From Bryobacteraceae bacterium (GTDB taxonomy: Bacteria > Acidobacteriota > Terriglobia > Bryobacterales > Bryobacteraceae), in the NCBI GenBank assembly GCA_026129905.1, contig JAHCHE010000027.1:58123-122122 (forward strand): a DNA stretch of 64,000 bases, written 5' to 3'. Shown here piece by piece: positions 1 through 64,000 of the stretch (positions within the stretch are counted from its first letter, which is position 1; each line of letters begins with the position of its first letter). The notes beneath the pieces are model-generated. The model was not told where the DNA came from. It was given only the letters and a program-made list of their open reading frames with translations, and did not search any database. The position numbers and the translations under genes are program-made.

Positions 1-692
1 ACTTTCATCTCCTGGATGCTCTCGATCGACGGAGAGCTCTCATGGCTCTGCTGGTGTCCCGAGGCGTAGCCGAACGCCGCGCCGTCGAACATGTTCTCGG
101 CCCCGAACGTCTGACCGCCGTTCATGCGCGAGGAAAACTGGCTCCCCCGGAACATCGCGTCTCCGTTGGGCTTCATCGGAAAGTATCCCGGCTGGAGCAG
201 CAGCAGCGCTTCGGCCAGCCGGATGTCGGATCCCATAACGACAGGCAGGTTCTTGTAGTAGTTCTGATCGACCGTATTGCTCACTTCCGGCTGCGAGGTG
301 TTGATCAGTTCGGCGGCCGCCGACACCTCCACTGTCTCCGTCACCGCGCCCAATTCCAACTGGGCGTCCTGCCGGTAGACGCTGCCGCCGGTCAGTTGGA
401 TGCCCGAGCGCACGAACGACTTGAAGCCCGGGTGCTCGACCGTCACCGAATAGACGCCCAGGACGAGCAGCGGCGAACTATACGCGCCGGCATCGTTGGA
501 GCGCAAGTCGAGTTCCACCCCTGTGCCTTCATTACGAACGCGCACGCTCGCGCCCGCCACGTACGCTCCATTTGGATCCATCACCACGCCGGTGATGGTC
601 GCGCGGTCCGCGCGTTGGGCCCAGAGGATTCCGCCGAACGCCAACCCGACCACGGCGCCGACTGTCAGTCTCAACCCGGAGTTCTGAAGCAT
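1..692 (-). CDS. TonB-dependent receptor, N-terminal part (cut by window edge)
   Basis: The first 230 codons of an outer-membrane TonB-dependent receptor; the gene runs off the left edge. Translation from ATG at 692 gives a signal peptide (LTVGAVVGLAFGGILWAQ, cut after AQ), then a carboxypeptidase-regulatory-like beta domain at about residues 30-110 (ITGVVMDPNGAYVAGASV) and the start of the plug, with VEVSAAAELINTSQPEVSN and an FRGSQFSSRMNGG segment. Known relatives are Oar-like receptors, very abundant in Acidobacteria, which import unknown ligands through the outer membrane. GGGGAGG lies seven bases before the ATG, and a strong promoter and palindrome lie upstream. The substrate cannot be read from this part. 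High confidence in family; length and ligand unknown. Confidence 0.9.
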   Translation of the reverse strand, partial: MLQNSGLRLTVGAVVGLAFGGILWAQRADRATITGVVMDPNGAYVAGASVRVRNEGTGVELDLRSNDAGAYSSPLLVLGVYSVTVEHPGFKSFVRSGIQLTGGSVYRQDAQLELGAVTETVEVSAAAELINTSQPEVSNTVDQNYYKNLPVVMGSDIRLAEALLLLQPGYFPMKPNGDAMFRGSQFSSRMNGGQTFGAENMFDGAAFGYASGHQQSHESSPSIESIQEMK

Positions 693-723
693 CCCTCGCC
701 TCCCCAAGCTGCCCTGCTCTCGC

Positions 724-737
724 TGTAAGCGTTTGCA
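724..737. promoter_or_regulatory. LacI/GalR-type operator palindrome
   Basis: TGTAAGCGTTTGCA matches the LacI-family consensus TGNAANCGNTTNCA on both strands. It lies about +10 to +23 relative to the predicted start of the receptor transcript, where a bound repressor would block transcription. No LacI-family regulator is in the window, so the binding protein is unknown. Confidence 0.6.
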
Positions 738-753
738 CAGGGCGGATAGTAGA

Positions 754-782
754 ATTCTATTAGTAGTCGGCCAGAAGGTCAA
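754..782 (-). promoter_or_regulatory. Sigma70-type promoter for the TonB receptor at 1-692
   Basis: On the minus strand TTGACC (777-782) is followed by exactly 17 bases and TAGAAT (754-759). Transcription would start near 747, about 55 bases before the receptor ATG. A second TTGACT lies further upstream. Seen directly; activity is inferred. Confidence 0.75.
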
Positions 783-965
783 GAGAAATTTACGAACAAA
801 GTCAAGATTGTTAGGAAACCAGGGCGCCACTTCGTGGTGGTGCTCTGAGTCCCCGACGGATTGTCCGTTGTCGGACGGTCTGTCCCATCAATGAACACCC
901 TGGAGGGGCGTAGGTTCGGCCGTTCGGACTTCCGGGCTCGGAACCAGACGTGCCTATCCGAAAAC

Positions 966-3434
966 ATGTCTTTTGCGCCCGCCGGCCTCAGCCAGGATCT
1001 GCGATCCGGCCTCCGGTTCCTCCGCGGCGATCCGTACGTGGCGCTCGTGGCCATCTTCACGTTGGGCTTGGGAATCGCTGTCACCACGACGGTGTTCGGT
1101 TGGGTGGACAACGTGCTTTTGCTGCCGATCCCTGGAGCCGCATCGGCGGGGCGGCTGGTGGCTCTCGAGGAAGTCCCATCCACCGGACAGACTCGCGCCT
1201 GCGCTTACCCGGACTTCCGGGACTTTCAAAAGGGCGCGAACCTGCTTTCCGGCCTGGCGGCATGGCATCTCCTGGACTTCACCATCGGCGCCGGCCCGGA
1301 CGCGCAGCGGGTCTATGGCCAGGTCGTATCGGCCAATTTCTTCTCTGTTCTGGGCGTGAACGCGGTCTCGGGTCGGACCTTCACCATTCCGGAGGACCGG
1401 GACGAACCAGCCGGTTATCCCTACGCCGTTATCAGCGAACGCCTGTGGCGCTCGCGGTTTGGCGCCGACCCGGGCATCCTGGGTGCGGCGGTTCGCATCA
1501 ACGGGCGCGCGATTACGATCGTCGGCGTCGCGCCGGCGGAGTTTCAGGGAACCGTGACCGGCCTCCGGCTCGACCTGTGGGTGCATCTGAGCATGATCCA
1601 CGAGGTCGGCGGCGCGGGAGATTGGCCGGTGAGCGACCGGAACGCGAAGCCGCTGGCGCTCATCGGCCGGCTCCGGCCCGGGACCACGCTGGCGCAGGCC
1701 AACGCGCAGGTTCAAGCGGTGGCCCGCCGCATTGCGGAGGAATATCCGGCGACGCACGCCGGCGCAAGCGCTGTCCTGCTGCCGCTTTGGAGATCCCATG
1801 GCGGAGCGCAGGCGACGTTGCTGGCGCCGCTTAGTATCCTCTTGGCGTTTTCGGTCCTGGTCTTGCTGATCGCTTGCGCGAATGTCGCCAACCTGCTGCT
1901 TGCCCAGGCCGTCTCGCGGCAGAGCGAGTTCGGGATGCGGCGCGCCATGGGGGCGGGCCGCTGGCGCTTGCTGCGGCAGGCGCTGGTGGAGAGCGCGATC
2001 CTGACAATCCCGGCGGTCGCCGCAGGGTTACTGCTTACCCTCTGGCTCGGCAGCGCGCTGAGTCTGCTGCTGCCGCCGACGGATCTCCCGCTAGCCGGTT
2101 TTGTGAGCGCGGAACTCAATGGCCGCCTGCTCGCCTTCGCCTCGGCGGCATGCGCCTTTACCGCGTTTCTTTCGGGAATCGCGCCGGCGCTGTACGCGAG
2201 CCGGGCCGATTTTACCGTGACGCTCCGCGCCGGCAGCCGAGGCGCGACAGCCGCTTCCCGGCCGCACCGAGCCCGCACGCTGCTGGTGGTGACGGAGGTC
2301 GCGCTGGCGTCGGTTGCCCTCATCGCAGCGGGGGTGTTCCTCCGGAGTTTTCGGAATGCCAGCGCCGTCCGCTTGGGGTTCGACCCGGAGAATGTGCTGG
2401 TGGCGCGGCTTTACCTCGCCTCGGCCGGCTACTCGGCGGCGCGGGAGCAGATGTTTTGCCGGGCGTTGCGGCAGCGGCTCGAGAACGAACCTGCGATCGA
2501 GGCGGCCAGCTATGCCATCGAGGTCCCGCTGGCGCAAACCGGGGACGAGACGATCAAGGTGGAAGGCTATCTGCCGAGGCAGGGAGAAAGCCTGGTGATC
2601 CCGCGCAACAACGTGGGGCCGGATTATTTCCGGTTGCTGCGCATTCCGCTAATCGCCGGACGGGAGTTCACAGAACGCGACGACCGGCGAGCGCCTCCGG
2701 TGGCGATCGTGAACGAAACCTTCGCGCGCCGCTTCTTTCCAGGCGCCGATCCCATCGGCCGCCGCCTCCGCGTCGCGTTGGATGAATCGTGGTTCACTAT
2801 CGTGGGTGTCGCCGCAGACAGCAAGTACGCCGGCGTGACCGAGGCGCCCCGGCCGTATTTCTATGCGCCTTTCCAGCAGATGTTCGCGTCCGGGCACGAC
2901 AACTACTTCTATGTCCGCGCGTCCGGCAGTCCGGCCGGCGCTCTGGAGGCGCTGCGCCGCGCCATCGGCGCAATCGATGGCGCCGCCGGCCTCTACCGCG
3001 CACAGCCGCTCACGGAAAGCATTCGCGCCGCGCTCTACGGGCGCTTCATCGCCGCCACGCTCGTCAGCGCGCTGGGCGCGCTGGCCATGCTGCTCGCGGC
3101 CATGGGACTCTACAGCGTGATGGCATACGCGGTGAGCGAACGCCGTCAGGAAATCGGAATTCGCATGGCCTTGGGCGCGAAGCCGGCGGACGTTCTCGCC
3201 TCCGTTCTATGCCGGGCGATGACTCTGGCGGGGGCGGGCGTCCTCGTTGGAACCGCGGCCGCTCTCGCCTGCTTGCAGCTCGTGAGCGGCATGCTTGTGG
3301 GGATCTCCCCCACCGATCCCGCCGCGCTTGGAGGCGCGGGACTGCTGCTTGGCGTGGTGGCCCTGGCAGCCGCCTACGCTCCGGCGCGGCGTGCGACGCG
3401 AATCGCGCCCATCGCCGCGCTGCGCACCCCATAG
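966..3434 (+). CDS. ADOP-type FtsX/MacB-like permease
   Basis: A membrane protein of about 822 residues of the acidobacterial duplicated orphan permease type. It begins with a short ADOP leader (LSQDLRSGLRFLRGDPYVALVAIFT), then a first transmembrane helix, a MacB-type periplasmic core (about residues 50-240) and a three-helix FtsX block (SILLAFSVLVLLIACANVANLLLA). A second periplasmic core (about 440-660) and a second FtsX block follow, ending in RATRIAPIAALRTP. The family resembles the permease half of MacB-type ABC exporters, but no ATPase gene is adjacent, as is usual for these orphans. The frame is open from a TTG at 861 and an ATG at 891. I prefer the ATG at 966 because family members start close to the LRSGLRFL segment. 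No start has a convincing ribosome binding site. Substrate unknown. Confidence 0.88.
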   Translation: MSFAPAGLSQDLRSGLRFLRGDPYVALVAIFTLGLGIAVTTTVFGWVDNVLLLPIPGAASAGRLVALEEVPSTGQTRACAYPDFRDFQKGANLLSGLAAWHLLDFTIGAGPDAQRVYGQVVSANFFSVLGVNAVSGRTFTIPEDRDEPAGYPYAVISERLWRSRFGADPGILGAAVRINGRAITIVGVAPAEFQGTVTGLRLDLWVHLSMIHEVGGAGDWPVSDRNAKPLALIGRLRPGTTLAQANAQVQAVARRIAEEYPATHAGASAVLLPLWRSHGGAQATLLAPLSILLAFSVLVLLIACANVANLLLAQAVSRQSEFGMRRAMGAGRWRLLRQALVESAILTIPAVAAGLLLTLWLGSALSLLLPPTDLPLAGFVSAELNGRLLAFASAACAFTAFLSGIAPALYASRADFTVTLRAGSRGATAASRPHRARTLLVVTEVALASVALIAAGVFLRSFRNASAVRLGFDPENVLVARLYLASAGYSAAREQMFCRALRQRLENEPAIEAASYAIEVPLAQTGDETIKVEGYLPRQGESLVIPRNNVGPDYFRLLRIPLIAGREFTERDDRRAPPVAIVNETFARRFFPGADPIGRRLRVALDESWFTIVGVAADSKYAGVTEAPRPYFYAPFQQMFASGHDNYFYVRASGSPAGALEALRRAIGAIDGAAGLYRAQPLTESIRAALYGRFIAATLVSALGALAMLLAAMGLYSVMAYAVSERRQEIGIRMALGAKPADVLASVLCRAMTLAGAGVLVGTAAALACLQLVSGMLVGISPTDPAALGGAGLLLGVVALAAAYAPARRATRIAPIAALRTP

Positions 3435-3542
3435 CCTGCCAATGGCGCCCGGCCGGGCCGGTTGGATTATCGACTCGTTCGGCTGCGTCGACTGGCATTG
3501 TCGCGTTCAATCTATTTCAGATATTGATGACTCTTTTGGCGC

Positions 3543-3571
3543 TTGTTCCCACCCCCGGTTCATGCTATAGT
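3543..3571 (+). promoter_or_regulatory. Sigma70 promoter with extended -10, upstream of the dehydrogenase pseudogene
   Basis: TTGTTC (3543-3548), 17 bases, then TATAGT (3566-3571) preceded by TGC, an extended -10. It lies about 137 bases before the ATG of the pseudogene at 3709. The stretch 3435-3708 holds nothing else I recognise. Confidence 0.6.
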
Positions 3572-3708
3572 TCTCTCGGTACCGGATTTTCGCATCTGGT
3601 AGGCACACAGGCCGCACTGCCACGGTCCGGGCGTCCTTCGCACATGCCTGGCGGCCGGCGCCGGGGGACCACCCTTTCCTGTATTCCCGGATGGAAAGGA
3701 GCCCGCCA

Positions 3709-4163
3709 ATGCGAACACAGACGACCATCGACGGCTCCGCCAACGTCGGCGGAAGTTGCGCCGTCCATCTCGCCGGCGCCGGGGTGGTTGACTTCGCATT
3801 GGTCGACGTCCTCGACGCAATTCCGCGGGCCAATGCCTCGCCATATAACAGTCCGGTCCCATCGCGGGCTTTCCCGGAAAGCCGCTCCGCCGCCGCAGTC
3901 GTCGCACTGGTCGGCGTCACCCTGAGAGACAGGAAACGAATCCTTACTGTGCTCGGCCAGCCTCGAGGGCGAGCACGGCATCAACGGTATGTTCGCGTGC
4001 GTGCCGGTGAACCTCGGCGCCGGTGCGTCGAGGAAATCCCGGAAATAAGACTCACGCCCGAAAAGAAGAGTCATTGCGCCGTGGCGCCGCGACGGTGAGG
4101 TAACTCGTCGATGCGATGCAGCCCACGTTGACCGAGTCCCGAACCGCCGTCGCTTCGGCTTGA
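3709..4163 (+). pseudogene. Decayed malate/lactate dehydrogenase
   Basis: Fragments of an LDH/MDH-family NAD-dependent dehydrogenase are spread over three frames. The N-terminus from ATG 3709 carries the Rossmann glycine loop (GSANVGGSCAVHLAGAG, then ALVDVLDAIP). An ITAG-x-P-x-KP-like piece lies in another frame at 3861-3884. C-terminal pieces follow: LRDRKRILTV in the first frame, SLEGEHGINGMFACVPVNL in the +1 frame from 3953, VEEIPEIRLTPEK back in the first frame, then SLRRGAATVR-stop-LVDAMQPTL in the third frame from 4071, ending at a TGA at 4161-4163. The central catalytic part, more than half of a roughly 310-residue enzyme, is missing. An excellent ribosome binding site (AAGGAG, 3697-3702) and a promoter are still present, so the loss looks recent. 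The first frame stays open to 4098 and imitates a 130-residue gene, but it is not one. Confidence 0.85.
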
Positions 4164-4208
4164 GGTCCTCCTCGAGATTCCCTCGAGGCGAAGGGCCGGG
4201 AGGTCACC

Positions 4209-5129
4209 ATGAAAAGCAGACTATCGATCCTGGGTTCCGCCGCGCTGCTTGCCACGACGGCCTTCGTCGTAATTCCGGACGATCTGGAAGACGCGTTCAG
4301 GAGCCTGAAAGAGGCGGAAACGCTGAAAGACCCCGCGCTGATCAAGCAAATGGCCGTGAGAACCTGCGCAATGGCGCGGGCGTTGATTGCGGCGCCCGTT
4401 CGCGAATCGGAAGCCGATAACGAGACGATCGCCCAACAGTTCGAGCGCGCGCACACCATCGAGTTGTACACCGAGTACGCGCTCTACGTCGCCGCCCTCC
4501 AGGGTCCGCCGGCCACCACCGTCGACCTGATCGCCACTCTCGAGCGCCAGAATCCCGCGAGCCAATATCTCGATCAAGCCTATCCCCGCTACTTCCTGGC
4601 GCTGCACCAGACCGGCGCCGCAGCCAAGATTCCGGCTATCGCCGAGGCCGCCATCGTCCATTTCCCCGACCACGAGGATCTGCTCGCGGTGCTGGCCGAC
4701 TCCGCGCTCGCCAACAAACAGCAAGACCGGGCCCTCGGCTATGCGGAACGCCTGATCGCCGTGCTCGCCAAACATCCCAAACCTGAACAGATGTCCGCCG
4801 CGGACTGGCAGCGCAAGCGCGCTCAGCAACTCGGCCGGGCGCACTGGATAGCCGGCATCCTACGTTGCGAGAAGAACGATTATGTCCAAGGGGACAAAGA
4901 TCTGCGGCTCGCGATCCCGCTCATCAAAGACAGCCAGGTAATGCGAGCCTCGGCTCTCTTCTACCTCGGATTAGCGAACTACCAGTTGGGCGCGGCGGCG
5001 CAAAACAAGGCGCGGGTCCTGGAAGCCATCCAGTTCAGCGAGCAGGCCGCCGCCATTGAGAGCGACTACGCCATGCAGGCCTGGCGCAACGTCCAGGCGA
5101 TGAAACGCTACGCTCAACAGATGCGCTAA
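4209..5129 (+). CDS. Exported TPR-like helical protein, function unknown
   Basis: A 306-residue protein with an N-terminal signal peptide or anchor (MKSRLSILGSAALLATTAFVV). The rest is alpha-helical, with tetratricopeptide-like spacing most visible in the C-terminal half (ALFYLGLANYQLGAAAQNKA, then LEAIQFSEQAAAIES). I do not recognise a specific family. TPR proteins in the periplasm usually act as scaffolds, but no partner can be read from the neighbours. The start is well supported: GGGAGGT lies six bases before the ATG. It begins 45 bases after the dehydrogenase pseudogene and may share that gene's promoter. Confidence 0.75.
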   Translation: MKSRLSILGSAALLATTAFVVIPDDLEDAFRSLKEAETLKDPALIKQMAVRTCAMARALIAAPVRESEADNETIAQQFERAHTIELYTEYALYVAALQGPPATTVDLIATLERQNPASQYLDQAYPRYFLALHQTGAAAKIPAIAEAAIVHFPDHEDLLAVLADSALANKQQDRALGYAERLIAVLAKHPKPEQMSAADWQRKRAQQLGRAHWIAGILRCEKNDYVQGDKDLRLAIPLIKDSQVMRASALFYLGLANYQLGAAAQNKARVLEAIQFSEQAAAIESDYAMQAWRNVQAMKRYAQQMR

Positions 5130-5218
5130 CCGCCCGGGCGCCGCAGAACCTCCGCGGCGGTGGCTGCATCATCTATCGATTAGCTCTCGCCCGACGGCCG
5201 CCGGCTGCGGAAGCGAGG

Positions 5219-6982
5219 TCAACGCCCGCCTGTGGCGATATCCGCCCCCTGCCGAAGTTCGACTTGGCGGTTGGCCGGGCCGCCGGGAAACACTTCCCGC
5301 TCGCCGCCCGGCCAGATCACTTCGATCCGGTCGTACGAGTCCGCGTCTCCGAGGCCGAAATGGAGCCGTGGGTCGCTCTGGGAAATGTAGCTGGAACCCG
5401 TCAACGCCTCGCCGGAGAGACGGCGGTCGCCGGCGAACACATAGACGCGTGCGCCCACCCCGTCCCGGTTCGAGCGGGTCCCGACGCAGCGCGCCAGCAG
5501 CCAGTTCTTCTTCGTTCCGAGGTTCTTCAACAGGCTGGGCCGCGAGCCCAGGTTCACGACGACCACTTCGAGCGAGCCGTCGTTGTCCAGATCGCCCACC
5601 GCCGAGCCTCGCGACGGCCAACTGTCGGTGATGCCGCTGCCTGCCTCGCGCGAGATGTCCTGGAAAAGGCCGCCGCCGACGTTCCAGTACAGCAGGCGCG
5701 GCTGGCCGTAGCGGCCAAGCTGCGTGTTGTCGATCTCCGGATAGACATGGCCGTTAACAATCAGGACTTCTTTCCGGCCGTCATGATCGACGTCGAGAAA
5801 ATGAATGCCCCATCCGAGGTATTGCGTGTGGACGCCCAGTCCCGCTACATACACGTTGTCGCTGAACGTGCCGTCGCCGTTGTTCCGATAGAGGTTGGGC
5901 GTGTCGTCGCTGAAGTTGGTCTTGGCGATATCGACATGGCCGTCCTCGTCGAAATCGCCCACCGCCACTCCCATGCCCGCCTGTTCCTGCCCGTCTTCGT
6001 TCAGGGCGACGCCCGACGCAAGTCCGACCTCCTCGAACGTCCCGTCGCCTCGGTTGCGGTACAGCAGGCTCGGGGTGGAATCGCAGGCGACGTACAGGTC
6101 CGGCCGGCCATCGTTATCGTAATCCGACGCCGTCACGGTGAAGCCGTAGCACCCGGTCGGCGCGCCCACCCCGCTGGCCTGCGATACGTCGCGGAACCGC
6201 CCGCCCTCGTTTCGATACAGGTAATGCCGGCTAGCAGGCAATCCCCGCGGGCCGCAGATGACGGGGAGTCCCTTCCAGCGGCATTGCGCGCTGCTGCCGG
6301 GTTCGGGAGTCCTGGCGGGATCGAAATTCACGTAGCCCGCCACTACCAGGTCCAGCTTTCCGTCCAGGTCGTAATCGACAAACGAACAGCCGGTCTGCCA
6401 GCGGGTCTCGGACGCGCTCAGGCCCGTTTCCCGCGTGACGTCAACGAACGTTCCGTCGCCGCGGTTTCGATAAAGGACGCTCTGGCCATAATGAGTCACG
6501 AAGAGGTCCGTGAATCCGTCGTTGTCGTAGTCGGCCGCGCAGACCCCCTGCCCCCAGCCCGTTCGCTCCAGTCCCGCTTTCGCGGTGACGTCCTGGAACC
6601 GCAGGTTGCCCAGATTGCGGTACAGGTGGCTAGTGGCCTTCGCGCCCGGACCGTCCGTTTCGAACGTGGTGGCGTTCACCAGAAAAATGTCCATCCACCC
6701 GTCGTTGTCAAAATCGAAGATCGCGACGCCCGTACCGGTGGTTTCCAAGATGTACCGCTTATTGGCCGGGCGCCCGGAGACGTTCACCGCCGTCAGTCCC
6801 GCCGATTCGGCGATATCGCGGAAATCCACCTGGATCGGCGGCAGGTCAGTTTCCACCCGCTTGGGAAGCGGGGCGCGCGAGGCCGAGGCCATGCCCTGGT
6901 AGGCCTCCATCGTCGCAACGGCCGCCGCCATCAGCAGGACGCATCCCCAGGCCGCGCGTCCCCTCTCCCCAGTTCGACGCAC
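5219..6982 (-). CDS. CRTAC1-like FG-GAP/VCBS repeat protein with ASPIC/UnbV domain
   Basis: A secreted protein of 587 residues. A signal segment (AWGCVLLMAAAVATMEAYQG) is followed by about seven FG-GAP/VCBS repeats of a beta-propeller, each with a calcium-loop-like DxDxDG pattern (FDFDNDGWMDIFLVN, DYDNDGFTDLFVTHYG, DYDLDGKLDLVVAGY, DFDEDGHVDIAKTN, DVDHDGRKEVLIVNG, DLDNDGSLEVVVVNL). The last 110 residues are an ASPIC/UnbV domain (GVGARVYVFAGDRR, RIEVIWPGGEREVF). Such proteins are common in Acidobacteria and Planctomycetes and are thought to act outside the cell; no reaction is established. It is a single-gene unit on the minus strand, convergent with the gene ending at 5129. Confidence 0.9.
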   Translation of the reverse strand: MRRTGERGRAAWGCVLLMAAAVATMEAYQGMASASRAPLPKRVETDLPPIQVDFRDIAESAGLTAVNVSGRPANKRYILETTGTGVAIFDFDNDGWMDIFLVNATTFETDGPGAKATSHLYRNLGNLRFQDVTAKAGLERTGWGQGVCAADYDNDGFTDLFVTHYGQSVLYRNRGDGTFVDVTRETGLSASETRWQTGCSFVDYDLDGKLDLVVAGYVNFDPARTPEPGSSAQCRWKGLPVICGPRGLPASRHYLYRNEGGRFRDVSQASGVGAPTGCYGFTVTASDYDNDGRPDLYVACDSTPSLLYRNRGDGTFEEVGLASGVALNEDGQEQAGMGVAVGDFDEDGHVDIAKTNFSDDTPNLYRNNGDGTFSDNVYVAGLGVHTQYLGWGIHFLDVDHDGRKEVLIVNGHVYPEIDNTQLGRYGQPRLLYWNVGGGLFQDISREAGSGITDSWPSRGSAVGDLDNDGSLEVVVVNLGSRPSLLKNLGTKKNWLLARCVGTRSNRDGVGARVYVFAGDRRLSGEALTGSSYISQSDPRLHFGLGDADSYDRIEVIWPGGEREVFPGGPANRQVELRQGADIATGGR

Positions 6983-7085
6983 AAAGCCATCTTACCGTGC
7001 CGCGCGGCCGATCCCGCGCTTTCCAGGCCCTAACATACGCCCAAAGTCACCGGAGGATTTTTTCACGGGCGCTGGACGCGGGTGG

Positions 7086-7094
7086 TGCTATGAT
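7086..7094 (+). promoter_or_regulatory. Extended -10 promoter element
   Basis: TGCTATGAT, an extended -10 (TGn plus TATGAT), lies 30 bases before the ATG at 7125. No good -35 is visible at the right distance. It resembles the TGCTATAGT element at 3563-3571. Confidence 0.4.
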
Positions 7095-7124
7095 GAAGGC
7101 AACTGAGGGAGCCAGCCGCCCTTT

Positions 7125-7826
7125 ATGCCCTGCCGCCATGTGGTTCTTGTTTTCGCCTGTCCGCTGATTCTTTGTTCCCAGAGTCCCGGACGGATACAGC
7201 CCGGGACCCCGGCCTCCCAGAAGCAGGACACGCGGGTGGAAACGGTGGAGGCCGACCACAACGGCCTGATTACCGAATCGAAATTGGTCGTCGGACCCAC
7301 ATATACGCCGCCCACGACGGAAGACCGGGTCGAATGGTGGGCCCGGCGGGCCTTCTCGATTGACAGCCTCGCCAGAGGCGCGGTTACCACCTCGATCCGA
7401 ACGTGGGTCTTCCACCGGCCGCGCGGCTGGGAACGCAATCTGGACGGGTTTGCAAAGCGCTACGGCACGCGCGAGGCCGAGGTCATCATGGGCAACGGCA
7501 TCGAAGCGAGCGTCGGACTGCTCTGGGGCGAAGACCCTCGCTATTTTCGGTCGCCGGATCAGAGCTTCGGCGCGCGCGTGCGCCACGCCATATCTTCCGG
7601 CGTCCTCAGCTACCGCCACGATGGCTCCCGAGGCCCGGCCTACGCCCGCTTCGTTGGCATCGCCAGCGCGCGGAGCGTTAGCCGCAACTGGCATCCGAAC
7701 GAAGATCGAACCTGGGCCCGGTCCGCTCTCTGGCCACTCGCAACCAACGTCGCCGGACGGATCGGCGGAAATCTCTTCCGTGAGTTCAAGCCAGATATCA
7801 TGAGCCGCGTTCGCAAGCGAAAATAG
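7125..7826 (+). CDS. Conserved exported protein, function unknown
   Basis: A 233-residue protein with a probable signal peptide (HVVLVFACPLILCSQS). Three segments (GWERNLDGFAKRYGTREAEVIMGNGIEAS, GLLWGEDPRYFRSP and LFREFKPDI near the C-terminus) recall an uncharacterised acidobacterial exported family that I know only from memory and cannot name. No catalytic motif is visible. It precedes the SIS-domain gene by only three bases, so the two are probably cotranscribed. The start is the only ATG before the signal peptide; a GGGAG lies rather far upstream. Confidence 0.65.
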   Translation: MPCRHVVLVFACPLILCSQSPGRIQPGTPASQKQDTRVETVEADHNGLITESKLVVGPTYTPPTTEDRVEWWARRAFSIDSLARGAVTTSIRTWVFHRPRGWERNLDGFAKRYGTREAEVIMGNGIEASVGLLWGEDPRYFRSPDQSFGARVRHAISSGVLSYRHDGSRGPAYARFVGIASARSVSRNWHPNEDRTWARSALWPLATNVAGRIGGNLFREFKPDIMSRVRKRK

Positions 7827-7829
7827 GAG

Positions 7830-8873
7830 TTGACCTCCTCCAAACCCCGACTCATCGAAGGACCGTACCTTCGGGATCTCCTCCGGCAACCCGGCGCCGT
7901 GCGGGACACAATTGGCGCCTTGGCGCATGACAACCGGGCCGCGAGCCTCCCGCTCCGGGCGAGCCGCGCGCGACGCTTTGTCCTGACCGGCATGGGTTCG
8001 TCGCTGCACGCGCTCCATCCGCTCTGCGCCCGCCTCAACGCCGCCGGCCGGCCCGCGGCCATGGTCGAGACCGGAGAACTCCTCCGCTATCACCCCAACG
8101 CGCTCCACGACGCGGCTTTGGTCGTTGTGTCGCAATCGGGCCGCAGCGCGGAGATCGTCCGCCTCGCACGGCGCCGTCTCGACTCCTGCGTCGTCATCGG
8201 CGTCACCAATGCGCCCGATTCCCCGTTGGCGCGGCGCGCGGACGCCGTCGTGCTAATGGCCGCGGGCGAGGAATCCACCGTTTCCTGCAAGACCTACCTT
8301 GCGACGCTAGCCGCCCTTGCCTGGCTCGGCGACGCGCTCTGCGGCGCCGCCGACGGACGGGCCCTGACGCTGCTTGAAAAGGCCGTTCCCACGATCGAGT
8401 CCTATCTCACCGCCTGGAAAGACCACGTCCGGTCGCTCGCCCGATTGCTCCGAGGAGTGGACTCTCTCTTCCTGGCCGGGCGCGGCGATTCACTCGCTGC
8501 CGCTTCCACCGGCGGCCTCATTATTAAAGAAGCCGCGCACTTCCACGCCGAAGGCATGAGCGCCCCGCAATTCCGGCACGGCCCATTCGAGATGCTCGGC
8601 CGCCGCATCATGGTTCTCGTCTTCGCCGGCGCCAAACCCGTTCGGAAGCTCAATCTCCGCCTTGCCGACGATATTCGCCTTGCCGGCGGGCAATCGCAGG
8701 TGATCGGCGAAGACGCAGCGGAGGCCGTTTTCCAGATTCGCCCGCCCTCGGAGATTGCTCGCCCGCTCCTCGAGATCCTCCCCGTCCAGATGATCACGCT
8801 GGCGCTGGCCGCCGCGGCGGGTCGCGAGGCAGGACGCTTTGAGCGGGCGAGCAAGATTACGCGCGTCGAATAG
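7830..8873 (+). CDS. SIS-domain sugar-phosphate isomerase/deaminase (GlmS isomerase-like)
   Basis: A 347-residue protein with two tandem SIS domains, like the C-terminal isomerase half of glucosamine-6-phosphate synthase but without the glutaminase half. Domain 1 (about residues 40-180) has the phosphosugar loop GMGSSLHA and VVVSQSGRSAEIV. Domain 2 (about 200-330) has LAGRGDSLAAA, LIIKEAAHFHAEG and PQFRHGPFEM. The end KITRVE matches the usual KSVTVE tail of this family. Likely an aminosugar-phosphate isomerase or deaminase; the exact substrate cannot be told. The start is uncertain: AGGAG (7825-7829) touches the TTG used here. The preceding gene ends three bases before, suggesting coupling. 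Confidence 0.82.
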   Translation: MTSSKPRLIEGPYLRDLLRQPGAVRDTIGALAHDNRAASLPLRASRARRFVLTGMGSSLHALHPLCARLNAAGRPAAMVETGELLRYHPNALHDAALVVVSQSGRSAEIVRLARRRLDSCVVIGVTNAPDSPLARRADAVVLMAAGEESTVSCKTYLATLAALAWLGDALCGAADGRALTLLEKAVPTIESYLTAWKDHVRSLARLLRGVDSLFLAGRGDSLAAASTGGLIIKEAAHFHAEGMSAPQFRHGPFEMLGRRIMVLVFAGAKPVRKLNLRLADDIRLAGGQSQVIGEDAAEAVFQIRPPSEIARPLLEILPVQMITLALAAAAGREAGRFERASKITRVE

Positions 8874-8923
8874 GACGGCCTGGAGACTCTGGCGCCCGCC
8901 CGCTCAACTAGACTACTCCTCAT

Positions 8924-10168
8924 ATGACCTCCCGTCGCGCGTTTGTCCGGAACTTCGCGGCCTTTGGCCTGACGGCCTCGGCACGCCCCGCCCAAGAGTC
9001 GCCGGAGGACCATCGGCAGTATTGGCTCCGCCAACTCATGCGGCTTTCCGACCCCGTCCTGCGCCACCTTGCCGGCGGCACGCTCAAGAAGTCGATGCCC
9101 GTGGAGACCGTCACCGGCGACCCGGCGGACCGCCGAAAATACTCGCACCTGGAGGCCATCGGCCGTCTCCTGGCCGGCATCGCGCCATGGCTCGAGGCGC
9201 CGCTCCAGCCTGGCCCGGAGTTCGACCTGCAGCAACGGTACCGCGTACTTGCGCGGCAATCCGTCGCAAGCGCCGCCGACCCGAAGTCGCCCGATTTCCT
9301 GAACTTCAGCGAAGGCGCGCAGCCGCTGGTGGATTGCGGCTTTCTCGCCCACGCCGTCCTGCGGGCGCCGAACGAACTTTGGCGGAAGCTCGACCCCGGC
9401 GCGCAACGCCATCTCGCCGCCGCCCTGCTCTCGTCGCGCGTCATCTCCCCTTACTTCAGCAACTGGCTCCTGTTCGCCGCCACCGTCGAAGCCGCCCTGG
9501 CGCTGATGGGCGAACGTTGGGACGTCATGCGCATCGACTACGCCGTCCGCCAGCATGAGCAATGGTACGTAGGCGACGGCGTCTACGGCGACGGCCCGCG
9601 CTTCCACTGGGATTACTACAACAGCTTTGTGATCCACCCGATGCTGCTGGACGTGTTGCGAGTCATGGCCGCCCACACCCGCGCGTGGGAGAGCTTCCTG
9701 CCGGACGCGATGGCCCGCGCCCGCCGCTACGCCGCCATCCAGGAGCGCCTGATCTCGCCGGAAGGAACCTTCCCCGCCGTGGGCCGCTCGATTGCCTACC
9801 GCACGGGCGCGTTCCAGTTGCTCGCGCAGATGGCGCTGCTGGGGCAACTGCCCGAGCCTCTCACCGGACCCCAGGTACGCGGGGCCTTGACCGCGGTGAT
9901 GCGCCGGATGCTGGAAGCGCCGGGCACATTCGATGACGATGGGTGGCTGACCATCGGCTTCTGCGGCCACCAGCCGCGCCTCGGCGAAAGCTACATCTCC
10001 ACTGGCAGCCTCTACCTCTGCGCCACGGTCCTGTTGCCGCTCGGCCTCGCTCCCTCGGACCCCTTTTGGTCCCAGCCGCCCGAGGACTGGACCGCCCGCC
10101 GCCTCTGGAGCGGCAACGACGAAGCAGCCGACCACGCCCTACCCGACGCCCCGTCCGCGCGCCGGTAG
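8924..10168 (+). CDS. DUF2264 family protein
   Basis: A 414-residue protein of the DUF2264 family, identified from [62 protein letters not shown] and [24 protein letters not shown]. The fold is thought to be an alpha/alpha barrel like many polysaccharide-processing enzymes; no reaction is proven. The N-terminus has a twin-arginine-like export signal ([13 protein letters not shown]), suggesting folded export. The gene follows the SIS gene by 50 bases on the same strand, so a role in handling sugars is plausible but inferred. Confidence 0.85.
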
Positions 10169-10197
10169 GATCCAACCGTCCCCCGTTAGAATTGGAC

Positions 10198-10833
10198 ATG
10201 CGAGATCCACTGACGGACGAAGCTCTCGACCAACTGTTTCGCGAGGCTCGAACTCACGCGGCCTGGCTCGATAATCCCGTTACGGACGACGTGCTCCGGC
10301 AGTTGTATGACCTGATGAAGTGGGGACCGACGAGCGCCAACGCCAACCCGGCGCGATTCGTCTTTCTCCGTTCGCCGGAGGCGAAAGTGAGGCTGCGTCC
10401 CATCCTCTCTCCGGGGAACGTCCAGAAAACCATGACCGCGCCGGTCACGGTGATCGTCGCGTATGACCTGCTCTTCTACGAGAAAGTGCCGAAGCTCTGG
10501 CCGCACAACCCGGGGGTGCGATCCATGTTCGAGCAGAACCCACAGCTTGTCGAGGTCACCGCCAAGCGCAACTCGTCGCTCCAGGGCGCCTACATGATGA
10601 TGGCGGCGCGAGCGATCGGGCTCGACTGCGGGCCGATGTCGGGCTTCGACAACGCAAAGCTCGATGAAGAGTTTTTCGGCGCGGGAAAGGAATGCGACGG
10701 CTGCGAGCAGGAGTTCTTTCCCGCCGGCCACGTGAAGTCGAACTTCCTATGCAACCTCGGCTATGGCGACTCGTCGAAGCTGCGCCAACGCGGACCTCGT
10801 CTGGAGTTCCAGGAAGCCTGCAACATCCTTTAG
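10198..10833 (+). CDS. Malonic semialdehyde reductase RutE / HadB-like nitroreductase
   Basis: A 211-residue flavin-dependent nitroreductase-fold enzyme closest to RutE/HadB. The family hallmarks are visible: [21 protein letters not shown] near the N-terminus (FMN binding), [26 protein letters not shown] in the middle, and [12 protein letters not shown] near the end. RutE (196 residues in E. coli) reduces malonic semialdehyde to 3-hydroxypropionate in pyrimidine degradation, but no other rut gene is nearby, so the physiological substrate is open. The insert [15 protein letters not shown] is unusual for the family as I know it. The ATG at 10198 fits the family length; the frame is open further upstream but that part overlaps the DUF2264 gene. 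Confidence 0.85.
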
Positions 10834-10879
10834 TGAGCGCATATTCCTCGTGAACCCGTGCGAGACGCAGAAGAGTGTC

Positions 10880-12607
10880 CTATACGCTAGGGGCGGCGGC
10901 GTAGCGCTCGACCAGGCGGTAGAGTTCGTCGGGGTCGATCGGTTTCGCAAGGAAGTCGTTCATCCCGGCGCTGAGGCATTCTTCCCTCACCCCATCCGCC
11001 ACGCTGGCGGTGAGAGCGATAATCGGGAGCGCGCCGCCGCCCTCCAGACTCCGGATCCGCGAGGCGGCTTCCAGGCCGTCCATCTCCGGCATGTTCAGGT
11101 CCATCAGGATCAGTTCGAACGGCGCCTGTTTCAGCGCCTCCAGCACTTCGCAGCCGTTCGTCGCGGTCCGCACGACATGGCCGCGACTCTCCAGCAACCG
11201 CGCGGCCACCAGCAGACTCACAGGCTCGTCGTCGGCCACCAGAATGCGGGCGCCCTTTTCCGGCGGCCCCGGTAAGGGCTTGGGGGCCGCCAGCTCGGCG
11301 CCCTCGAGGCGCGTCGACCAGCGAAACACGCTGCCCGCGCCCGGTTTGCTCTCGACCGAGATGTCGCCTCCCATCAGCCTCACCAGGCGCGAGGAGATGG
11401 CCAGGCCCAGGCCGGTTCCTCCGTGCCGCCGGGCGACCGACGCGTCGGCCTGCTGAAAGGGCTCGAAAATCGCGCGTTGACGATGGAGTGCGATGCCTGC
11501 TCCCGTATCCGCGACGGCAAAATGAACCATCTCCGCCGCATCCCCGGACTCCGCCCCACGAACGGAGATCTCAATCGATCCCGTACGCGTGAATCTGACG
11601 GCATTGTGGACCACGTTCTGCAGCACTTGTCGCAGAGCGCCCGCATCGCCCTTAACGAAACGCGGCGTCCCGGCGGCGATCTGGGTTCGCAAACTCAACC
11701 CTTTTCGTTTGGCCGTGGCCCGGTACGATGCGGCAACGCCTTCGACAAGGCGATGGAGGTCCAAGGGAGCGCGCTCCAGATCGCGTCCGCCCGCATCCAT
11801 TTTCGAGACGTCCAGAAGCTCGCTCAGCAGTCGTTCGAGGAAGCGGCTCGATTCGTGGACGATCTCGAGATACTGCCGTTGCTGTGGGTCCTTGGCCGTA
11901 TTGAGCGCCAGGTAAGTCATGCCACTGATGGCATTCATGGGCCCGCGGATCTCGTGGCTGATGTACGCCAGCAACTCGGACTTGGCCCGGTTCGCTTCCT
12001 CGGCGGCGCGCCGCGCCAGCAGCATCTCCGTCCGCTCCAGCGACTCCCGATACTCGACGTGCAGGCGCCGGGCATAGATCAGCATGAACAGGAGATACCA
12101 GGAGAACAGAACCGCTAGCGCGTAGTGGCGCACGTCCCCAAGGTACAGGTTCGCCGCAATTATCGGAACCACAAGCAGGTGCTGATACGCGAAGCTGAGG
12201 GGAAGCGCCGGGGCAAACGAAGTATGCGCAACGGGCGCGGTTCCGGCCAGACAGACGAGCAGGATCAGCGTCTTCGAATCGTAGTAGCCGAACCGGAGCA
12301 CACTGGCGGCCAGGAAAACGCCCCACGCCCCGGCCGTCAGCAGGACCGTTCCCCACAGGAGCGACCTCCACAGGCGGCGGCTGTAGCCGTATATGCCGTC
12401 GAACCGCACCGCGAGCAGCCAGCGTCCGACGGCGCAAACGACCGAGCACGCCGTGACCAGCCCCATCGTAGCCGGCCCGATGCGCGCGTAGTCGGTGGCA
12501 ATCGCCAATGCGGCGACAAACCCAAGATAGACCGCGCCGCCGTACATCGCGCGGCGGCTCAGGTCCCGATCGATCGTCGGCGCCTGAGGTCGAGATGCCG
12601 ATCCCAC
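10880..12607 (-). CDS. Hybrid sensor histidine kinase / response regulator
   Basis: A 575-residue membrane-bound hybrid kinase. Residues about 20-190 form five or six transmembrane segments with no recognised ligand domain. A short coiled linker leads to HisKA with the phospho-acceptor His in AYISHEIRGPMNAI (about 215-280). A HATPase_c follows (about 320-435) with NAVRFT (N box), DTGAGIAL (G1), FEPFQQAD (F) and GTGLGLAI (G2). It ends in a receiver domain (about 455-570) with DDE, the phospho-acceptor Asp in LILMDLNMPEMDG, and Thr/Lys in ALTAS and FLAKPID. There is no Hpt or DNA-binding domain, so a partner must carry the output. No regulator gene is adjacent. Confidence 0.93.
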   Translation of the reverse strand: MGSASRPQAPTIDRDLSRRAMYGGAVYLGFVAALAIATDYARIGPATMGLVTACSVVCAVGRWLLAVRFDGIYGYSRRLWRSLLWGTVLLTAGAWGVFLAASVLRFGYYDSKTLILLVCLAGTAPVAHTSFAPALPLSFAYQHLLVVPIIAANLYLGDVRHYALAVLFSWYLLFMLIYARRLHVEYRESLERTEMLLARRAAEEANRAKSELLAYISHEIRGPMNAISGMTYLALNTAKDPQQRQYLEIVHESSRFLERLLSELLDVSKMDAGGRDLERAPLDLHRLVEGVAASYRATAKRKGLSLRTQIAAGTPRFVKGDAGALRQVLQNVVHNAVRFTRTGSIEISVRGAESGDAAEMVHFAVADTGAGIALHRQRAIFEPFQQADASVARRHGGTGLGLAISSRLVRLMGGDISVESKPGAGSVFRWSTRLEGAELAAPKPLPGPPEKGARILVADDEPVSLLVAARLLESRGHVVRTATNGCEVLEALKQAPFELILMDLNMPEMDGLEAASRIRSLEGGGALPIIALTASVADGVREECLSAGMNDFLAKPIDPDELYRLVERYAAAPSV

Positions 12608-12744
12608 CTGCCTGACCCGATTACTCTCAACTGTACCCCATCAGACCGATCTGCCGCCGGGCATCCGCGGTTCCGGAACTATCCCGGGAATGGACCCCGT
12701 TCGCATCAACCCCAGTCGCCCGGACCGGGCTCATCGGGCACGTC

Positions 12745-13185
12745 TCATTCCGGACACAGCGTCCCGAGATACTTCAGCCATTCCTCAATCTCGCGGGCGG
12801 AAGGGAGATTGTGCGAAGCCCCGCATGAAGCGGCGTGAAAGATCTGGCCGTAGCGGTCAGCCACAATCACTGCCGCGGACCCTGACGCGGCCAGGCGGCC
12901 GTCCTCATCGGCCAGGATGGTTCCGAATGAGCGCAGGCGCGCCGCTTCTTCCAGTGGCGCCGGCGCGAGCACCAGCAGTTGCGCGTCCCAAACCTCGAAC
13001 CCGCCGGCAATGCGGGCGAGTTGGTCGATGTACTCCTGGCAATCGCCACAACGGACGCCATGGATCGCGAACAGAACGGATGTCTTCCCGCCGGATCCGC
13101 GAACTTGGACGGGCGTTCCCCCAAGTGTGGCCGGTAGCTCGATATCGGGCAGGAATTCCGCTATCGAGGCGCTCTCAATCCCCAT
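12745..13185 (-). CDS. Thioredoxin-fold peroxiredoxin-like protein
   Basis: A 146-residue cytoplasmic protein with a peroxiredoxin/redoxin-type start (PDIELPATLGGTPVQV), then beta-strand VLFAIHGVRCGDCQEYI, whose CGDC sits where thioredoxin-fold proteins have their active-site cysteines. LVLAPAPLEEA, TILADEDGRLAASG and AAVIVADRYGQIFHAA follow in the order of AhpC/TSA proteins. A CxxC with a preceding Arg suggests thiol-disulfide exchange rather than classic peroxidase chemistry, which would need TxxC. It is separated from the receptor gene upstream by a perfect hairpin. Confidence 0.65.
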   Translation of the reverse strand: MGIESASIAEFLPDIELPATLGGTPVQVRGSGGKTSVLFAIHGVRCGDCQEYIDQLARIAGGFEVWDAQLLVLAPAPLEEAARLRSFGTILADEDGRLAASGSAAVIVADRYGQIFHAASCGASHNLPSAREIEEWLKYLGTLCPE

Positions 13186-13207
13186 CCTGATACCAGTCTA
13201 CCGGCGG

Positions 13208-13234
13208 GCAATGCGCGGGCTTCCCGCGCATTGC
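13208..13234. repeat. Perfect 12-bp hairpin between TonB receptor and peroxiredoxin-like gene
   Basis: GCAATGCGCGGG, a 3-base loop, then CCCGCGCATTGC. It lies after the end of the receptor gene and just before the next gene on the same strand. No T-run follows, so it is not a standard intrinsic terminator; it may stabilise or attenuate the transcript or be a REP-like palindrome. Confidence 0.7.
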
Positions 13235-13248
13235 GCCTGATTTGTCGA

Positions 13249-13283
13249 CGTGCAGCCGGTCGGCCGGAGCCGATGCCGCACGG
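13249..13283 (-). repeat. TonB-receptor 3' element, copy 1
   Basis: An imperfect inverted repeat (CGTGCAGCCG ... CCGATGCCGCACGG) that starts seven bases after the receptor stop codon. A closely similar block stands at exactly the same distance from the stop of the receptor at 56443-59223. It may act as a transcript-end hairpin. Confidence 0.6.
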
Positions 13284-13290
13284 TTCGCGC

Positions 13291-16200
13291 TCAGAACACC
13301 AGCCGTAACCCGAATTGCAGGAAGCGCGAGAGGTTCGCCGTGGTCGTGTATTGGCCGAAGGCCGAGTTCGAGATGTTGCGATTCACATCCTGGAACGAGG
13401 TGTTGTTGAACACGTTGTACAGCTCGCCCCGGAACTGGAGCCGCATCTGTTCGGTGATGGCGAAGCTCTTGTAGAAGTTCCAGTCGAAGTGGGTCTGTCC
13501 GTTCAGCCGGTGGCGGTTGCGGCCGAGCATGCCGAAGTTGCCGAGCAGCGGCTGCGAAAGGCCGAGGCTGGCGGCGTAGGCGGAGATCGCCTGGACGCCG
13601 TCGGGGTTCACCGTGCCGCTGGGCGCGCCCGCGCTGCCGGCGGGCCTGGGGCTGAACTCGAACGATCCGGCGGCGTTGGGGCGGACCGGCGCGCCGCCGA
13701 CGCCCGTCACGGTCAGCGGGCTGACGCCGCGGCGGGGTCCGGATTCCAGCGTCACCGGGAAGCCGGAGCGGAAACTGCTGATGCCGGAGAAGCCCCAGCC
13801 GCCCATGACGTGCCTCACGAAACGGTTGCCGTGGTTGCGCCACCAGGTCGGCTCCCAGGAGTGGGTGAGCACGAGCCGCTGCGGCAGGTCATACTGCGAC
13901 GGCGCGCGCTCCGCACGAGCGTTGAGCGGGTTCTGCTGGCCCGGATCGTCGTTGATCAGAACGCCCAGAACGTCGGAACCGTCGTCGATGGACTTGCTGA
14001 CGGTGTACGCCGCGGTGAAGAAGTAGCCCTGGGCGAAGCGCTTCTGCACCTCGAACTGGCCGGAGTGGTAGATGGAGCCGGCGGAGGACTCGATGAAGTT
14101 GATGTTGTTGTAACGCGGGTCGAAGCGATTGCTGGGCGCTGTCGCGCCGCCGGTGCTCCCCACCACCGCCTGCTGGAACTGGCTGAGGCGCGCCGTCTCG
14201 TCCGCCACGCTGACGGCCGGCGCGGGCGGATTGGCGATCAGGTTCAGCGAGCGCGTCCGCAGCAGGAAGTTGCCCTTGGTGCCGACGTAGGTGGCTTTGC
14301 CGACCAGGCCGAGGGGGAGTTCGCGCTGAACGCCAAAGCTGAACTGGTGCACTTGGGGGTTCTTCAACCCCTGGTCGATGGCGGGGCTGACGTTGCCAAA
14401 GTTCCGCACGTTGGTGGCAATCTGCCCAACCTGGGTGGCGGTTGCGGTCTGGAGCGCGGAAGTTCCGGCGACGATATTCGCGAAGCTGTTGGCGCCGGTG
14501 AAGTTCGGGACGCCCTGCAGGTCGCCGGTGATGATGAACGGCGGCAGGAAGCGCTGATTGGTCACCGGGTTGAGGAAGACGAAATCGTACGAGATGCCGT
14601 AGCCACCCCGGATGACCGTTCTCTGGCTGCCCCGCGGGGAGTAGGCGAAGCCGACCCGGGGCGCCCAGTTGTGGTTGGTGCGGAACGAAGCTTCGCCGAT
14701 CGTGAAGCAGCCGAAGGGCCCGCTACCGGCGATGCCGACGGGCTCGCGGCAATCGAGGTTGAGATTCGAGATCAGCCCGTTGACCTCGTTCACGCCGCCG
14801 GCCATCTCCCAGCGCACGCCGAGATTAAGGGTCAAGTTGCGGGTCGCTTTCCAATCGTCCTGGGCGAAGCCGAACAGGTTCGTCACGCGGTTGCCGCGCA
14901 CCGAACTGCCGAACCGCTGCTGGACGCGGAACGGCGTGCCGGAGGCGAAGTCGTCCCAGTTGTTGAAGTCGATCAGCGGACGTTGCAACGCGTCGAAGAA
15001 GCTGTTGGCCTGGAGCCGGTAGCCTTCGAACCCAAACTTGAGGTTGTGCGCGCGCCGCACCCAGGAGAGATTGTTGGTGTACTGGAAGGTGTTCTGGAGA
15101 CGCCCCTGCGGCAGCCCTTCCCAGACGCCGAACGAGCTGACCTGGCCGTTGAGGAAACGGATCCGCGGGCCCAGCGGCACGGTGCTGTTAATGGGGAACG
15201 CCGGGGTGCTGCGGCCGAAGCCGAACCTGAACTCGTTCACCAACGTGGGCGAAAACAGGTGCGTCTCGGCGATCGTAGCCTGTTGCGGCAGGTTCTCGGA
15301 AGTGGCGCCGAAATTGGCCAGGTTGGAACCGATAAAGGTCAGGCCGGTGCTGCCCTGGGTGACCTTGGCGCGGGAGTAGCGGACCCACAGCAGGTCCCTG
15401 TCGGTGAGGTGCACGTCGGTGCGCACGGCCATCTTGTAGAGGTCCGTGGTGGTGGCGGCGCCTTGCTGCACCTGGCCGAAGCTGCCGGCGTCGTTCTCGG
15501 CGGCGGGAAGCTGGTACTGGTCCAGCAAGGCCCGCGACGTGGGATCGGTCACCTGGTTCAGCATGGCCTGCGTCGGCACCTGCCCGATCCGCGCCTCGCC
15601 CGCGCCGCGGACCTTCTGGCCTTCATAGCTAGCGTGCCAGAAGAAGCGGTTGCGCCAGTCCACCAGGCGTGGAAGGAAGACCGGCCCGCCGACCTCGAAG
15701 CCCCACGTGTTGTCGCGGACGATGTTGGTCTGGCCGGTGCGGTCGAAGAAAGGCCGCGCGTTCAGCTTGTCGTTCTGAAGGAAGTGGTACAACTGCCCGG
15801 TCAGGGCGTTGGCGCCGGACTTGGTGATGTAGAGGAGTTGCGAGCTGGAATTGCGGCCGTATTCGGCGCTGAAGTTGTTGGTAATCAGCTTCACTTCGCG
15901 AATGGCCGCGAAATTCAGCGGTGTGATGACGCCGCCAGTGCCGGTGACGGAGACGTCCGTGGCGGTGATGCCGTCCACCGTGATGTTATTGCCGCGGCCC
16001 CGGCCGCCGTTGGAGTTGAAGCTGCCCGACCCGAGAAACGGGTTATTGGCGGTGACGGGAGCGACCCCGGGCGCCATCAGCGCGAACAGGTTCGGGTTGC
16101 GGTTCACCGGAATGTCCTGGATGGATTCGCCGACCACGCCGGTCTGGATCTGCGCGTTTTCCACGTCGAGCGGCGTCACCGTGTCCAGCACGGTAATGAC

Positions 16201-16539
16201 TTCGGTTACCTGCCCAACCTCGAGGGCCACCCGGACGCTGGTGATCTCGCCGGTTCGCACCTCGGCCCTCGTGACTGTGGACCGGAAGCCGGCCGCTTCC
16301 GCGCGGACCTCGTAATCACCGGGCGGGAGCAGGTTGAACGCCAAGCGTCCTTCATTGTCGGTGGCCATTTCGCGGGAGACGCCGGTTGCCACGTTGGTCA
16401 GGATCACGCGGGCCTGCGCGACAGCCGCCTCGCTGGCGTCAACGACGACGCCCCTGAGTTCGCCCGTGATTTGCGCGCTCGCCACTGAAGTGAGCAGAAA
16501 AAGAAATGCGACGAGACACCCCGTTTTCGCGTCTTTCAT
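13291..16539 (-). CDS. TonB-dependent receptor, Oar-like
   Basis: A 1082-residue outer-membrane receptor. It has a signal peptide (CLVAFLFLLTSVASAQ), a carboxypeptidase-regulatory-like domain at about residues 25-105 (ITGELRGVVVDASEAAVAQARV, LAFNLLPPGDYEVRAEAAGF), a plug at about 115-240 (NPNLFALMAPGV, NGGRGRGNNITVDGI, EVKLITNNFSAEYGRNSSSQL) and a large beta-barrel ending in the aromatic signature FLQFGLRLVF. This is the standard layout of Oar-type receptors of Acidobacteria; ligands are mostly unknown. Start: ATG at 16539 with AGGGGG eight bases upstream. The gene stands alone, with a 3' element and a hairpin after it. A long open frame on the opposite strand is a mirror artefact of its GC-rich codon use. 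Confidence 0.95.
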   Translation of the reverse strand: MKDAKTGCLVAFLFLLTSVASAQITGELRGVVVDASEAAVAQARVILTNVATGVSREMATDNEGRLAFNLLPPGDYEVRAEAAGFRSTVTRAEVRTGEITSVRVALEVGQVTEVITVLDTVTPLDVENAQIQTGVVGESIQDIPVNRNPNLFALMAPGVAPVTANNPFLGSGSFNSNGGRGRGNNITVDGITATDVSVTGTGGVITPLNFAAIREVKLITNNFSAEYGRNSSSQLLYITKSGANALTGQLYHFLQNDKLNARPFFDRTGQTNIVRDNTWGFEVGGPVFLPRLVDWRNRFFWHASYEGQKVRGAGEARIGQVPTQAMLNQVTDPTSRALLDQYQLPAAENDAGSFGQVQQGAATTTDLYKMAVRTDVHLTDRDLLWVRYSRAKVTQGSTGLTFIGSNLANFGATSENLPQQATIAETHLFSPTLVNEFRFGFGRSTPAFPINSTVPLGPRIRFLNGQVSSFGVWEGLPQGRLQNTFQYTNNLSWVRRAHNLKFGFEGYRLQANSFFDALQRPLIDFNNWDDFASGTPFRVQQRFGSSVRGNRVTNLFGFAQDDWKATRNLTLNLGVRWEMAGGVNEVNGLISNLNLDCREPVGIAGSGPFGCFTIGEASFRTNHNWAPRVGFAYSPRGSQRTVIRGGYGISYDFVFLNPVTNQRFLPPFIITGDLQGVPNFTGANSFANIVAGTSALQTATATQVGQIATNVRNFGNVSPAIDQGLKNPQVHQFSFGVQRELPLGLVGKATYVGTKGNFLLRTRSLNLIANPPAPAVSVADETARLSQFQQAVVGSTGGATAPSNRFDPRYNNINFIESSAGSIYHSGQFEVQKRFAQGYFFTAAYTVSKSIDDGSDVLGVLINDDPGQQNPLNARAERAPSQYDLPQRLVLTHSWEPTWWRNHGNRFVRHVMGGWGFSGISSFRSGFPVTLESGPRRGVSPLTVTGVGGAPVRPNAAGSFEFSPRPAGSAGAPSGTVNPDGVQAISAYAASLGLSQPLLGNFGMLGRNRHRLNGQTHFDWNFYKSFAITEQMRLQFRGELYNVFNNTSFQDVNRNISNSAFGQYTTTANLSRFLQFGLRLVF

Positions 16540-16896
16540 TGAAGTTTACCCCCTAAGGTTCGTCGTTCATGCCTGTCTGGTTTCGGCTTGCCGAGTCCCA
16601 CCAAATCCGCGTTGGCCCCGAGACGCCGCCAGATTGAACTGGCGCCGTCCTCTTGTACACGGATGTGACCATTCCTTTGCAACCAACGGTCCAGAGGCTC
16701 CGCCACCGTCGGGCGCGACCGGTCCCAGGGGAGAATTTCGGGTTGCGAGAACCGCGAATAACGGCGCTAAATCATCGGTTTATGCGGATGCCTGGCAGCG
16801 GGATTGCCGCAGCCTGCCCGCGCTTGGGGGTCTCTCAGATCTGCCTGAAATGGTACAGTTGCGCCGAAATATGGGCGCAAAAGGCGCAGCTCCCGC
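16540..16896. other. Intergenic stretch with one small inverted repeat
   Basis: These 357 bases between the beta-helix gene and the receptor hold no gene I can support. Bases 16859-16880 form a perfect 7-bp inverted repeat (TTGCGCC, 8-base loop, GGCGCAA), lying just after the beta-helix gene's stop in its direction of transcription. No T-run follows. No clear promoter for the receptor was found. Confidence 0.5.
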
Positions 16897-18834
16897 TCAG
16901 CGATAGAAGGGCTTCCAGGTGATCCACCTAGGACCGTAGTGCGGCGCCTGCTGCCCGAACTCCAGCGCGCCCAGGTCGGGACCTTTCCCGCTGAAGCCGT
17001 CGTTGACCGTCGGCAGAACCACCCCGGCGTCAACCGCCTTCGAGTTCGCCTTTAGCCGGAAGTCGAGATCCATCGCGTGATAGACGTGGTAGCGGCGCGC
17101 CGGGTCCGGCGGCGACAGGTTCTCGAAAATGTCGTAGTCGATCTCGATGCCGTGGGCTTCCTGACCCGTCGCTTTCTGAAACTCGGCGAGCGTGGCGAAA
17201 CTCCGGCGTTCGGAATTCGCCGGCTCGTACGCGGTCTTGCCGGCGGCGGGCGCCACCCAGTTGTACTGCCGCTGGACATTGCGGTTTGGGCGGAAGCCGT
17301 TATAGTCGCTGCTGTAGTCGCTGGTGGCAAAGGCCCAGGTCATCACGCCGCGGTTCGGCGCATCGCGCCCGACAAACAGGTTGTTGCGGAAGTGCGCATT
17401 CGAATAGGGCGCTTGAGCAGTCTGCTCGCCGATCAGTGTGTTGTGGTAAGCGAGAATGCCGGCCGGCGCCGAACTGAACTTGAACACGCCCCCGCCCGGT
17501 ACGTGATACAGCAGGTTGCGGACAAAGTAGACCGGACCGCCGAACATGGGCTGGGCGCTGTAACCGTTGTGGGCCGCGTTGACGCCGCGATTCTGAAAGA
17601 CGCGGATGTTGTGTACGCCGCCGTCGGATTCAATGAAGTCGTCGTTGGTGAGGTGAATGTCGTTGTTGTAGATGTCGATGGACGAGGCGTGGCGCTCGGG
17701 ATCGGCCTCGGGCGGCCCGTACGTGGAGATGCAGATGCCGTCGTGAAAGTAGGCGATGGCGTTATGCGCGATGACGTGTCCGGGCCCGTAGACCTTGACC
17801 GCGAAAAAGCTCCGCAGTTGATGCGACGGGTAGATGCCGGCGGCGCGCGAGCCTGCCTGGTTCCAGCCGATCAGCCGCATCTGGTCTTCCCGCCCCAGAA
17901 ACAGGTTGTCGGCGATGTAGAAGTCGCGCGAGTCGGCGCTTTCGGTCCACACGCCCACCCCTACGTCCTCAAACCGGCAGTTGCGGACCGTCAGACCCAC
18001 CGCGCCCATCACTTCCTTCTCACCCGCAAACAGCGCGATATCGGTGTTCCGGAATGTCAGTCCTTCAAAGATGTGGTGGTGAGTGGCCATCACGTCGAAG
18101 AGCTTGTGACTGCCCGCGCCATCGAAGATCGCTTCGCCGTCGCCCGCGCCTTTGATGGTGATGGGCTTCTCCGGCGTGCCTTTCAGCGACAGCGACAACG
18201 ACCCGGTGAACGGCGCGCTCAGCGGATCGACATAGTTCAGACGCTCCGGACGGTACAGGCCCGCATGCACGAGGATGGTGTCGCCGGGCTGAACCTTGTT
18301 CATCCTGACCGCGGTCCAATCGCCGCGGCCCGGGCCGTAATAGGCGTGCTTGATGCCGATGAAACTCGGCTCCTGGCGAGGGCCTTCATGGTCGGGCGGA
18401 TACACGTGCAGGACGCGTCCGCCCTCGTAGGACTTCGGTTCGGCCCGGGTTGCCACGGTGACCCGTTGCTGCGCCTGGCCTGACACGCCGTCCGGATCGC
18501 GGAGCGTGAATTCGCATTCATAGCGGGTGGCCGGCTCGAGATTCAGGATGCTCCCCGCGAACCCATCGGGAACCGTATAGGTCATGTTGTACTGATCGCG
18601 GTACACCCGCTCGCCGCCGATACGCAGCAGCGGGAGCGCGGAGCGCCACGCTTCCGCGCCCTCCTTGCGAAAGCGGACCTCGACGGTGGCATTCCGGTTG
18701 GCATCCCCTTCGATGGCCCATTCGAACCCCAGGTTCAGCAGCGTCGGACGCTCCACATGGAAACGGCCCGCCCGCGTGGCGTTCTGAGCCTGCAGCATCC
18801 AGGCGGCAAGAAAAAGCAAGGCAGCGGCGCGCAT
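16897..18834 (-). CDS. Secreted right-handed parallel beta-helix protein
   Basis: A 645-residue exported protein with signal peptide MRAAALLFLAAWMLQAQ. Residues about 20-130 form a fibronectin-III-like domain (FEWAIEGDANRNATVEVRFRK, LEPATRYECEFTLRD). From about 150 a right-handed beta-helix of the pectate-lyase/periplasmic copper-binding type follows, with typical rungs (GDTILVHAGLYRPE, PITIKGAGDGEAIFDGAG, HHHIFEGLTFRNTDIALF, VGLTVRNCRFEDVGVGVW, IDIYNNDIHLTNDDFIESDGG). Such folds bind or cleave polysaccharides, but lyase catalytic residues cannot be assigned by eye. It begins 21 bases after the TIR gene on the same strand. Confidence 0.85.
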   Translation of the reverse strand: MRAAALLFLAAWMLQAQNATRAGRFHVERPTLLNLGFEWAIEGDANRNATVEVRFRKEGAEAWRSALPLLRIGGERVYRDQYNMTYTVPDGFAGSILNLEPATRYECEFTLRDPDGVSGQAQQRVTVATRAEPKSYEGGRVLHVYPPDHEGPRQEPSFIGIKHAYYGPGRGDWTAVRMNKVQPGDTILVHAGLYRPERLNYVDPLSAPFTGSLSLSLKGTPEKPITIKGAGDGEAIFDGAGSHKLFDVMATHHHIFEGLTFRNTDIALFAGEKEVMGAVGLTVRNCRFEDVGVGVWTESADSRDFYIADNLFLGREDQMRLIGWNQAGSRAAGIYPSHQLRSFFAVKVYGPGHVIAHNAIAYFHDGICISTYGPPEADPERHASSIDIYNNDIHLTNDDFIESDGGVHNIRVFQNRGVNAAHNGYSAQPMFGGPVYFVRNLLYHVPGGGVFKFSSAPAGILAYHNTLIGEQTAQAPYSNAHFRNNLFVGRDAPNRGVMTWAFATSDYSSDYNGFRPNRNVQRQYNWVAPAAGKTAYEPANSERRSFATLAEFQKATGQEAHGIEIDYDIFENLSPPDPARRYHVYHAMDLDFRLKANSKAVDAGVVLPTVNDGFSGKGPDLGALEFGQQAPHYGPRWITWKPFYR

Positions 18835-18855
18835 CGTGAAGGGTATTCTATGACA

Positions 18856-19356
18856 TCAAACGCGCGCCTCGCCTTCAAGTGGGGCTGCCGTCATGGGTCC
18901 CTTCCCCGGAAACGCGACGCGGTCCGGCTTCGCGCGGCCCTCCCTCACGCCGTCCAGAAGCCTCTTCCGGGCTTCGGACTCGTCGCAACCCACCAGGTCG
19001 ATATGGACGATCGCTCGGAGCAGCCCGGCCACCTCGCATTCCTGGACCCGAACCGGAATGACTCTTCGACCAGCGCCCGTCGGATCGCCGGCAAAGTGCG
19101 CCGCCCATTCGGGCTTCGTGAACAACGCCTCAAGGTAACTTTCGGAAAGTACCGCGATGGTCCGGTCCGCCAGGCGCGCCGCCCGGTCCATCTCCAGAAC
19201 GAAGTTACTTCTCGGCCGGAAGTCCCAATGCTGGAAGAACACCGTCTTCCCCGCCGCCTCCAGTTCCGCCGCGATCCATTCCGCAATCGCGCGGTCGGCG
19301 GAGTTAAAGGACACGAAAAAGTCGCGGCGGTCCTTCTCTGCCGGACGCATTTTCAT
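18856..19356 (-). CDS. Free-standing TIR-domain protein
   Basis: A 166-residue protein that is almost wholly a TIR domain of the bacterial TIR_2 type: DFFVSFNSADRAIAEWIA (box 1), GKTVFFQHWDFRPRSNFVLEM (box 2 region), RTIAVLSESYLEALFTKPEW, with Glu at the usual place for NADase activity, then RRVIPVRVQECEVAGLLRAIVHIDLVG. This pattern is best known from the N-termini of large bacterial TIR-NB-ARC-TPR proteins. Here it stops about 25 residues after the domain, with no sensor part. TIR domains hydrolyse NAD or make signalling nucleotides in defence systems such as Thoeris, but no partner gene is visible. I chose ATG 19356; an in-frame GTG at 19368 is possible. A transposase remnant lies directly upstream. 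Confidence 0.83.
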   Translation of the reverse strand: MKMRPAEKDRRDFFVSFNSADRAIAEWIAAELEAAGKTVFFQHWDFRPRSNFVLEMDRAARLADRTIAVLSESYLEALFTKPEWAAHFAGDPTGAGRRVIPVRVQECEVAGLLRAIVHIDLVGCDESEARKRLLDGVREGRAKPDRVAFPGKGPMTAAPLEGEARV

Positions 19357-19384
19357 CACCACCCGCACGACAGGCCTTCCGGCC

Positions 19385-19545
19385 CGTCACCTCTCCATCC
19401 GATCCGCTGAAAGCACTGGACCACCGCCATTCCTCTGCCCGCCTCAGCAGGCCTGTCGCCACCGGATTCGCTTCCGCTCAATATAGCGAACGATTCTCTC
19501 GAACTCCCCGGCCCGGCGTGCGAGGCGCTTCTCTCCGGCCACTCC
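19385..19545 (-). pseudogene. C-terminal remnant of a Y1/RAYT-type transposase
   Basis: On the minus strand one frame reads AGEFERIVRYIER; after a one-base shift the next frame reads ANPVATGLLRRAEEWRWSSAFSG. Together they match the conserved end of REP-associated tyrosine transposases (family pattern EFERIVRYIE-NPV-AGL-EEWRWSSA). The N-terminal part with the HUH motif and catalytic Tyr is gone. The remnant runs directly into the start of the TIR gene. A perfect 10-bp inverted pair (CGACAGGCCT at 19368-19377, AGGCCTGTCG at 19449-19458) lies within it. The rest of 19369-19669 holds nothing else I recognise. Confidence 0.7.
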
Positions 19546-19669
19546 GTAAGCCGGGAATACGCCGGGTGAGAATCCGGGCAGGCCGGCAGCACTATTTCCA
19601 CGACGTCGCCGGCCCAGCCACGACGGCGGCCGTCGTCGGGACAATGCGCGGTGGAACGTGAGAGCGTCC

Positions 19670-20281
19670 ATGGATCAGCCACAAGAGCGGGTGTTCACCA
19701 TCGTGCTGGGCGCGCGGCATCTTGTGCTCGGCCTCTTCTCCGCTTTCGTTCTCTTCATCGCGCTCGGCGCCGTGGGCGTCCTGATGGTCCGCGCTTTCCT
19801 GCCCGGCATGTTGCAGGCCAACGAGGCCGCGCCGCGGGAGCAGGTTCTGGTGGTGGATGCCGATGCCATTGACGTCTCCCGGCCAGTGGCAAGTCTGGCG
19901 AGCGGCGCAGCCCCTGCCGTCGAAGTTCTCGATCCGCCCCCGGCTCCGGCCAGGACGCCGGCGCCGCAGCCGGTCAACCCACCCAAACGCGCCGCGCTTC
20001 CACCGCTGCCGCCGGCAAACTGGAGCTTTGGCGAGCCCGGGCCGGGCCAGCTCTTCTTCCAGGCGGTCTCCACCAGCCGCTCACTGGCGGCCGCTGCCGC
20101 CGGGAGACTGGCGCGCCAAGGCCTTCCTTGCCTGGTCGCCGCGGGAAACGACGAGCGCAGCTTCCGGGTGCTGGTTGGGCCGGTCGAATCCTGGGACAAA
20201 GCGCCCGAAGTGCGCGAACGGCTCGAGCGGCTCGGCTACCGACCTTTTCCCCGCCAATACAAGAAGACCACCGGCCAATAA
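19670..20281 (+). CDS. SPOR-domain membrane protein
   Basis: A 203-residue single-pass membrane protein: a short cytoplasmic N-terminus, one transmembrane helix (LVLGLFSAFVLFIALGAVGVLMV), a Pro/Ala-rich linker (about residues 80-125) and a C-terminal SPOR domain (YFQ-like start LFFQAVSTSRSLAAAAAGRLA, RQGLPCLVAAGNDERSFRVLVGPV, LERLGYRPFPRQY). SPOR domains bind denuded peptidoglycan and often place proteins at the division septum. I prefer ATG 19670 over the in-frame GTG at 19658; neither has a strong ribosome binding site. It stands between the transposase remnant and the GlsB gene. Confidence 0.83.
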   Translation: MDQPQERVFTIVLGARHLVLGLFSAFVLFIALGAVGVLMVRAFLPGMLQANEAAPREQVLVVDADAIDVSRPVASLASGAAPAVEVLDPPPAPARTPAPQPVNPPKRAALPPLPPANWSFGEPGPGQLFFQAVSTSRSLAAAAAGRLARQGLPCLVAAGNDERSFRVLVGPVESWDKAPEVRERLERLGYRPFPRQYKKTTGQ

Positions 20282-20320
20282 CCGGCGGTCCGGCTCTCCC
20301 AAGGCTCTCCCGATCCCGCG

Positions 20321-20349
20321 TTGACACCATCGGCCCTGCGTGTTACTGT
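20321..20349 (+). promoter_or_regulatory. Sigma70 promoter for the GlsB-like gene
   Basis: A perfect TTGACA (20321-20326), 17 bases, then TACTGT (20344-20349) with a TGT just before it as an extended -10. The start codon follows about 40 bases downstream. Confidence 0.7.
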
Positions 20350-20390
20350 CCTGGACAGCGGCTGTTAAACCACCAGGTTAGGAGAACGAC

Positions 20391-20642
20391 ATGTTGGGTT
20401 GGATCTGGACCGCGATCATCGGCTTGATTGCGGGTGTGATTGCCAAGCTGATCATGCCGGGCAAAGATCCGGGCGGCATCATTATCACGATGCTGCTTGG
20501 CATGGCGGGCGCCTTTCTGATGACGATCATCGGCCGCGCCGTCGGCTGGTATCAGCCGGGCGAGGGAGGCGGGTTCATCGCCGCCATCCTCGGAGCGGTC
20601 GTCATCCTTTGGATCTACCGCATGGCGAGAAAGCGGGCGTAA
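20391..20642 (+). CDS. GlsB/YeaQ/YmgE-family small membrane protein
   Basis: An 83-residue protein of the transglycosylase-associated / GlsB family, with three transmembrane helices: LGWIWTAIIGLIAGVIAKLIM, then PGKDPGGIIITMLLGMAGAFLMTIIGRAVG, and FIAAILGAVVILWIYRMARKRA. The family is small, widespread and often induced by stress, with unknown mechanism. The start is well supported by AGGAGA eight bases before the ATG, and a clear promoter precedes it. Confidence 0.92.
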   Translation: MLGWIWTAIIGLIAGVIAKLIMPGKDPGGIIITMLLGMAGAFLMTIIGRAVGWYQPGEGGGFIAAILGAVVILWIYRMARKRA

Positions 20643-20660
20643 GCCGCGACGGCGGCGCCT

Positions 20661-21953
20661 CTATGTAACGGGCGCCGGGACCTTCGATACCAGCACTTTG
20701 TCCACGCGGCTTCCGTCCATATCCACTACTTCAAAGCGCCATCCCTCGAACGCAACCGTATCGCCGGCGGCGGGCACGCGCTTCAGCGCCGCCATTACGA
20801 ACCCGGCCACGGTTGCGAATTCCACCTCGTCTTCGCCGGGCAGCTTGGGCAGTTCCAGTTCCTCTTTCAGGTTGAGAATCGAGAAGAACCCGTCCACCAG
20901 CCAGGAACCGTCCTCCCGCTGCGTCATTCTGGGACGGTCCGAGCCGGGCGACAACCAATCGCCGGTGACAGCCTCGAAGATGTCGCTCAACGTGATGATG
21001 CCCTGGATACCGCCGTGTTCGTCGATCACCACCGCGAACTGCTGGCCCGTCGTCTGGAACGACTCGAGCGCGCCCAGCGCCGGCTTTCGCTCGGGCACAA
21101 ACACCGGCTGTTTCATCGCCGCGACCACGTCGGGACGCTTCCCGTCCAGTACGCCCATCAGAATGTCCTTGACGTGGACCACTCCCAGCAAGTCGTCCAG
21201 CGAGCCCCGGCACACCGGAAAGCGCGAGTAACGCGTCTGGGTGATCGTGCTCTTGATCCGTTCCGCCGGCCAGTCCGGATCGAGCCAGACCACCTTCATT
21301 CGCGGACGCATCAGGTCCACCACTCGCCGGTCGCCCAGCCGGAATACGCCCTCCACCAACTCCTGTTCGGCTTCCTCGAAAGTGCCCTGTACCGTGCCCT
21401 GCTCGATCAACGCCCGGATTTCCGCTTCGCTCACCGCCGAATCCTTGCCGTGGCGAATCCCGAGTAGGCGGAGCATCAGGTGCGTGGACCAGCTCAGGAA
21501 CCGCACCCCGGGAGCGGCCACGCGCGAGATGCCGCGCATCGTCGGCCCCAGAACGGCGGCGATCTGTTCGGGACCGGCGAGGGCGATGTTCTTCGGGACC
21601 AGCTCGCCAAAGATCAGCGTGAAATACGAGATCGTCACCACGACCACGCCGAACGCGATCGAATCGGCATACGGGGCGATCGGCGGAATGGCCTGGAGCC
21701 AGCGCCCCAACGTCACGGCGATCGTAACGCCGCCGAACGCGCCGGCCAGCGTGCCCACCAGCGTAATCCCCACCTGAATCGTGGAAAGAAAATCGCTTGG
21801 ATTGCGCGCCAGTTCCAGCGCGGCCGCCGCTTTCTGGTCTCCGGCTTCCGCTTTCTGCTCCAGTCGCAGCTTGCGGGAGGAAACCACCGCAAGCTCGGCC
21901 ATCGACAAGAACCCGTTCGCGCCGATCAGGAGAACGATGACGACAATCTCCAT
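20661..21953 (-). CDS. CNNM/DUF21 membrane protein with CBS pair and CorC domain (hemolysin C family)
   Basis: A 430-residue inner-membrane protein. Residues 1-195 form the DUF21/CNNM transmembrane domain (IVVIVLLIGANGFLSMAELAVVSSR, SYFTLIFGELVPKNIALAGPE). Two CBS domains follow (about 210-335; VVDLMRPRMKVVWLDPDW, LLGVVHVKDILMGVLDG, FAVVIDEHGGIQGIITLSDIFEAVTGD), then a CorC_HlyC domain (about 345-425). Characterised members transport or control transport of Mg2+, Co2+ or Na+, despite the old hemolysin label. It converges with the GlsB gene, leaving 18 bases between them. Confidence 0.93.
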   Translation of the reverse strand: MEIVVIVLLIGANGFLSMAELAVVSSRKLRLEQKAEAGDQKAAAALELARNPSDFLSTIQVGITLVGTLAGAFGGVTIAVTLGRWLQAIPPIAPYADSIAFGVVVVTISYFTLIFGELVPKNIALAGPEQIAAVLGPTMRGISRVAAPGVRFLSWSTHLMLRLLGIRHGKDSAVSEAEIRALIEQGTVQGTFEEAEQELVEGVFRLGDRRVVDLMRPRMKVVWLDPDWPAERIKSTITQTRYSRFPVCRGSLDDLLGVVHVKDILMGVLDGKRPDVVAAMKQPVFVPERKPALGALESFQTTGQQFAVVIDEHGGIQGIITLSDIFEAVTGDWLSPGSDRPRMTQREDGSWLVDGFFSILNLKEELELPKLPGEDEVEFATVAGFVMAALKRVPAAGDTVAFEGWRFEVVDMDGSRVDKVLVSKVPAPVT

Positions 21954-22114
21954 AGAGAGAGGACGCGGGACGTCTCGTCCTGCCTAACATATTAGCCCCT
22001 GGCCTCGCGCATGGGGCGCGCGCTCCGGGGCCGCGCCGCCCTTCGATACAATGATGCTTTACGTTTCGCGTAATCCGTCATTCCGAACCAAGCCTTGCAT
22101 TCCCGGAGTTTACG

Positions 22115-23662
22115 TTGCCTTTAATCGCCAGAATCCGAATTGCTGTCATCGTATCGATCGTGTTCCTGCTTGCCGCCATCGCCCCGGCGGCGGATAAGCC
22201 CAAGCTTGTTCTCGTCATCATGGTGGACCAGTTCCGCTATGACTACCTGACGCGCTTCCGCGCCGACTATAAAGGAGGCCTGGACCAACTGCTATCCCGC
22301 GGCGCCGTCTTCACCAACGCGTTCCTCGATCATTTCCCCACCGTGACTGCCATCGGCCACGCCACCGTGCTGACCGGGGCCACGCCGGGCATCAGCGGCA
22401 TCGTCGGCAATGACTGGTGGGACAAGGAAACCGGCAAGATGGTGACCAGCGTCTCCGACGAGAGCGTCGCCACGCTCGGCGGCGCCGGAGGAAGAGGAGC
22501 ATCGCCCCGGCGGCTGCTGGTCAGCACCGTGGGAGACGAGCTGAAGATCGCCACCGCCGGCGCCAGCCGCGTGATCGGGATCTCGCTGAAGGACCGCGGC
22601 GCGATTCTGCCGGCGGGCCACATGGGCGACGCCGCCTTTTGGCTCGACCCGAAGACCGGCGAGTTCGTCAGCAGCGCGTACTACTTCGAGGCGCTACCAG
22701 ACTGGCTGAAGGAGTTCAACGCCGCCCAGCCCTGCCGCAAATTCCTCGGCGCCAAGTGGGGGGAACGTACGCTGCCCACCGATGCCTCCAAGCTGAGCGG
22801 CGCCCTCGAAGCTAGCCCCTTCGGCAACGATCTTCTCGAGGAACTGGCGGAGCGGACCATTGAAGCGGAACAACTTGGGCAGCGCGGCGTCACCGACCTG
22901 TTCTCCGTCTCGTTCTCTTCCAACGATTACGTCGGCCATACCTGGGGCCCGGACTCGCCCGAAGCGCGCGAGGTGTCCCGGCGCACCGACGAGGTTCTCG
23001 CCAAACTCTTCGCGTTCGTGGACGCCCGGATTGGCCTGAACAACGTACTGGTGGTCCTAGGAGCGGATCACGGCGTGGCGCCCCTTCCCGAACTGAACCA
23101 AAGCCGCCGCATGCCCGGAGGCCGGATGCCGCCGGGCATCGTCCAGCGGACGCTGGAGACGGGCCTGGCGGCCCGGTATGGCCCGGGCAACTGGATTGTT
23201 AGTCCCCAGGAGTACTCGCTGTCGCTGAACGGGGAGTTGATTCAAAACAAGAAGCTCGACCCCGTCGGGGTGTACCGGACGGCCGCGGAACTGGCGCTGG
23301 GCATCCCTCACGTCTGGCGCGTCTATACCCGCGACCAGTTGCTGATCGGCCAGGCGCAACCGGACCCGGTGGGCCGGCGGGTAGTCGACAGCTTTCATGC
23401 CCGGCGCGGCGCCGATATCTATGTGCTCCTGGAACCCTACTGGATGTTTCCTCAGCATGGCACCACCCACGGGACCGCCTTCACCTACGACGCTCACGTT
23501 CCGGTCATCTTCATGGGACCCGGCGTCCGGCCCGGCCTCCATCACCAGCCGGTCAGGTTCAACGACGTCGCGCCGACGCTCTCGGCGCTGCTGGAGATCG
23601 AGCCTCCCAGCGGCTCGGTTGGACGGCCGCTGACCGAAATTATCGAGTCGCAGGCCCGCTGA
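22115..23662 (+). CDS. PafA-like alkaline phosphatase / phosphodiesterase
   Basis: A 515-residue exported metallo-phosphatase with signal peptide IAVIVSIVFLLAAIAPAAD. Active-site features of the alkaline phosphatase superfamily are visible: first metal Asp in VIMVDQFRYDYL, nucleophile Thr in FPTVTAIGHATVLTG (as in PafA), then SFSSNDYVGHTWGPDS, LVVLGADHGVAPLPE and GTTHGTAFTYDAHVPVIFMGPGV carrying the remaining metal ligands. PafA enzymes release phosphate from monoesters in the periplasm. The start is a TTG with CGGAG at 22105-22109. A TACAAT -10-like element lies at 22047-22052 without a clear -35. It is followed after 115 bases by the glycosidase-like gene. Confidence 0.88.
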   Translation: MPLIARIRIAVIVSIVFLLAAIAPAADKPKLVLVIMVDQFRYDYLTRFRADYKGGLDQLLSRGAVFTNAFLDHFPTVTAIGHATVLTGATPGISGIVGNDWWDKETGKMVTSVSDESVATLGGAGGRGASPRRLLVSTVGDELKIATAGASRVIGISLKDRGAILPAGHMGDAAFWLDPKTGEFVSSAYYFEALPDWLKEFNAAQPCRKFLGAKWGERTLPTDASKLSGALEASPFGNDLLEELAERTIEAEQLGQRGVTDLFSVSFSSNDYVGHTWGPDSPEAREVSRRTDEVLAKLFAFVDARIGLNNVLVVLGADHGVAPLPELNQSRRMPGGRMPPGIVQRTLETGLAARYGPGNWIVSPQEYSLSLNGELIQNKKLDPVGVYRTAAELALGIPHVWRVYTRDQLLIGQAQPDPVGRRVVDSFHARRGADIYVLLEPYWMFPQHGTTHGTAFTYDAHVPVIFMGPGVRPGLHHQPVRFNDVAPTLSALLEIEPPSGSVGRPLTEIIESQAR

Positions 23663-23777
23663 CGCCGTTTGTCGAGCCCCAGCCGCAACCCGCTTTGCGG
23701 CCAGGCGGCGCCTCGCAGTATGATCGAAGGCGAGCGCGGAGGGAGGAACGCTCGCAAACCGTTCGAGGAGATCGAGG

Positions 23778-26573
23778 CTGCCCAGCACAAAAACGTTCTT
23801 TACACTTCCTGTTTTATGCGCGCTCGCTTTCGCCCTGGCCGCCAAAGCGGGTCCCATCGAATTCGGCACGGAGGAACTGGAGCGCGCGGTAAAGGAACGG
23901 GGACTGGCGGCGAGCCGGTTTCGCCTGCGGGCCGAGGTCTCCACCGGCGAACCCGAAACCTACCACATCCTGGGCAGCCGAGTTTCCGGCGGCGACCTCC
24001 GCGGCGTAATGTACGGCCTGCTGGCCGCGGCCGAGCAGATTCGGCAGACCGGAACGCTGGTAGCGGCGAATGGCAAGCCCGCCGTCCCGATTCGCGGCAT
24101 CCGCAAATTCATTCACAACCGCGACCTGGAAGCCGACTGGTACTTCTCTCGCGAGTATTGGACGGCCTATTGCCAGATGCTGGCGCGCAACCGCTTCAAC
24201 CGGTTCAACCTGGTCTTCGCGCACCAGACCAACTACATGGCGCCGCCTTATCCGTTCTGGGTCGGGGTCCCGCAATTCCCGGAAATCCGCGCCACGGGAG
24301 TCACCGAGGCCCAGCGCAAGCGCAATCTCGAAATGCTGCGCTTCATCTCACAGACGGCGGCGGAACACGGCATCGACTTCACGCTCGGCATTTGGGAGCA
24401 CAACATTCAGAACGGCATGGTGGCGACCGTCGAGGGGCTGACGGAACGCAACATCGGTCCCTATAGCTACGCCGCCCTGCGCCGCGTCCTGGCGGAGTGT
24501 CCGGCGATACGCAGCGTGCAGGTTCGCACGAACTCGGAGTCGGGCATCCCACCCCGACAACAGGTCGAGTTTTTCCGCGACCACATATTCAAAGCGATCC
24601 GCGAGGCCGGACGCCTGGTGACGCTCGACCTCCGCGGCTGGATCATGAGCGGCGGAATGCTGGAGGCTGCGGAAAGCGCCGGCGTCCCCCTGCGTCTGTC
24701 GACGAAATTCTGGGCCGAGCACATGGGGCCGCCGTATCAGCCGGCGGAAACCTTTCCCCACTATTCCTACATGAATTTCCTCCGCAAGCCCCGGTCGTAC
24801 GAATTCCTCTGGGAGATCTGGGCGCTGGGCTCGAACCGGTTGCTGCTGTGGGGCGACCCGGATCATGTTCGCCGCGCCTTGTCCACGGTCACCCTCTCCG
24901 GCACGCAAGGCTTCGAAATCGACGAACCGCTGGCGCAGAAGGGCTTCGGCAACCGCCCCGGCAAGTGGGGCATCTTCACTCCGGCCAACGCCGACCGCGT
25001 GTTCTGGAAGTACGAATTCGAACGCTACTGGTTGTTCTATCGCCTGTGGGGCCGCCTCGGCTTCGATCCCAAGACCCCGGCGCGCGCCTGGCAAGATGAG
25101 TTCGTCCGGCGGTTCGGCAAGGCATCCAACGACGCGCTTGCCGCCTATCAGAACGCCAGCCGCATCCTGCCGGAGATCACTGCCGCGCACATGCCCGACC
25201 CCAACATGTACGTCTGGCCCGAGATCAACCCCGGCGGGCTCATCGACGTCTACCGCCAGGTGCTGCCGAGCGACTGGCGCTTCGTCGCCCCAATCGGCGA
25301 CAGACCGGCTGCCGGTTCGGCGAAACAGTCGCCGGCCCAGACCGCGGAGCGCCTCCGCCGGTTGGCCGTACAAACCGAAGAAGCCGTCGCGCGGGCGCGG
25401 GCGGCGCTCGGTCCGTCGCATCGCGAGTGGCGCGGCACGGAACCCGATTTTCGCGTCCTGGCGGCGCTCGCCCGCTATCACGCCCATAAGCAGCTCGCCG
25501 CGCAGAGCTTGACCTGGTTCTACGAAACCGCGGACCGCGCCGCGCTCGACCGGGCCCGGAGCGAACTTCAGGGCGCGCTCAAGGTGTGGTCCGAACTCGT
25601 GAAACTGACCGACGGACTGTATCCCGCGGAAATGGCGTTCGGTCCCTCGGATTGGGGACACTGGGCGGACAAGCTGCCCTACGTGCGGCACGACATCGAG
25701 GTTCTCGAGGAGCGCTCCTCCATCCTCAACCGCTTCGGGCGGTTCGATTTCGGATTCGATTTCGGGGCAGCGGGAGAAGACGCAAAGGGACCCCGGTACC
25801 GTACGCTGCGGTTTCTCCTCAACAGCACGCTGGAACCGCGCTTTCAACTGGCGACCGCAACCATGCTGTTCGACAACGCGCGGGGCTACGGTTGGATCGC
25901 GCCCGATGAACGGCAGACCCACCCGCTGGAGCCTACGCCTTACGAGGTCCTTCGCGCCAACGCCCGCAAGCCGGGGCGGTTCCCCGAGAACCTGCTGTTC
26001 GGCGACTCCATTAGCGGCGAGGGTCCGCAGATCTTCCGCGTGCGCACCGGCCCCGGCGAATTCATGGTCAGCCTGGTCGACCGCGAGGGCAATGCCACCA
26101 CCGCGCCGCAACAGGCGCGCGACGGCGTCCTCGATGTCGCCTTCCCCGAGGGCCACTGGGACGTCAGCGGCGTCGTGATCAAGAGCGTGAACCCGGAGCA
26201 GGCGCTGCCGCCCCGGGCGGAGGAACCGAATCGCGGTCCGGCGCCTTCGTTCAGCCATCTGCCTCCGCGCCGGGCCCCGGCCGGCGCGCCGCTTACGCTT
26301 TCGCTGAAGATGACGCCCGCCCCGGCAGACGCACAGGTCCGCCTGCACTACCGGCCGCTCGATCAACTCGCGGAGTTCAAGACCCTGGAAGCCCCGGCCG
26401 CGCGCCCCGTCTTCACTATTCCGGGCGAAGACGTCGCCGGACAGTTCGACCTTCTCTACTACTTCGAAGCGCTGACGCCCGATTCCGGCTGGTTTTATCC
26501 CGACCCGGCCGTCGTAACTCCTTACTTCGTGGTTGAGACGCAAGCCGCCCCGGATGCCCCCTCGGGAAGATAA
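23778..26573 (+). CDS. Secreted glycoside-hydrolase-like protein, CTG start
   Basis: A protein of about 931 residues. The frame is open from just after a TGA at 23721-23723 and has no ATG before 24009, yet coding is clear well upstream: a signal peptide (PVLCALAFALAAKAGP) and a GH20/GH67-type N-terminal domain (YHILGSRVSGGDLRGVMYGLL). The only start that supplies the signal peptide is CTG 23778, with GAGGAG seven bases before it. A TIM-barrel-like region follows (about 95-480; DWYFSREYWTAYCQMLARNRFNRF, FTLGIWEHNIQNG, VRTNSESGIP, STKFWAEHMG), then helices and C-terminal beta domains. I infer a carbohydrate-active enzyme; the family number and catalytic acids cannot be fixed by eye. Its end overlaps the next gene by 20 bases. 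Confidence 0.8.
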   Translation: MPSTKTFFTLPVLCALAFALAAKAGPIEFGTEELERAVKERGLAASRFRLRAEVSTGEPETYHILGSRVSGGDLRGVMYGLLAAAEQIRQTGTLVAANGKPAVPIRGIRKFIHNRDLEADWYFSREYWTAYCQMLARNRFNRFNLVFAHQTNYMAPPYPFWVGVPQFPEIRATGVTEAQRKRNLEMLRFISQTAAEHGIDFTLGIWEHNIQNGMVATVEGLTERNIGPYSYAALRRVLAECPAIRSVQVRTNSESGIPPRQQVEFFRDHIFKAIREAGRLVTLDLRGWIMSGGMLEAAESAGVPLRLSTKFWAEHMGPPYQPAETFPHYSYMNFLRKPRSYEFLWEIWALGSNRLLLWGDPDHVRRALSTVTLSGTQGFEIDEPLAQKGFGNRPGKWGIFTPANADRVFWKYEFERYWLFYRLWGRLGFDPKTPARAWQDEFVRRFGKASNDALAAYQNASRILPEITAAHMPDPNMYVWPEINPGGLIDVYRQVLPSDWRFVAPIGDRPAAGSAKQSPAQTAERLRRLAVQTEEAVARARAALGPSHREWRGTEPDFRVLAALARYHAHKQLAAQSLTWFYETADRAALDRARSELQGALKVWSELVKLTDGLYPAEMAFGPSDWGHWADKLPYVRHDIEVLEERSSILNRFGRFDFGFDFGAAGEDAKGPRYRTLRFLLNSTLEPRFQLATATMLFDNARGYGWIAPDERQTHPLEPTPYEVLRANARKPGRFPENLLFGDSISGEGPQIFRVRTGPGEFMVSLVDREGNATTAPQQARDGVLDVAFPEGHWDVSGVVIKSVNPEQALPPRAEEPNRGPAPSFSHLPPRRAPAGAPLTLSLKMTPAPADAQVRLHYRPLDQLAEFKTLEAPAARPVFTIPGEDVAGQFDLLYYFEALTPDSGWFYPDPAVVTPYFVVETQAAPDAPSGR

Positions 26574-28209
26574 CGCCTGGTTCGCGTGCGCGGTCGCCCT
26601 CATGCTGACCGCGATGGGCATCCTGATGGTGGCCTCCTCGCTGGAGGAAAACGACGCCTATGACGAGGGCGGCCACCTCGTGGCCGGCTATGCGCGCCTC
26701 CGCCTGGGCGAATACGGCTTCAATACTGAGCATCCGCCCCTCGGCAATGCCCTATCAGCCTTGCCGCTGCTGCCGTTGAACCCCAGGCTGGCCACCGAGC
26801 ACCCTTCGTGGCGCCAGAGCGCCGCGCCCATCGCCGGAGCGCTGTTCCTCTACCGGAATCGCGTCCGGCCGGAAACGCTGCTGTTCCTCGGCCGGCTTCC
26901 GACAATGCTTCTCACCCTCGCGCTCGGCGTGGTCATCGCGCTCTGGGCCCGCGCTCGCTTCGGTCCCGCAGCGGCGGCGCTGGCCACGTTCTTCTACGCC
27001 GCGGATCCTAGCTTCCTCGCCCATGGACATTACATCACCACGGACGTCATCGCGGCGCTCTTCATCTTCACGGCCTGCATCGGATGGGAGAAGTATCTGG
27101 TTACGCGTAACTGGAAGCATGCGCTGACAGCGGGCGTTCTGCTCGGCTTAGCCCTGCTTAGTAAGTTCTCAACGCTGTTCTTACTTCCGATTTTCGCGAT
27201 CGTTTATCTACTGCATCGTCCTCGAGAAAAAGCCCGCCTGGCGGCGGCGCTCGCGCTCGCGGGCGTAATCGCCGCAGTTATTGTCGGCAGCGGCTACTGG
27301 CCCGAAACACGGCGCGCGTTATCGGGCGAGCTTCCGCTCGACCGTCATTCTTACCTGGTGGGTCTCCGCCTGGTGGCGGAACACAGCCGCGACGGACACC
27401 CCGCGTACCTGTTAGGGCGGGTTTCGGAAAAAGGCTGGTGGTACTACTTTCCCGTAGTCTTCGCCGTCAAGACCCCGTCGGCGGTCCTACTGCTTGCGCT
27501 GGCGGCTATTCCGGCGGGCATTGTCGCCGCCGTTCGCCGGCGCAAACGCCTTCTTCAGACCTTTGTCTCCGTTGAACCGAAATGGCTGATCCTTACCGTG
27601 CCGCCGGCGGCCTACTTCGCCATGAGCGTAGCCAGCAGCATCAATATCGGCGTGCGGCACCTCCTGCCGGTCTATCCCTTTCTGCACGTGTTGCTGGCAG
27701 CGGTGCTGTTCCGCGCACGGGCAGCAGCGCCGAGAAAGGCTTTTGCCGCGATCCTGCTAGCTGTGGTCGTTCTCCAGACCGCGGAAACGGCGAACGCGCA
27801 TCCGGACTATCTCGCGTTCTTCAACACGCTCTCCGGGGCGAGCGCCCGGGGCGACCGCTATCTCGTCGACTCCAACCTCGACTGGGGACAGGCGGTGAAG
27901 AAGCTCCGAGGCTACATGGATGCCCACTCCATCGATAGCGTCTGCCTGGCTTACTTCGGGACCACCGACGTCGCTTACTGGGGCCTTCGGCCGCGGAAGC
28001 TTCCTCTTACTTGGGAACTGGACCAGCGCCGTAACATGAACTGCGTCGCCGCCGTCAGCGCCACATTACTCCACGACGTGTATGTTCAATCCGGAAGTTA
28101 TGCCTGGCTCCGGGAGAGAGAGCCTTTCGCCCGCGTGGGTAACTCCATCTACCTTTACGAGATTGCTTCCGGCCGTCTATCGCGAACTGCGCCATCCGGC
28201 CGCCCATGA
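26554..28209 (+). CDS. PMT/ArnT-like GT-C glycosyltransferase
   Basis: An integral membrane protein of about 551 residues of the dolichyl-phosphate-mannose mannosyltransferase (PMT_2) type. It has about ten transmembrane helices, the N-terminal acidic loop after helix 1 (ENDAYDEGGHLVAGYARLRLGEYGFNTEHPPLGNALSALPLL) and the family segment DPSFLAHGHYITTDVIAALFIF. GT-C enzymes transfer sugars from a polyprenyl-phosphate donor on the outer face of the inner membrane. The C-terminal half has SNLDWGQAVKKLRGYMDAH, common in such bacterial proteins. I chose ATG 26554; a TTG at 26533 is in frame. The overlap with the preceding gene suggests translational coupling. Confidence 0.87.
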   Translation: MPPREDNAWFACAVALMLTAMGILMVASSLEENDAYDEGGHLVAGYARLRLGEYGFNTEHPPLGNALSALPLLPLNPRLATEHPSWRQSAAPIAGALFLYRNRVRPETLLFLGRLPTMLLTLALGVVIALWARARFGPAAAALATFFYAADPSFLAHGHYITTDVIAALFIFTACIGWEKYLVTRNWKHALTAGVLLGLALLSKFSTLFLLPIFAIVYLLHRPREKARLAAALALAGVIAAVIVGSGYWPETRRALSGELPLDRHSYLVGLRLVAEHSRDGHPAYLLGRVSEKGWWYYFPVVFAVKTPSAVLLLALAAIPAGIVAAVRRRKRLLQTFVSVEPKWLILTVPPAAYFAMSVASSINIGVRHLLPVYPFLHVLLAAVLFRARAAAPRKAFAAILLAVVVLQTAETANAHPDYLAFFNTLSGASARGDRYLVDSNLDWGQAVKKLRGYMDAHSIDSVCLAYFGTTDVAYWGLRPRKLPLTWELDQRRNMNCVAAVSATLLHDVYVQSGSYAWLREREPFARVGNSIYLYEIASGRLSRTAPSGRP

Positions 28210-28284
28210 CACGCAGGGGGAGACCCCGGGCCATTGTACGGTACACTGGCTTGTCACGCTGGGGTTCGGCATGGGAGGCGCGCT

Positions 28285-29118
28285 TTGGCAGACGTAGCTC
28301 TCTTTCTCTCGCCGCATCTGGACGACGCCGTGCTTTCGTGCCCGGGGCGTATTCAGCGGCTGGCGGGGGCGGGAAGCCGGGTGGTGGTCGCCACCGTGTT
28401 CACGGAAGCGGATGCCGCGGCTGCCACTCTGTATCGCAACCGCCGGGCAGAGGATAAGCGGGCCGTTCGATCGCTCGGAGCGACGCCACTGCACCTGGGC
28501 TTCCTGGATGCGCCATATCGTTCGGCCGAATACCGCGATTTCCGGGAGATCGTATTCGGAGAGGCGGCGGAATACGCGGGAACGTGCAGGCGAGTGACGG
28601 AGGAGATCCGGACGTTAGTTGGCCGGCTTCAGGCACGAACGGTACTCGGTCCGCTGGCGGCGGGGAACCATGTCGATCACAGGTTGGCGCGGGACGCCGC
28701 GCTGGCGGCGGTGGAGACGTCCCGGCTCCTTTTCTACGAAGACCGGCCTTATGCGTTCGTCCGCGAGCAGGTGCGACACGTGCTCGGGAAAAGCATGGCG
28801 GCGAAGGCGGCGCGATTCTGGCGGCGCTACTTTGAGGTCACCTACGTCAGGACCTATCTTGGCGGAACCAGCCGCGACGAGGTGATCGGCGCGTGGAGCC
28901 GCGTTCCGCCATTTCCGCGGCAATACAGACTGCGAAAGGCCGAAACGGTTGTCCTCCGGCCAAGTGAATGGGCCCGGGCCACCGAGGCCATTCGACTATA
29001 CCGCACGCAGATCGACGACCTGTTTTCCGGCGAAATGGAGCTAAATGCCCTTTACAGGGAGAACCCGGAGACGCTCTACCGGGTACGGCGTTCGATGGTC
29101 GGCAATGACGAATCGTAG
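28285..29118 (+). CDS. PIG-L/LmbE-family deacetylase
   Basis: A 277-residue zinc-dependent deacetylase. The metal-binding motif PHLDDAVLSCPG is near the N-terminus, the third ligand is in the AAGNHVDHRLARDAA segment (about residue 135), and the Rossmann-like strand VVVATVFTEAD lies between. PIG-L enzymes remove acetyl groups from N-acetylglucosamine-type sugars. The TTG at 28285 gives MADVALFLSPHLDD and has GGGAGG six bases upstream; an in-frame TTG at 28234 would add an unrelated N-terminus. It follows the glycosyltransferase and glycosidase-like genes, forming a probable glycan-processing group. Confidence 0.9.
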   Translation: MADVALFLSPHLDDAVLSCPGRIQRLAGAGSRVVVATVFTEADAAAATLYRNRRAEDKRAVRSLGATPLHLGFLDAPYRSAEYRDFREIVFGEAAEYAGTCRRVTEEIRTLVGRLQARTVLGPLAAGNHVDHRLARDAALAAVETSRLLFYEDRPYAFVREQVRHVLGKSMAAKAARFWRRYFEVTYVRTYLGGTSRDEVIGAWSRVPPFPRQYRLRKAETVVLRPSEWARATEAIRLYRTQIDDLFSGEMELNALYRENPETLYRVRRSMVGNDES

Positions 29119-29124
29119 TCTCGG

Positions 29125-32100
29125 TCAGCTTCGCGCGCCGTCCAGAAACTCGCGAAGCTGCGCCGCCAAGACCTGGACATTGGGCTCCCTCAACACCTCG
29201 ATTCCCTTCCCAGGCGCGACGCGCTCGACGATCTCGCCATCCACGGCTCCTCCCCAAAAAGCGCGATAGTCCGCCCGTTCCTCGCTACCCCGCAAATACA
29301 CGAGCGGCCCTCGATACGCCGCGGCGGGACGGTACCCGCGGCTGGCATCCACATGATATGCTCGCAGCCGCCGGGCGTGGAGCCGTTGCGCGAGACGCCC
29401 CCCGCCGTTCCAGCCCGCCGAAGCGCCCGCCGAAGCGATCGACGCCGCGGCGACATCCATCATGCGCTCGAACCGCAGACGGCCACGCCGGCCGAAGTAG
29501 GAGACCACTCCGGCTATCCCGCCTTCCGCTCTCCGCGCGTGATAGCCGACGCTGCCGCCCACTCCCTCCACCGTCTTCCATTCGCCGTCCGTGTTGATGG
29601 CGGCAAGCAGTCCCACGCGCTCGCCGGCCGCCTGCATCTGCCGCGCCATCTCGAGCGCCAGGTACGCGCCCATGCAGTAGCCGGCCAAGCAGTACGGCCC
29701 GCGAGGCTGGAGCGTACGGACCTCGTCCACGTACAGCGCGGCCAAGGCCTCCACCGTCCGCGGCATGCCGGCCACATCCCGCAGCCCCGCCGACTGCAAC
29801 CCGTAGAGGGGCTGGTCTTCGCCAAGGCGTAACGCCAGTTCCCGGTAGAACAGCACATCGCCGTCATTGCCGTGCGCGCAATACAGCGGCAGGCGCGACC
29901 CTCGCGGCTGAATCGGAACCAGCGACGCCCAACTCGCCTCGTACCCTTTCTCCGCGATGGTTTCCGCGAGTTGTTCGATCGTCGGCGCGGCCAGCAGCGC
30001 CGCCAGCGGCAGCCGCAAGCCCATTTCCCGCTCGATGCGGGTGAAAACCTTTACCGCGAGCAGCGAATGTCCGCCCAGGTCGAAGAAATTGTCGCGAACG
30101 CCGACTCTGCGCAGCCTGAGCGTTTCCTCCCAGATCGCCTTCAACCGCGCTTCCAGCTTGTTGCGCGGGGCCTCCGATTCGGGCGAGGCGGAACGCGCCC
30201 GAACCGGCGGCGGCAGCGCGACCCGGTTCACCTTGCCGTTCGGAAGTAACGGGAAGTCATCAAGCACAATCCAATCCGAAGGCATCATGTACTCGGGGAG
30301 ACGTTGCCGCGCGAACTCGCGCAGGCCCGACCGAGTCAGACTTGCGCCATCCCGCGGCGCGACGTACGCCGCCAGCGCCTTGGCGCCGCCGGGCGGTTCC
30401 CACACCGTGACCGCCGCCCGGCGAACCTCCGGGCACTCGGCGAGCGCCGCTTCCACTTCGCCCGGCTCGATCCGGTAGCCGCGTATCTTCACCTGTTCAT
30501 CCACGCGGCCCAGGAATTCGATGTGGCCGTCCGGCAAGTAGCGCGCCAGGTCGCCCGTGCGGTAGAGCCGCTCGCCGCCCGCGCGGAACGGATCCGGAAT
30601 GAAGCGCTCCGCCGTCAGTCCCGGCTGGTTGATGTAGCCTCGCGCAAGTCCGTCGCCTCCGATGTACAGCTCTCCCGGGACGCCCGGCGGTACGGGCTCA
30701 AGCTGCCGGTCCAGTACGTAGACGCGGGCGTTGTCGATAGGACGGCCGATCGGGACGGTACGAAGCTTCCGGACCGGCTCGCAACGATAGTAGGCGCAGG
30801 CTACCGTCGCTTCCGTCGGACCGTAGCCGTTGAATAGATCCGCGCGCAGCCTCTCGGAAAAGCGCTCGGGGACGCCCAACGGCAGTGTCTCCGCGCCGGT
30901 CGTCACACGCCGCAACAAAGTCAGTTCCGTCAGTCTCGGTTCATCGAGCAGGATCTGAAGTTGCGACGGGATGAAGCAGGCCGCCGTGACTTTGTGGCGA
31001 GCCATGAGATCCACCAGGTAGTCCGTTTCGCCCTCGCGGCCCGGATCAGCCAGCACGAGCGCCGCGCCCGACGCCAATGGCTCGAAAAATTCCCACACCG
31101 AGTCGTCGAAGGAGGCCGAAGCGCGCTGCAGCAGACGGTCGTTCTCGTTGAGCGCGAAGTAGCGCTGCCTCCAGAGCAGGTGATTGACCACGGCGCGATG
31201 GCTCACCATAACGCCTTTCGGTCGCCCCGTCGTGCCGGACGTGTATATGACATAGGCGAGGTTCCGCCCGCTGCCCGGACTTCGCGGGTTGTGATCGGGC
31301 GCCCCCGACGCCAGCGCCTCCGCGATCCATTCTCCGGTGATCCCCATCGCCGAGCCCGCATCCCGCACTACGAAATCCCGCCGGTCCTTTGGATGCGCCG
31401 GGTCGAGCGGAACATACGCCGCCCCCGCTTTCAGAATTGCCAGCAGTCCGATCACCAGCGCCGGCGATCGCTCAATCGAAATCGCGACTCTCGCGTCCGG
31501 CCGCGCGCCCCGCGCCAACAGACGGTGCGCCGCACGGTTGGCGCGACGGTTCAGTTCTCCGTACGTCAACCGGCCCGAATCCCAGATGACAGCCGTGGCC
31601 TCCGGTCTTCGCTCCGCCTGCTGCTCGAAGAGTTCATGGACGCGGGCTTGCTCGTCGAACTCCCTCCCTGTCTCGTTCCACTCGACCACTACTCTCCGCC
31701 GCTCCTCCGGACGGAGCATCGGCAGCAGCGAGACTCTCCGGTCCCGTTCCGCGACGATCGCCTCGAGCAGGTTTCGGTAGTGCCCTATCATGCGGTAGAT
31801 CGTTGCGTCTTCGAAAAGACGGGCGTCGTAGCGGAATGCGCACCGGAGCCCCTCGGGCGCCTCCTTCGCTTCGACGCTCAGGTCCAACCCGCCGATCACG
31901 CCCGAGTCGAACTCGAAACGCTCGAAGCGCAGTTGCTCTACCTCCACCGTCTCCCGCGCCGGCAGGTTGCGGAGCTGAAACATCGTCTGAAAGAACGGCC
32001 ACCGGTCCGGATGGCGCTCCGGCCGCAATTCCTCGACGATCTTTTCGAACGGCGCCTCCTGGTTCGCGTAGGCGCCAAGCGCGGTTTCCCGCACCCGCGC

Positions 32101-33120
32101 CAGCAACTCGCGAGCGGTGAGTTCGGGCGTTATCTGCGTCCGGAAGACCAGGACGTTCATGAAGCAGCCGATCAGCTCTTCGGTTTCCACGCGGCCGCGG
32201 CCCGCGATCGGCACGCCAATGACGATATCCTCCTGGCCCGCGTAGCGCGTCAGCAACAACTGCAAGCCCGCCAGCAGCGTCATGAACAAGCTGACGCGCT
32301 CCAGGCGGCTCACCCGTTTCAGCGCCGCGGTCAGGTCCGCCGCCAGCGTGCAGGCGTGCGATCCGCTGCGGTAGCTCCTTCCCGCCGGCGCGTCGCGATC
32401 GGCCGGGAGTTTCAGCGATGCGGGCGCTCCGGCCAGTTTCCTCCGCCAATACTCCAATTGCGGGGCCAACGCCGCGTCGTTCCATCGCTGCTGCTGCCAT
32501 GCGGCGAAATCCGAGTACTGAATCGGCGGCGCCGCCAATGGCGAAGCGTCGTTGCGCGCGAACGACCGGTAGAGCGTTTTCAGCTCGTTGACGAAAACCG
32601 TTTCCGACCAGCCGTCGAAGATGATGTGGTGCATCAGCGCCAGCAGCGCGTGCTCCTCGCCTCGAAGCCGAAGCAGGATCACGCGGAAAAGCGGGCCGCT
32701 GGCAAGGTCGAACGGACGCGAGGCCTCCGTTGCAGCGATCCGGCGCGCCTCGCCTTCGCGCGCCTCCGGGGGGATTCCCGTCAGGTCCCGCGTCTCGATC
32801 GGAACAGGCGCCGGCGGCATCACCACCTGCCGCGGTTCGCCGTCCTGAGGAGGAAACACCGTCCGCAGCGTCTCGTGTCGCCGCGCGATTTCGTTCAGCG
32901 CCCTCGCGAGAACCTCAACGTCCAGCGCCCCGGACAGGCGGAGCGCCAGCGGCCGGTTCGAAATGGGGCTTGCGGGATCGAACTCGTGAAGCAACCAGAT
33001 GCGCTTCTGCGCCGTGGAGAGCACCGCCGGCCCGGAGAACGCGCGCCTGGGAATACGGCTCGCGGCGCGGACGCCGGCGCTTCCAGCCGCCAGCGGCGGC
33101 GACGATTCCGCGGCGCTCAC
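29125..33120 (-). CDS. Nonribosomal peptide synthetase module C-A-PCP-TE
   Basis: A 1331-residue single-module NRPS. Condensation domain about 30-465 with the intact HHIIFDG (164-170). Adenylation domain about 485-970 with YTSGTTGRPKG, FNGYGPTE, YRTGDLARYL, GRVDEQVKIRGYRIEPGE and the catalytic-Lys segment NGKVNR. The substrate pocket, aligned by eye to GrsA, reads roughly D-D-W-C-V-T-G-V-A, a code I do not recognise. Carrier domain about 985-1060 with phosphopantetheine Ser1019 in LGGHSL. Thioesterase about 1075-1331 with GYCMG: Cys1149 replaces the usual Ser, Asn1176 and Gly1306 stand where Asp and His are expected. The GTG start overlaps the stop of the preceding ligase gene (GTGA), so translation is coupled. 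Product inferred: one amino acid carrying an acyl group supplied by the ligase. Unknown compound. Confidence 0.93.
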   Translation of the reverse strand: MSAAESSPPLAAGSAGVRAASRIPRRAFSGPAVLSTAQKRIWLLHEFDPASPISNRPLALRLSGALDVEVLARALNEIARRHETLRTVFPPQDGEPRQVVMPPAPVPIETRDLTGIPPEAREGEARRIAATEASRPFDLASGPLFRVILLRLRGEEHALLALMHHIIFDGWSETVFVNELKTLYRSFARNDASPLAAPPIQYSDFAAWQQQRWNDAALAPQLEYWRRKLAGAPASLKLPADRDAPAGRSYRSGSHACTLAADLTAALKRVSRLERVSLFMTLLAGLQLLLTRYAGQEDIVIGVPIAGRGRVETEELIGCFMNVLVFRTQITPELTARELLARVRETALGAYANQEAPFEKIVEELRPERHPDRWPFFQTMFQLRNLPARETVEVEQLRFERFEFDSGVIGGLDLSVEAKEAPEGLRCAFRYDARLFEDATIYRMIGHYRNLLEAIVAERDRRVSLLPMLRPEERRRVVVEWNETGREFDEQARVHELFEQQAERRPEATAVIWDSGRLTYGELNRRANRAAHRLLARGARPDARVAISIERSPALVIGLLAILKAGAAYVPLDPAHPKDRRDFVVRDAGSAMGITGEWIAEALASGAPDHNPRSPGSGRNLAYVIYTSGTTGRPKGVMVSHRAVVNHLLWRQRYFALNENDRLLQRASASFDDSVWEFFEPLASGAALVLADPGREGETDYLVDLMARHKVTAACFIPSQLQILLDEPRLTELTLLRRVTTGAETLPLGVPERFSERLRADLFNGYGPTEATVACAYYRCEPVRKLRTVPIGRPIDNARVYVLDRQLEPVPPGVPGELYIGGDGLARGYINQPGLTAERFIPDPFRAGGERLYRTGDLARYLPDGHIEFLGRVDEQVKIRGYRIEPGEVEAALAECPEVRRAAVTVWEPPGGAKALAAYVAPRDGASLTRSGLREFARQRLPEYMMPSDWIVLDDFPLLPNGKVNRVALPPPVRARSASPESEAPRNKLEARLKAIWEETLRLRRVGVRDNFFDLGGHSLLAVKVFTRIEREMGLRLPLAALLAAPTIEQLAETIAEKGYEASWASLVPIQPRGSRLPLYCAHGNDGDVLFYRELALRLGEDQPLYGLQSAGLRDVAGMPRTVEALAALYVDEVRTLQPRGPYCLAGYCMGAYLALEMARQMQAAGERVGLLAAINTDGEWKTVEGVGGSVGYHARRAEGGIAGVVSYFGRRGRLRFERMMDVAAASIASAGASAGWNGGGRLAQRLHARRLRAYHVDASRGYRPAAAYRGPLVYLRGSEERADYRAFWGGAVDGEIVERVAPGKGIEVLREPNVQVLAAQLREFLDGARS

Positions 33121-34889
33121 GTTTGCCGCTCCGCCTCCCCGGCCAGTAGCGCCTCGATGATGGCCGCCTGGTCCTTCACCGTGGATGCATCGAAGAACGA
33201 CGCCACGGTCAGCTCCACCTCCAGCCGGCTGCGAACCCGCGAAACCACCTGCGTCGCCAGCATCGAATCGCCGCCAAGTTCGAGAAAATCGTCGTCCAGG
33301 CCCACCGGCGCCACGCGAAGCACTTCCTCCCAGATCTCGGCCACGATCTTCTCCACCTCGGATTGCGGCTCGCAGCGCGGCTTCCCAACACCGTCCGCCG
33401 CGCGCCGGTGGTCGCCGACCCCCAGCCGCTCAGCGAGTCCGATCCGCTGAAGTTTTCCCGTCGGGCCTTTCGGAATTTCCTCGAGGAAAACGATCGTAGC
33501 CGGGACTTTGAACGGCGCCAGCCGCGACGCCGCGTATTTCCGGATCTCGGTCGCCGTAGCGGATTCTCCATCGCGCAACACGACCGCGGCGGCCACCGCT
33601 TCGCCAAGCGCGGTATCAGGGGCCGCGAAAACCACCGCCAGCGACACAGGCGGATAGTCCAGGATGACCTCTTCCACCTCGCGCGGAGAGATCTTCTCGC
33701 CGCCCCGATTAATGATCTCCTTCAGCCGCCCCGTCAGCGTCAGATAGCCGTCCTCGTCCAGGAATCCTTGGTCGCCTGTGCGGAACCACCCGTCGACAAA
33801 GGCACCGGCGTTCGCCTCGGGATTGCCTTCGTAGCCGCGAGTAACGTTCGGGCCGCGCAGAAGCACCTCGCCGTCGACCACCCGGACTTCCGGCCCGGCC
33901 GGCAACCCGACCGTACCCGGCTTGCGCCGCGCCGGCGGCAGGGGATTGCTGGCGATCTGGTGCGCCGCCTCGGTCATGCCGTAGGCTTCGATCACCGGAG
34001 CCCCAAACGTCTGCTCCATTTGCGCCATCAGTTGCGGCGCCAGCGGCGCCGACGACGAACGGATGAATCGAAACCGGCGCGCGCCGTTCTTCCGCGCCTG
34101 CGCCAGGATCGACTGGTGCATTGTCGGGACGGCCGTATACCAGGTGGGCTGCGTGGCGTCCACCCAATCGAGAAACCGCGGCGCATTGAATCCCGGCGAG
34201 CAGACGACGCTTGCCCCCGCCCATAGCGACGCCAGCAGACCCGCCACCAACCCGTGAATGTGAAACAGCGGCATGATGTTCAGACACCGGTCTTCCGCCG
34301 TAAGGGCGAGACTCGCCGCGACGCTCTCCGCGGAGGCGCAGAGGTTCGCGTGGGTCAGCGGCACGATCTTCGGCCGCGACGTTGTCCCGGAGGTGTGCAG
34401 TACCAGCGCGACGTCGTCCGGCGCGGCGGTCAGATCATGCCCGTCCGGCCCCTCCCTCGCGTGGCGCACGGTGAACATGCCCGCCGGCGCCGAACTTGGC
34501 GCATCGATCTCCAGCACCCGGATCCCCCGCTTCCCGGCAACCGCAACGGCCGGTGAATCCGAGCCGGCTTCCACCACCACGACCTTTGCGTTCAGGTCCG
34601 ACAGGCAGAAATCGAACTCCTCGGCCCCGTAGGAGGGGTTGAGCGGCGCGCTGGCCCCGACGGCGCTTGCCGAAAGTACGGCCGTCGCCATCGCCGGGCC
34701 GTTGGGCAACACGATCGCCACCCGGTCCCCGCGCGTCACGCCCCAGCGGCGCAGCGCCGCCGCTGTCGCGGCGAGGTGACCGCGAAGTCCCGCGTAAGTC
34801 AAGGCCGGACGCTCCAACCCGGAGATGGCGCAACGCGCCGGACAACTTTGCGCGCGAGCCTCCATCAGCTCGGGAAGCGTGAGACGCAT
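33117..34889 (-). CDS. AMP-dependent acyl/carboxylate ligase fused to a carrier domain
   Basis: A 590-residue protein. Residues 1-500 are an ANL-superfamily adenylating enzyme with HTSGTTSRPKIVPLTH (P-loop), NIMPLFHIHGLVAGL, EAYGMTEAAHQIASNPLPP, FRTGDQGFLDEDGYLTLTGRLKEIINRGGEKISPREVE and the catalytic Lys in PTGKLQR. By memory it resembles oxalyl-CoA synthetase/AAE3-type ligases most. Residues about 510-590 are a carrier domain with phosphopantetheine Ser in LELGGDSMLATQ. This layout suits a loading module that activates a carboxylic acid and hands it to the condensation domain of the next protein. It lies three bases after DUF3326 and overlaps the NRPS start. Confidence 0.92.
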   Translation of the reverse strand: MRLTLPELMEARAQSCPARCAISGLERPALTYAGLRGHLAATAAALRRWGVTRGDRVAIVLPNGPAMATAVLSASAVGASAPLNPSYGAEEFDFCLSDLNAKVVVVEAGSDSPAVAVAGKRGIRVLEIDAPSSAPAGMFTVRHAREGPDGHDLTAAPDDVALVLHTSGTTSRPKIVPLTHANLCASAESVAASLALTAEDRCLNIMPLFHIHGLVAGLLASLWAGASVVCSPGFNAPRFLDWVDATQPTWYTAVPTMHQSILAQARKNGARRFRFIRSSSAPLAPQLMAQMEQTFGAPVIEAYGMTEAAHQIASNPLPPARRKPGTVGLPAGPEVRVVDGEVLLRGPNVTRGYEGNPEANAGAFVDGWFRTGDQGFLDEDGYLTLTGRLKEIINRGGEKISPREVEEVILDYPPVSLAVVFAAPDTALGEAVAAAVVLRDGESATATEIRKYAASRLAPFKVPATIVFLEEIPKGPTGKLQRIGLAERLGVGDHRRAADGVGKPRCEPQSEVEKIVAEIWEEVLRVAPVGLDDDFLELGGDSMLATQVVSRVRSRLEVELTVASFFDASTVKDQAAIIEALLAGEAERQT

Positions 34890-34892
34890 GTC

Positions 34893-36242
34893 TTACGTGG
34901 CGGCCGCCTCCACCGGAGGAGCCTCTTCCCGGGCCGGGCGCGCAACGCGCAGCGGTCCGGCCAGAGGCCGCCGCAGGCTTTCAAGCGCGATCCCTTCCCG
35001 CAACGCGAGAATCACCCCTGCCGCCTCGAGATAGGACTCCACCTCGATCGCGTTCGGCATCCGCATCCTCGCATTGGTTATGTCGAGGATCGTCTGGTTT
35101 TCCCGCACGGCGATCAGCGGAATATCGTTGAATTCCGCCGCCAGAGCGGGAATGCCGCCCAGGCAGGACGCGGGCGTCACGATCGCGATCACGTTGTTCA
35201 GCGAGATGAAGTGGGGCGGCAGGTTCCACAAGTCGGCCGCCGGGACGATGCGCGGCGCCTTCGCCAGCCCTTTCAAGACGGAAAAATAATGAGGCGTCGA
35301 GATGAACTCGGCCGACGCGCGCGGATTGCGCGTCGATTTCTCTTTAATGTCCTGATAATACGGCAGAGGCGCGTGAGCCGTTGGAATTCGGAATATTTTC
35401 GAGATCAAATGCGTTATAATCGCTTCAATTCCTCCCGATGGGTTCGGAATTTCTCCGGCGAGGTGCCGCGCGAACATTTCCGCCGTGACGCCGTGGATTA
35501 CCGACACGCCGCCGGCCGCCTGCGCTCCGCGCGCAATCAGCAGTTCCACCGCGTCGAGAATGGCCTCCGGCCGCAACACTGTCCCGGCGGCGCAGCCGGT
35601 CCGCGACCATTCGATGCGCACCCCGATCTCCTCGTCCAGGACCGCGTACAGGCCGCAATCGATCCCCTTCGCCGCTCGCGCCGCGTTCAGCGTGTTGAGG
35701 ACGTCGTCCAGGTACTCGAGGCCCGTCGGGTCGATGAACGTCCCAACCTTGTTCGCCGTGACCGGAACCAGCGCCACGTGTCCCAGCAGGAAATCGTCCA
35801 GGCTCTTGCCTTCGACGTACAGGACGTTGGAGGCCATCTCGTTCAGCTCGGAAGCGTTCACCGCGTTCGGGTGCGCGATCAGCAGGTCCGCCGCGGCCGC
35901 CAGCAGATTCGTCGCCGGACAAGCATCGCCGGCGTACCCGCCGAATTCGCAGCGAATCCCCGTCGGAATCACCTGGACGACCGCCGCGGGCGATGCCGGA
36001 TGCGTCTTTCGCCTCGGCGTCAGCAGCTCGATCGAGCGGAAGCGGTCCGCGTACGGCTCGCTATCGGCGAATCGAACCACGGTCGCCTCCACCACGATCT
36101 CGTCCGCCGCGGCCTCGACCACGGAGAATCGCAGCGGATATCCGTCCGGCGCCACCGCCTGCGCGAAGGGCCCCGCGATCGCTTCAAGCCAGCTCGATCG
36201 CCTGTGTACCGCCAGGCGATATCGCCCGTTTTCCAGTCTCAT
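34893..36242 (-). CDS. DUF3326 family protein, first gene of the NRPS operon
   Basis: A 449-residue soluble protein that I place in the DUF3326 family from VQVIPTGIRCEFGGYAGDACPATNLL, LIAHPNAVNASELNEMASNVLYVEGKSLDDFLLG and VSVIHGVTAEMFARHLAGE. Function is unknown. The conserved glycine-rich and Cys segments (GDACPATN, VTPASCLGGIPALAAEFNDIPLIAVREN) look like an enzyme that binds a small molecule or nucleotide, but no reaction should be claimed. The ATG at 36242 has AGGGAG six bases upstream; an in-frame start at 36317 would add a sequence unlike the family. It is the first gene of a three-gene operon, which points to supplying or modifying a building block. Confidence 0.8.
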   Translation of the reverse strand: MRLENGRYRLAVHRRSSWLEAIAGPFAQAVAPDGYPLRFSVVEAAADEIVVEATVVRFADSEPYADRFRSIELLTPRRKTHPASPAAVVQVIPTGIRCEFGGYAGDACPATNLLAAAADLLIAHPNAVNASELNEMASNVLYVEGKSLDDFLLGHVALVPVTANKVGTFIDPTGLEYLDDVLNTLNAARAAKGIDCGLYAVLDEEIGVRIEWSRTGCAAGTVLRPEAILDAVELLIARGAQAAGGVSVIHGVTAEMFARHLAGEIPNPSGGIEAIITHLISKIFRIPTAHAPLPYYQDIKEKSTRNPRASAEFISTPHYFSVLKGLAKAPRIVPAADLWNLPPHFISLNNVIAIVTPASCLGGIPALAAEFNDIPLIAVRENQTILDITNARMRMPNAIEVESYLEAAGVILALREGIALESLRRPLAGPLRVARPAREEAPPVEAAAT

Positions 36243-36371
36243 GCGCGCTCCCTGGGACCCGGAATCTCCCCGGTTAACCGATTCTCGCACGACCTCTCGC
36301 GCCGAACAAACCGTCATTCTTACCGGCGCGGCCGCGTGAGCCGGGCCTCGCCGTTACCGCATACTGGAGGT

Positions 36372-37025
36372 GTGGAGTACCTCGCCACATTGCTCCTGGT
36401 CCGGCACGCGCACACCGATTGCCGGAACAACGGCCACAGTCTGCTCTGCGGCCGGCACGACGCGCCGCTCAGCGCGCTCGGCTGGCGCCAGGTGGAGACT
36501 CTGCGAGGCGCGCTGAAAAACGGCGTTCCGGTGGACGCCGTCTATACGAGCCCTCTGCGCCGCGCGATGGCGACGGCGACGGCGGCGCCGCCCCGGCTTC
36601 TCCCCCATGCGCGGGCTCTGCGGTCGCTGGCCGAGATCAACTGCGGGCTGGTGGACGGCATGCCGCTCGCCCGGCTGAAGGTCGACTATCCGGAACTCTG
36701 GCAGCGCAACTGGGCCCAGGACGATCCCTCGTTCCGGTGGCCTGGAGGCGAATCGTACGAGCAGATGCGGCGCCGCGTGCTGCGGGCGGCGCGCTGCCTC
36801 GGAAGCAGACATCTGGGCCAGCGGATTCTGCTGTTCACGCACGCCGGCTTCGTAAATCAGTTGCTGGGCGCCGTTGCCGGACAAAGCCCGGCGCGCTGGG
36901 ATAACTTCCGGCCCGCCAACGCCAGCATCACGGAGTTGCGCTTCGATGGACGGCGTTTTGAAGTGGTACGCTTCGACGACCGCTCCCATCTGCCTGCCGC
37001 CAGTATTTGTCCGCCCTCCGAATGA
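36372..37025 (+). CDS. Histidine phosphatase family protein (phosphoglycerate mutase-like)
   Basis: A protein of about 217 residues with the branch-1 histidine phosphatase fold: catalytic LLLVRHAHTD (the RHxH motif), YTSPLRRAMATA, the acid residue in SLAEINCGLVDG, GGESYEQMRRRVLRA and the second His in LLFTHAGFVNQLLG. Such enzymes remove phosphate from small molecules (alpha-ribazole phosphate, sugar phosphates and others). The substrate here is open. The start is uncertain: the GTG at 36372 has GGAGG too close to it and a TTG at 36390 is possible. It is divergent from the DUF3326 operon, and its 3' end overlaps the converging kinase-like gene by 98 bases. Confidence 0.83.
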   Translation: MEYLATLLLVRHAHTDCRNNGHSLLCGRHDAPLSALGWRQVETLRGALKNGVPVDAVYTSPLRRAMATATAAPPRLLPHARALRSLAEINCGLVDGMPLARLKVDYPELWQRNWAQDDPSFRWPGGESYEQMRRRVLRAARCLGSRHLGQRILLFTHAGFVNQLLGAVAGQSPARWDNFRPANASITELRFDGRRFEVVRFDDRSHLPAASICPPSE

Positions 37026-38001
37026 TCCGCAGCCAGTCGCGCGCCGCGCCGGCCGACCGGTTCCGCGCCGCATCCGTACGCCCCTTGTCGCCCGTCACCG
37101 CCAGATGATAGCGGAGCGCTCCGGCCATGGCGTTCGAAGCCGCGGCCAGCCAGTAAAGCCGCCGGAATTCACGATCGAGACGGTGAGCCGGACCGGACCA
37201 TTCGATGTAGCGCTTGAGCAGCGTGTCGTGACGCCGCTTGACCCGGGGCTCCCAGAGAGCCAGCGACTGCAACCAGGAGGAAACGTCCTCCAGCGGCGAG
37301 CCGAGCCGGGCTCGCCCCCAGTCGAGCAGAACGGCGTCAATGTCCTTCGCGCCCGCGCGAATCACGACATTGCCGGAATGTACGTCGCCGTGCAACGGTG
37401 CGATTCCCGTTCCCGCTTTCAAATACGCCCGCATTGCGCTCATTTCCCCCGCTACGCGGTCAATCGTCTGCCCCATGGCCGTTGCGCCGGCCCGCGAGCG
37501 CGCCAGCGGCAGGCGGTGATACAGCGCGGCAGTCTCGGCTGCGGAAGCCTCGATCTCCCGCTCAATGTTGGGATCGTCGAACCCCGATCGAAAGTTGCGC
37601 ACAGGCCGGGTGTGTAACTGCGCCAGTCGGCGTATGACCGCGGACGTCGCGTCCTCGTCCACCCAGGGCCACCGCCGCGCCGCCGGTATCCACTCCAGGA
37701 ACAGGTAGGCTTCGTCAGGCGTTTCACGGTGGACGCCAAGCAGTCGCGGGGCCACCGGCGGCCCGCCCGATGCGTCCAAAGCGCGGTACGCGTTCAGTTC
37801 GCGAAGGCCCCGGCCCCATAGACGCTTCGCCACAAAACTCGCCCCGCGCTCCTGTCCGCGCTGCGGGAACGTTACGTCCACTCGGGAAATCCCGCATGAT
37901 TCCAACCCGCCTGACAAGGGAGTTGCCACGACGCGGTCAATCGGGCCAAAGCGCTGCGCGGCGAAGGAAGCGAAGATACCGGCACTGCACCCCGTTTTCA
38001 T
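36928..38001 (-). CDS. Aminoglycoside-phosphotransferase-like kinase
   Basis: A 357-residue member of the APH/choline-kinase fold. Visible motifs are the catalytic loop PLHGDVHSGNVVI, the metal-binding AVLLDWGRARLGSPLEDVSSWL and an N-lobe with the ATP-binding Lys in SFVAKRLWGRG. These enzymes phosphorylate hydroxyls of small molecules or sugars. The substrate is unknown; nothing suggests antibiotic resistance. Start: ATG 38001 (MKTGCSAGIFASFAAQRFG) fits the family; an ATG at 38055 is in frame. The last 30 or so residues after IIRRADKYWRQ look like a run-on tail that overlaps the phosphatase gene on the other strand. It follows the SDR gene closely. Confidence 0.8.
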   Translation of the reverse strand: MKTGCSAGIFASFAAQRFGPIDRVVATPLSGGLESCGISRVDVTFPQRGQERGASFVAKRLWGRGLRELNAYRALDASGGPPVAPRLLGVHRETPDEAYLFLEWIPAARRWPWVDEDATSAVIRRLAQLHTRPVRNFRSGFDDPNIEREIEASAAETAALYHRLPLARSRAGATAMGQTIDRVAGEMSAMRAYLKAGTGIAPLHGDVHSGNVVIRAGAKDIDAVLLDWGRARLGSPLEDVSSWLQSLALWEPRVKRRHDTLLKRYIEWSGPAHRLDREFRRLYWLAAASNAMAGALRYHLAVTGDKGRTDAARNRSAGAARDWLRIIRRADKYWRQADGSGRRSVPLQNAVHRSATP

Positions 38002-38065
38002 CGCTATTTCAACCTTAACAGGTAAAAGGAGCCGATGCGAGTCTCGGCTCGCCATGCCGCTGCCG

Positions 38066-38827
38066 TCAAACCATGAACATGCCGCCGTTCAGCTCGATGG
38101 TCTGTCCGATGATATAGCGGGACCCGTCCGAACAAAGGAACAGGATCGCGTCCGCCATCTCCTCGTTGTCGGCCAGCCGGCCAAGCGGAGTGCTTTGGAC
38201 CACTTTCTCCAGCATCTCCCGCGTCGAGAATTGCTGGTGAAAGTAGTTGTCCACGGTCCCGGGACTGATCGCGTTGACGCGGATGCCTTTGGGCGCCAGT
38301 TCCCGCGCCAGCCCTTTCGTCATCGCCGAGACGGCGGCTTTCGCGGCCGCGTAGACGGTTGCGCCGGGCCCTCCGCCGGTCCGCGCCGCGATCGAGCTGA
38401 CGTTGACGATCACGCCGCGCCCGTTGCGGATCATCGGCCCGGCGGCCGCCTGCGACAACTCCCACACGCTCTTCACGTTCAGGTTCATCACCTGTTCGTA
38501 GAGCGCGCGCGTGTACGTCTCAAACGGCACGCGCTGCACCAGCGAGCCGGCGTTGTTCACCAGGATGTCAATCTCCGGGCGGGCCTTCACGGCGGCGACG
38601 CAAGCGTCGATGCCCGCCTCGGTATCGAGGTCGGCCTGGACGATTTCGCACCCCGCGCCGGCCGCGCGCACGGCCTCCAGCGTCCGCTCCGCGCCTTCCT
38701 TGTACCGGCCGTATTGGATCACGACGCGAGCCGCGCCGGAACGCGCCAGGGCCACGGCCGTCGCCGCGCCGATGCCGCGCGAGGCGCCGGTGACGAACGC
38801 GCTCGCGCCCGAGAGTTGCTGTGCCAT
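38066..38827 (-). CDS. Short-chain dehydrogenase/reductase (FabG-like)
   Basis: A 253-residue classical SDR: NAD(P)-binding FVTGASRGIGAATA, LVNNAGSLVQRVPFE, catalytic Ser in VIVNVSSIAARTGG, Tyr and Lys in VYAAAKAAVSAMTKGLARELAPKGIRVNAISPGTV, and the usual C-terminus LCSDGSRYIIGQTIELNGGMFMV. It reduces or oxidises a carbonyl/hydroxyl group; FabG-type beta-ketoacyl reduction is one possibility, but the exact substrate is not readable. The frame opens further upstream, but ATG 38827 gives the family's normal N-terminus (MAQQLSGASAFVTG). It lies 46 bases after TerC and 64 bases before the preferred start of the kinase-like gene. Confidence 0.93.
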   Translation of the reverse strand: MAQQLSGASAFVTGASRGIGAATAVALARSGAARVVIQYGRYKEGAERTLEAVRAAGAGCEIVQADLDTEAGIDACVAAVKARPEIDILVNNAGSLVQRVPFETYTRALYEQVMNLNVKSVWELSQAAAGPMIRNGRGVIVNVSSIAARTGGGPGATVYAAAKAAVSAMTKGLARELAPKGIRVNAISPGTVDNYFHQQFSTREMLEKVVQSTPLGRLADNEEMADAILFLCSDGSRYIIGQTIELNGGMFMV

Positions 38828-38873
38828 AAGGACGTTGATTTTACCAGACGCCGCGGCCCGGTCCGCCCGCGGA

Positions 38874-39938
38874 CTACGAGCGCGCGTGCGGCTCCGCCTC
38901 GACGGGCGCCGCCACATCGTCCGCCGGAGCGCCGCGCTTTCGCGAGAAATAAAGCGACAGAACGATGGAAGTCAGAATCACGGTCAGAATGAAGGCCAGC
39001 GAAATATGGATGGGAAAATGGCCGCCGAACAGGTGGTTCAGCAATACCATCTTCAGACCAACGAACATCAGCACGATAGCCAGGCCGTACTTCAACAGGT
39101 AAAAGCGAGTAATCGCGCCGGCCAGCAGAAAATACATCGACCGCAGCCCGAGAATCGCGAAGATGTTCGACGTGAACACCACCAGCGGCTGGCGCGTGAT
39201 GGCGAATATAGCGGGCACCGAGTCGATGGCGAACATGATGTCCGTCATTTCCAGGAACAGTACGGTGATCAGCAGCGGCGTCGCAAACAGTACGCCGTTT
39301 GTCCTTACCAGGAAATGTCCGCCTACTAGCTGCGTGGTAACCGGCACGTAGCGGCGGAACGCCCGGATAACAAGGTTCTTCTCCGGTTCCACCTTCTCCA
39401 TGTCCGACCGCATGAGCTTGATGCCGGTGAAGATCAGGAACAGGCCGAACACCACCACCACCCACTGGTACTGGATCAGCGCGGCCCCGATGGCAATGAA
39501 CGTCGCGCGAAAGATCAGCGCGCCAAGGATGCCGTAGAACAGGACCCTGTGCTGAAACCGGTGCGGAACCCCAAAATACTGGAACACGACCACGAAGACA
39601 AACAGGTTGTCCACCGAAAGTGACAATTCGATAACGTACCCGGTGAGATACTCCAGCGTGACTTGGTTCGCCAATCTTCCGGCGTCCCACCCGGGTAACG
39701 AGGCCAGGCGCGGGTCGCCGGCGAATTTCCAGCTCGCCCAGGAATGGAGGCCCCAGGCGAACAGCATCGCCAGCGACACCCACGCGATGCACCACAGCGT
39801 GGCCTCGCGAAACTCTACCGTGTGCGCCTTGCGGTGAAACAGCCCCAGGTCGAGCGCCAGAAGGATCAGGACAAGGGTCGTGAAGCCCAGGTAGTAGGGC
39901 CAGTACTCGGCAAATGGGAAAAGGTCGATATTGGGCAT
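38874..39938 (-). CDS. TerC/Alx-family membrane protein
   Basis: A 354-residue integral membrane protein with about nine helices. Family motifs are clear: ELSLSVDNLFVFVVVFQYFGVP, FRATFIAIGAALIQ, LFLEMTDIMFAIDSVPAIFAITRQPLVVFTSNIFAILGLRSMYF and LIFTGIKLM. The conserved membrane Asp residues (SVDN and AIDS) are present. TerC/Alx proteins are linked to tellurite resistance and manganese export, the latter shown for E. coli MntP-independent Alx/TerC members. It opens a run of minus-strand genes with the SDR and the kinase-like protein after it. Confidence 0.94.
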   Translation of the reverse strand: MPNIDLFPFAEYWPYYLGFTTLVLILLALDLGLFHRKAHTVEFREATLWCIAWVSLAMLFAWGLHSWASWKFAGDPRLASLPGWDAGRLANQVTLEYLTGYVIELSLSVDNLFVFVVVFQYFGVPHRFQHRVLFYGILGALIFRATFIAIGAALIQYQWVVVVFGLFLIFTGIKLMRSDMEKVEPEKNLVIRAFRRYVPVTTQLVGGHFLVRTNGVLFATPLLITVLFLEMTDIMFAIDSVPAIFAITRQPLVVFTSNIFAILGLRSMYFLLAGAITRFYLLKYGLAIVLMFVGLKMVLLNHLFGGHFPIHISLAFILTVILTSIVLSLYFSRKRGAPADDVAAPVEAEPHARS

Positions 39939-39991
39939 TCAGCCGGTCGGTGGGCGCGCCGGCTCGCGCGCCACTCTTCAGCTTACCGTCT

Positions 39992-41599
39992 TCACCTGCT
40001 CCGCCGCTGATCGCGAAGGATTTCCCGCGCCGCGTTGTACCCCGGCGCGCCCATCACGCCCCCGCCGGGGTGAGCGCCGGAGCCGCACAGGTACAGGCCG
40101 CGCACCGGCGTGCGATACCGCGCCCACCCGGCTGCCGGACGAAGGAAGAACATCTGGTCGAGACTCATCTCGCCGTGAAAAATGTTGCCTCCCGTAATGC
40201 CGAAACGGCGCTCCATGTCCAGCGGCGTCAGCGTCTGGCGATGCATCACGATGGAACGGATATTCGGCGCGTACTCCTCGATGACGTCCATGACCCGCTC
40301 GGCGAACGGCTCGCGAAGCTGGTCCCAGTCGTTTTCTGCCAGCGTGTACGGAGCGTACTGAAGGAAGATCCCCATGACGTGCCGCCCCTCGGGCGCGAGC
40401 GACGAATCGTACATCGTCGGCACGGTCAGCTCGAGCATCGGACGCGTCGAGGGCCGCCCGTACTTGGCGTCGTCCCATGCCCGCTCGATGTAGTTGATGG
40501 ACGGGCAGATGTGCATCGTCGCGCGATGGTGCGGCCCCGGCGTCTCCGGCCGCGCCCGGAACTCCGGCAGACCCGACAAAGCCAGGTTGATTTTGCACGA
40601 CGTGCCCTCGGTCCGAATCCGGCGGATAGCGGCGGTGAACTCGTCGTCCAGGATACCCGGTTCCACGAGTTCGAGGAACGTGAGGTGAGGATCGAGATTG
40701 CTGGCCACCACGCGCGCCCTCAGCTCTTCCCCGCCCTGGAGCGCGACGCCCGCCGCCGCTCCGTCGCGTACGATGATCCGCTCGACGGCGGCCGAAGTCC
40801 GGACCGTGGCGCCGGCGCTTCGGGCGGCGCCGGCCAGCGCCTCGGAAACCGCCCCCATGCCGCCGCGAACGAAGCCCCACAGGCCCCGTTTCCCTGCCAC
40901 AGAACCCATGCAGTGGTGCAGCAGGATGTAGGCGGTTCCCGGCGACCGCGGCCCTCCGTTAGCCCCGATCACCGCGTCGGTGGCCAGCGTCACCTTCAGT
41001 TCCTCGCTCTCGAACCACTCGTCCAGAAAATCGGCCGCCGACTGGGTGAAGATCCTGGCCAGCGCCACCAGGTCCTTCCGCGCCACGCCCCGGAATCGGT
41101 TCATCAATTTCAGGTAGTCGATGACGTCGCCCGCGCGCGACGGAGGAAAGTTCGGCGGCGTCGTCAGCAGCAGCGGCTCGACGATCCGCGCCAGCCGGTC
41201 GAGTTGCGCTTCATACTGTGGGAATCTCTCGGCGTCCTTCCGCGAAAACTGCGCGATTTGCTCGAGCGTCTTCCGCTCGTCCTCCCAGAAGTACAGGCAG
41301 CGGCCGTCCGGAAAGGGCGAGAAGAACGACGGGTTCTTGGCGTCCACCCGGTAGCCGAAGCGCGGCAGATCCAGGTCGCGGATGATGCGCTCCTGCAACA
41401 GGCTCGAAAGATACGCCGCGGTTGAGACCTTGAACCCCGGCCAGAGTTCCTCCGTGACGGCGCACCCGCCCACCAGTTCCCGACGTTCTAGCACAACGGC
41501 TTCCAGGCCGGCCCTGGCGAGGTATGCGGCGGCGACCAGTCCGTTGTGGCCGCCGCCGATGATGATGACGTCGTACGGCGTGCTGGAGACCGAGACCAT
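39992..41599 (-). CDS. FAD-dependent oxidoreductase of the phytoene desaturase / PYROXD2 type
   Basis: A 535-residue flavoprotein. The N-terminal Rossmann motif VIIIGGGHNGLVAAAYLARAG binds FAD, followed by VVLERRELVGGCAVTEELWPGFKVSTAAY, typical of the PYROXD2/carotenoid-desaturase-like group. The C-terminus has RGLYLCGSGAHPGGGVMGAPGYNAAREIL, the second FAD-binding motif. Although annotated relatives are called phytoene desaturases, no carotenoid genes are near, so the substrate is unknown. It precedes terC by 53 bases on the same strand. Confidence 0.92.
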   Translation of the reverse strand: MVSVSSTPYDVIIIGGGHNGLVAAAYLARAGLEAVVLERRELVGGCAVTEELWPGFKVSTAAYLSSLLQERIIRDLDLPRFGYRVDAKNPSFFSPFPDGRCLYFWEDERKTLEQIAQFSRKDAERFPQYEAQLDRLARIVEPLLLTTPPNFPPSRAGDVIDYLKLMNRFRGVARKDLVALARIFTQSAADFLDEWFESEELKVTLATDAVIGANGGPRSPGTAYILLHHCMGSVAGKRGLWGFVRGGMGAVSEALAGAARSAGATVRTSAAVERIIVRDGAAAGVALQGGEELRARVVASNLDPHLTFLELVEPGILDDEFTAAIRRIRTEGTSCKINLALSGLPEFRARPETPGPHHRATMHICPSINYIERAWDDAKYGRPSTRPMLELTVPTMYDSSLAPEGRHVMGIFLQYAPYTLAENDWDQLREPFAERVMDVIEEYAPNIRSIVMHRQTLTPLDMERRFGITGGNIFHGEMSLDQMFFLRPAAGWARYRTPVRGLYLCGSGAHPGGGVMGAPGYNAAREILRDQRRSR

Positions 41600-41642
41600 A
41601 AGTTTCAGGTTAGCCGTCTCCGGCCGCCCCCGCGCGCCACGC

Positions 41643-42575
41643 TCATGCCGCCGGCGAAGTGTCCTTGATGATCTTCATCGCCGCCGCCAGCACGCTGCCC
41701 ACATCGGTAAGCGTGGTGGGGATGATCAGCGAATTGCCCTGCTTGGCCAGGTTGCCGAACTGGGTGATGTACTGCTCGGCCACGCGGAGGTTCACCGCCT
41801 GCATGCCGCCCGGCTGCTGAATGGTCTCCGCGATGCGCCGGATGCCCTCGGCGGTGGCGCTGGCGATGGTGAGGATGGCCTGGCCCTGCCCTTCCGCCTC
41901 GTTGATCTGCTGCATCTTGCGCGCCTCGGACGACTTAATCACCCGCTGCTTCTCGCCCTCGGCCGTATTGATGGCCGAATCGCGCTGGCCTTCCGAAGTG
42001 AGGATGACGGCGCGCTTTTCCCGCTCCGCGCGCATCTGCTTTTCCATCGCGCTGAGGACGTCGGCGGGCGGCGTGATGTTCTTGATCTCGTACCGAAGCA
42101 CCTTGACCCCCCACGGTTCCGATGCTTTATCCAATTCACTGACCGTCTGCGTGTTGATATTCTGCCGTTCTTCGAACGTCCGGTCGAGGTCGATCCTGCC
42201 GATCTCGCTGCGCAGCGTGGTCTGCGCGAGCTGGATGATCGCGAAGATGTAGTCGGAGATGCCGTAAGCGGCCCGCTCAGGGTTGAGCACCTTCAGGTAC
42301 AGCACGCCGTCCACGTGCACTTGTACGTTGTCCCGAGTAATGCAAATCTGCTCCGGGATGTCGATGGCCTGCTCCTTCAGCGAAAGCCGGTATCGGATGA
42401 CGTCGATGAACGGCGTCAATATATGGAAGCCGGCGAACAAAGTCCCGGAGTACTTCCCGAGGCGCTCCACGACATACGCGCTCTGTTGCGGGACCACGAC
42501 CGCTGTCTTGGCCAGCAGGATCAGGAAAAACAAAACCAGCACCAGCAGGGCAATCAAGCCGCCAGTAATATCCAT
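41643..42575 (-). CDS. SPFH/stomatin-like membrane protein (QmcA-like)
   Basis: A 310-residue protein with one N-terminal membrane helix (GGLIALLVLVLFFLILLA) and an SPFH/band-7 domain (VVPQQSAYVVERLGKYSGTLFAGFHILTPFIDVIRYRLSLKEQ, EVKNITPP-like YEIKNITPPADVLSAMEKQMRAEREKRA). A coiled-coil region rich in Glu/Ala follows, as in QmcA and paraslipins. These proteins form large membrane-attached cages that hold proteases such as FtsH. The NfeD gene lies 54 bases upstream in the same direction, the usual pairing for this family, so they probably work together. Confidence 0.94.
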   Translation of the reverse strand: MDITGGLIALLVLVLFFLILLAKTAVVVPQQSAYVVERLGKYSGTLFAGFHILTPFIDVIRYRLSLKEQAIDIPEQICITRDNVQVHVDGVLYLKVLNPERAAYGISDYIFAIIQLAQTTLRSEIGRIDLDRTFEERQNINTQTVSELDKASEPWGVKVLRYEIKNITPPADVLSAMEKQMRAEREKRAVILTSEGQRDSAINTAEGEKQRVIKSSEARKMQQINEAEGQGQAILTIASATAEGIRRIAETIQQPGGMQAVNLRVAEQYITQFGNLAKQGNSLIIPTTLTDVGSVLAAAMKIIKDTSPAA

Positions 42576-42629
42576 AGAGGTATCCTTTCCGAGCCCTTCC
42601 TTGCGGTCGCGGCTCCGTGATTCATCGTG

Positions 42630-43064
42630 TCAATAGGGGGCGATCCAGAGAGTGAGACCCTCGACGCGCATGACGCGGCAGCGTTCGGCGCGGGAGATGA
42701 CGCGGCCGCCCGCATTGCGGACATTCCACACCGTGCCGCGCAGTTCGGCCTTGCCGACAGCGTCCACCGCGATTTCCTCCAGCGCCACCGCCGTTTCGTC
42801 CTCGAGTTGATCGATTTCCTTCTCCGCGCCGTTCCTTTCGAACCGCAGACGAAGGCGCTTGCGCAGCAGCGCCAGCGAGGCCAGCGAGAGCGCCAGAAAC
42901 AGCAGCAGTTCCACCCGCAACGGCAGGTGGATGCCGAGAGCGCCGATCAGCGCCACGGCCAGCGCGCCGATCCCAAAAAAGAACAGGTAGAACCCGCCGG
43001 TGGAAAGGAATTCCACCAGGAGCAGCAGCAGCCCGAGCACAAACCACATCCACCACGCGATCAT
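42630..43064 (-). CDS. NfeD-like membrane protein
   Basis: A 144-residue protein with two or three N-terminal transmembrane helices (MWFVLGLLLLLVEFLS, GGFYLFFFGIGALAVALIGAL, LLLFLALSLASLALL) and a C-terminal OB-fold (GTVWNVRNAGGRVISRAERCRVMRVEGLTLWIAPY) typical of short NfeD proteins. The partner SPFH gene is next in the same direction. I chose ATG 43064 because GGGAG stands five bases before it; in-frame ATGs at 43085 and 43076 are also present. Confidence 0.9.
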   Translation of the reverse strand: MIAWWMWFVLGLLLLLVEFLSTGGFYLFFFGIGALAVALIGALGIHLPLRVELLLFLALSLASLALLRKRLRLRFERNGAEKEIDQLEDETAVALEEIAVDAVGKAELRGTVWNVRNAGGRVISRAERCRVMRVEGLTLWIAPY

Positions 43065-43127
43065 TGGGTCTCCCATGGCGTCCATCCAGTTAAGGTACGG
43101 CCGACAGCCTGACCGCTTTCCGGTTTT

Positions 43128-43532
43128 TCAGCGTCCGGCGATCAGCTTCCGGTGTTCTTTCAAGATGCAACGGTCCATTATGACAAGCAGACCGGCCGCC
43201 GTGGCGGTGGCGGCGGCAGCGGGGTGATACACCCCCTCCTGCATCCAGACTGCGCGCGCGCCGACAGCGATCGCCGAATCCACAATGCCCGGCGCGTGTT
43301 CCGGGCGCCGGAACACGTTCACTATATCGACCTTTTCCGGGACGGACTGGAGGTTTGGGTAGGCTTTTTCGCCGAGTACTTCGTTTTCCTCGGGATTGAC
43401 GGGGATTATGCGGTAACCCTGGCTCTGCATATATTCGGAGACGCCGTGGCTGGCGCGCCACTTCTTGCTCGACAGGCCGACGACGGCGATCGTGTGGGCG
43501 GTGCGCAGAAGGTCAGCGATCTCCGGACTCAT
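43128..43532 (-). CDS. CoA-binding domain protein (YccU-like)
   Basis: A 134-residue Rossmann-fold CoA-binding protein. Typical segments are TIAVVGLSSKKWRASHGVSEYMQSQGYRIIPVNPEENEVLGEKAYPNLQSVP, VDIVNVFRRPEHAPGIVDSAIAVGARAVWMQEGVYH and the C-terminal VIMDRCILKEHRKL, which carries the family's conserved RC. Function is unknown beyond CoA binding in relatives. ATG 43532 has AAGAAGG about nine bases upstream. Its start lies inside the end of the pseudouridine synthase gene (20-base overlap), so the two are coupled. Confidence 0.9.
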   Translation of the reverse strand: MSPEIADLLRTAHTIAVVGLSSKKWRASHGVSEYMQSQGYRIIPVNPEENEVLGEKAYPNLQSVPEKVDIVNVFRRPEHAPGIVDSAIAVGARAVWMQEGVYHPAAAATATAAGLLVIMDRCILKEHRKLIAGR

Positions 43533-44349
43533 TTGGGGCATCCTTCTTCTTCCTATCCATACCCGACAGTTTCCTGAACCGGGCCACTTCGGCGGGCGTG
43601 AGCAGCCGGTAGTCGCCCGGCGCCAGGTCCCCAAGGTTGACAAAGCCGATCCGCACCCGTTTCAGCTTTTCCACCAGCCGGCCCAGACTTTTGAACATGT
43701 TGCGGACCTGGTGCCGCCGGCCTTCCGTGATCGTCACCTCGTACCAGGGGTTGCGCCCCGGCCGGATCAATTTCAACTCCGCCGGCGCCGTCCGCCGCCC
43801 GTGCAGCGGGATGCCGCCGCGGAAGCGCTCCTCCTGCTCGACCGTTAGCGTTCCATTCACCTTCACCTGGTACGTTTTGGGAACGCGGCTCGCCGGCGAC
43901 ATAATGCGCGCCGCGAACTCCCCGTCGTCGGTCATCAGAAGCAGCCCCTCGCTGTTGTAGTCGAGCCGCCCGACCGGATAAACCCGCCGCCGCAGGCTCG
44001 ACACCAGGTGCATCACCGTCCTCCGGCCCTTCGGGTCGGACACCGTCGTGACGCACTCCCTCGGCTTGTTCAGCGCCAGGTAGATATGATCGCGCGGCTG
44101 CCGCAGTAGCTTCCCGTCCACCTTGATGTGATCGCGGCTCGGATCGGCTTTCACGCCAAGTTCCGAAACGGTCGCGCCGTTGATTGTGACGCGTCCGCCG
44201 AGGATGTACACCTCGGCTTTTCGGCGGCTCGCGATGCCGGCGTGCGCCAGGATCTTCTGAAGCCGTTGCGGCCCTTCTTGCAGTGGCGTGTCTGGTGTTG
44301 TGTCCGGCCGCCGGCGCGCCTGCTTCCCCGCGCCGCGGCGACTAGCCAT
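43513..44349 (-). CDS. rluB: Ribosomal large-subunit pseudouridine synthase (RluB/RsuA family)
   Basis: A 278-residue enzyme with an N-terminal S4 RNA-binding domain (RLQKILAHAGIASRRKAEVYILGGRVTINGATVSELG) and the RsuA/RluB catalytic domain: the catalytic Asp is in VYPVGRLDYNSEGLLLMTDDG, with NKPRECVTTVSDPKGRRTV before it and EGRRHQVRNMFKSLG after it. RluB modifies U2605 of 23S rRNA in E. coli. RluB and RluE/F are hard to separate by eye; the scpA-scpB-rluB order seen here, common in bacteria, supports RluB. The gene overlaps scpB by eight bases. Confidence 0.9.
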   Translation of the reverse strand: MASRRGAGKQARRRPDTTPDTPLQEGPQRLQKILAHAGIASRRKAEVYILGGRVTINGATVSELGVKADPSRDHIKVDGKLLRQPRDHIYLALNKPRECVTTVSDPKGRRTVMHLVSSLRRRVYPVGRLDYNSEGLLLMTDDGEFAARIMSPASRVPKTYQVKVNGTLTVEQEERFRGGIPLHGRRTAPAELKLIRPGRNPWYEVTITEGRRHQVRNMFKSLGRLVEKLKRVRIGFVNLGDLAPGDYRLLTPAEVARFRKLSGMDRKKKDAPNESGDR

Positions 44350-45274
44350 GGGAGCTTTCCGTGGCCGGCTCGGCCCCGGCGTCGGCCGGAGGGCTCGAAG
44401 TTTCCGGCTGTGGACCCTTCGGCTCGGCCTCCGGCTCGGAATCGGTGAGCGCCAGCCGCGCCAGTTCCTCGAATTCCTTCAACGTCGGCAGTTCGCCCAG
44501 TTCCTTCAAGCCGAACTGCACCAGGAAATCCTTCGTTGTCTTGTAAAGGACTGGCCGCCCGATCACCGCCTTGCGGCCCGCCGCCGTGATCAGCTTCCGG
44601 TCCAGGAGCGTCTTGAGCACACCGGCGCCCTGAACGCCGCGGATCTCCATGATCTCCGGCGCGGTAATCGGCTGCTTGTAGGCGATCACCGCCAGCGTCT
44701 CCAGGGCCGCCATCGAAAGTTTCAACGGCGGCGTGAGCTTCTTGACGAACGTCCGGATCGCCTCGTGATGCTCCGGCTTGGTCCCCATCTTGTACCCGCC
44801 GGCCAACTCGCGAATGGTGAGCCCGCGCTCGGGGCGGCTGTACTCGGCCGTCAATTCCGCCAGCAGTTTTTCCACTCTCGCCGCTGGCTGGTCGAGCGCC
44901 TCGGCGATCTGCCGTGAAGTCAGCGGCTCGTCGGTGATGTACACCACCGCCTCGATGATCGCCTTCAGCCGCGCGTCCTCGGCCTCTCCCGCAGCCCTCT
45001 CCTCCGACCCGGCGTCGGGTAGCAGGTCCTCCACAGACACCGTTTCGTCGATCGCTTCCTGCCCGCCGGCGGCATCCATCTTCTCGGGCGGCGCTTCGGC
45101 TTCGGTGGCGTTGTCCGGCGTCACCCCGTCGACGCCTTCCTCAATCGCGATAGTCTCCTCGGCCGCGGACGCGTCGACCGATGTGGTCTCGCCGGACTCG
45201 GCCGGCTCGTTCCCGGCGGGCGCCTCCGGCGCGGTTTCGCTCTCTGCCGGTGTCGGTACGTCGTTCGCTTTCAT
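44342..45274 (-). CDS. scpB: Segregation and condensation protein B
   Basis: A 310-residue ScpB with two winged-helix domains at about residues 100-265 (IIEAVVYITDEPLTSRQIAEAL, LELAGGYKMGTKPEH-like IRELAGGYKMGTKPEHHEAI, LSMAALETLAVIAYKQPITAPEIMEIRGV, KLITAAGRKAVIGRPVLYKTTKDFLVQFGL). ScpB dimers bind ScpA and SMC to form bacterial condensin. The first 100 residues are an acidic, low-complexity tail rich in Glu, Ala and Asp, and the last 40 are also acidic and Pro-rich; typical ScpB is about 190 residues. The tails look disordered. scpA is six bases upstream. Confidence 0.95.
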   Translation of the reverse strand: MKANDVPTPAESETAPEAPAGNEPAESGETTSVDASAAEETIAIEEGVDGVTPDNATEAEAPPEKMDAAGGQEAIDETVSVEDLLPDAGSEERAAGEAEDARLKAIIEAVVYITDEPLTSRQIAEALDQPAARVEKLLAELTAEYSRPERGLTIRELAGGYKMGTKPEHHEAIRTFVKKLTPPLKLSMAALETLAVIAYKQPITAPEIMEIRGVQGAGVLKTLLDRKLITAAGRKAVIGRPVLYKTTKDFLVQFGLKELGELPTLKEFEELARLALTDSEPEAEPKGPQPETSSPPADAGAEPATESSHG

Positions 45275-45280
45275 CTATAT

Positions 45281-46069
45281 CTAGGAATATCCCTGCTCGA
45301 TCGCCGCCATTGCGTCATTGGAAGCGAACGCTCGCTCGAAGCCGCTGTGCTTGCGAATGTGAATCTCGCCGAAACTGTCCCTCTGAAGGACCCCCAGCGC
45401 CTGCATCCGCACCATCTCCAGGATCGCCAGAAAGAGGCAGATCATGGCTCGGCGCGTGTTCTGCCGCTCGAACAACTCCGTCACCGAGATTTTCCCGTCG
45501 GCGGGCAGCGCGCTCAGCCGGGTCCTCAGAAACTGGATCATATCGTGAACCGTAACCTCTTCCTGGTTCACCTCGTAAAGCGGCCGGCTCTTGGACCGTT
45601 CCAGAACTGCCTGGAACGTCTTCACCAAGTCGAACAGCGTCACCGCCAGGTCGGGAACGTCGTCCTCGGAGAGAAACTCGCCGACCTGCGGATTCGACCA
45701 CACCGCTTCTTCGATCAGCCGCTTCTGGTGCAGCATCTCCGCCGCATTCTTGAACCGTTCGTGCTCCAGCAGCCGCTGCACGAGTTCGCTGCGAGGATCG
45801 TCTTCCTCGACGCCTGCTTCCACCAGCGCGGGATCCTTCGGCAGCAACATCTTCGACTTGATGTGGATCAGCGTGGCGGCCATGTAGACGAACTCGGCGC
45901 CAAGTTCGATATTCATCTCCGCGGCCTGTTCCATGTACGCCAGGTACTGCGCGGTGATTTTGGCGATGGGAATGTCGTAAATGTCGATCTCCTGCTTGCG
46001 GATCAGGTCCAGCAGCAGGTCCAGAGGCCCCTCGTACTGCTCCAGTTGCACGTTTAGCGGCGATGACAC
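45281..46069 (-). CDS. scpA: Segregation and condensation protein A
   Basis: A 262-residue kleisin. The N-terminus has the SMC-binding signature VQLEQYEGPLDLLLDLIRKQEIDIYDIPIAKITAQYL, the middle AEFVYMAATLIHIKSKMLLP, and the C-terminus the winged helix TRRAMICLFLAILEMVRMQALGVLQRDSFGEIHI. It bridges the heads of the SMC dimer with ScpB for chromosome compaction and segregation. It starts the scpA-scpB-rluB run on the minus strand, followed by the CoA-binding gene, all overlapping or nearly touching. Confidence 0.95.
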   Translation of the reverse strand: MSSPLNVQLEQYEGPLDLLLDLIRKQEIDIYDIPIAKITAQYLAYMEQAAEMNIELGAEFVYMAATLIHIKSKMLLPKDPALVEAGVEEDDPRSELVQRLLEHERFKNAAEMLHQKRLIEEAVWSNPQVGEFLSEDDVPDLAVTLFDLVKTFQAVLERSKSRPLYEVNQEEVTVHDMIQFLRTRLSALPADGKISVTELFERQNTRRAMICLFLAILEMVRMQALGVLQRDSFGEIHIRKHSGFERAFASNDAMAAIEQGYS

Positions 46070-46123
46070 TCTCTATAGCTTACAGCGAATCGTCCGCCGC
46101 TCTTCACTCTGCGGATAACGCCG

Positions 46124-47536
46124 TTAGCCGCCCGGCGGCCCCGGCCGCTTCGGGGGCGCGGGAGCGGGCTTAAAGAAGAGGATGACATCGGCGGTGAGAT
46201 CCTTTTCGTTCAGCTTGGTTTCCGCCCGCGTCTCACCCAGGTTGTCGAACACGCCCTGCTCGCGCACCTGCTGCAGAAAATAGTCCCCGTACTCGCCCGG
46301 GAACGGGTCGCCTTCAGCCAAGCCCCAGATGCGCCGGATCTCGTGCTCGCCGTTGATGTCGAGTCCCTTCACCTCGAGCTTGCCGAACTTGTACTGCGGC
46401 CCCGGATCCACCACCAGCGCCAGGTCCACCACTTTCTTCTCTTCATCCACCCGCCGTTCGGCGCGCGATGTCGCCTTCATGTATCCGTCCCGGCGCATCC
46501 GCGCGTTCATCCTCCCCAGCGCGGCTTCCACTTCCTGGAAGTTCGCCAGGTCGCCGATCTTCAGCGCCGCCGCCTCCAGCAACTGCTGGTTCATCGACGC
46601 CGTGCCTTCCACCCGCACCTCGCCGAGTTTGTAGGTCTCCCCTTCGTTCACCTTGACGGTTACCTTGAGGCCCTTCACGTCGCCCCGAGCGGGCTCCGTT
46701 GTAATCGAGGGGAACGAGACGCCCACCCGCCCCCGGGCTTCATAGAGCGGCCTAATGCTGGTCTCCAGAAGTTGCCGAAACCTCGTCTCGGTATACCGCG
46801 AGCCGACCGCGACGCCTCGAACCGCTTCCCGCAACATTCCGTCCGGAATCGCGTCGCTGCCCGTGAAAACCACCTCCGCCACCACCGGCAGCGCGCCCGC
46901 GGGCCGAAACATGATGTACAGCTCCTCGGGCCGGTCCGATGTCAGCTCCCCGGTGATCTCCTGGTCGATGCCCTTCCCCTTCAGGTACTTCTCCAGCAGG
47001 ACGGCGTACCGCGCGATCCACTCTTTGGTCCCGGGGACCTTCCCCGCGTACAGCGGGTCGTGCTCCTTTAGCCAGGCGATCATCTCCTCGTCCGGCGCCT
47101 TAATGTACTCGAACCGCATCGGGTAGATCTGCTGGATCTCGGCGACCTCGAATACGACCGCATAGCCCTCTCCACCCTCCGCCGGACCGTAGCGAAACGC
47201 GACGCTCTCGAACGCGCCGCTGGCAAGCAGCCGCTCCTGCGCGGCCTCGAACGTCTTCCGGTCGCCGGGCTGCCCGATCTTCAAGCCCGACACCGCCAGC
47301 ACCGACTCTTCGGAATAGTTCTCGTTTCCTTCGACCTTGAGCGAGCGGATCGTGAACGCGCCCGGCTTCGGAGCGGCGGGTTGTTGCGCGGGCGGAGCTG
47401 CGGCCGGACGCTGCGGCTTTGGCTTAGCCTGCGGAAAAGCCGGCAGAGCCGCCAGCGCGCACGCAAGCGCCAGCCCTGCGGCTGCGGAACTCCTGGCGGC
47501 CGGCGCGCCGATGCGGAGCGGGAGTGGACGCGACAT
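46124..47536 (-). CDS. POTRA-repeat exported protein without a beta-barrel
   Basis: A 470-residue exported protein with signal peptide GLALACALAALPAFPQA and a Pro/Ala linker. It then has about four or five POTRA-like repeats (TIRSLKVEGNENYSEESVLAVSGLKIGQP, VAEVVFTGSDAIPDGMLREAVRGVAVG, LGEVRVEGTASMNQQLLEAAALKIGDL, FGKLEVKGLDINGEHEIRRIWGLAEGDPF). POTRA domains in BamA/TamA pass outer-membrane proteins to the barrel. Here the protein ends in a Pro-rich tail (APAPPKRPGPPGG) with no barrel. ATG 47536 is the first start downstream of the tRNA gene; longer frames would run through the tRNA. Confidence 0.85.
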   Translation of the reverse strand: MSRPLPLRIGAPAARSSAAAGLALACALAALPAFPQAKPKPQRPAAAPPAQQPAAPKPGAFTIRSLKVEGNENYSEESVLAVSGLKIGQPGDRKTFEAAQERLLASGAFESVAFRYGPAEGGEGYAVVFEVAEIQQIYPMRFEYIKAPDEEMIAWLKEHDPLYAGKVPGTKEWIARYAVLLEKYLKGKGIDQEITGELTSDRPEELYIMFRPAGALPVVAEVVFTGSDAIPDGMLREAVRGVAVGSRYTETRFRQLLETSIRPLYEARGRVGVSFPSITTEPARGDVKGLKVTVKVNEGETYKLGEVRVEGTASMNQQLLEAAALKIGDLANFQEVEAALGRMNARMRRDGYMKATSRAERRVDEEKKVVDLALVVDPGPQYKFGKLEVKGLDINGEHEIRRIWGLAEGDPFPGEYGDYFLQQVREQGVFDNLGETRAETKLNEKDLTADVILFFKPAPAPPKRPGPPGG

Positions 47537-47656
47537 GTCTCCTATTATGTTGACGCACCGGGCGGGGCGGGCGCTTCGAGGCTGTCGCGACTTTCTCCGG
47601 GCAAACGCTCCGAAGCGCCTCCGCAACAAACCTGATGACGACCCGTGCGGTTTGAA

Positions 47657-47732
<76 letters not shown>

Positions 47733-47822
47733 GGAGCCTCTAGTATAACACCCGCCGCCCCTCTTCTCTACGCCGCGACCGCCTCGGCTGCCGCCCCCGG
47801 GCCGCATAACCAGCGAGAACCC

Positions 47823-48908
47823 CTAAAGCCCCAGCAGCCGCGCTGCGTTGTCGTGATACACCTTCCGCAATATGCCGTCCGGCAGCCCCAGACCGTAAAT
47901 CCGCCACCGGCCCTGCGGCGGCGTAGGCGCTGTCGAGTAGTCGAAGTATTCATCCTCGGTTTCCAGAAACCGGTAGTAGATCTCGTACAGCCCGTCGCTG
48001 AAGACCTGCTGCGGGTATTCCTTCTCCCCGTGCGGCACGGCGTCCGTGCCGAACAGAATCCGGTCCTGGTACTTGTCGAAGAATTTCCGCGCCGTGCGGA
48101 ACTGGCGGCCCAACTCGCTGATCCGCGCGCCGAATTCCACCAGCATGTTCGGATAGCGGTCCAGGCAGGACGACATGTAACCGAGATTCTCCGCCAATCC
48201 GACGTGCAGAACCAGAAACTGGGTCCTCGGATGTCGCGCCGTCACGCGATTCCGCGCTTCTTCCAACTCGCGCTCCGCCGGAAAATCCCCGCCGTGGAAC
48301 GACCAGTCCGGATGCGCTGCCAGTTCCTCGTACCGCTCGTTGTAGCGGTCCACCGGCAGGAAAAACGCCTCCGGTGCGGATGTGTGTATGGCTACCGGCA
48401 TGCCCAGCGCGCCGGCCGCTTCCCACATCGGGTCGAACCGCGGATCGTCCACCTTGATCAGCCGCCCGGAAGTCACCTTCTCGCGTAGCCCGAGCCCCAG
48501 CGTCATCAGGATCTTGACACCGCGCGCGCCGGCTTTCCGCGCCCGCTCCAGTTCATCCGCCTGAAACTGCGCGTAGCCGGCCTCCGCGATGCGGCTGTAC
48601 CAGGGTTCCGTGAAAATCAGAAAACGCTCCGGATGGCGTCCGCTCCAATAGCGAACGCATTCCTCGAGCCCCTTGCCATATCCGCCGGTCAGGTTCACCA
48701 TCAAGCGGATGTTCTTGCGGTCCATCACCGCCAGAATCTCTTCCGGCGTCGCGATCTGCGTCACTTTCTGCTCGCCGGCCAGAACGTCGCCCCACGACAG
48801 ATGCGTGTGGATGTCGATCGCCGGAAAGCGCGATTTCTCGATCTTCGTCACCCGCGCCTGCAGCATACTGCGCGGATCGAATTCATTGAGCGGCAACCTG
48901 GCGGACAT
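47823..48908 (-). CDS. Amidohydrolase family protein
   Basis: A 361-residue metal-dependent hydrolase of the amidohydrolase_2 group: the metal motif IDIHTHLSW near residue 33, VAIHTSAPEAFFLPVDRYNERYEELAAHPDW in the middle, FLVLHVGLAENLGYMSSCLDRYPNMLVEFGARI and the final Asp in RILFGTDAVPHG. The family includes decarboxylases and hydrolases of small aromatic acids. The substrate here is unknown. It follows the Gfo/Idh gene by five bases in the same direction, so a joint catabolic role is likely. No signal peptide; cytoplasmic. Confidence 0.9.
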   Translation of the reverse strand: MSARLPLNEFDPRSMLQARVTKIEKSRFPAIDIHTHLSWGDVLAGEQKVTQIATPEEILAVMDRKNIRLMVNLTGGYGKGLEECVRYWSGRHPERFLIFTEPWYSRIAEAGYAQFQADELERARKAGARGVKILMTLGLGLREKVTSGRLIKVDDPRFDPMWEAAGALGMPVAIHTSAPEAFFLPVDRYNERYEELAAHPDWSFHGGDFPAERELEEARNRVTARHPRTQFLVLHVGLAENLGYMSSCLDRYPNMLVEFGARISELGRQFRTARKFFDKYQDRILFGTDAVPHGEKEYPQQVFSDGLYEIYYRFLETEDEYFDYSTAPTPPQGRWRIYGLGLPDGILRKVYHDNAARLLGL

Positions 48909-48913
48909 CGATT

Positions 48914-50188
48914 TCAGCCCTCAAGCGCGAACGATGGTTTCCGCGTCTTCCATCTTCCGCGTGTGAAATCCGGACAGGCCACCGGCGCGCTGCCCTGCGC
49001 AATCGACTGCTCCGAAAGCGGGATAATCACGCTCATCGTCACGGAGTCGTACACGTCGATCGGCGCCGGGCCCCCCCTCCGCACCGCCTCGATGAAGAGC
49101 GACAACTCCAGGTAATCCGTGCCTCCATGGCCGAAGTCGGGCGAGCCGACGGCCAGCGCCTTCCACCAGGAATGATCGTACTTGTCCTGGTATGGCGGAA
49201 ACGGCTCCCATTTTTCGTATTCGGGACTCCGGCCGGCGATGTATACCGCGTTCCGCGCCTCGTCGTAGAGTCCTTCGGCGCCCTGGATCATCCACCGGTT
49301 GTCGTAGGGCCGCGGCAATTGCATGTCGTTGTTGATCACGATCGTATTGCCGCGCGCCGTTTTCACCACGGAGGTCACAATGTCGCCCTGCCGGTACCTC
49401 CGCGACGCCGCCGGGTGCTTGGAACCGAATTTTTTTCGAAAATCGTTGTTAATTCCCAGCGATCGCGACGCCGTCGACGTCAATTGCGCGAAACAGTCGC
49501 CGCAATTGATGTCCATCCAGCTCAACACCGGCCCCAGGCTGTGGGTCGGGTAGGGATCCGCGTTCCGCCGCAGCAGGTGCTCGCCGCTCCAGCGCGGGTT
49601 TCCCTCTTTGTCGAAATACCAGTAAATGCAATTGTGCGAGTGCGCGCAGTGGCAGTGGACGATCTCGCCCAGCAGCCCCAGGCGGATCATGTTCAGCAAG
49701 GCCAGGTTCGGCCGGAGGAAACTCCAGTTCTCCAGCATCATGCATGGCATGCCGGTCTGTTCCGACGTATCCACCAGTTGCCAGCACTCCTCGACGGTGA
49801 TCGCGGCCGGCACTTCGACAGCCACGTACTTGCCCGCCCGCATGCCATGCGCCGCCATCCGCGCGTGCCATTCCCACGGCGTGGCGATCAGCACGGCGTC
49901 GAGGTCCTCCCGGGCCATCAGGCGTTCGTAATCTTGTTCGTGCCGCCCGTAGCCTTCCGGAGCCGGATGTCCCGCTTTCCGCACCGCGTCCCGCGCTTGT
50001 TCGAGGTTTTGCGCATTGATGTCGCAGATCGCGGGAACCGCGGCGATATCCAGCGCCAGCAGCGTGCGCAGCAGACCCGTCCCCCGTCCGCCCGAGCCCA
50101 CAAGTCCCACGCGTGGTAAGAATCGATCCGGCGCCGCGGCGCCGGCGCTTGCCGCGAGAAATTCCCGGCGCGCGATTGGCTTCACCAT
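48914..50188 (-). CDS. Gfo/Idh/MocA-family oxidoreductase with Tat signal
   Basis: A 424-residue NAD(P)-dependent oxidoreductase: Rossmann motif VGLVGSGGRGTGLLRTLLALD, then AICDINAQNLEQARDAVRKAG, the family's VLIATPWEWHARMAAHGMRAGKYVAVEVPAA segment and a C-terminal alpha/beta domain. The N-terminus ARREFLAASAGAAA is a twin-arginine signal, common among exported Gfo/Idh proteins of Acidobacteria and Planctomycetes, which are often glycosidases or sugar dehydrogenases. The ATG at 50188 gives the complete signal. The amidohydrolase gene follows after five bases. Confidence 0.92.
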   Translation of the reverse strand: MVKPIARREFLAASAGAAAPDRFLPRVGLVGSGGRGTGLLRTLLALDIAAVPAICDINAQNLEQARDAVRKAGHPAPEGYGRHEQDYERLMAREDLDAVLIATPWEWHARMAAHGMRAGKYVAVEVPAAITVEECWQLVDTSEQTGMPCMMLENWSFLRPNLALLNMIRLGLLGEIVHCHCAHSHNCIYWYFDKEGNPRWSGEHLLRRNADPYPTHSLGPVLSWMDINCGDCFAQLTSTASRSLGINNDFRKKFGSKHPAASRRYRQGDIVTSVVKTARGNTIVINNDMQLPRPYDNRWMIQGAEGLYDEARNAVYIAGRSPEYEKWEPFPPYQDKYDHSWWKALAVGSPDFGHGGTDYLELSLFIEAVRRGGPAPIDVYDSVTMSVIIPLSEQSIAQGSAPVACPDFTRGRWKTRKPSFALEG

Positions 50189-50314
50189 AGGCTAGCTCCT
50201 GACAGTATTCAGGATATAACTGTCCGCGATTGCCTGCGCCGCCCCATGCCCGGCGCCCCCGTTGCCGCCGTAGCCCGCCCTCGGCAGTTCCCTGGCTATG
50301 AACCGCGAACCGGT

Positions 50315-50344
50315 TTGACGCCTTTTTGGCTGCTGGAATACACT
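50315..50344 (+). promoter_or_regulatory. Probable promoter and long leader of metK
   Basis: TTGACG (50315-50320), 18 bases, TACACT (50339-50344). The leader to the metK start is about 170 bases and contains small hairpins (GGTG-ATCT-CACC; CGCGG...CCGCG). I compared it by eye with what I remember of SAM-I, SAM-II and SAH riboswitches and found no match. The stretch 50189-50521 holds nothing else. Confidence 0.5.
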
Positions 50345-50521
50345 GGAAGCTTGGTTTCCCGCGGGTGATCTCACCTCCACTTCGGATTGCCGGATGCTCA
50401 TCGTACGGAATCGCAGGTCGGCGCCGGGAGCGCGGGAACGCCAGGAGCCGGATCGCGGTTGACCCCGCGGCCCATCGCGTCCGGCCGCCGAACAATTCAA
50501 TCGCGGAGGGCTACGCGGACC

Positions 50522-52998
<2,477 letters not shown>

Positions 52999-53056
52999 TC
53001 GAAGCAACAGCGACTCGCCGTCAGCCGGCTGCTGCCGTAGAAGCTGTGAAGAATTT

Positions 53057-53134
53057 AGCCGCCCATGAACGCAGAGAAACACAGATCAAGAAAAACCAGG
53101 ATCTATCGGTGTTCATCGGCGTTCATCGGTGGCT
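53057..53134. repeat. Imperfect inverted repeat of the wide-spread ACGCAGAG/TTCATCGG type
   Basis: A left arm of about 31 bases beginning AGCCGCCCATGAACGCAGAG and a right arm that, complemented, begins AGCCACCGATGAACGCCGAT pair with scattered mismatches around an A-rich loop. The right arm also holds two direct copies of GTTCATCGG. Similar intergenic sequences occur in many bacterial phyla. It lies between ahcY and tig. Confidence 0.6.
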
Positions 53135-53178
53135 GACATCGATTTCACACTCGTAAGGAGCGGAAAGGTTCACTCAGC

Positions 53179-54456
53179 GTGGCACTCGTCGAGGGTTGTA
53201 AGCACAGGTTCGAAATCACCGTTCCGGTCGCCGAGGTCGAGCAGGAAACCGCCCGCGTTGTCGAGTCACTAAGGGCCAAGGTTCGGCTCCCCGGCTTCCG
53301 CCCGGGCAAGGTCCCCGCCGCCATGATCCGCGCCAAGTTCCCAGACGACGTGCGTCAGGGCGTCATCGAGGCCCTCATCCCGAAACGCGTCCGCTCCACC
53401 ATCGAGCAGGAACGGCTTGCGGTCGTCGGCGAGCCGCACGTCAAAGACGTCCGGTTCCATGCCGGCGAACCGCTTCAATTCACGCTCGAACTCGAGACCT
53501 TCCCCGAATTCGAGCTGGGCGACTACCTCAACACCACGGTGACCTACCGGGAGCCGGTGGTCGCCGAGGAGGACGTGGACCAGCGGCTCGAGGCGCTCCG
53601 GGACCAGAAGGCCCAGTACGTGAACATCGATCCACGCCCCGCCGCGGAGGGCGACTACGCCGTCGTTTCCCTCGAAAGCCGCGCTGGAGTCGAAGGCAAG
53701 CCGATTCGCCAGGACGAACTGGTTCTGCATCTGGGCGACCCCGATACCCTGGCCGACTTCACCCGCAACATCGCCGGCATGACGCCCGACGACGAAAAGG
53801 ATTTCGATGTCGCCTATCCGGAGGACTACGCCGAGGAACGTCTGTCCGGCAAGACCGTACGCTTCCACCTGCGGCTGAAAGCGATCCGCCGCAAGGAACT
53901 TCCGGAACTGAACGACGAATTCGCCGGCGAGCTCGGCGATTACAAGAACGTCGAAGAGCTTCGCGACGCCGTCCGCAACATGCTCATCGCCGACCGCGAA
54001 GCCCGCGCGCGCCAGGACTCCAAGGACGAACTCGTCGATCGCCTCGTCGAAATGCACGACTTCCCCGTCCCGGAATCCATGGTCGAGCGCCAGGCCGAGG
54101 CGTCCATCGAGACCCGCCTCCGCGAACTCGCCGCGCAGGGCATCGACCCGCGCATGATCAAGCTCGACTGGGAGAAGGCCAAGGAAACCCAGCGGGAACG
54201 CGCCCGCCGGTTCGTGAAGGGTTCCCTCATCCTGGAACGGATCGCCGAGCGTGAAAGCATCGAAACCATGGTCGACGAACTCGACCGCGAGGTCCAGCGC
54301 ATCGCCCGGCAGCGCGGCGAACCCGTCCCCGCCGTCCGCAGGGAACTCGAACAGGAAGGCCACTTGCGCACCCTCGCTCACCGCATCCGGATCGACAAGA
54401 CGGTCACTTTCCTGTTCGAGAAAGCCCGCAAGTCCGCCCCGGCGGAAAACACGTAG
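53179..54456 (+). CDS. tig: Trigger factor
   Basis: A 425-residue ribosome-bound chaperone. The N-terminal ribosome-binding domain has the tail-signature GFRPGKVPAAMIRAKF (residues about 37-52; family GFRxGKxP), followed by a PPIase-like domain (about 145-235; EGDYAVVSLESRA, YPEDYAEERLSGKTVRFHLRLKAI) and the C-terminal helical substrate-binding arms. It folds nascent chains at the exit tunnel. Start: GTG 53179 with AAGG at about ten bases upstream. In many bacteria tig precedes clpP-clpX, but those are not here. Confidence 0.93.
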   Translation: MALVEGCKHRFEITVPVAEVEQETARVVESLRAKVRLPGFRPGKVPAAMIRAKFPDDVRQGVIEALIPKRVRSTIEQERLAVVGEPHVKDVRFHAGEPLQFTLELETFPEFELGDYLNTTVTYREPVVAEEDVDQRLEALRDQKAQYVNIDPRPAAEGDYAVVSLESRAGVEGKPIRQDELVLHLGDPDTLADFTRNIAGMTPDDEKDFDVAYPEDYAEERLSGKTVRFHLRLKAIRRKELPELNDEFAGELGDYKNVEELRDAVRNMLIADREARARQDSKDELVDRLVEMHDFPVPESMVERQAEASIETRLRELAAQGIDPRMIKLDWEKAKETQRERARRFVKGSLILERIAERESIETMVDELDREVQRIARQRGEPVPAVRRELEQEGHLRTLAHRIRIDKTVTFLFEKARKSAPAENT

Positions 54457-54497
54457 CCGCATCAGGCGCCCTTCGCGCGCCACGCGTTCCCCCAACA

Positions 54498-54530
54498 AAG
54501 AAAAACGGCGGCGCGACCCGTTGCCGTTTC
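54498..54530 (-). terminator. Intrinsic terminator of the receptor operon
   Basis: On the minus strand the stem GAAACGGC ... GCCGTTTTTC has 7 paired bases (54503-54509 with 54523-54529) and is followed by a T-run (TTTTTCTTT). It lies about 28 bases after the stop of the gene at 54557-56338. It converges with the end of tig. Confidence 0.75.
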
Positions 54531-54556
54531 AAAGCGCCGGTTTCAGCTTGGAGGAA

Positions 54557-56338
54557 CTACGGCGCGATGTCCTGCTCCTGGAGGAAGTTGGACCACTCTT
54601 CGGTCCAGTCCACGTCCCCGAACGCACCGCTCCAGGTCGCCCACTGGTCAAAGAACCCATCGTCAGGCGGCTGAACCCAGTTGGCGCGGAACACTGGCGA
54701 CCCCAGCAGCGGCCGGAAGTCCGGGTCGCTGTACTCCAGCGGACGGCGCAGCATCGGGTCCGCCACCAGCACGTTGCGCGCTTGCTGCGAGTTCTGGAAC
54801 CACGGCAGCGCCGCCGCCACGACTTGCCCTTCCAGGGTGTTCGGCCGGTTCGCCGACTTGCCGTTGTCCCACATAATAATGCCGTTTGCGCTGAGGTCGC
54901 CGGTCGTCAGGTTTGTCAGCGTCGCCGCGTCCCGGATATCCACGGCGCCCGTGATCCAGTTGAAGGCGACGATGTTGTTATAGGCGCCCGCCGCCCCGCG
55001 GCGCAGGAAGATGGCAGCCACGCCGGTCCCTTCGTCGGCGCTCTGCGCGAACGTGTCGCCCGCGCCCACGAACGTCAGGTTATAGAACTGCACTCTTCCC
55101 AGAGGCGTGGCGGTGAAGTCGGCCTCGTTGTTATCCATTTCGATGCCGCGATTCGAATTGTCGCCGTTGATCAGCGCCACCGCGTGCTGCACCTTGCCCC
55201 GCCAGCCGATTTGCCCGTCGAAGGAATCGTCGCGCGGCCAGGTCGAGATCAGGTACTTGGCGTTGTTCGTCCCACCGAACCACTCGAAGGCGTCGTCGAG
55301 ACCGTAGGTGACCTGTAGATGTTCGGCCACCGTGGCGGTTCCGCAAGACCCCCAGGTGATGCCGTTGATCTCATTGGCCGGCGACAGTTCCGCGCCCGCG
55401 AACTCCACCCGCACGTAACGCAGGACCCCGCAGTCGTGAGCGTCGTCGGTTCCCCCGTACACGCTGTCGTCGCTGGCCGGCATGCCCTCGACGTTCCCCT
55501 CGCCATTGGGCCAGTTGTTGATGGCGCGGCCGAGCATCACCAGGCCGCCCCAGTCGCCCGCCGCGCGGGCTCCGAACTCCCGCGAGCTCGTCATGATGAT
55601 CGGCCGGCTCCGCGTCCCCTCGGCGACGATGCGCGCGCTCCGCGTGATCACGATGGCCGACGGCGGCTGCGAACCGGGTTGCCCGATGACGAACGTGCCC
55701 GGCTCAATGGTCAGCGTCGCGTTCCGCACGAACACCAGGCCGCTGACGCGGTAGGCGCGATTGTTGGTCCAGGTGGTATTGGTCTCGATGCTACCCGACA
55801 CGTCGACGAAGCTCTCCACCACCCCGATCTTGAAATAGGCGGACTTCACCACTCGCGTGCCGGTGAAGTCCCGGATCTGCACGACGAAGGTATGCATCCC
55901 CGGCTCGGCCGGGATCGTCCCCTGCGCCAGCGTCGCTTTCGTCACGGCCGGCAGGCGCCGGATCAGAAAACCCTGTTCCACGCCGTTTCCCGATGTATCG
56001 GCGGCTTCCACCGAGCCGCCGGGCAGGTACGTCTTGGCCCCCGTTTGATTGTTCTGGCGGTAGGCCACGATCGTGTACGGATATTGATCGTTGTTCGGCT
56101 TGACGGTCCAGCGCAGCGTGAACGGCTGGCCCGCCTGGTAAACATATTTGTCGGCCCAGATCCACATGGCGGCCGTGGTGGTAAACTGATCGATCCCGAC
56201 AAGCTCCCGCCTGGCGTCGTCGGCGCTCATTCCGGCCACGTTCAGGCCGCTGTCGGAGCCCGCCGCCCGCGCATTCACGCCGGCCACAGCCAGCGCGGCG
56301 AAGATAGCCACGATTCGTAATCTCATCGAAGGTTTCAT
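54557..56338 (-). CDS. Exported beta-rich protein paired with a TonB receptor
   Basis: A 593-residue exported protein with signal peptide IVAIFAALAVAGVNARAAG. The C-terminal two-thirds resembles a family common beside TonB receptors in Acidobacteria and Bacteroidetes, from memory: LVFVRNATLTIEPGTFVIGQ, IVAEGTRSRPIIMTSSREFG, DWGGLVMLGRAINNWPNGEGNVEG, GVLRYVRVEFAGAELSPANEINGITWGSCG, DDAFEWFGGTNNAKYLISTWPRDDSFDGQIGWRGKVQHAV. The fold looks like a parallel beta-helix. The N-terminal 180 residues are Ig-like. Function is unknown; binding or processing a ligand for the adjacent receptor is inferred. It ends in a clear terminator. Confidence 0.8.
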   Translation of the reverse strand: MKPSMRLRIVAIFAALAVAGVNARAAGSDSGLNVAGMSADDARRELVGIDQFTTTAAMWIWADKYVYQAGQPFTLRWTVKPNNDQYPYTIVAYRQNNQTGAKTYLPGGSVEAADTSGNGVEQGFLIRRLPAVTKATLAQGTIPAEPGMHTFVVQIRDFTGTRVVKSAYFKIGVVESFVDVSGSIETNTTWTNNRAYRVSGLVFVRNATLTIEPGTFVIGQPGSQPPSAIVITRSARIVAEGTRSRPIIMTSSREFGARAAGDWGGLVMLGRAINNWPNGEGNVEGMPASDDSVYGGTDDAHDCGVLRYVRVEFAGAELSPANEINGITWGSCGTATVAEHLQVTYGLDDAFEWFGGTNNAKYLISTWPRDDSFDGQIGWRGKVQHAVALINGDNSNRGIEMDNNEADFTATPLGRVQFYNLTFVGAGDTFAQSADEGTGVAAIFLRRGAAGAYNNIVAFNWITGAVDIRDAATLTNLTTGDLSANGIIMWDNGKSANRPNTLEGQVVAAALPWFQNSQQARNVLVADPMLRRPLEYSDPDFRPLLGSPVFRANWVQPPDDGFFDQWATWSGAFGDVDWTEEWSNFLQEQDIAP

Positions 56339-56397
56339 CTCCTCAAAACATGTAGAACTCGCCAGGAGACCTCTGGTGAACGTCTCCTGTACCGCTG

Positions 56398-56435
56398 CCG
56401 TGCAGCCGTTCCACCGGAGGCCGGCTGCCGCACGG
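56398..56435 (-). repeat. TonB-receptor 3' element, copy 2
   Basis: CCGTGCAGCCG (56398-56408), a 13-base spacer, then CGGCTGCCGCACGG (56422-56435): an inverted repeat with a two-base bulge. It begins seven bases after the receptor stop codon, exactly as copy 1 at 13249-13283 does. Confidence 0.6.
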
Positions 56436-56442
56436 CCAGTGC

Positions 56443-59223
56443 CTAGAAAATCGAGAAGCTCGTCCCAACGTTAAACGTCCTTCCCAGGTAGTAACTCCGT
56501 TGCAGGATTCCGCCCTGCGTCCAGTGATAATGGTTGTCCCCGAGGTTCTCCGCGCTGAATTTCAGCGACCACTTGCCTCCCTCCTTGATGTCGAACTGGT
56601 AGACAAAGTCCATAAACGTGTTGCCCTCCTGGTAGATGTCCGGCAATCCGATGCTCCCGACGTCGCTGATCCTCCGTGACGTGTGGTTGGCGAAGAAGCG
56701 AGCATGGGAGCGCCACGTTGGCCTCATCCAATCCAGAATCACGTTGGCTACGTACCGCGACTGGCCCACCAGCGGCCGCTCCAGCGACGTCAGCAGGTTC
56801 CGCTGCGACTCGCCGATGCGGACGTCGGAGTCGACGAAGGTGAAATTGCTGAGCAGCGCGAACTGCGCCAGCCGCGCGCTCAAGAACCCGAGGCCCCGCC
56901 GGAACTCCAGTTCCAGCCCGCTATTCCGCGCTCCTTCGGCGTTGAGAAACGTCTGGCGCAGATCTCCCGTTGTCGGCTGTATGGTGACCTCGATCGGGCT
57001 GTCGAATTCCTTGTGGAAGAAGCTTGCCGCCAGCAGTTGATCGCCGCCCAGGAACCATTCCCAGCGCGCGTCGAAGTTGTCGATCTTGGCCCGCCGCAGG
57101 TTCGGGTTGCCGGTGACGTTGAACCCGCCCAGCACGTTGGTGAAATCGAACGGCGACAGTTCACGGAAATCCGGGCGCGAGAGCGTGCGGCCGTAGCCGA
57201 AGCGCAGGTTCTGCCGCGGCGTCAGCGCGTAGATCACGTTGACTCCGGGCAGCGGGTCGCGGTTGTCGAGCTGCGCCAGCGAGGGGACCGCCCCCGGAAT
57301 CAGCGGGTCGATCGTTCTCACCCGCATGGAGGCATCCTCGTACCGCACGCCGCCGATCACCCTCCAGCGCGGACCGAGCGCCAGGTCAACCAGCGCGAAG
57401 CCGCCGTAGATGTCCAGCCGCGCGTCGTATGTGTCCGTGCCCCGCGTGTTCTCGCGGATGACGAATCCGTCCGGACGGATGTTGTCGGGTCCGAACAGCT
57501 CGTTGCTGGGCTGGTTGAAGTCCAGCGTCGACGTCCGCACCGGCGTCCAGCGGAACCGCCGCGCTTCAAAGTTGCGGTCCCGGAACGTCCCGCGAAACCC
57601 CACCTTGAAAAGCCCGCTGAAACTGCCCTTGTAGAACGGCGTGCTCCATTCCACCAGCGGCTCGTAGATCCGGTCCTCCAAGCCGTTGAAGAAACGCTGC
57701 CCGGACTGCGGCGTCGCGATGAAAGCGTACGAGCCGTCGAAATTCGGCGAGCGGATCACCTCCCGAAGGTCCGGCTCGTCGCGCTTCGAAGCCGAGTACG
57801 TGAATTGCCATTTCAGCAGGCTGTTGCCCAGCCGCTGGAACGAGTGATCCCCTTCCAACCCGGTGGAGAACAGGCCGCGCTCCACCCAGCGGAGGCGCTG
57901 CGATTCGATATAGGTGTCCAGGCTGCCGCTGTAGCCGTAGAAGGTTCGCGCCTCCTTGTCCGTTTCCCGGGTCATGGTGTTGCGGAACACCAGCTTGTTC
58001 GCCGGGCTCAGCCGCAGCGCCGCGTTGAGGACTCCGCCCAGCCGCGCCGATTCCTGGTCCGCCACGAAGTCCGGGTATTCCGTCCGGACCACCGGTTGTC
58101 CGCCGCCCGCGTTCGCCAGGTAGCGTTGCAGTTCCGAGTATTTCTGCGGCCTGTTGCTGAACGTCATCGCGCCCACCAGGCCCACCGGCCCGAACGTGTC
58201 GCCGCCCACCAGCGAATAGCTCTGCTCCGGCCGCATTGAGTTGATGCGGCGCGGCTCCCAATTCTGCGAAAATGCCTCTCCGAACCGCTCGAACTCCTGC
58301 GCGCTGAAGCTGCCCGGAAACAACCGCTGGTCCCGCGGAACCAGCGATGGCATTCCCCGCGAGCCGTCGTCGAATCCGAAAAAGTCGTAGGCCCCCCCGC
58401 GGTAGCTGTCGAACCGGTCGAACGTGGTGCGCGTATTGAAGCCGTAACTCATCCCGACGCGGAATGTCCGCTGATTCGGAAACTCCACCGTCTGCATCTG
58501 CACCAGTCCGCCGGAGAACTCCCCCGGCAAGTCCGGCGTGTACGTCTTCAGCACCTTGACGTTCTCGATGAGCGCGGCGGGAAACAGGTCCAGCGGCACG
58601 ACCCGCCGCTCCGGCTCGGTCGTCGGGATCAGCGCGTTGTTCAACATCGTCGCGCTGTAGCGCTCCCCGAGCCCGCGCACGTAGACATACCCGCCGTCGA
58701 CGATGGACACGCCCGTTACCTTCTCCAGCGCCGCCGCGGCATCCGACGCCGTCGAGTTGCGGATCTCCTGGCTTGAAATCGCGTCGCTCACCACCGGCGC
58801 CAGGCGCCGCTCCGCCACCATCGCTTCCGCCGTCGCCGCCACGGCGTTGATCTTTTCCACCACGTCGACCGTGGTGACGTCGGTCGCCAGCGCCATCACC
58901 GTGCTGGCGTCCACAACCTCGCCCGCTTTCACCGTGATGTCGTGCACCTCGGCCGGCAGGTACCGGTTGGCCGTCGCCTTCAGCGCGTACGAGCCGGCCG
59001 GCACCGCGAGCTTGAACGTTCCGTCGCTCGTCGTGCTGGTCTTCGTTTCCGGCTGACCCGCGATCTCCACCGCGGCGTTAGGAATCGGCTGCCCGTTCTT
59101 TGCGTCGTACAGCGTTCCCGTAATCGTCCCCGTCCCGCTCTCCTGCGCCGCGGCCGCGAAAAGCCCTAACAGGAGTAGAAGAACGCCCGCGACAATTCTT
59201 CGGAATTCGATCATTTGTTTCAT
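56443..59223 (-). CDS. TonB-dependent receptor with carboxypeptidase-regulatory-like domain
   Basis: A 926-residue outer-membrane receptor. It has a signal peptide (VAGVLLLLLGLFAAAAQ), a regulatory-like domain at about residues 30-110 (GTITGTLYDAKNGQPIPNAAVEIAG), a plug with STASDAAAALEKVTGVSIVDGGYVYVRGLGERYSATMLNNALIPTTEPERRVVPLDLFPAALIENVKVLKTYTPDLPGEFSGG cited here only as separate motifs (VRGLGERY; LIENVKVLKTYTPDLPGEFSGG), and a barrel ending in GRTFNVGTSFSIF. It differs from the Oar-like receptors in the window: the plug is of the more classic TonB type. An exported protein follows and the TIGR03437 protein precedes it by 38 bases. Confidence 0.94.
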   Translation of the reverse strand: MKQMIEFRRIVAGVLLLLLGLFAAAAQESGTGTITGTLYDAKNGQPIPNAAVEIAGQPETKTSTTSDGTFKLAVPAGSYALKATANRYLPAEVHDITVKAGEVVDASTVMALATDVTTVDVVEKINAVAATAEAMVAERRLAPVVSDAISSQEIRNSTASDAAAALEKVTGVSIVDGGYVYVRGLGERYSATMLNNALIPTTEPERRVVPLDLFPAALIENVKVLKTYTPDLPGEFSGGLVQMQTVEFPNQRTFRVGMSYGFNTRTTFDRFDSYRGGAYDFFGFDDGSRGMPSLVPRDQRLFPGSFSAQEFERFGEAFSQNWEPRRINSMRPEQSYSLVGGDTFGPVGLVGAMTFSNRPQKYSELQRYLANAGGGQPVVRTEYPDFVADQESARLGGVLNAALRLSPANKLVFRNTMTRETDKEARTFYGYSGSLDTYIESQRLRWVERGLFSTGLEGDHSFQRLGNSLLKWQFTYSASKRDEPDLREVIRSPNFDGSYAFIATPQSGQRFFNGLEDRIYEPLVEWSTPFYKGSFSGLFKVGFRGTFRDRNFEARRFRWTPVRTSTLDFNQPSNELFGPDNIRPDGFVIRENTRGTDTYDARLDIYGGFALVDLALGPRWRVIGGVRYEDASMRVRTIDPLIPGAVPSLAQLDNRDPLPGVNVIYALTPRQNLRFGYGRTLSRPDFRELSPFDFTNVLGGFNVTGNPNLRRAKIDNFDARWEWFLGGDQLLAASFFHKEFDSPIEVTIQPTTGDLRQTFLNAEGARNSGLELEFRRGLGFLSARLAQFALLSNFTFVDSDVRIGESQRNLLTSLERPLVGQSRYVANVILDWMRPTWRSHARFFANHTSRRISDVGSIGLPDIYQEGNTFMDFVYQFDIKEGGKWSLKFSAENLGDNHYHWTQGGILQRSYYLGRTFNVGTSFSIF

Positions 59224-59261
59224 TCAGAAAACCCGTTAATGTTTTATTTTTTTGTTTTATT

Positions 59262-60053
59262 CTACTCGGCAACCCAGAAAACCACCTGGTTGCTCACGAC
59301 TCCATTCATCGCCACCCGGAGATACACCGGCCCCCGGATGTACGGCCGGTCCGGCACCACCGCGTTCACCTGCCACAATCCGGGGAACAACCCGTGAACG
59401 CCGCTGAACTGCACCTCCGCTTTGTCCACCGAAACGTGGACCTCGGGATCCGTAGTCGTCCGCACCAGCGTCCCGGCCGGCGGAACGTTCCCGTCCTCCA
59501 CGGCGGCGGTCAGATTCGTTCCCTGCCCGGTTAGATAGATCTGCACGGTTTCGCCGCGCCGCGCCGGCGTCGCCTCCACAGCGAACTGGTTCGATTGGTT
59601 CAACACGCCGCCCAGGTCGAGTCCATCGGCCCCGCGGCTAAAGAAGATTCCCGGCGACGATGCGATGACGTCGATCGAGCCCTGTCCCGCCGTCTGCCCG
59701 TTCAGCAGAACCTCGACCGGCCGCCGCCCTTCCTGCGTGTTCTGCGGGACCAGAAACGCGATCACATCCTGTTCGCCGGCGACGTTCGCCCGTACCGCGT
59801 ACAGTCGGGCGGCTACGCCTTCGACCCGGACCTGGACGCCTCCCAGGCTTTCCGGCAGCGGGAGTTGCGACAGGTCCGCGTCGGCATCAGGAATCGCCCC
59901 CGACAATTCTCCGAAGATCTGCGCGTACGATCCTGGAGCGAGGGGGAACCGGGATTGAAACGTGGCGCCGTTGACGATCGCTAGGGGCGCTTGCGCCGGA
60001 AGAGATGATAGGCTTGCGCACACAAGCAGCGCGCACGAAAGGACTTGTTTCAT
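59262..60053 (-). CDS. Stand-alone TIGR03437-type (Solibacter C-terminal domain) exported protein
   Basis: A 263-residue exported protein: signal peptide CALLVCASLSSLPAQ, then a beta-rich domain (VNGATFQSRFPLAPGSYAQIFG, LGGVQVRVEGVAARLYAVRANV) and the Solibacter C-terminal pattern (SPGIFFSRGADGLDLGGVLNQSNQFAVEATPARRGETVQIYLTGQG, then VQFSGVHGLFPGLWQVNAVVP). This domain usually sits at the end of large acidobacterial proteins; here it is nearly the whole protein. Function unknown. ATG 60053 is preferred to TTG 60062. It heads the receptor operon directly behind a Pho-box-like site, and no ribosome binding site is visible, so a leaderless message is possible. Confidence 0.85.
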   Translation of the reverse strand: MKQVLSCALLVCASLSSLPAQAPLAIVNGATFQSRFPLAPGSYAQIFGELSGAIPDADADLSQLPLPESLGGVQVRVEGVAARLYAVRANVAGEQDVIAFLVPQNTQEGRRPVEVLLNGQTAGQGSIDVIASSPGIFFSRGADGLDLGGVLNQSNQFAVEATPARRGETVQIYLTGQGTNLTAAVEDGNVPPAGTLVRTTTDPEVHVSVDKAEVQFSGVHGLFPGLWQVNAVVPDRPYIRGPVYLRVAMNGVVSNQVVFWVAE

Positions 60054-60072
60054 CACCCGCAATGGTAGCGTT

Positions 60073-60105
60073 CGCGTGTGACAAATCCGTGAATTCCAGG
60101 TTAAA
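60073..60105 (-). promoter_or_regulatory. Pho-box-like operator upstream of the receptor operon
   Basis: Minus strand: three repeats with cores TTAAC, TTCAC and GTCAC at an exact 11-base period, followed 10 bases later by TACCAT (60062-60067) as a -10. PhoB-type activators bind such tandem 11-bp repeats in place of a -35. The site shares GATTTGT[A/C]ACACG with the site before the regulator gene. Confidence 0.6.
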
Positions 60106-60233
60106 TTCCGGCGACGGCGTGGCTTGCCTAACTCATTGAAAAATAAACCGAAGGGGGTACTTTTGCGGCATTACGCCGGGTCATCCCAAGCGGGATTTCA
60201 CCGGTCTGTAACTTGTCGATTCCAGGGCCGGCG

Positions 60234-60956
60234 TCAGGAGCTGACGGCCGAGTGTTCCGGTTCCGGCGCTTCCACGCCGCCCCGGAAGCTGTAGCCGAAC
60301 CCGCGCACCGATCGGATCAGGCTCGGCCGCGTCGGGTCGGGTTCAATCTTCTGCCGCAAACGGAGTATGTAGACGTCCACCGTACGGTCGGTCACCGCGC
60401 GATCATGGCCCCACACCGCATTCAATAACTGGTCGCGGCTGAACACCACGCCCGGACGCGTCATCAGGTATTCCAGCAGCCGGAATTCCGTCGCCGTGAG
60501 TTGCAGTTCCTCGCCCCGCAGCCGCACCACGCAGCCCGTGCGGTCCAGTTCCAGCCCCCCCGATCTCAGCAGCCGCTGCGGCGCCGCCGCCGTCCGGAAC
60601 TGGATCTTGATGCGCGCGATCAGCTCGCGGACGAAGAACGGCTTCACGATGTAATCGTTGGCGCCCAGTTCCAGCCCCACGATCCGGTCGGCTTCCGAAG
60701 CCCGCGCGGTCAGGAAAATCACCGGTATATGCGCCAGCTCCGGGTGGCTGCGGATCCCCTTGCAGATGTCCAATCCATCCGAATCCGGCAGCATGATGTC
60801 CAGCAGGAGGAGGTCCGGCCGCTCCCGTAGGCAGAGATCGATAGCGCCCCGGCCGGTCTGCGAACCGAACATGAGGAATCCTTCCTTCTCCAGGTTATAT
60901 TTGAGCAGAGTGAACAGGTCGGCGTCGTCTTCGATCAGAGCGATCTTCTTCTTCAT
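60234..60956 (-). CDS. PhoB-like OmpR-family response regulator
   Basis: A 240-residue regulator with a receiver domain (DDAD acid pocket at residues 9-12, phospho-Asp in LLLLDIMLPDSDG, ARASEAD Thr/Ser region and the Lys in DYIVKPF) and a C-terminal winged helix (LTATEFRLLEYLMTRPGVVFSRDQLLNAVWG, VDVYILRLRQKIEPDPTRPSLIRSVRGFGYSF). The winged-helix sequence is of the PhoB type. The PhoR-like kinase lies immediately upstream on the same strand, so they form a two-component pair. A repeat site overlaps the end of the kinase gene just before this gene's start, suggesting its own promoter and autoregulation. Confidence 0.93.
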   Translation of the reverse strand: MKKKIALIEDDADLFTLLKYNLEKEGFLMFGSQTGRGAIDLCLRERPDLLLLDIMLPDSDGLDICKGIRSHPELAHIPVIFLTARASEADRIVGLELGANDYIVKPFFVRELIARIKIQFRTAAAPQRLLRSGGLELDRTGCVVRLRGEELQLTATEFRLLEYLMTRPGVVFSRDQLLNAVWGHDRAVTDRTVDVYILRLRQKIEPDPTRPSLIRSVRGFGYSFRGGVEAPEPEHSAVSS

Positions 60957-60987
60957 AAACGAGACTTCTTTACCACACGTTAACCTG

Positions 60988-61020
60988 ACCGTGTTACAAA
61001 TCGGTTACGAAACGGTTAAG
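60988..61020 (-). promoter_or_regulatory. Pho-box-like operator upstream of the response regulator
   Basis: Minus strand: cores TTAAC, GTAAC and GTAAC at an exact 11-base period, followed 10 bases later by TAACGT (60977-60982) as a -10. It overlaps the last codons of the kinase gene. Geometry is the same as at 60073-60105. Confidence 0.6.
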
Positions 61021-62492
61021 CCGGCTTGAACTTCTCCGTCTTCGCTTAACCCCAGATCCTGCGTCGGCACGGTGAACCGAAACGTCGCCCCCCGTCCGTA
61101 ATCGCTTTCCACCCAGACCATCCCTCCTTGTGAGCGCACCAGGTGTTTCACAATCGCCAGCCCTAGCCCGGTTCCCCCTTGCGCCCTCGATCGCGCCTTG
61201 TCCACTCGGTAGAACCGCTCGAACAGCCGCGGCAGGTCCTCCTTCGGAACCCCGATCCCGGTATCGCGCACCGAGATCTCGACGAACTCCGGCTGCCCTT
61301 TTACCCTCGGCGCTACGCGCGCCGAAACCACCACGCTGCCCCCTTCCGGCGTGTACTTGATCGCGTTGTCCAGCAGGTTGCTCAGCGCCTGGTGAATGGC
61401 CTCCGAATCGCAGAAAACCTCCGTTGTCTCCGGCGCCCGCTCGATCGCAATGCTGATGTTTCGCGCCTCCGCCAGCGGCATCAGCGAGTCCAAGCAGTGT
61501 TCGATCAGTGGGTTGATGTAGTAGGAGGCGAACTGGAATTTCTGCAGCTTCAGCTCCACTCGCGACAGCGTCAGCAGGTCGCGCGTGAGGTTCGCCAGCC
61601 GCTCCGCGTTGTGCCGGATGATCTCCAGAAACCGCACGTTGTTCTCGGCGTCGTAAATCGCCCCGTTGAGCAGCGTTTCGGTATATCCCTGGATGGACGC
61701 CAGCGGCGTCCGCAGCTCGTGCGATACGTTGATCACGAAATCCTTGCGGATCTGCTCCAGTTTCTCCAGTTCGCCGTGCTCCCGCCGCAATTCGTCGAAC
61801 GTGTTCTCCAGCTTGACCGCCGTCTCGTCGAGTTTCACCGCCAGCTTCGTCAGCTCGTCCTTGCCGCTCCAATTCATCCGCGTGCGAAACCCGCCGTCGG
61901 CCAGCCGCGCGGCGAATTCGATGATCGAGCCCAGCCGCGCCGACACGTACCGCGCGAAGAACGCCGCCACCAGCATCGCCGGGATGAAGGCGAGGACCAT
62001 CGACATCAGCATCTCCTTGCGGAGCATTGTCACCTGACCCTCGATGTCCGATATCCGCACCGCCAGCCGCAACGCCCCGGCGGGAATCGGCTCGGCGACA
62101 TAGAGCGAATCGACGCCGATGGTCGGGCTCAGACGGTGGCTCGCGCCCTCCCTGCCCTGCAGCGCCGCCATCACTTCGGGACGCCCGCCGTGGTTCTCCA
62201 TCTCCGACGGCTCGCCTTCCGAGTCCGCCAGCACCACGCCGTCGGGCCCGATCACCGTCAGCCGGACTCCGGCCTCCCTCGCCACCGCCCGGAATTTCTC
62301 GCGAGGCAGATCGGCGAATCCGTTTGGCGACAGCGCGGCCAGCATGCGCGCTTTTTGTGAAAGTTCCTGCTGCCGCTGCTCCAGGTAGTCCGCCCGCGCC
62401 CGCGCCGACACGAGCACATCCACCGCCGCCAGCGCGACGATTAGCACGCACAGCACTCCCAGCAGCAGCTTCAGGAAGATCTTCGCGGTCAA
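61005..62492 (-). CDS. PhoR-like sensor histidine kinase
   Basis: A 495-residue membrane kinase. Two membrane helices (LLLGVLCVLIVALAAVDVLV and MVLAFIPAMLVAAFFA) enclose a periplasmic sensor of about 130 residues (RLTVIGPDGVVLADSEG is PAS/Cache-like). A HAMP-like linker is followed by HisKA with the His in FVINVSHELRTPLASI, and HATPase_c with NLLDNAIKYT, VRDTGIGVPKEDL, LFERFYRVDKAR and GTGLGLAIVKHLV. This layout is that of PhoR/WalK-type kinases. It is upstream of the PhoB-like gene and overlaps its operator. Phosphate sensing is inferred, not shown; no pst or phoU gene is in the window. Confidence 0.92.
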   Translation of the reverse strand: MTAKIFLKLLLGVLCVLIVALAAVDVLVSARARADYLEQRQQELSQKARMLAALSPNGFADLPREKFRAVAREAGVRLTVIGPDGVVLADSEGEPSEMENHGGRPEVMAALQGREGASHRLSPTIGVDSLYVAEPIPAGALRLAVRISDIEGQVTMLRKEMLMSMVLAFIPAMLVAAFFARYVSARLGSIIEFAARLADGGFRTRMNWSGKDELTKLAVKLDETAVKLENTFDELRREHGELEKLEQIRKDFVINVSHELRTPLASIQGYTETLLNGAIYDAENNVRFLEIIRHNAERLANLTRDLLTLSRVELKLQKFQFASYYINPLIEHCLDSLMPLAEARNISIAIERAPETTEVFCDSEAIHQALSNLLDNAIKYTPEGGSVVVSARVAPRVKGQPEFVEISVRDTGIGVPKEDLPRLFERFYRVDKARSRAQGGTGLGLAIVKHLVRSQGGMVWVESDYGRGATFRFTVPTQDLGLSEDGEVQAGLTVS

Positions 62493-62553
62493 TGTCGGGC
62501 CTTCTACCAGTTTAAGTCATGCGCCCGGCAGCGCCCCTTGCTAAGATTCGGAT

Positions 62554-62865
62554 ATGCCCAAACCGAGGACATCGTTGTTCGAGGTCCAGTGTCCCTGCTG
62601 CGAGGCCACCCTCAAAATCGATCCGGACACCCGCGCCGTCATCAGTCACAAGCAAAAAGAAAAGCCGCCCGCCGTCGAGGACCTGGCCACCGCCGTGGCC
62701 CGCCTGCGCGGCGAGGAGGCCCGCCGCGATGAAGTCTTCCGCAAGTCGCTCGCCGAACAGAAGACGCACCACGAGGTGCTCGCGAAGAAGTTCGACGAAT
62801 TGTTCAAGCAGGCCAAAGAGAAGCCCGACACGGGCCGCCCCATCCGGGATATCGACCTCGACTGA
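62554..62865 (+). CDS. Small conserved protein with CPCC motif
   Basis: A 103-residue soluble protein. The start FEVQCPCCEATLKIDPDTRAVISHKQK holds a CPCC pair like half of a zinc ribbon; the remaining 70 residues are charged and helical, probably a coiled coil (EDLATAVARLRGEEARRDEVFRKSLAEQKTHHEVLAKKFDELFKQAKEK). A single CxxC-type knuckle could bind zinc only as a dimer. I do not recognise a named family. It is divergent from the PhoR-like gene, with 61 bases between them. Confidence 0.65.
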   Translation: MPKPRTSLFEVQCPCCEATLKIDPDTRAVISHKQKEKPPAVEDLATAVARLRGEEARRDEVFRKSLAEQKTHHEVLAKKFDELFKQAKEKPDTGRPIRDIDLD

Positions 62866-62887
62866 CCCTCTTCGCGGCCGGGCCCGA

Positions 62888-64000
62888 TCACTGCCCGCTG
62901 AGACTTGCGCCGGCCTCTCGGCGGACACGAAGCGGTAGTTCTACCTCGAACGTCGATCCCGCGCCCGGTGCGCTCCTCACTTCGATCGTGCCCCCAATCG
63001 CATCCAGCAGCCGCTTCGCGATCGCCAAGCCACCGCCCAGCCCCTGGTGTTTCCGGCTCGGTGATCCGTCCAACTGGCTGAACGGCTGAAATAACAGCGG
63101 CAACCGGTCGGGGGATATTCCGATGCCGGTGTCTTTCACCGCCACGCGCATCGAGGCTGTCTCCGGTCCGAGGGCGCCGCACGAAGCGTCAATCGACACG
63201 CTGCCGGACTCGGTGAACTTCACCGCGTTCTGCGCCAGGTGCAATATGATGTGCCGAATCGCCGCCGCCGGCCCCATAAACGCGCGCGGCAATTCGTCTC
63301 CATAGCGCAGGGTCATCTTCAGTCTCTTGGCGCTCGCGTCCCGCGCCACGAAGCCGGCAACTTCGCCCAGCAGCGCGTCGAGGTCGAATGGCCTCCATTC
63401 CGGCGCCGGCGCTTCGCTCGAAGCTCGCGACACCTCCAGGATCTCGTCGATCACCGCCAGCAGATCCTCGGCGCAGCGCCGGATCGAGGTCGCGTATTCC
63501 GTCTGTTCTTCGGTCAGCCCGGTGTCATCGAGCAGCGATGCCATCCCGATGATGCCGCTCACCGGCGTGCGTAGCTCGTGGCTGACGTTCGCCAGGAACG
63601 TGCTCTTCACTCTGCCGGCAGCCTCCGCCGCCTCCGCCATCTGTTGCGCGAAAGCCGTGCTGCGCTGGAGTCCTTCATTCAGCCGTTCGGCCTCCTCCTT
63701 CGCCGCGCGCAGTTCCTCGATCGCCCGTTTTCGTTCGCTAATGTCCCGCGTCACCCCGACGATCGCCACGGGTCTCCCTTCGTCGTCTCGCAGAAACCCG
63801 ACGTGCGCTTCGGTCCAGTACCTTGCGCCGTCTTTGCGGATCTCCTCCAGCTCCAGCGTGCGCGAGCGCCGCGGATCCACGCCCGGCCGGCCATCCCGCA
63901 GTAGCTCCTCTACAAGCGCCGCTCGGATTTGTCGGTAGGATTCCGGGGCGAGTATGCGCTCCAAAGGGACGTCGGCGAGTTCCTCGGGTAAGTAACCGCT
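62888..64000 (-). CDS. PAS-domain histidine kinase, C-terminal part (cut by window edge)
   Basis: The last 370 codons of a sensor kinase whose 5' end lies outside the window; the frame stays open to base 64000 (upstream codons read GYLPEELADVPLERIL, typical of a PAS domain). PAS/PAC end: RSRTLELEEIRKDGARYWTEAHVGFLRDDEGRPVAIVGVTRDISERK. Then a coiled coil, HisKA with His in STFLANVSHELRTPVSGI, and HATPase_c with NAVKFTESG, DTGIGISPDRL, LFQPFSQLDGS and an unusual G2 box GLGGGLAIAKRLL (usually GTGLGL). No receiver domain at the C-terminus. Function and partner unknown. Confidence 0.9.
   Translation of the reverse strand, partial: SGYLPEELADVPLERILAPESYRQIRAALVEELLRDGRPGVDPRRSRTLELEEIRKDGARYWTEAHVGFLRDDEGRPVAIVGVTRDISERKRAIEELRAAKEEAERLNEGLQRSTAFAQQMAEAAEAAGRVKSTFLANVSHELRTPVSGIIGMASLLDDTGLTEEQTEYATSIRRCAEDLLAVIDEILEVSRASSEAPAPEWRPFDLDALLGEVAGFVARDASAKRLKMTLRYGDELPRAFMGPAAAIRHIILHLAQNAVKFTESGSVSIDASCGALGPETASMRVAVKDTGIGISPDRLPLLFQPFSQLDGSPSRKHQGLGGGLAIAKRLLDAIGGTIEVRSAPGAGSTFEVELPLRVRREAGASLSGQ

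Follow-up and report, generated by a model that had tools for sequence, protein, structure and literature searches.

The locus raises the question of what a protein of the DUF3326 family contributes to a small NRPS operon, and of what the operon as a whole would produce. In the window (the whole stretch of 64,000 nucleotides that was analysed), a DUF3326 gene is followed by a ligase-carrier gene and by a single-module NRPS gene (Table 1). Here, we examine the operon itself, the DUF3326 genes of other genomes and the domains that neighbour them, and we then propose a role for DUF3326 and weigh it against the alternatives.

The operon and its boundaries

The three genes are located where the earlier note had placed them, all on the same strand (open reading frames and Pfam), and their gapless packing has been verified on the DNA: the stop codon of DUF3326 is separated by 3 bases from the ATG of the ligase, whose own stop overlaps the start of the NRPS in the sequence GTGA. 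The DUF3326 reading frame is open from 34893 to 36317, but its homologues begin at the second ATG, at 36242, in the alignment. A divergent His_Phos_1 gene (36372-37025, plus strand) marks the limit of the operon at the DUF3326 side, and a convergent PIG-L gene (28234-29118, plus strand) that at the NRPS side; since these two genes flank it, the unit includes no transporter, regulator or tailoring gene, as had been claimed. The APH-like kinase, SDR and TerC genes that are located upstream were also weighed as possible members of the operon, but since the divergent His_Phos_1 gene intervenes, they were excluded. The promoter scan found no sigma-70-like site in the intergenic stretch, the promoter and terminator scans of the window gave matches at chance level, and the G+C content is level over the 64-kb window, at 0.61-0.68 in 2-kb steps.

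Table 1. Features of the operon, in positions of the window.
Feature	Position	Strand	Remarks
DUF3326 gene	34893..36242	minus	449 aa, first gene in operon; PF11805 profile match, start from homologue alignment
Ligase-carrier gene	33117..34889	minus	590 aa; AMP-binding, AMP-binding_C, PP-binding (Pfam)
Ligase's own carrier (PCP) domain	33159..33344	minus	PP-binding, residues 516-577; motif LGGDSM
Single-module NRPS, C-A-PCP-TE	29125..33120	minus	1331 aa, GTG start; Pfam; TIGR01733 above cut-off
Condensation (C) domain of NRPS	31696..33027	minus	PF00668, 4.9e-100; HHIIFDG intact
Adenylation (A) domain of NRPS	30232..31629	minus	PF00501, 3.8e-88; pocket code DDWCTGGVA(K)
PCP domain of NRPS	29956..30147	minus	PF00550; motif LGGHSL
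Thioesterase (TE) domain of NRPS, approximate limits	29131..29889	minus	PF00975 match, positions 2-100 of 226
Intergenic stretch, DUF3326 to divergent His_Phos_1 gene	36243..36371	minus	presumed promoter region

The NRPS carries the core motifs of a C-A-PCP module (HHIIFDG, YTSGTTGRPK, GYGPTE, GRVDEQVKIRG, PNGKV and LGGHSL), and its A domain is whole in the Pfam match, i.e. it is not of the interrupted type. The TE domain is atypical, a feature that the earlier note had missed: its nucleophile elbow, GYCMG, holds a cysteine nucleophile, and in an alignment of 11 TEs it has Lys-Gly where each of the other 10 has a histidine within two columns. The domain thus lacks the combination of nucleophile and triad histidine that defines a type I thioesterase, and, judged from the alignment, it looks defective. 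With such a TE, the description of the operon as a complete-looking NRPS unit may be too strong.

DUF3326 and NRPS genes at other loci

The DUF3326 group to which the window copy belongs comprises eight loci with known context (the window and L004-L010). At four of the seven other loci (L004, L005, L007 and L008), a same-strand NRPS with a condensation domain directly follows DUF3326, the hosts being a member of Chloroflexota, two of Nitrospirota and one of Pseudomonadota; with the window counted, where the ligase lies in between, DUF3326 precedes such an NRPS in five of the eight loci. The remaining loci, L006, L009 and L010, carry a DUF3326 of the same group with no adjacent C-domain NRPS. 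The proposal of a new biosynthetic system was to be given up if DUF3326 and the NRPS were not found together elsewhere; they do occur together, at the four loci above, but none of the other loci that were examined shows the exact three-gene order. Chance adjacency is remote, because the 8.57-Mb genome of the window contains only 6 condensation domains. Touching or overlapping genes occur in the window, L004, L019 and L044. The products need not be the same across the loci, since L005, L007 and L008 have no adjoining ligase and L005 has no TE either. Close orthologues of the NRPS were also sought by protein search, where two-module proteins rank top; among the best 120 listed, none stood out as a single-module orthologue.

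The A domains that follow DUF3326

The comparison of the pocket codes has revealed DDWCTGGVA in the window, DDWCTGGIA in L005 and L008, and VDWDTGLIA in L004. The pattern DDWCTGG[V/I]A is therefore common to three of the four complete linked A domains, and it occurs in none of 245 background stretches, which were taken by sequence alone from 119 homologous NRPSs; the best background stretch matches five of the nine code positions, and 0/245 have Asp at both 235 and 236. The two aspartates are present in the window, L005 and L008, while L004, whose code differs (5/9), has V235 and D236. In the pockets for beta-amino acids, the amine is bound by residue 236, and with Asp at both 235 and 236 a diamino-type acid may be the favoured substrate. 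The pocket string DDWCTGG was not found in our literature search.

In a tree of 43 rows, which includes the nearest background of the linked domains, the four complete linked A domains (window, L004, L005 and L008) form one clade with support 100/98; the forks within this clade are weak (83/74 and 97/45), and BLAST places the A domain of L004 closer to a background A domain, P0246 (60.6%), than to the remaining linked ones. The link between DUF3326 and the NRPS is specific, since these A domains group in a single clade and the pocket is shared in three of the four.

In two species of one genus (G345 and G1095), the A domain is split, and the DUF3326 gene lies between its A1 and A2 motifs, overlapping both of its neighbours (stops and starts); at L045 and L046, a DUF3326 of this split-A subgroup has no adjoining NRPS. 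The split form resembles interrupted A domains in that the A-domain region harbours a further gene, but differs from them in that this gene, located between A1 and A2, is one of its own that overlaps its neighbours, and no in-frame insertion. Neither this arrangement nor the second DUF3326 group, described below, had been foreseen by the earlier note.

The second DUF3326 group

In 9 of the 12 loci of the second group, a decarboxylase gene of the polyamine type directly precedes DUF3326: it is SpeD-like at six loci (L012, L015, L016, L026, L051 and L052) and NspC-like at three (L011, L017 and L020), these being two unrelated decarboxylase families in the same upstream place. The NspC-like proteins of L011 and L017 score 271 and 256 bits, below the equivalog cut-off of 409, and the SpeD-like proteins of L016 and L026 score 27 and 28 bits, below that of 75.65. 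The examined flanks of L013, L014 and L018 (Burkholderiaceae of the same group, L014 being from the cultured Trinickia soli) yielded no SpeD-like or NspC-like match, and neither did those of L004-L010, L019 and L044-L047; the flanks of the window were judged by Pfam only. In the paper on SpeD-derived ornithine and arginine decarboxylases, SpeD homologues are AdoMet, ornithine or arginine decarboxylases (PMC10407285); the likeness to our loci is that SpeD-like genes precede DUF3326 at six of them, and DUF3326 is not named in that paper.

The DUF3326 protein

The DUF3326 protein of the window matches PF11805 as a full domain, over profile positions 2-337 of 337 (E 2e-81, 274 bits, cut-off 25), and it looks enzymatic, judging from an alignment of 50 DUF3326 sequences with 55 invariant columns, many of them polar. 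The structural search that had been suggested earlier gave a good AlphaFold2 model (mean pLDDT 90.2), with Rossmann-like lobes, yet no confident PDB match and no function; only middling Z scores were obtained for Rossmann-type pieces against glycosyltransferases (GT-B), LacI and lumazine synthase, from which we draw no function. By sequence, the best matches among solved structures (E 0.35 for the protein, 0.092 for a 50-row profile) are taken as chance. That DUF3326 performs an essential step, as had been argued from its place as first gene, stays a reading of gene order.

The distribution of DUF3326, of which 1510 homologues were found, is sporadic (1/101 in the family, 3/396 in the phylum), and the gene probably moves horizontally; plasmids gave no DUF3326 match at 1e-5. 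In two cyanobacteria, DUF3326 is located near a ferredoxin gene, and both copies form their own branch of the tree. A cyanobacterial DUF3326 gene clustered with fed3 is called a conserved hypothetical protein in PMC4284462; it is like the window copy in its full PF11805 domain match, but the ferredoxin-linked form constitutes a separate branch, whereas the copy of the window is a member of the NRPS-linked group. In the literature searched, only two papers name DUF3326, and none gives its Pfam or InterPro number.

The ligase-carrier

The closest solved relatives of the ligase are PDB entries 5ie0 (2.6e-116), 6qjz and 8aff, named oxalate-CoA ligase or oxalyl-CoA synthetase, i.e. plant AAE3 types and yeast Pcs60. 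The oxalate residues of AtAAE3, H214/S289/H319, correspond to H210/S280/H310 of the ligase, and all three are kept in the alignment; among the matches listed, H210 and S280 are present in 119/119 relatives and H310 in 118/119, whereas seven ordinary acyl ligases have the three residues in 7/7, 1/7 and 0/7, respectively. At the H310 position, 2/4 other ligase-carriers checked have proline. Homology and the oxalate-contacting residues thus agree with an oxalyl-CoA synthetase, a type of ligase that the earlier note had not foreseen; the window ligase differs from the solved enzymes in being fused to a carrier domain and located in an NRPS operon. As a member of the FadD7 equivalog family (NF004511, PRK05852), it falls short, with 429.3 bits against a cut-off of 650. 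Our literature search found no paper giving the oxalate-contacting residues, and, by title, none on a system of oxalate, carrier protein and NRPS.

The ligase was also considered as a conserved partner of DUF3326, and rejected: among the matches listed, the best ones in the genomes of L004, L006, L007 and L008 are 29-37% identical. Other ligase-carriers are 52-57% identical to it among the matches listed; the genome of L005 has at least two (52-53%), away from its DUF3326 locus, and in the genome of the window itself a 49% identical relative, among the matches listed, is part of a frame of 2071 aa that also encodes C and A domains. By these sequence comparisons, the ligase-carrier is a local addition, outside the conserved unit.

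A proposed role for DUF3326, and its alternatives

We tentatively propose a minimal assembly line, in which DUF3326 would make an amine-bearing amino acid, the NRPS would activate it, and the ligase-carrier would load oxalate, yielding a small N-oxalyl amino acid. DUF3326 would supply the building block, likely an amino acid with an extra amine, because a single lineage of A domains accompanies it in distant bacteria and because its other group follows two unrelated families of polyamine-type decarboxylases; in a unifying reading, the carboxylate of its product would be retained where an A domain activates it, and lost where a decarboxylase follows. The A domain, with its DDW pocket, would activate this amino acid, probably of the diamino type; the ligase is predicted from homology and residues to adenylate oxalate, or a small acid much like it, and to load its own carrier; and the C domain, with HHxxxDG intact, is predicted to form the amide, so that oxalate would cap the amino acid. 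Release is uncertain, because the TE has a cysteine nucleophile and no usual histidine. One acid and one amino acid, as had been expected for the unit, remains its expected logic.

It is possible, though we consider it unlikely, that DUF3326 acts directly on the A domain or on the carrier-bound amino acid, as an in-line tailoring enzyme or an A-domain partner, in the manner of the methyltransferases inserted in interrupted A domains or of the MbtH proteins that assist A domains; its place within the split A domains of two species, with overlapping stops and starts, and directly upstream of the NRPS module at L004, L005, L007 and L008 would suit such a role, but its occurrence without an NRPS, next to SpeD-like or NspC-like genes and, in two cyanobacteria, near a ferredoxin gene, would suit an enzyme that acts on free small molecules more than a chaperone of A domains. 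We regard as improbable that DUF3326 uses the amine product of the decarboxylases (agmatine, putrescine or decarboxylated AdoMet) and that its part in the NRPS operon is to modify or transfer the compound once it is finished, in tailoring or self-protection. Two unrelated decarboxylases can occupy the same place upstream of it, and the reactions given for SpeD homologues in PMC10407285 are compatible with this; however, no SpeD-like or NspC-like match flanks L004-L010, L019 and L044-L047, and the A-domain code that is shared points to an input to the NRPS and not to a later step.

The same architecture with an acid other than oxalate, e.g. another small dicarboxylic or oxo acid, has in our view a low probability: the score below the FadD7/PRK05852 cut-off (429 of 650 bits) and the proline of two ligase-carriers at the H310 position leave room for it, while the names of the top solved relatives and the near-complete conservation of H210, S280 and H310, as opposed to ordinary acyl ligases, speak for oxalate. 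A chance neighbourhood, with an ordinary small NRPS beside a spreading DUF3326 gene, is very improbable; although DUF3326 is sporadic and probably moves horizontally, and the NRPS is missing at 3/8 loci of the group, the single A-domain clade with its rare shared code in distant bacteria and the touching or overlapping genes of the window, L004, L019 and L044 argue against it.

Relation to known systems

In enterobactin biosynthesis, EntE/EntB and EntF follow the logic of a single-module NRPS with a loading ligase and carrier. By its domains, the window operon is alike, in that an acid is activated on a separate carrier and C-A-PCP-TE then adds one amino acid; it differs in its loader of the oxalyl-CoA-synthetase type, its unusual A pocket, its TE with no usual histidine and its DUF3326 partner. 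More speculatively, and with rather little confidence, we suggest that DUF3326 represents a new class of enzymes for the synthesis of carboxy-polyamine-like diamino acids, the branches of which would feed either decarboxylases, leading to unusual polyamines, or dedicated capping NRPSs, here with oxalate, with a third, ferredoxin-associated form in cyanobacteria. If this is true, DUF3326 would be a hidden step common to polyamine and peptide-antibiotic metabolism. Together, the A-domain clade, which is unusual in its pocket, and the two types of decarboxylase give this unknown family a testable hypothesis, namely which amino acid it makes, and the operon is small enough to be expressed whole.

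The three-gene operon

The layout described in the earlier note, in which DUF3326, a ligase-carrier and an NRPS follow one another on the minus strand, matches exactly, spacing included. The flanking His_Phos_1 and PIG-L genes delimit the operon, which is therefore a unit of three genes, and the claim that DUF3326 comes first is borne out by the divergent His_Phos_1 gene that bounds it. No island signature is seen in the base composition of the operon, judged by window composition. The genome (8.57 Mb, 71 contigs) carries one DUF3326 gene and six condensation domains.

The components of the operon are of known kinds; their combination, with DUF3326 as a partner family, is new relative to the literature searched. 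In that literature DUF3326 is named in two papers, whereas PF11805 and the other DUF3326 database numbers occur in none, and neither does the string DDWCTGG from the adenylation (A) domain pocket.

Features of the operon and its surroundings in the window
Feature	Position	Strand or orientation	Remark
PIG-L gene	28234-29118	convergent with operon	other boundary
NRPS gene	29125-33120	minus	GTG start overlapped by ligase-carrier stop
Ligase-carrier gene	33117-34889	minus	3 bases after DUF3326
DUF3326 gene	34893-36242	minus	first gene of operon
His_Phos_1 gene	36372-37025	divergent from operon	upstream boundary
APH-type kinase, SDR and TerC genes	36928-39938	minus	upstream; separated from operon by opposite-strand His_Phos_1

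Pairing with NRPS genes and distribution of DUF3326

DUF3326 and an NRPS are found together at four further loci: a condensation-domain NRPS lies directly after DUF3326, on the same strand and at 0 to 134 bases (measured from ORF ends), at the Anaerolineae locus L004, the Nitrospiraceae loci L005 and L007 and the Proteobacteria locus L008, the sequence of L007 stopping inside the NRPS module. With the window, where the ligase lies in between, the pairing occurs in 5 of the 8 loci of known context (window, L004-L010) in the window's DUF3326 group, and we take it to be old, or to travel as a unit. At L006 (6716-11299), DUF3326 closes a row that starts with a 2OG-Fe(II) oxygenase and continues with an ATP-grasp ligase (LAL_C2, weak) and an unknown gene; an A-PCP-reductase is encoded divergently. 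It is possible that this row is a non-NRPS peptide route employing the window's DUF3326 group. The fetched flanks of the cyanobacterial loci L009 and L010 hold no match to the window NRPS; related methyltransferases (39% identity) lie near DUF3326 in both (L009 9104-9961, L010 6741-7505). A putative Imm5-like immunity gene (L004 11977-12513) immediately follows the pair at L004.

DUF3326 is rare and scattered: counting the centre genome itself in every case, it occurs in 1 of 101 genomes of the window's family, 3/396 of its phylum, 1/249 of the L004 genome's class, 1/198 of the phylum of L005, 3/176 of the order of L007, 2/147 of the order of L008 and 5/72 of the order of G345, a genome discussed below. 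With the E-value limit at 0.001, a protein search gave 1510 homologues; the best 120 of these, the window's own excepted, are 63-77% identical. A 35-row tree, with weak support at many forks and with long branches that meet, falls into three groups: two copies from cyanobacteria that are linked to ferredoxin, a second group of nine rows, and 23 rows that include the window's, beside which G345 forms a long branch. The other 15 rows of the window's group are database proteins taken without context, one of which, P0030, is the L004 protein.

A shared A-domain clade and pocket code

The four A domains linked to DUF3326 (window, L004, L005 and L008) form one clade with support 100/98 in a tree of 43 domains (for each of five focal domains its 14 top BLAST matches, plus 15 random ones), despite identities of 45-55% among them; the weakly supported forks inside this clade, and a background domain that is nearer to that of L004 by BLAST (60.6%), count against a shared lineage. 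At the nine pocket positions, which we take from GrsA numbering with the lysine omitted, the window domain reads DDWCTGGVA, those of L005 and L008 both read DDWCTGGIA, and that of L004 reads VDWDTGLIA. Our background of 245 A-domain stretches comes from the 119 best NRPS matches, a non-random sample read without gene context; six stretches yielded no code and some codes contain a gap. Among these 245, one stretch agrees at 5 of 9 positions and 28 agree at 4. Positions 235 and 236 are both Asp in none of them, and the combination of Asp at 236 and Trp at 239 occurs once (VDWVVSLAD, a beta-alanine-like code).

The ligase-carrier and the thioesterase

The closest solved structures to the window ligase are oxalate-CoA ligases, or oxalyl-CoA synthetases. 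Its residues H210, S280 and H310, which correspond to the oxalate residues H214, S289 and H319 of AtAAE3, are kept in 119/119, 119/119 and 118/119 of the homologues listed, and in 7/7, 1/7 and 0/7 of ordinary acyl ligases from the window's genome, G494 and G498; position 310 is Pro in two of four other ligase-carriers checked. Oxalate would thus be the acid supplied, and the product would be an N-oxalyl amino acid. In the window's genome a related ligase-carrier is joined to C and A domains within a single frame of 2071 aa, which supports the role of a loading module. Besides the one in the operon, that genome has three oxalyl-type ligase-carriers (C54:14203-15963, C14:122304-124058 and C70:135832-137595), of which one lies in an 879-aa frame and another in an NRPS frame. 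The family is large, with at least 8000 candidate members (8000 of 8000 scored).

The thioesterase (TE) nucleophile is a Cys (GYCMG), and the Pfam TE match covers under half of the profile. The window TE is without the catalytic His, which the other 10 of 11 aligned TEs carry within two columns; judging from this alignment, product release may be slow, unusual, or done in trans.

The role of DUF3326

The predicted structure of DUF3326 is confident (pLDDT 90.2, pTM 0.90) and combines an N-terminal alpha/beta piece with Rossmann-like lobes; comparison with a structure library gave no match strong enough for a functional name. Fifty sequences share 55 invariant columns, many of them polar (including H124, N126, N129, E144, E273, H290, R308, E312 and K324), a pattern as in an enzyme. 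We propose that DUF3326 would make an amine-bearing amino acid, which the A domain of the NRPS would then take.

The strongest rival is that DUF3326 works on the A domain itself, or on the amino acid bound to it. In G345 (L019, 3-13922) and its congener G1095 (L044, 1-18999), a DUF3326 gene cuts an A domain of a multimodular NRPS between regions A1 and A2: in G345, the NRPS frame stops at A1 and is overlapped by DUF3326 through ATGA, and the following frame starts shortly ahead of A2. The arrangement in G1095 is identical, with stops and starts overlapping, which argues against misassembly. A DUF3326 of this subgroup (61% to L019) is also present in G1098 and G1143 with no NRPS adjoining, but in G1143 the opposite strand has a condensation-like match (33%) at a distance of about 4 kb; the G1142 sequence stops within the DUF3326 gene.

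Bearing on the proposed synthesis of an amino acid by DUF3326 are the neighbours of the second group, comprising 12 loci (L012, L051 and L052 assigned by identity, the rest in the tree). Directly upstream of DUF3326 lies a SpeD-like gene in six (L012, L015, L016, L026, L051 and L052), with a four-base overlap in L016 and L026, and an NspC-like gene in three (L011, L017 and L020); the Burkholderiaceae loci L013, L014 and L018 have neither in the flanks searched. Since these decarboxylases belong to two separate Pfam families, the probable task of DUF3326 is to make the substrate of an amino-acid decarboxylation, or else to use its product. All six SpeD-like proteins have TST, TSN or TSS in place of ESH, which we take to be the motif around the pyruvoyl serine of SpeD. 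Two SpeD-like and two NspC-like proteins were scored, and fall under the curated NCBIfam cut-offs. According to PMC10407285, a SpeD homologue may decarboxylate AdoMet, ornithine or arginine. At L011, a glutathionylspermidine-synthase-type gene (4853-6013) lies a few genes upstream of the NspC-like and DUF3326 genes.
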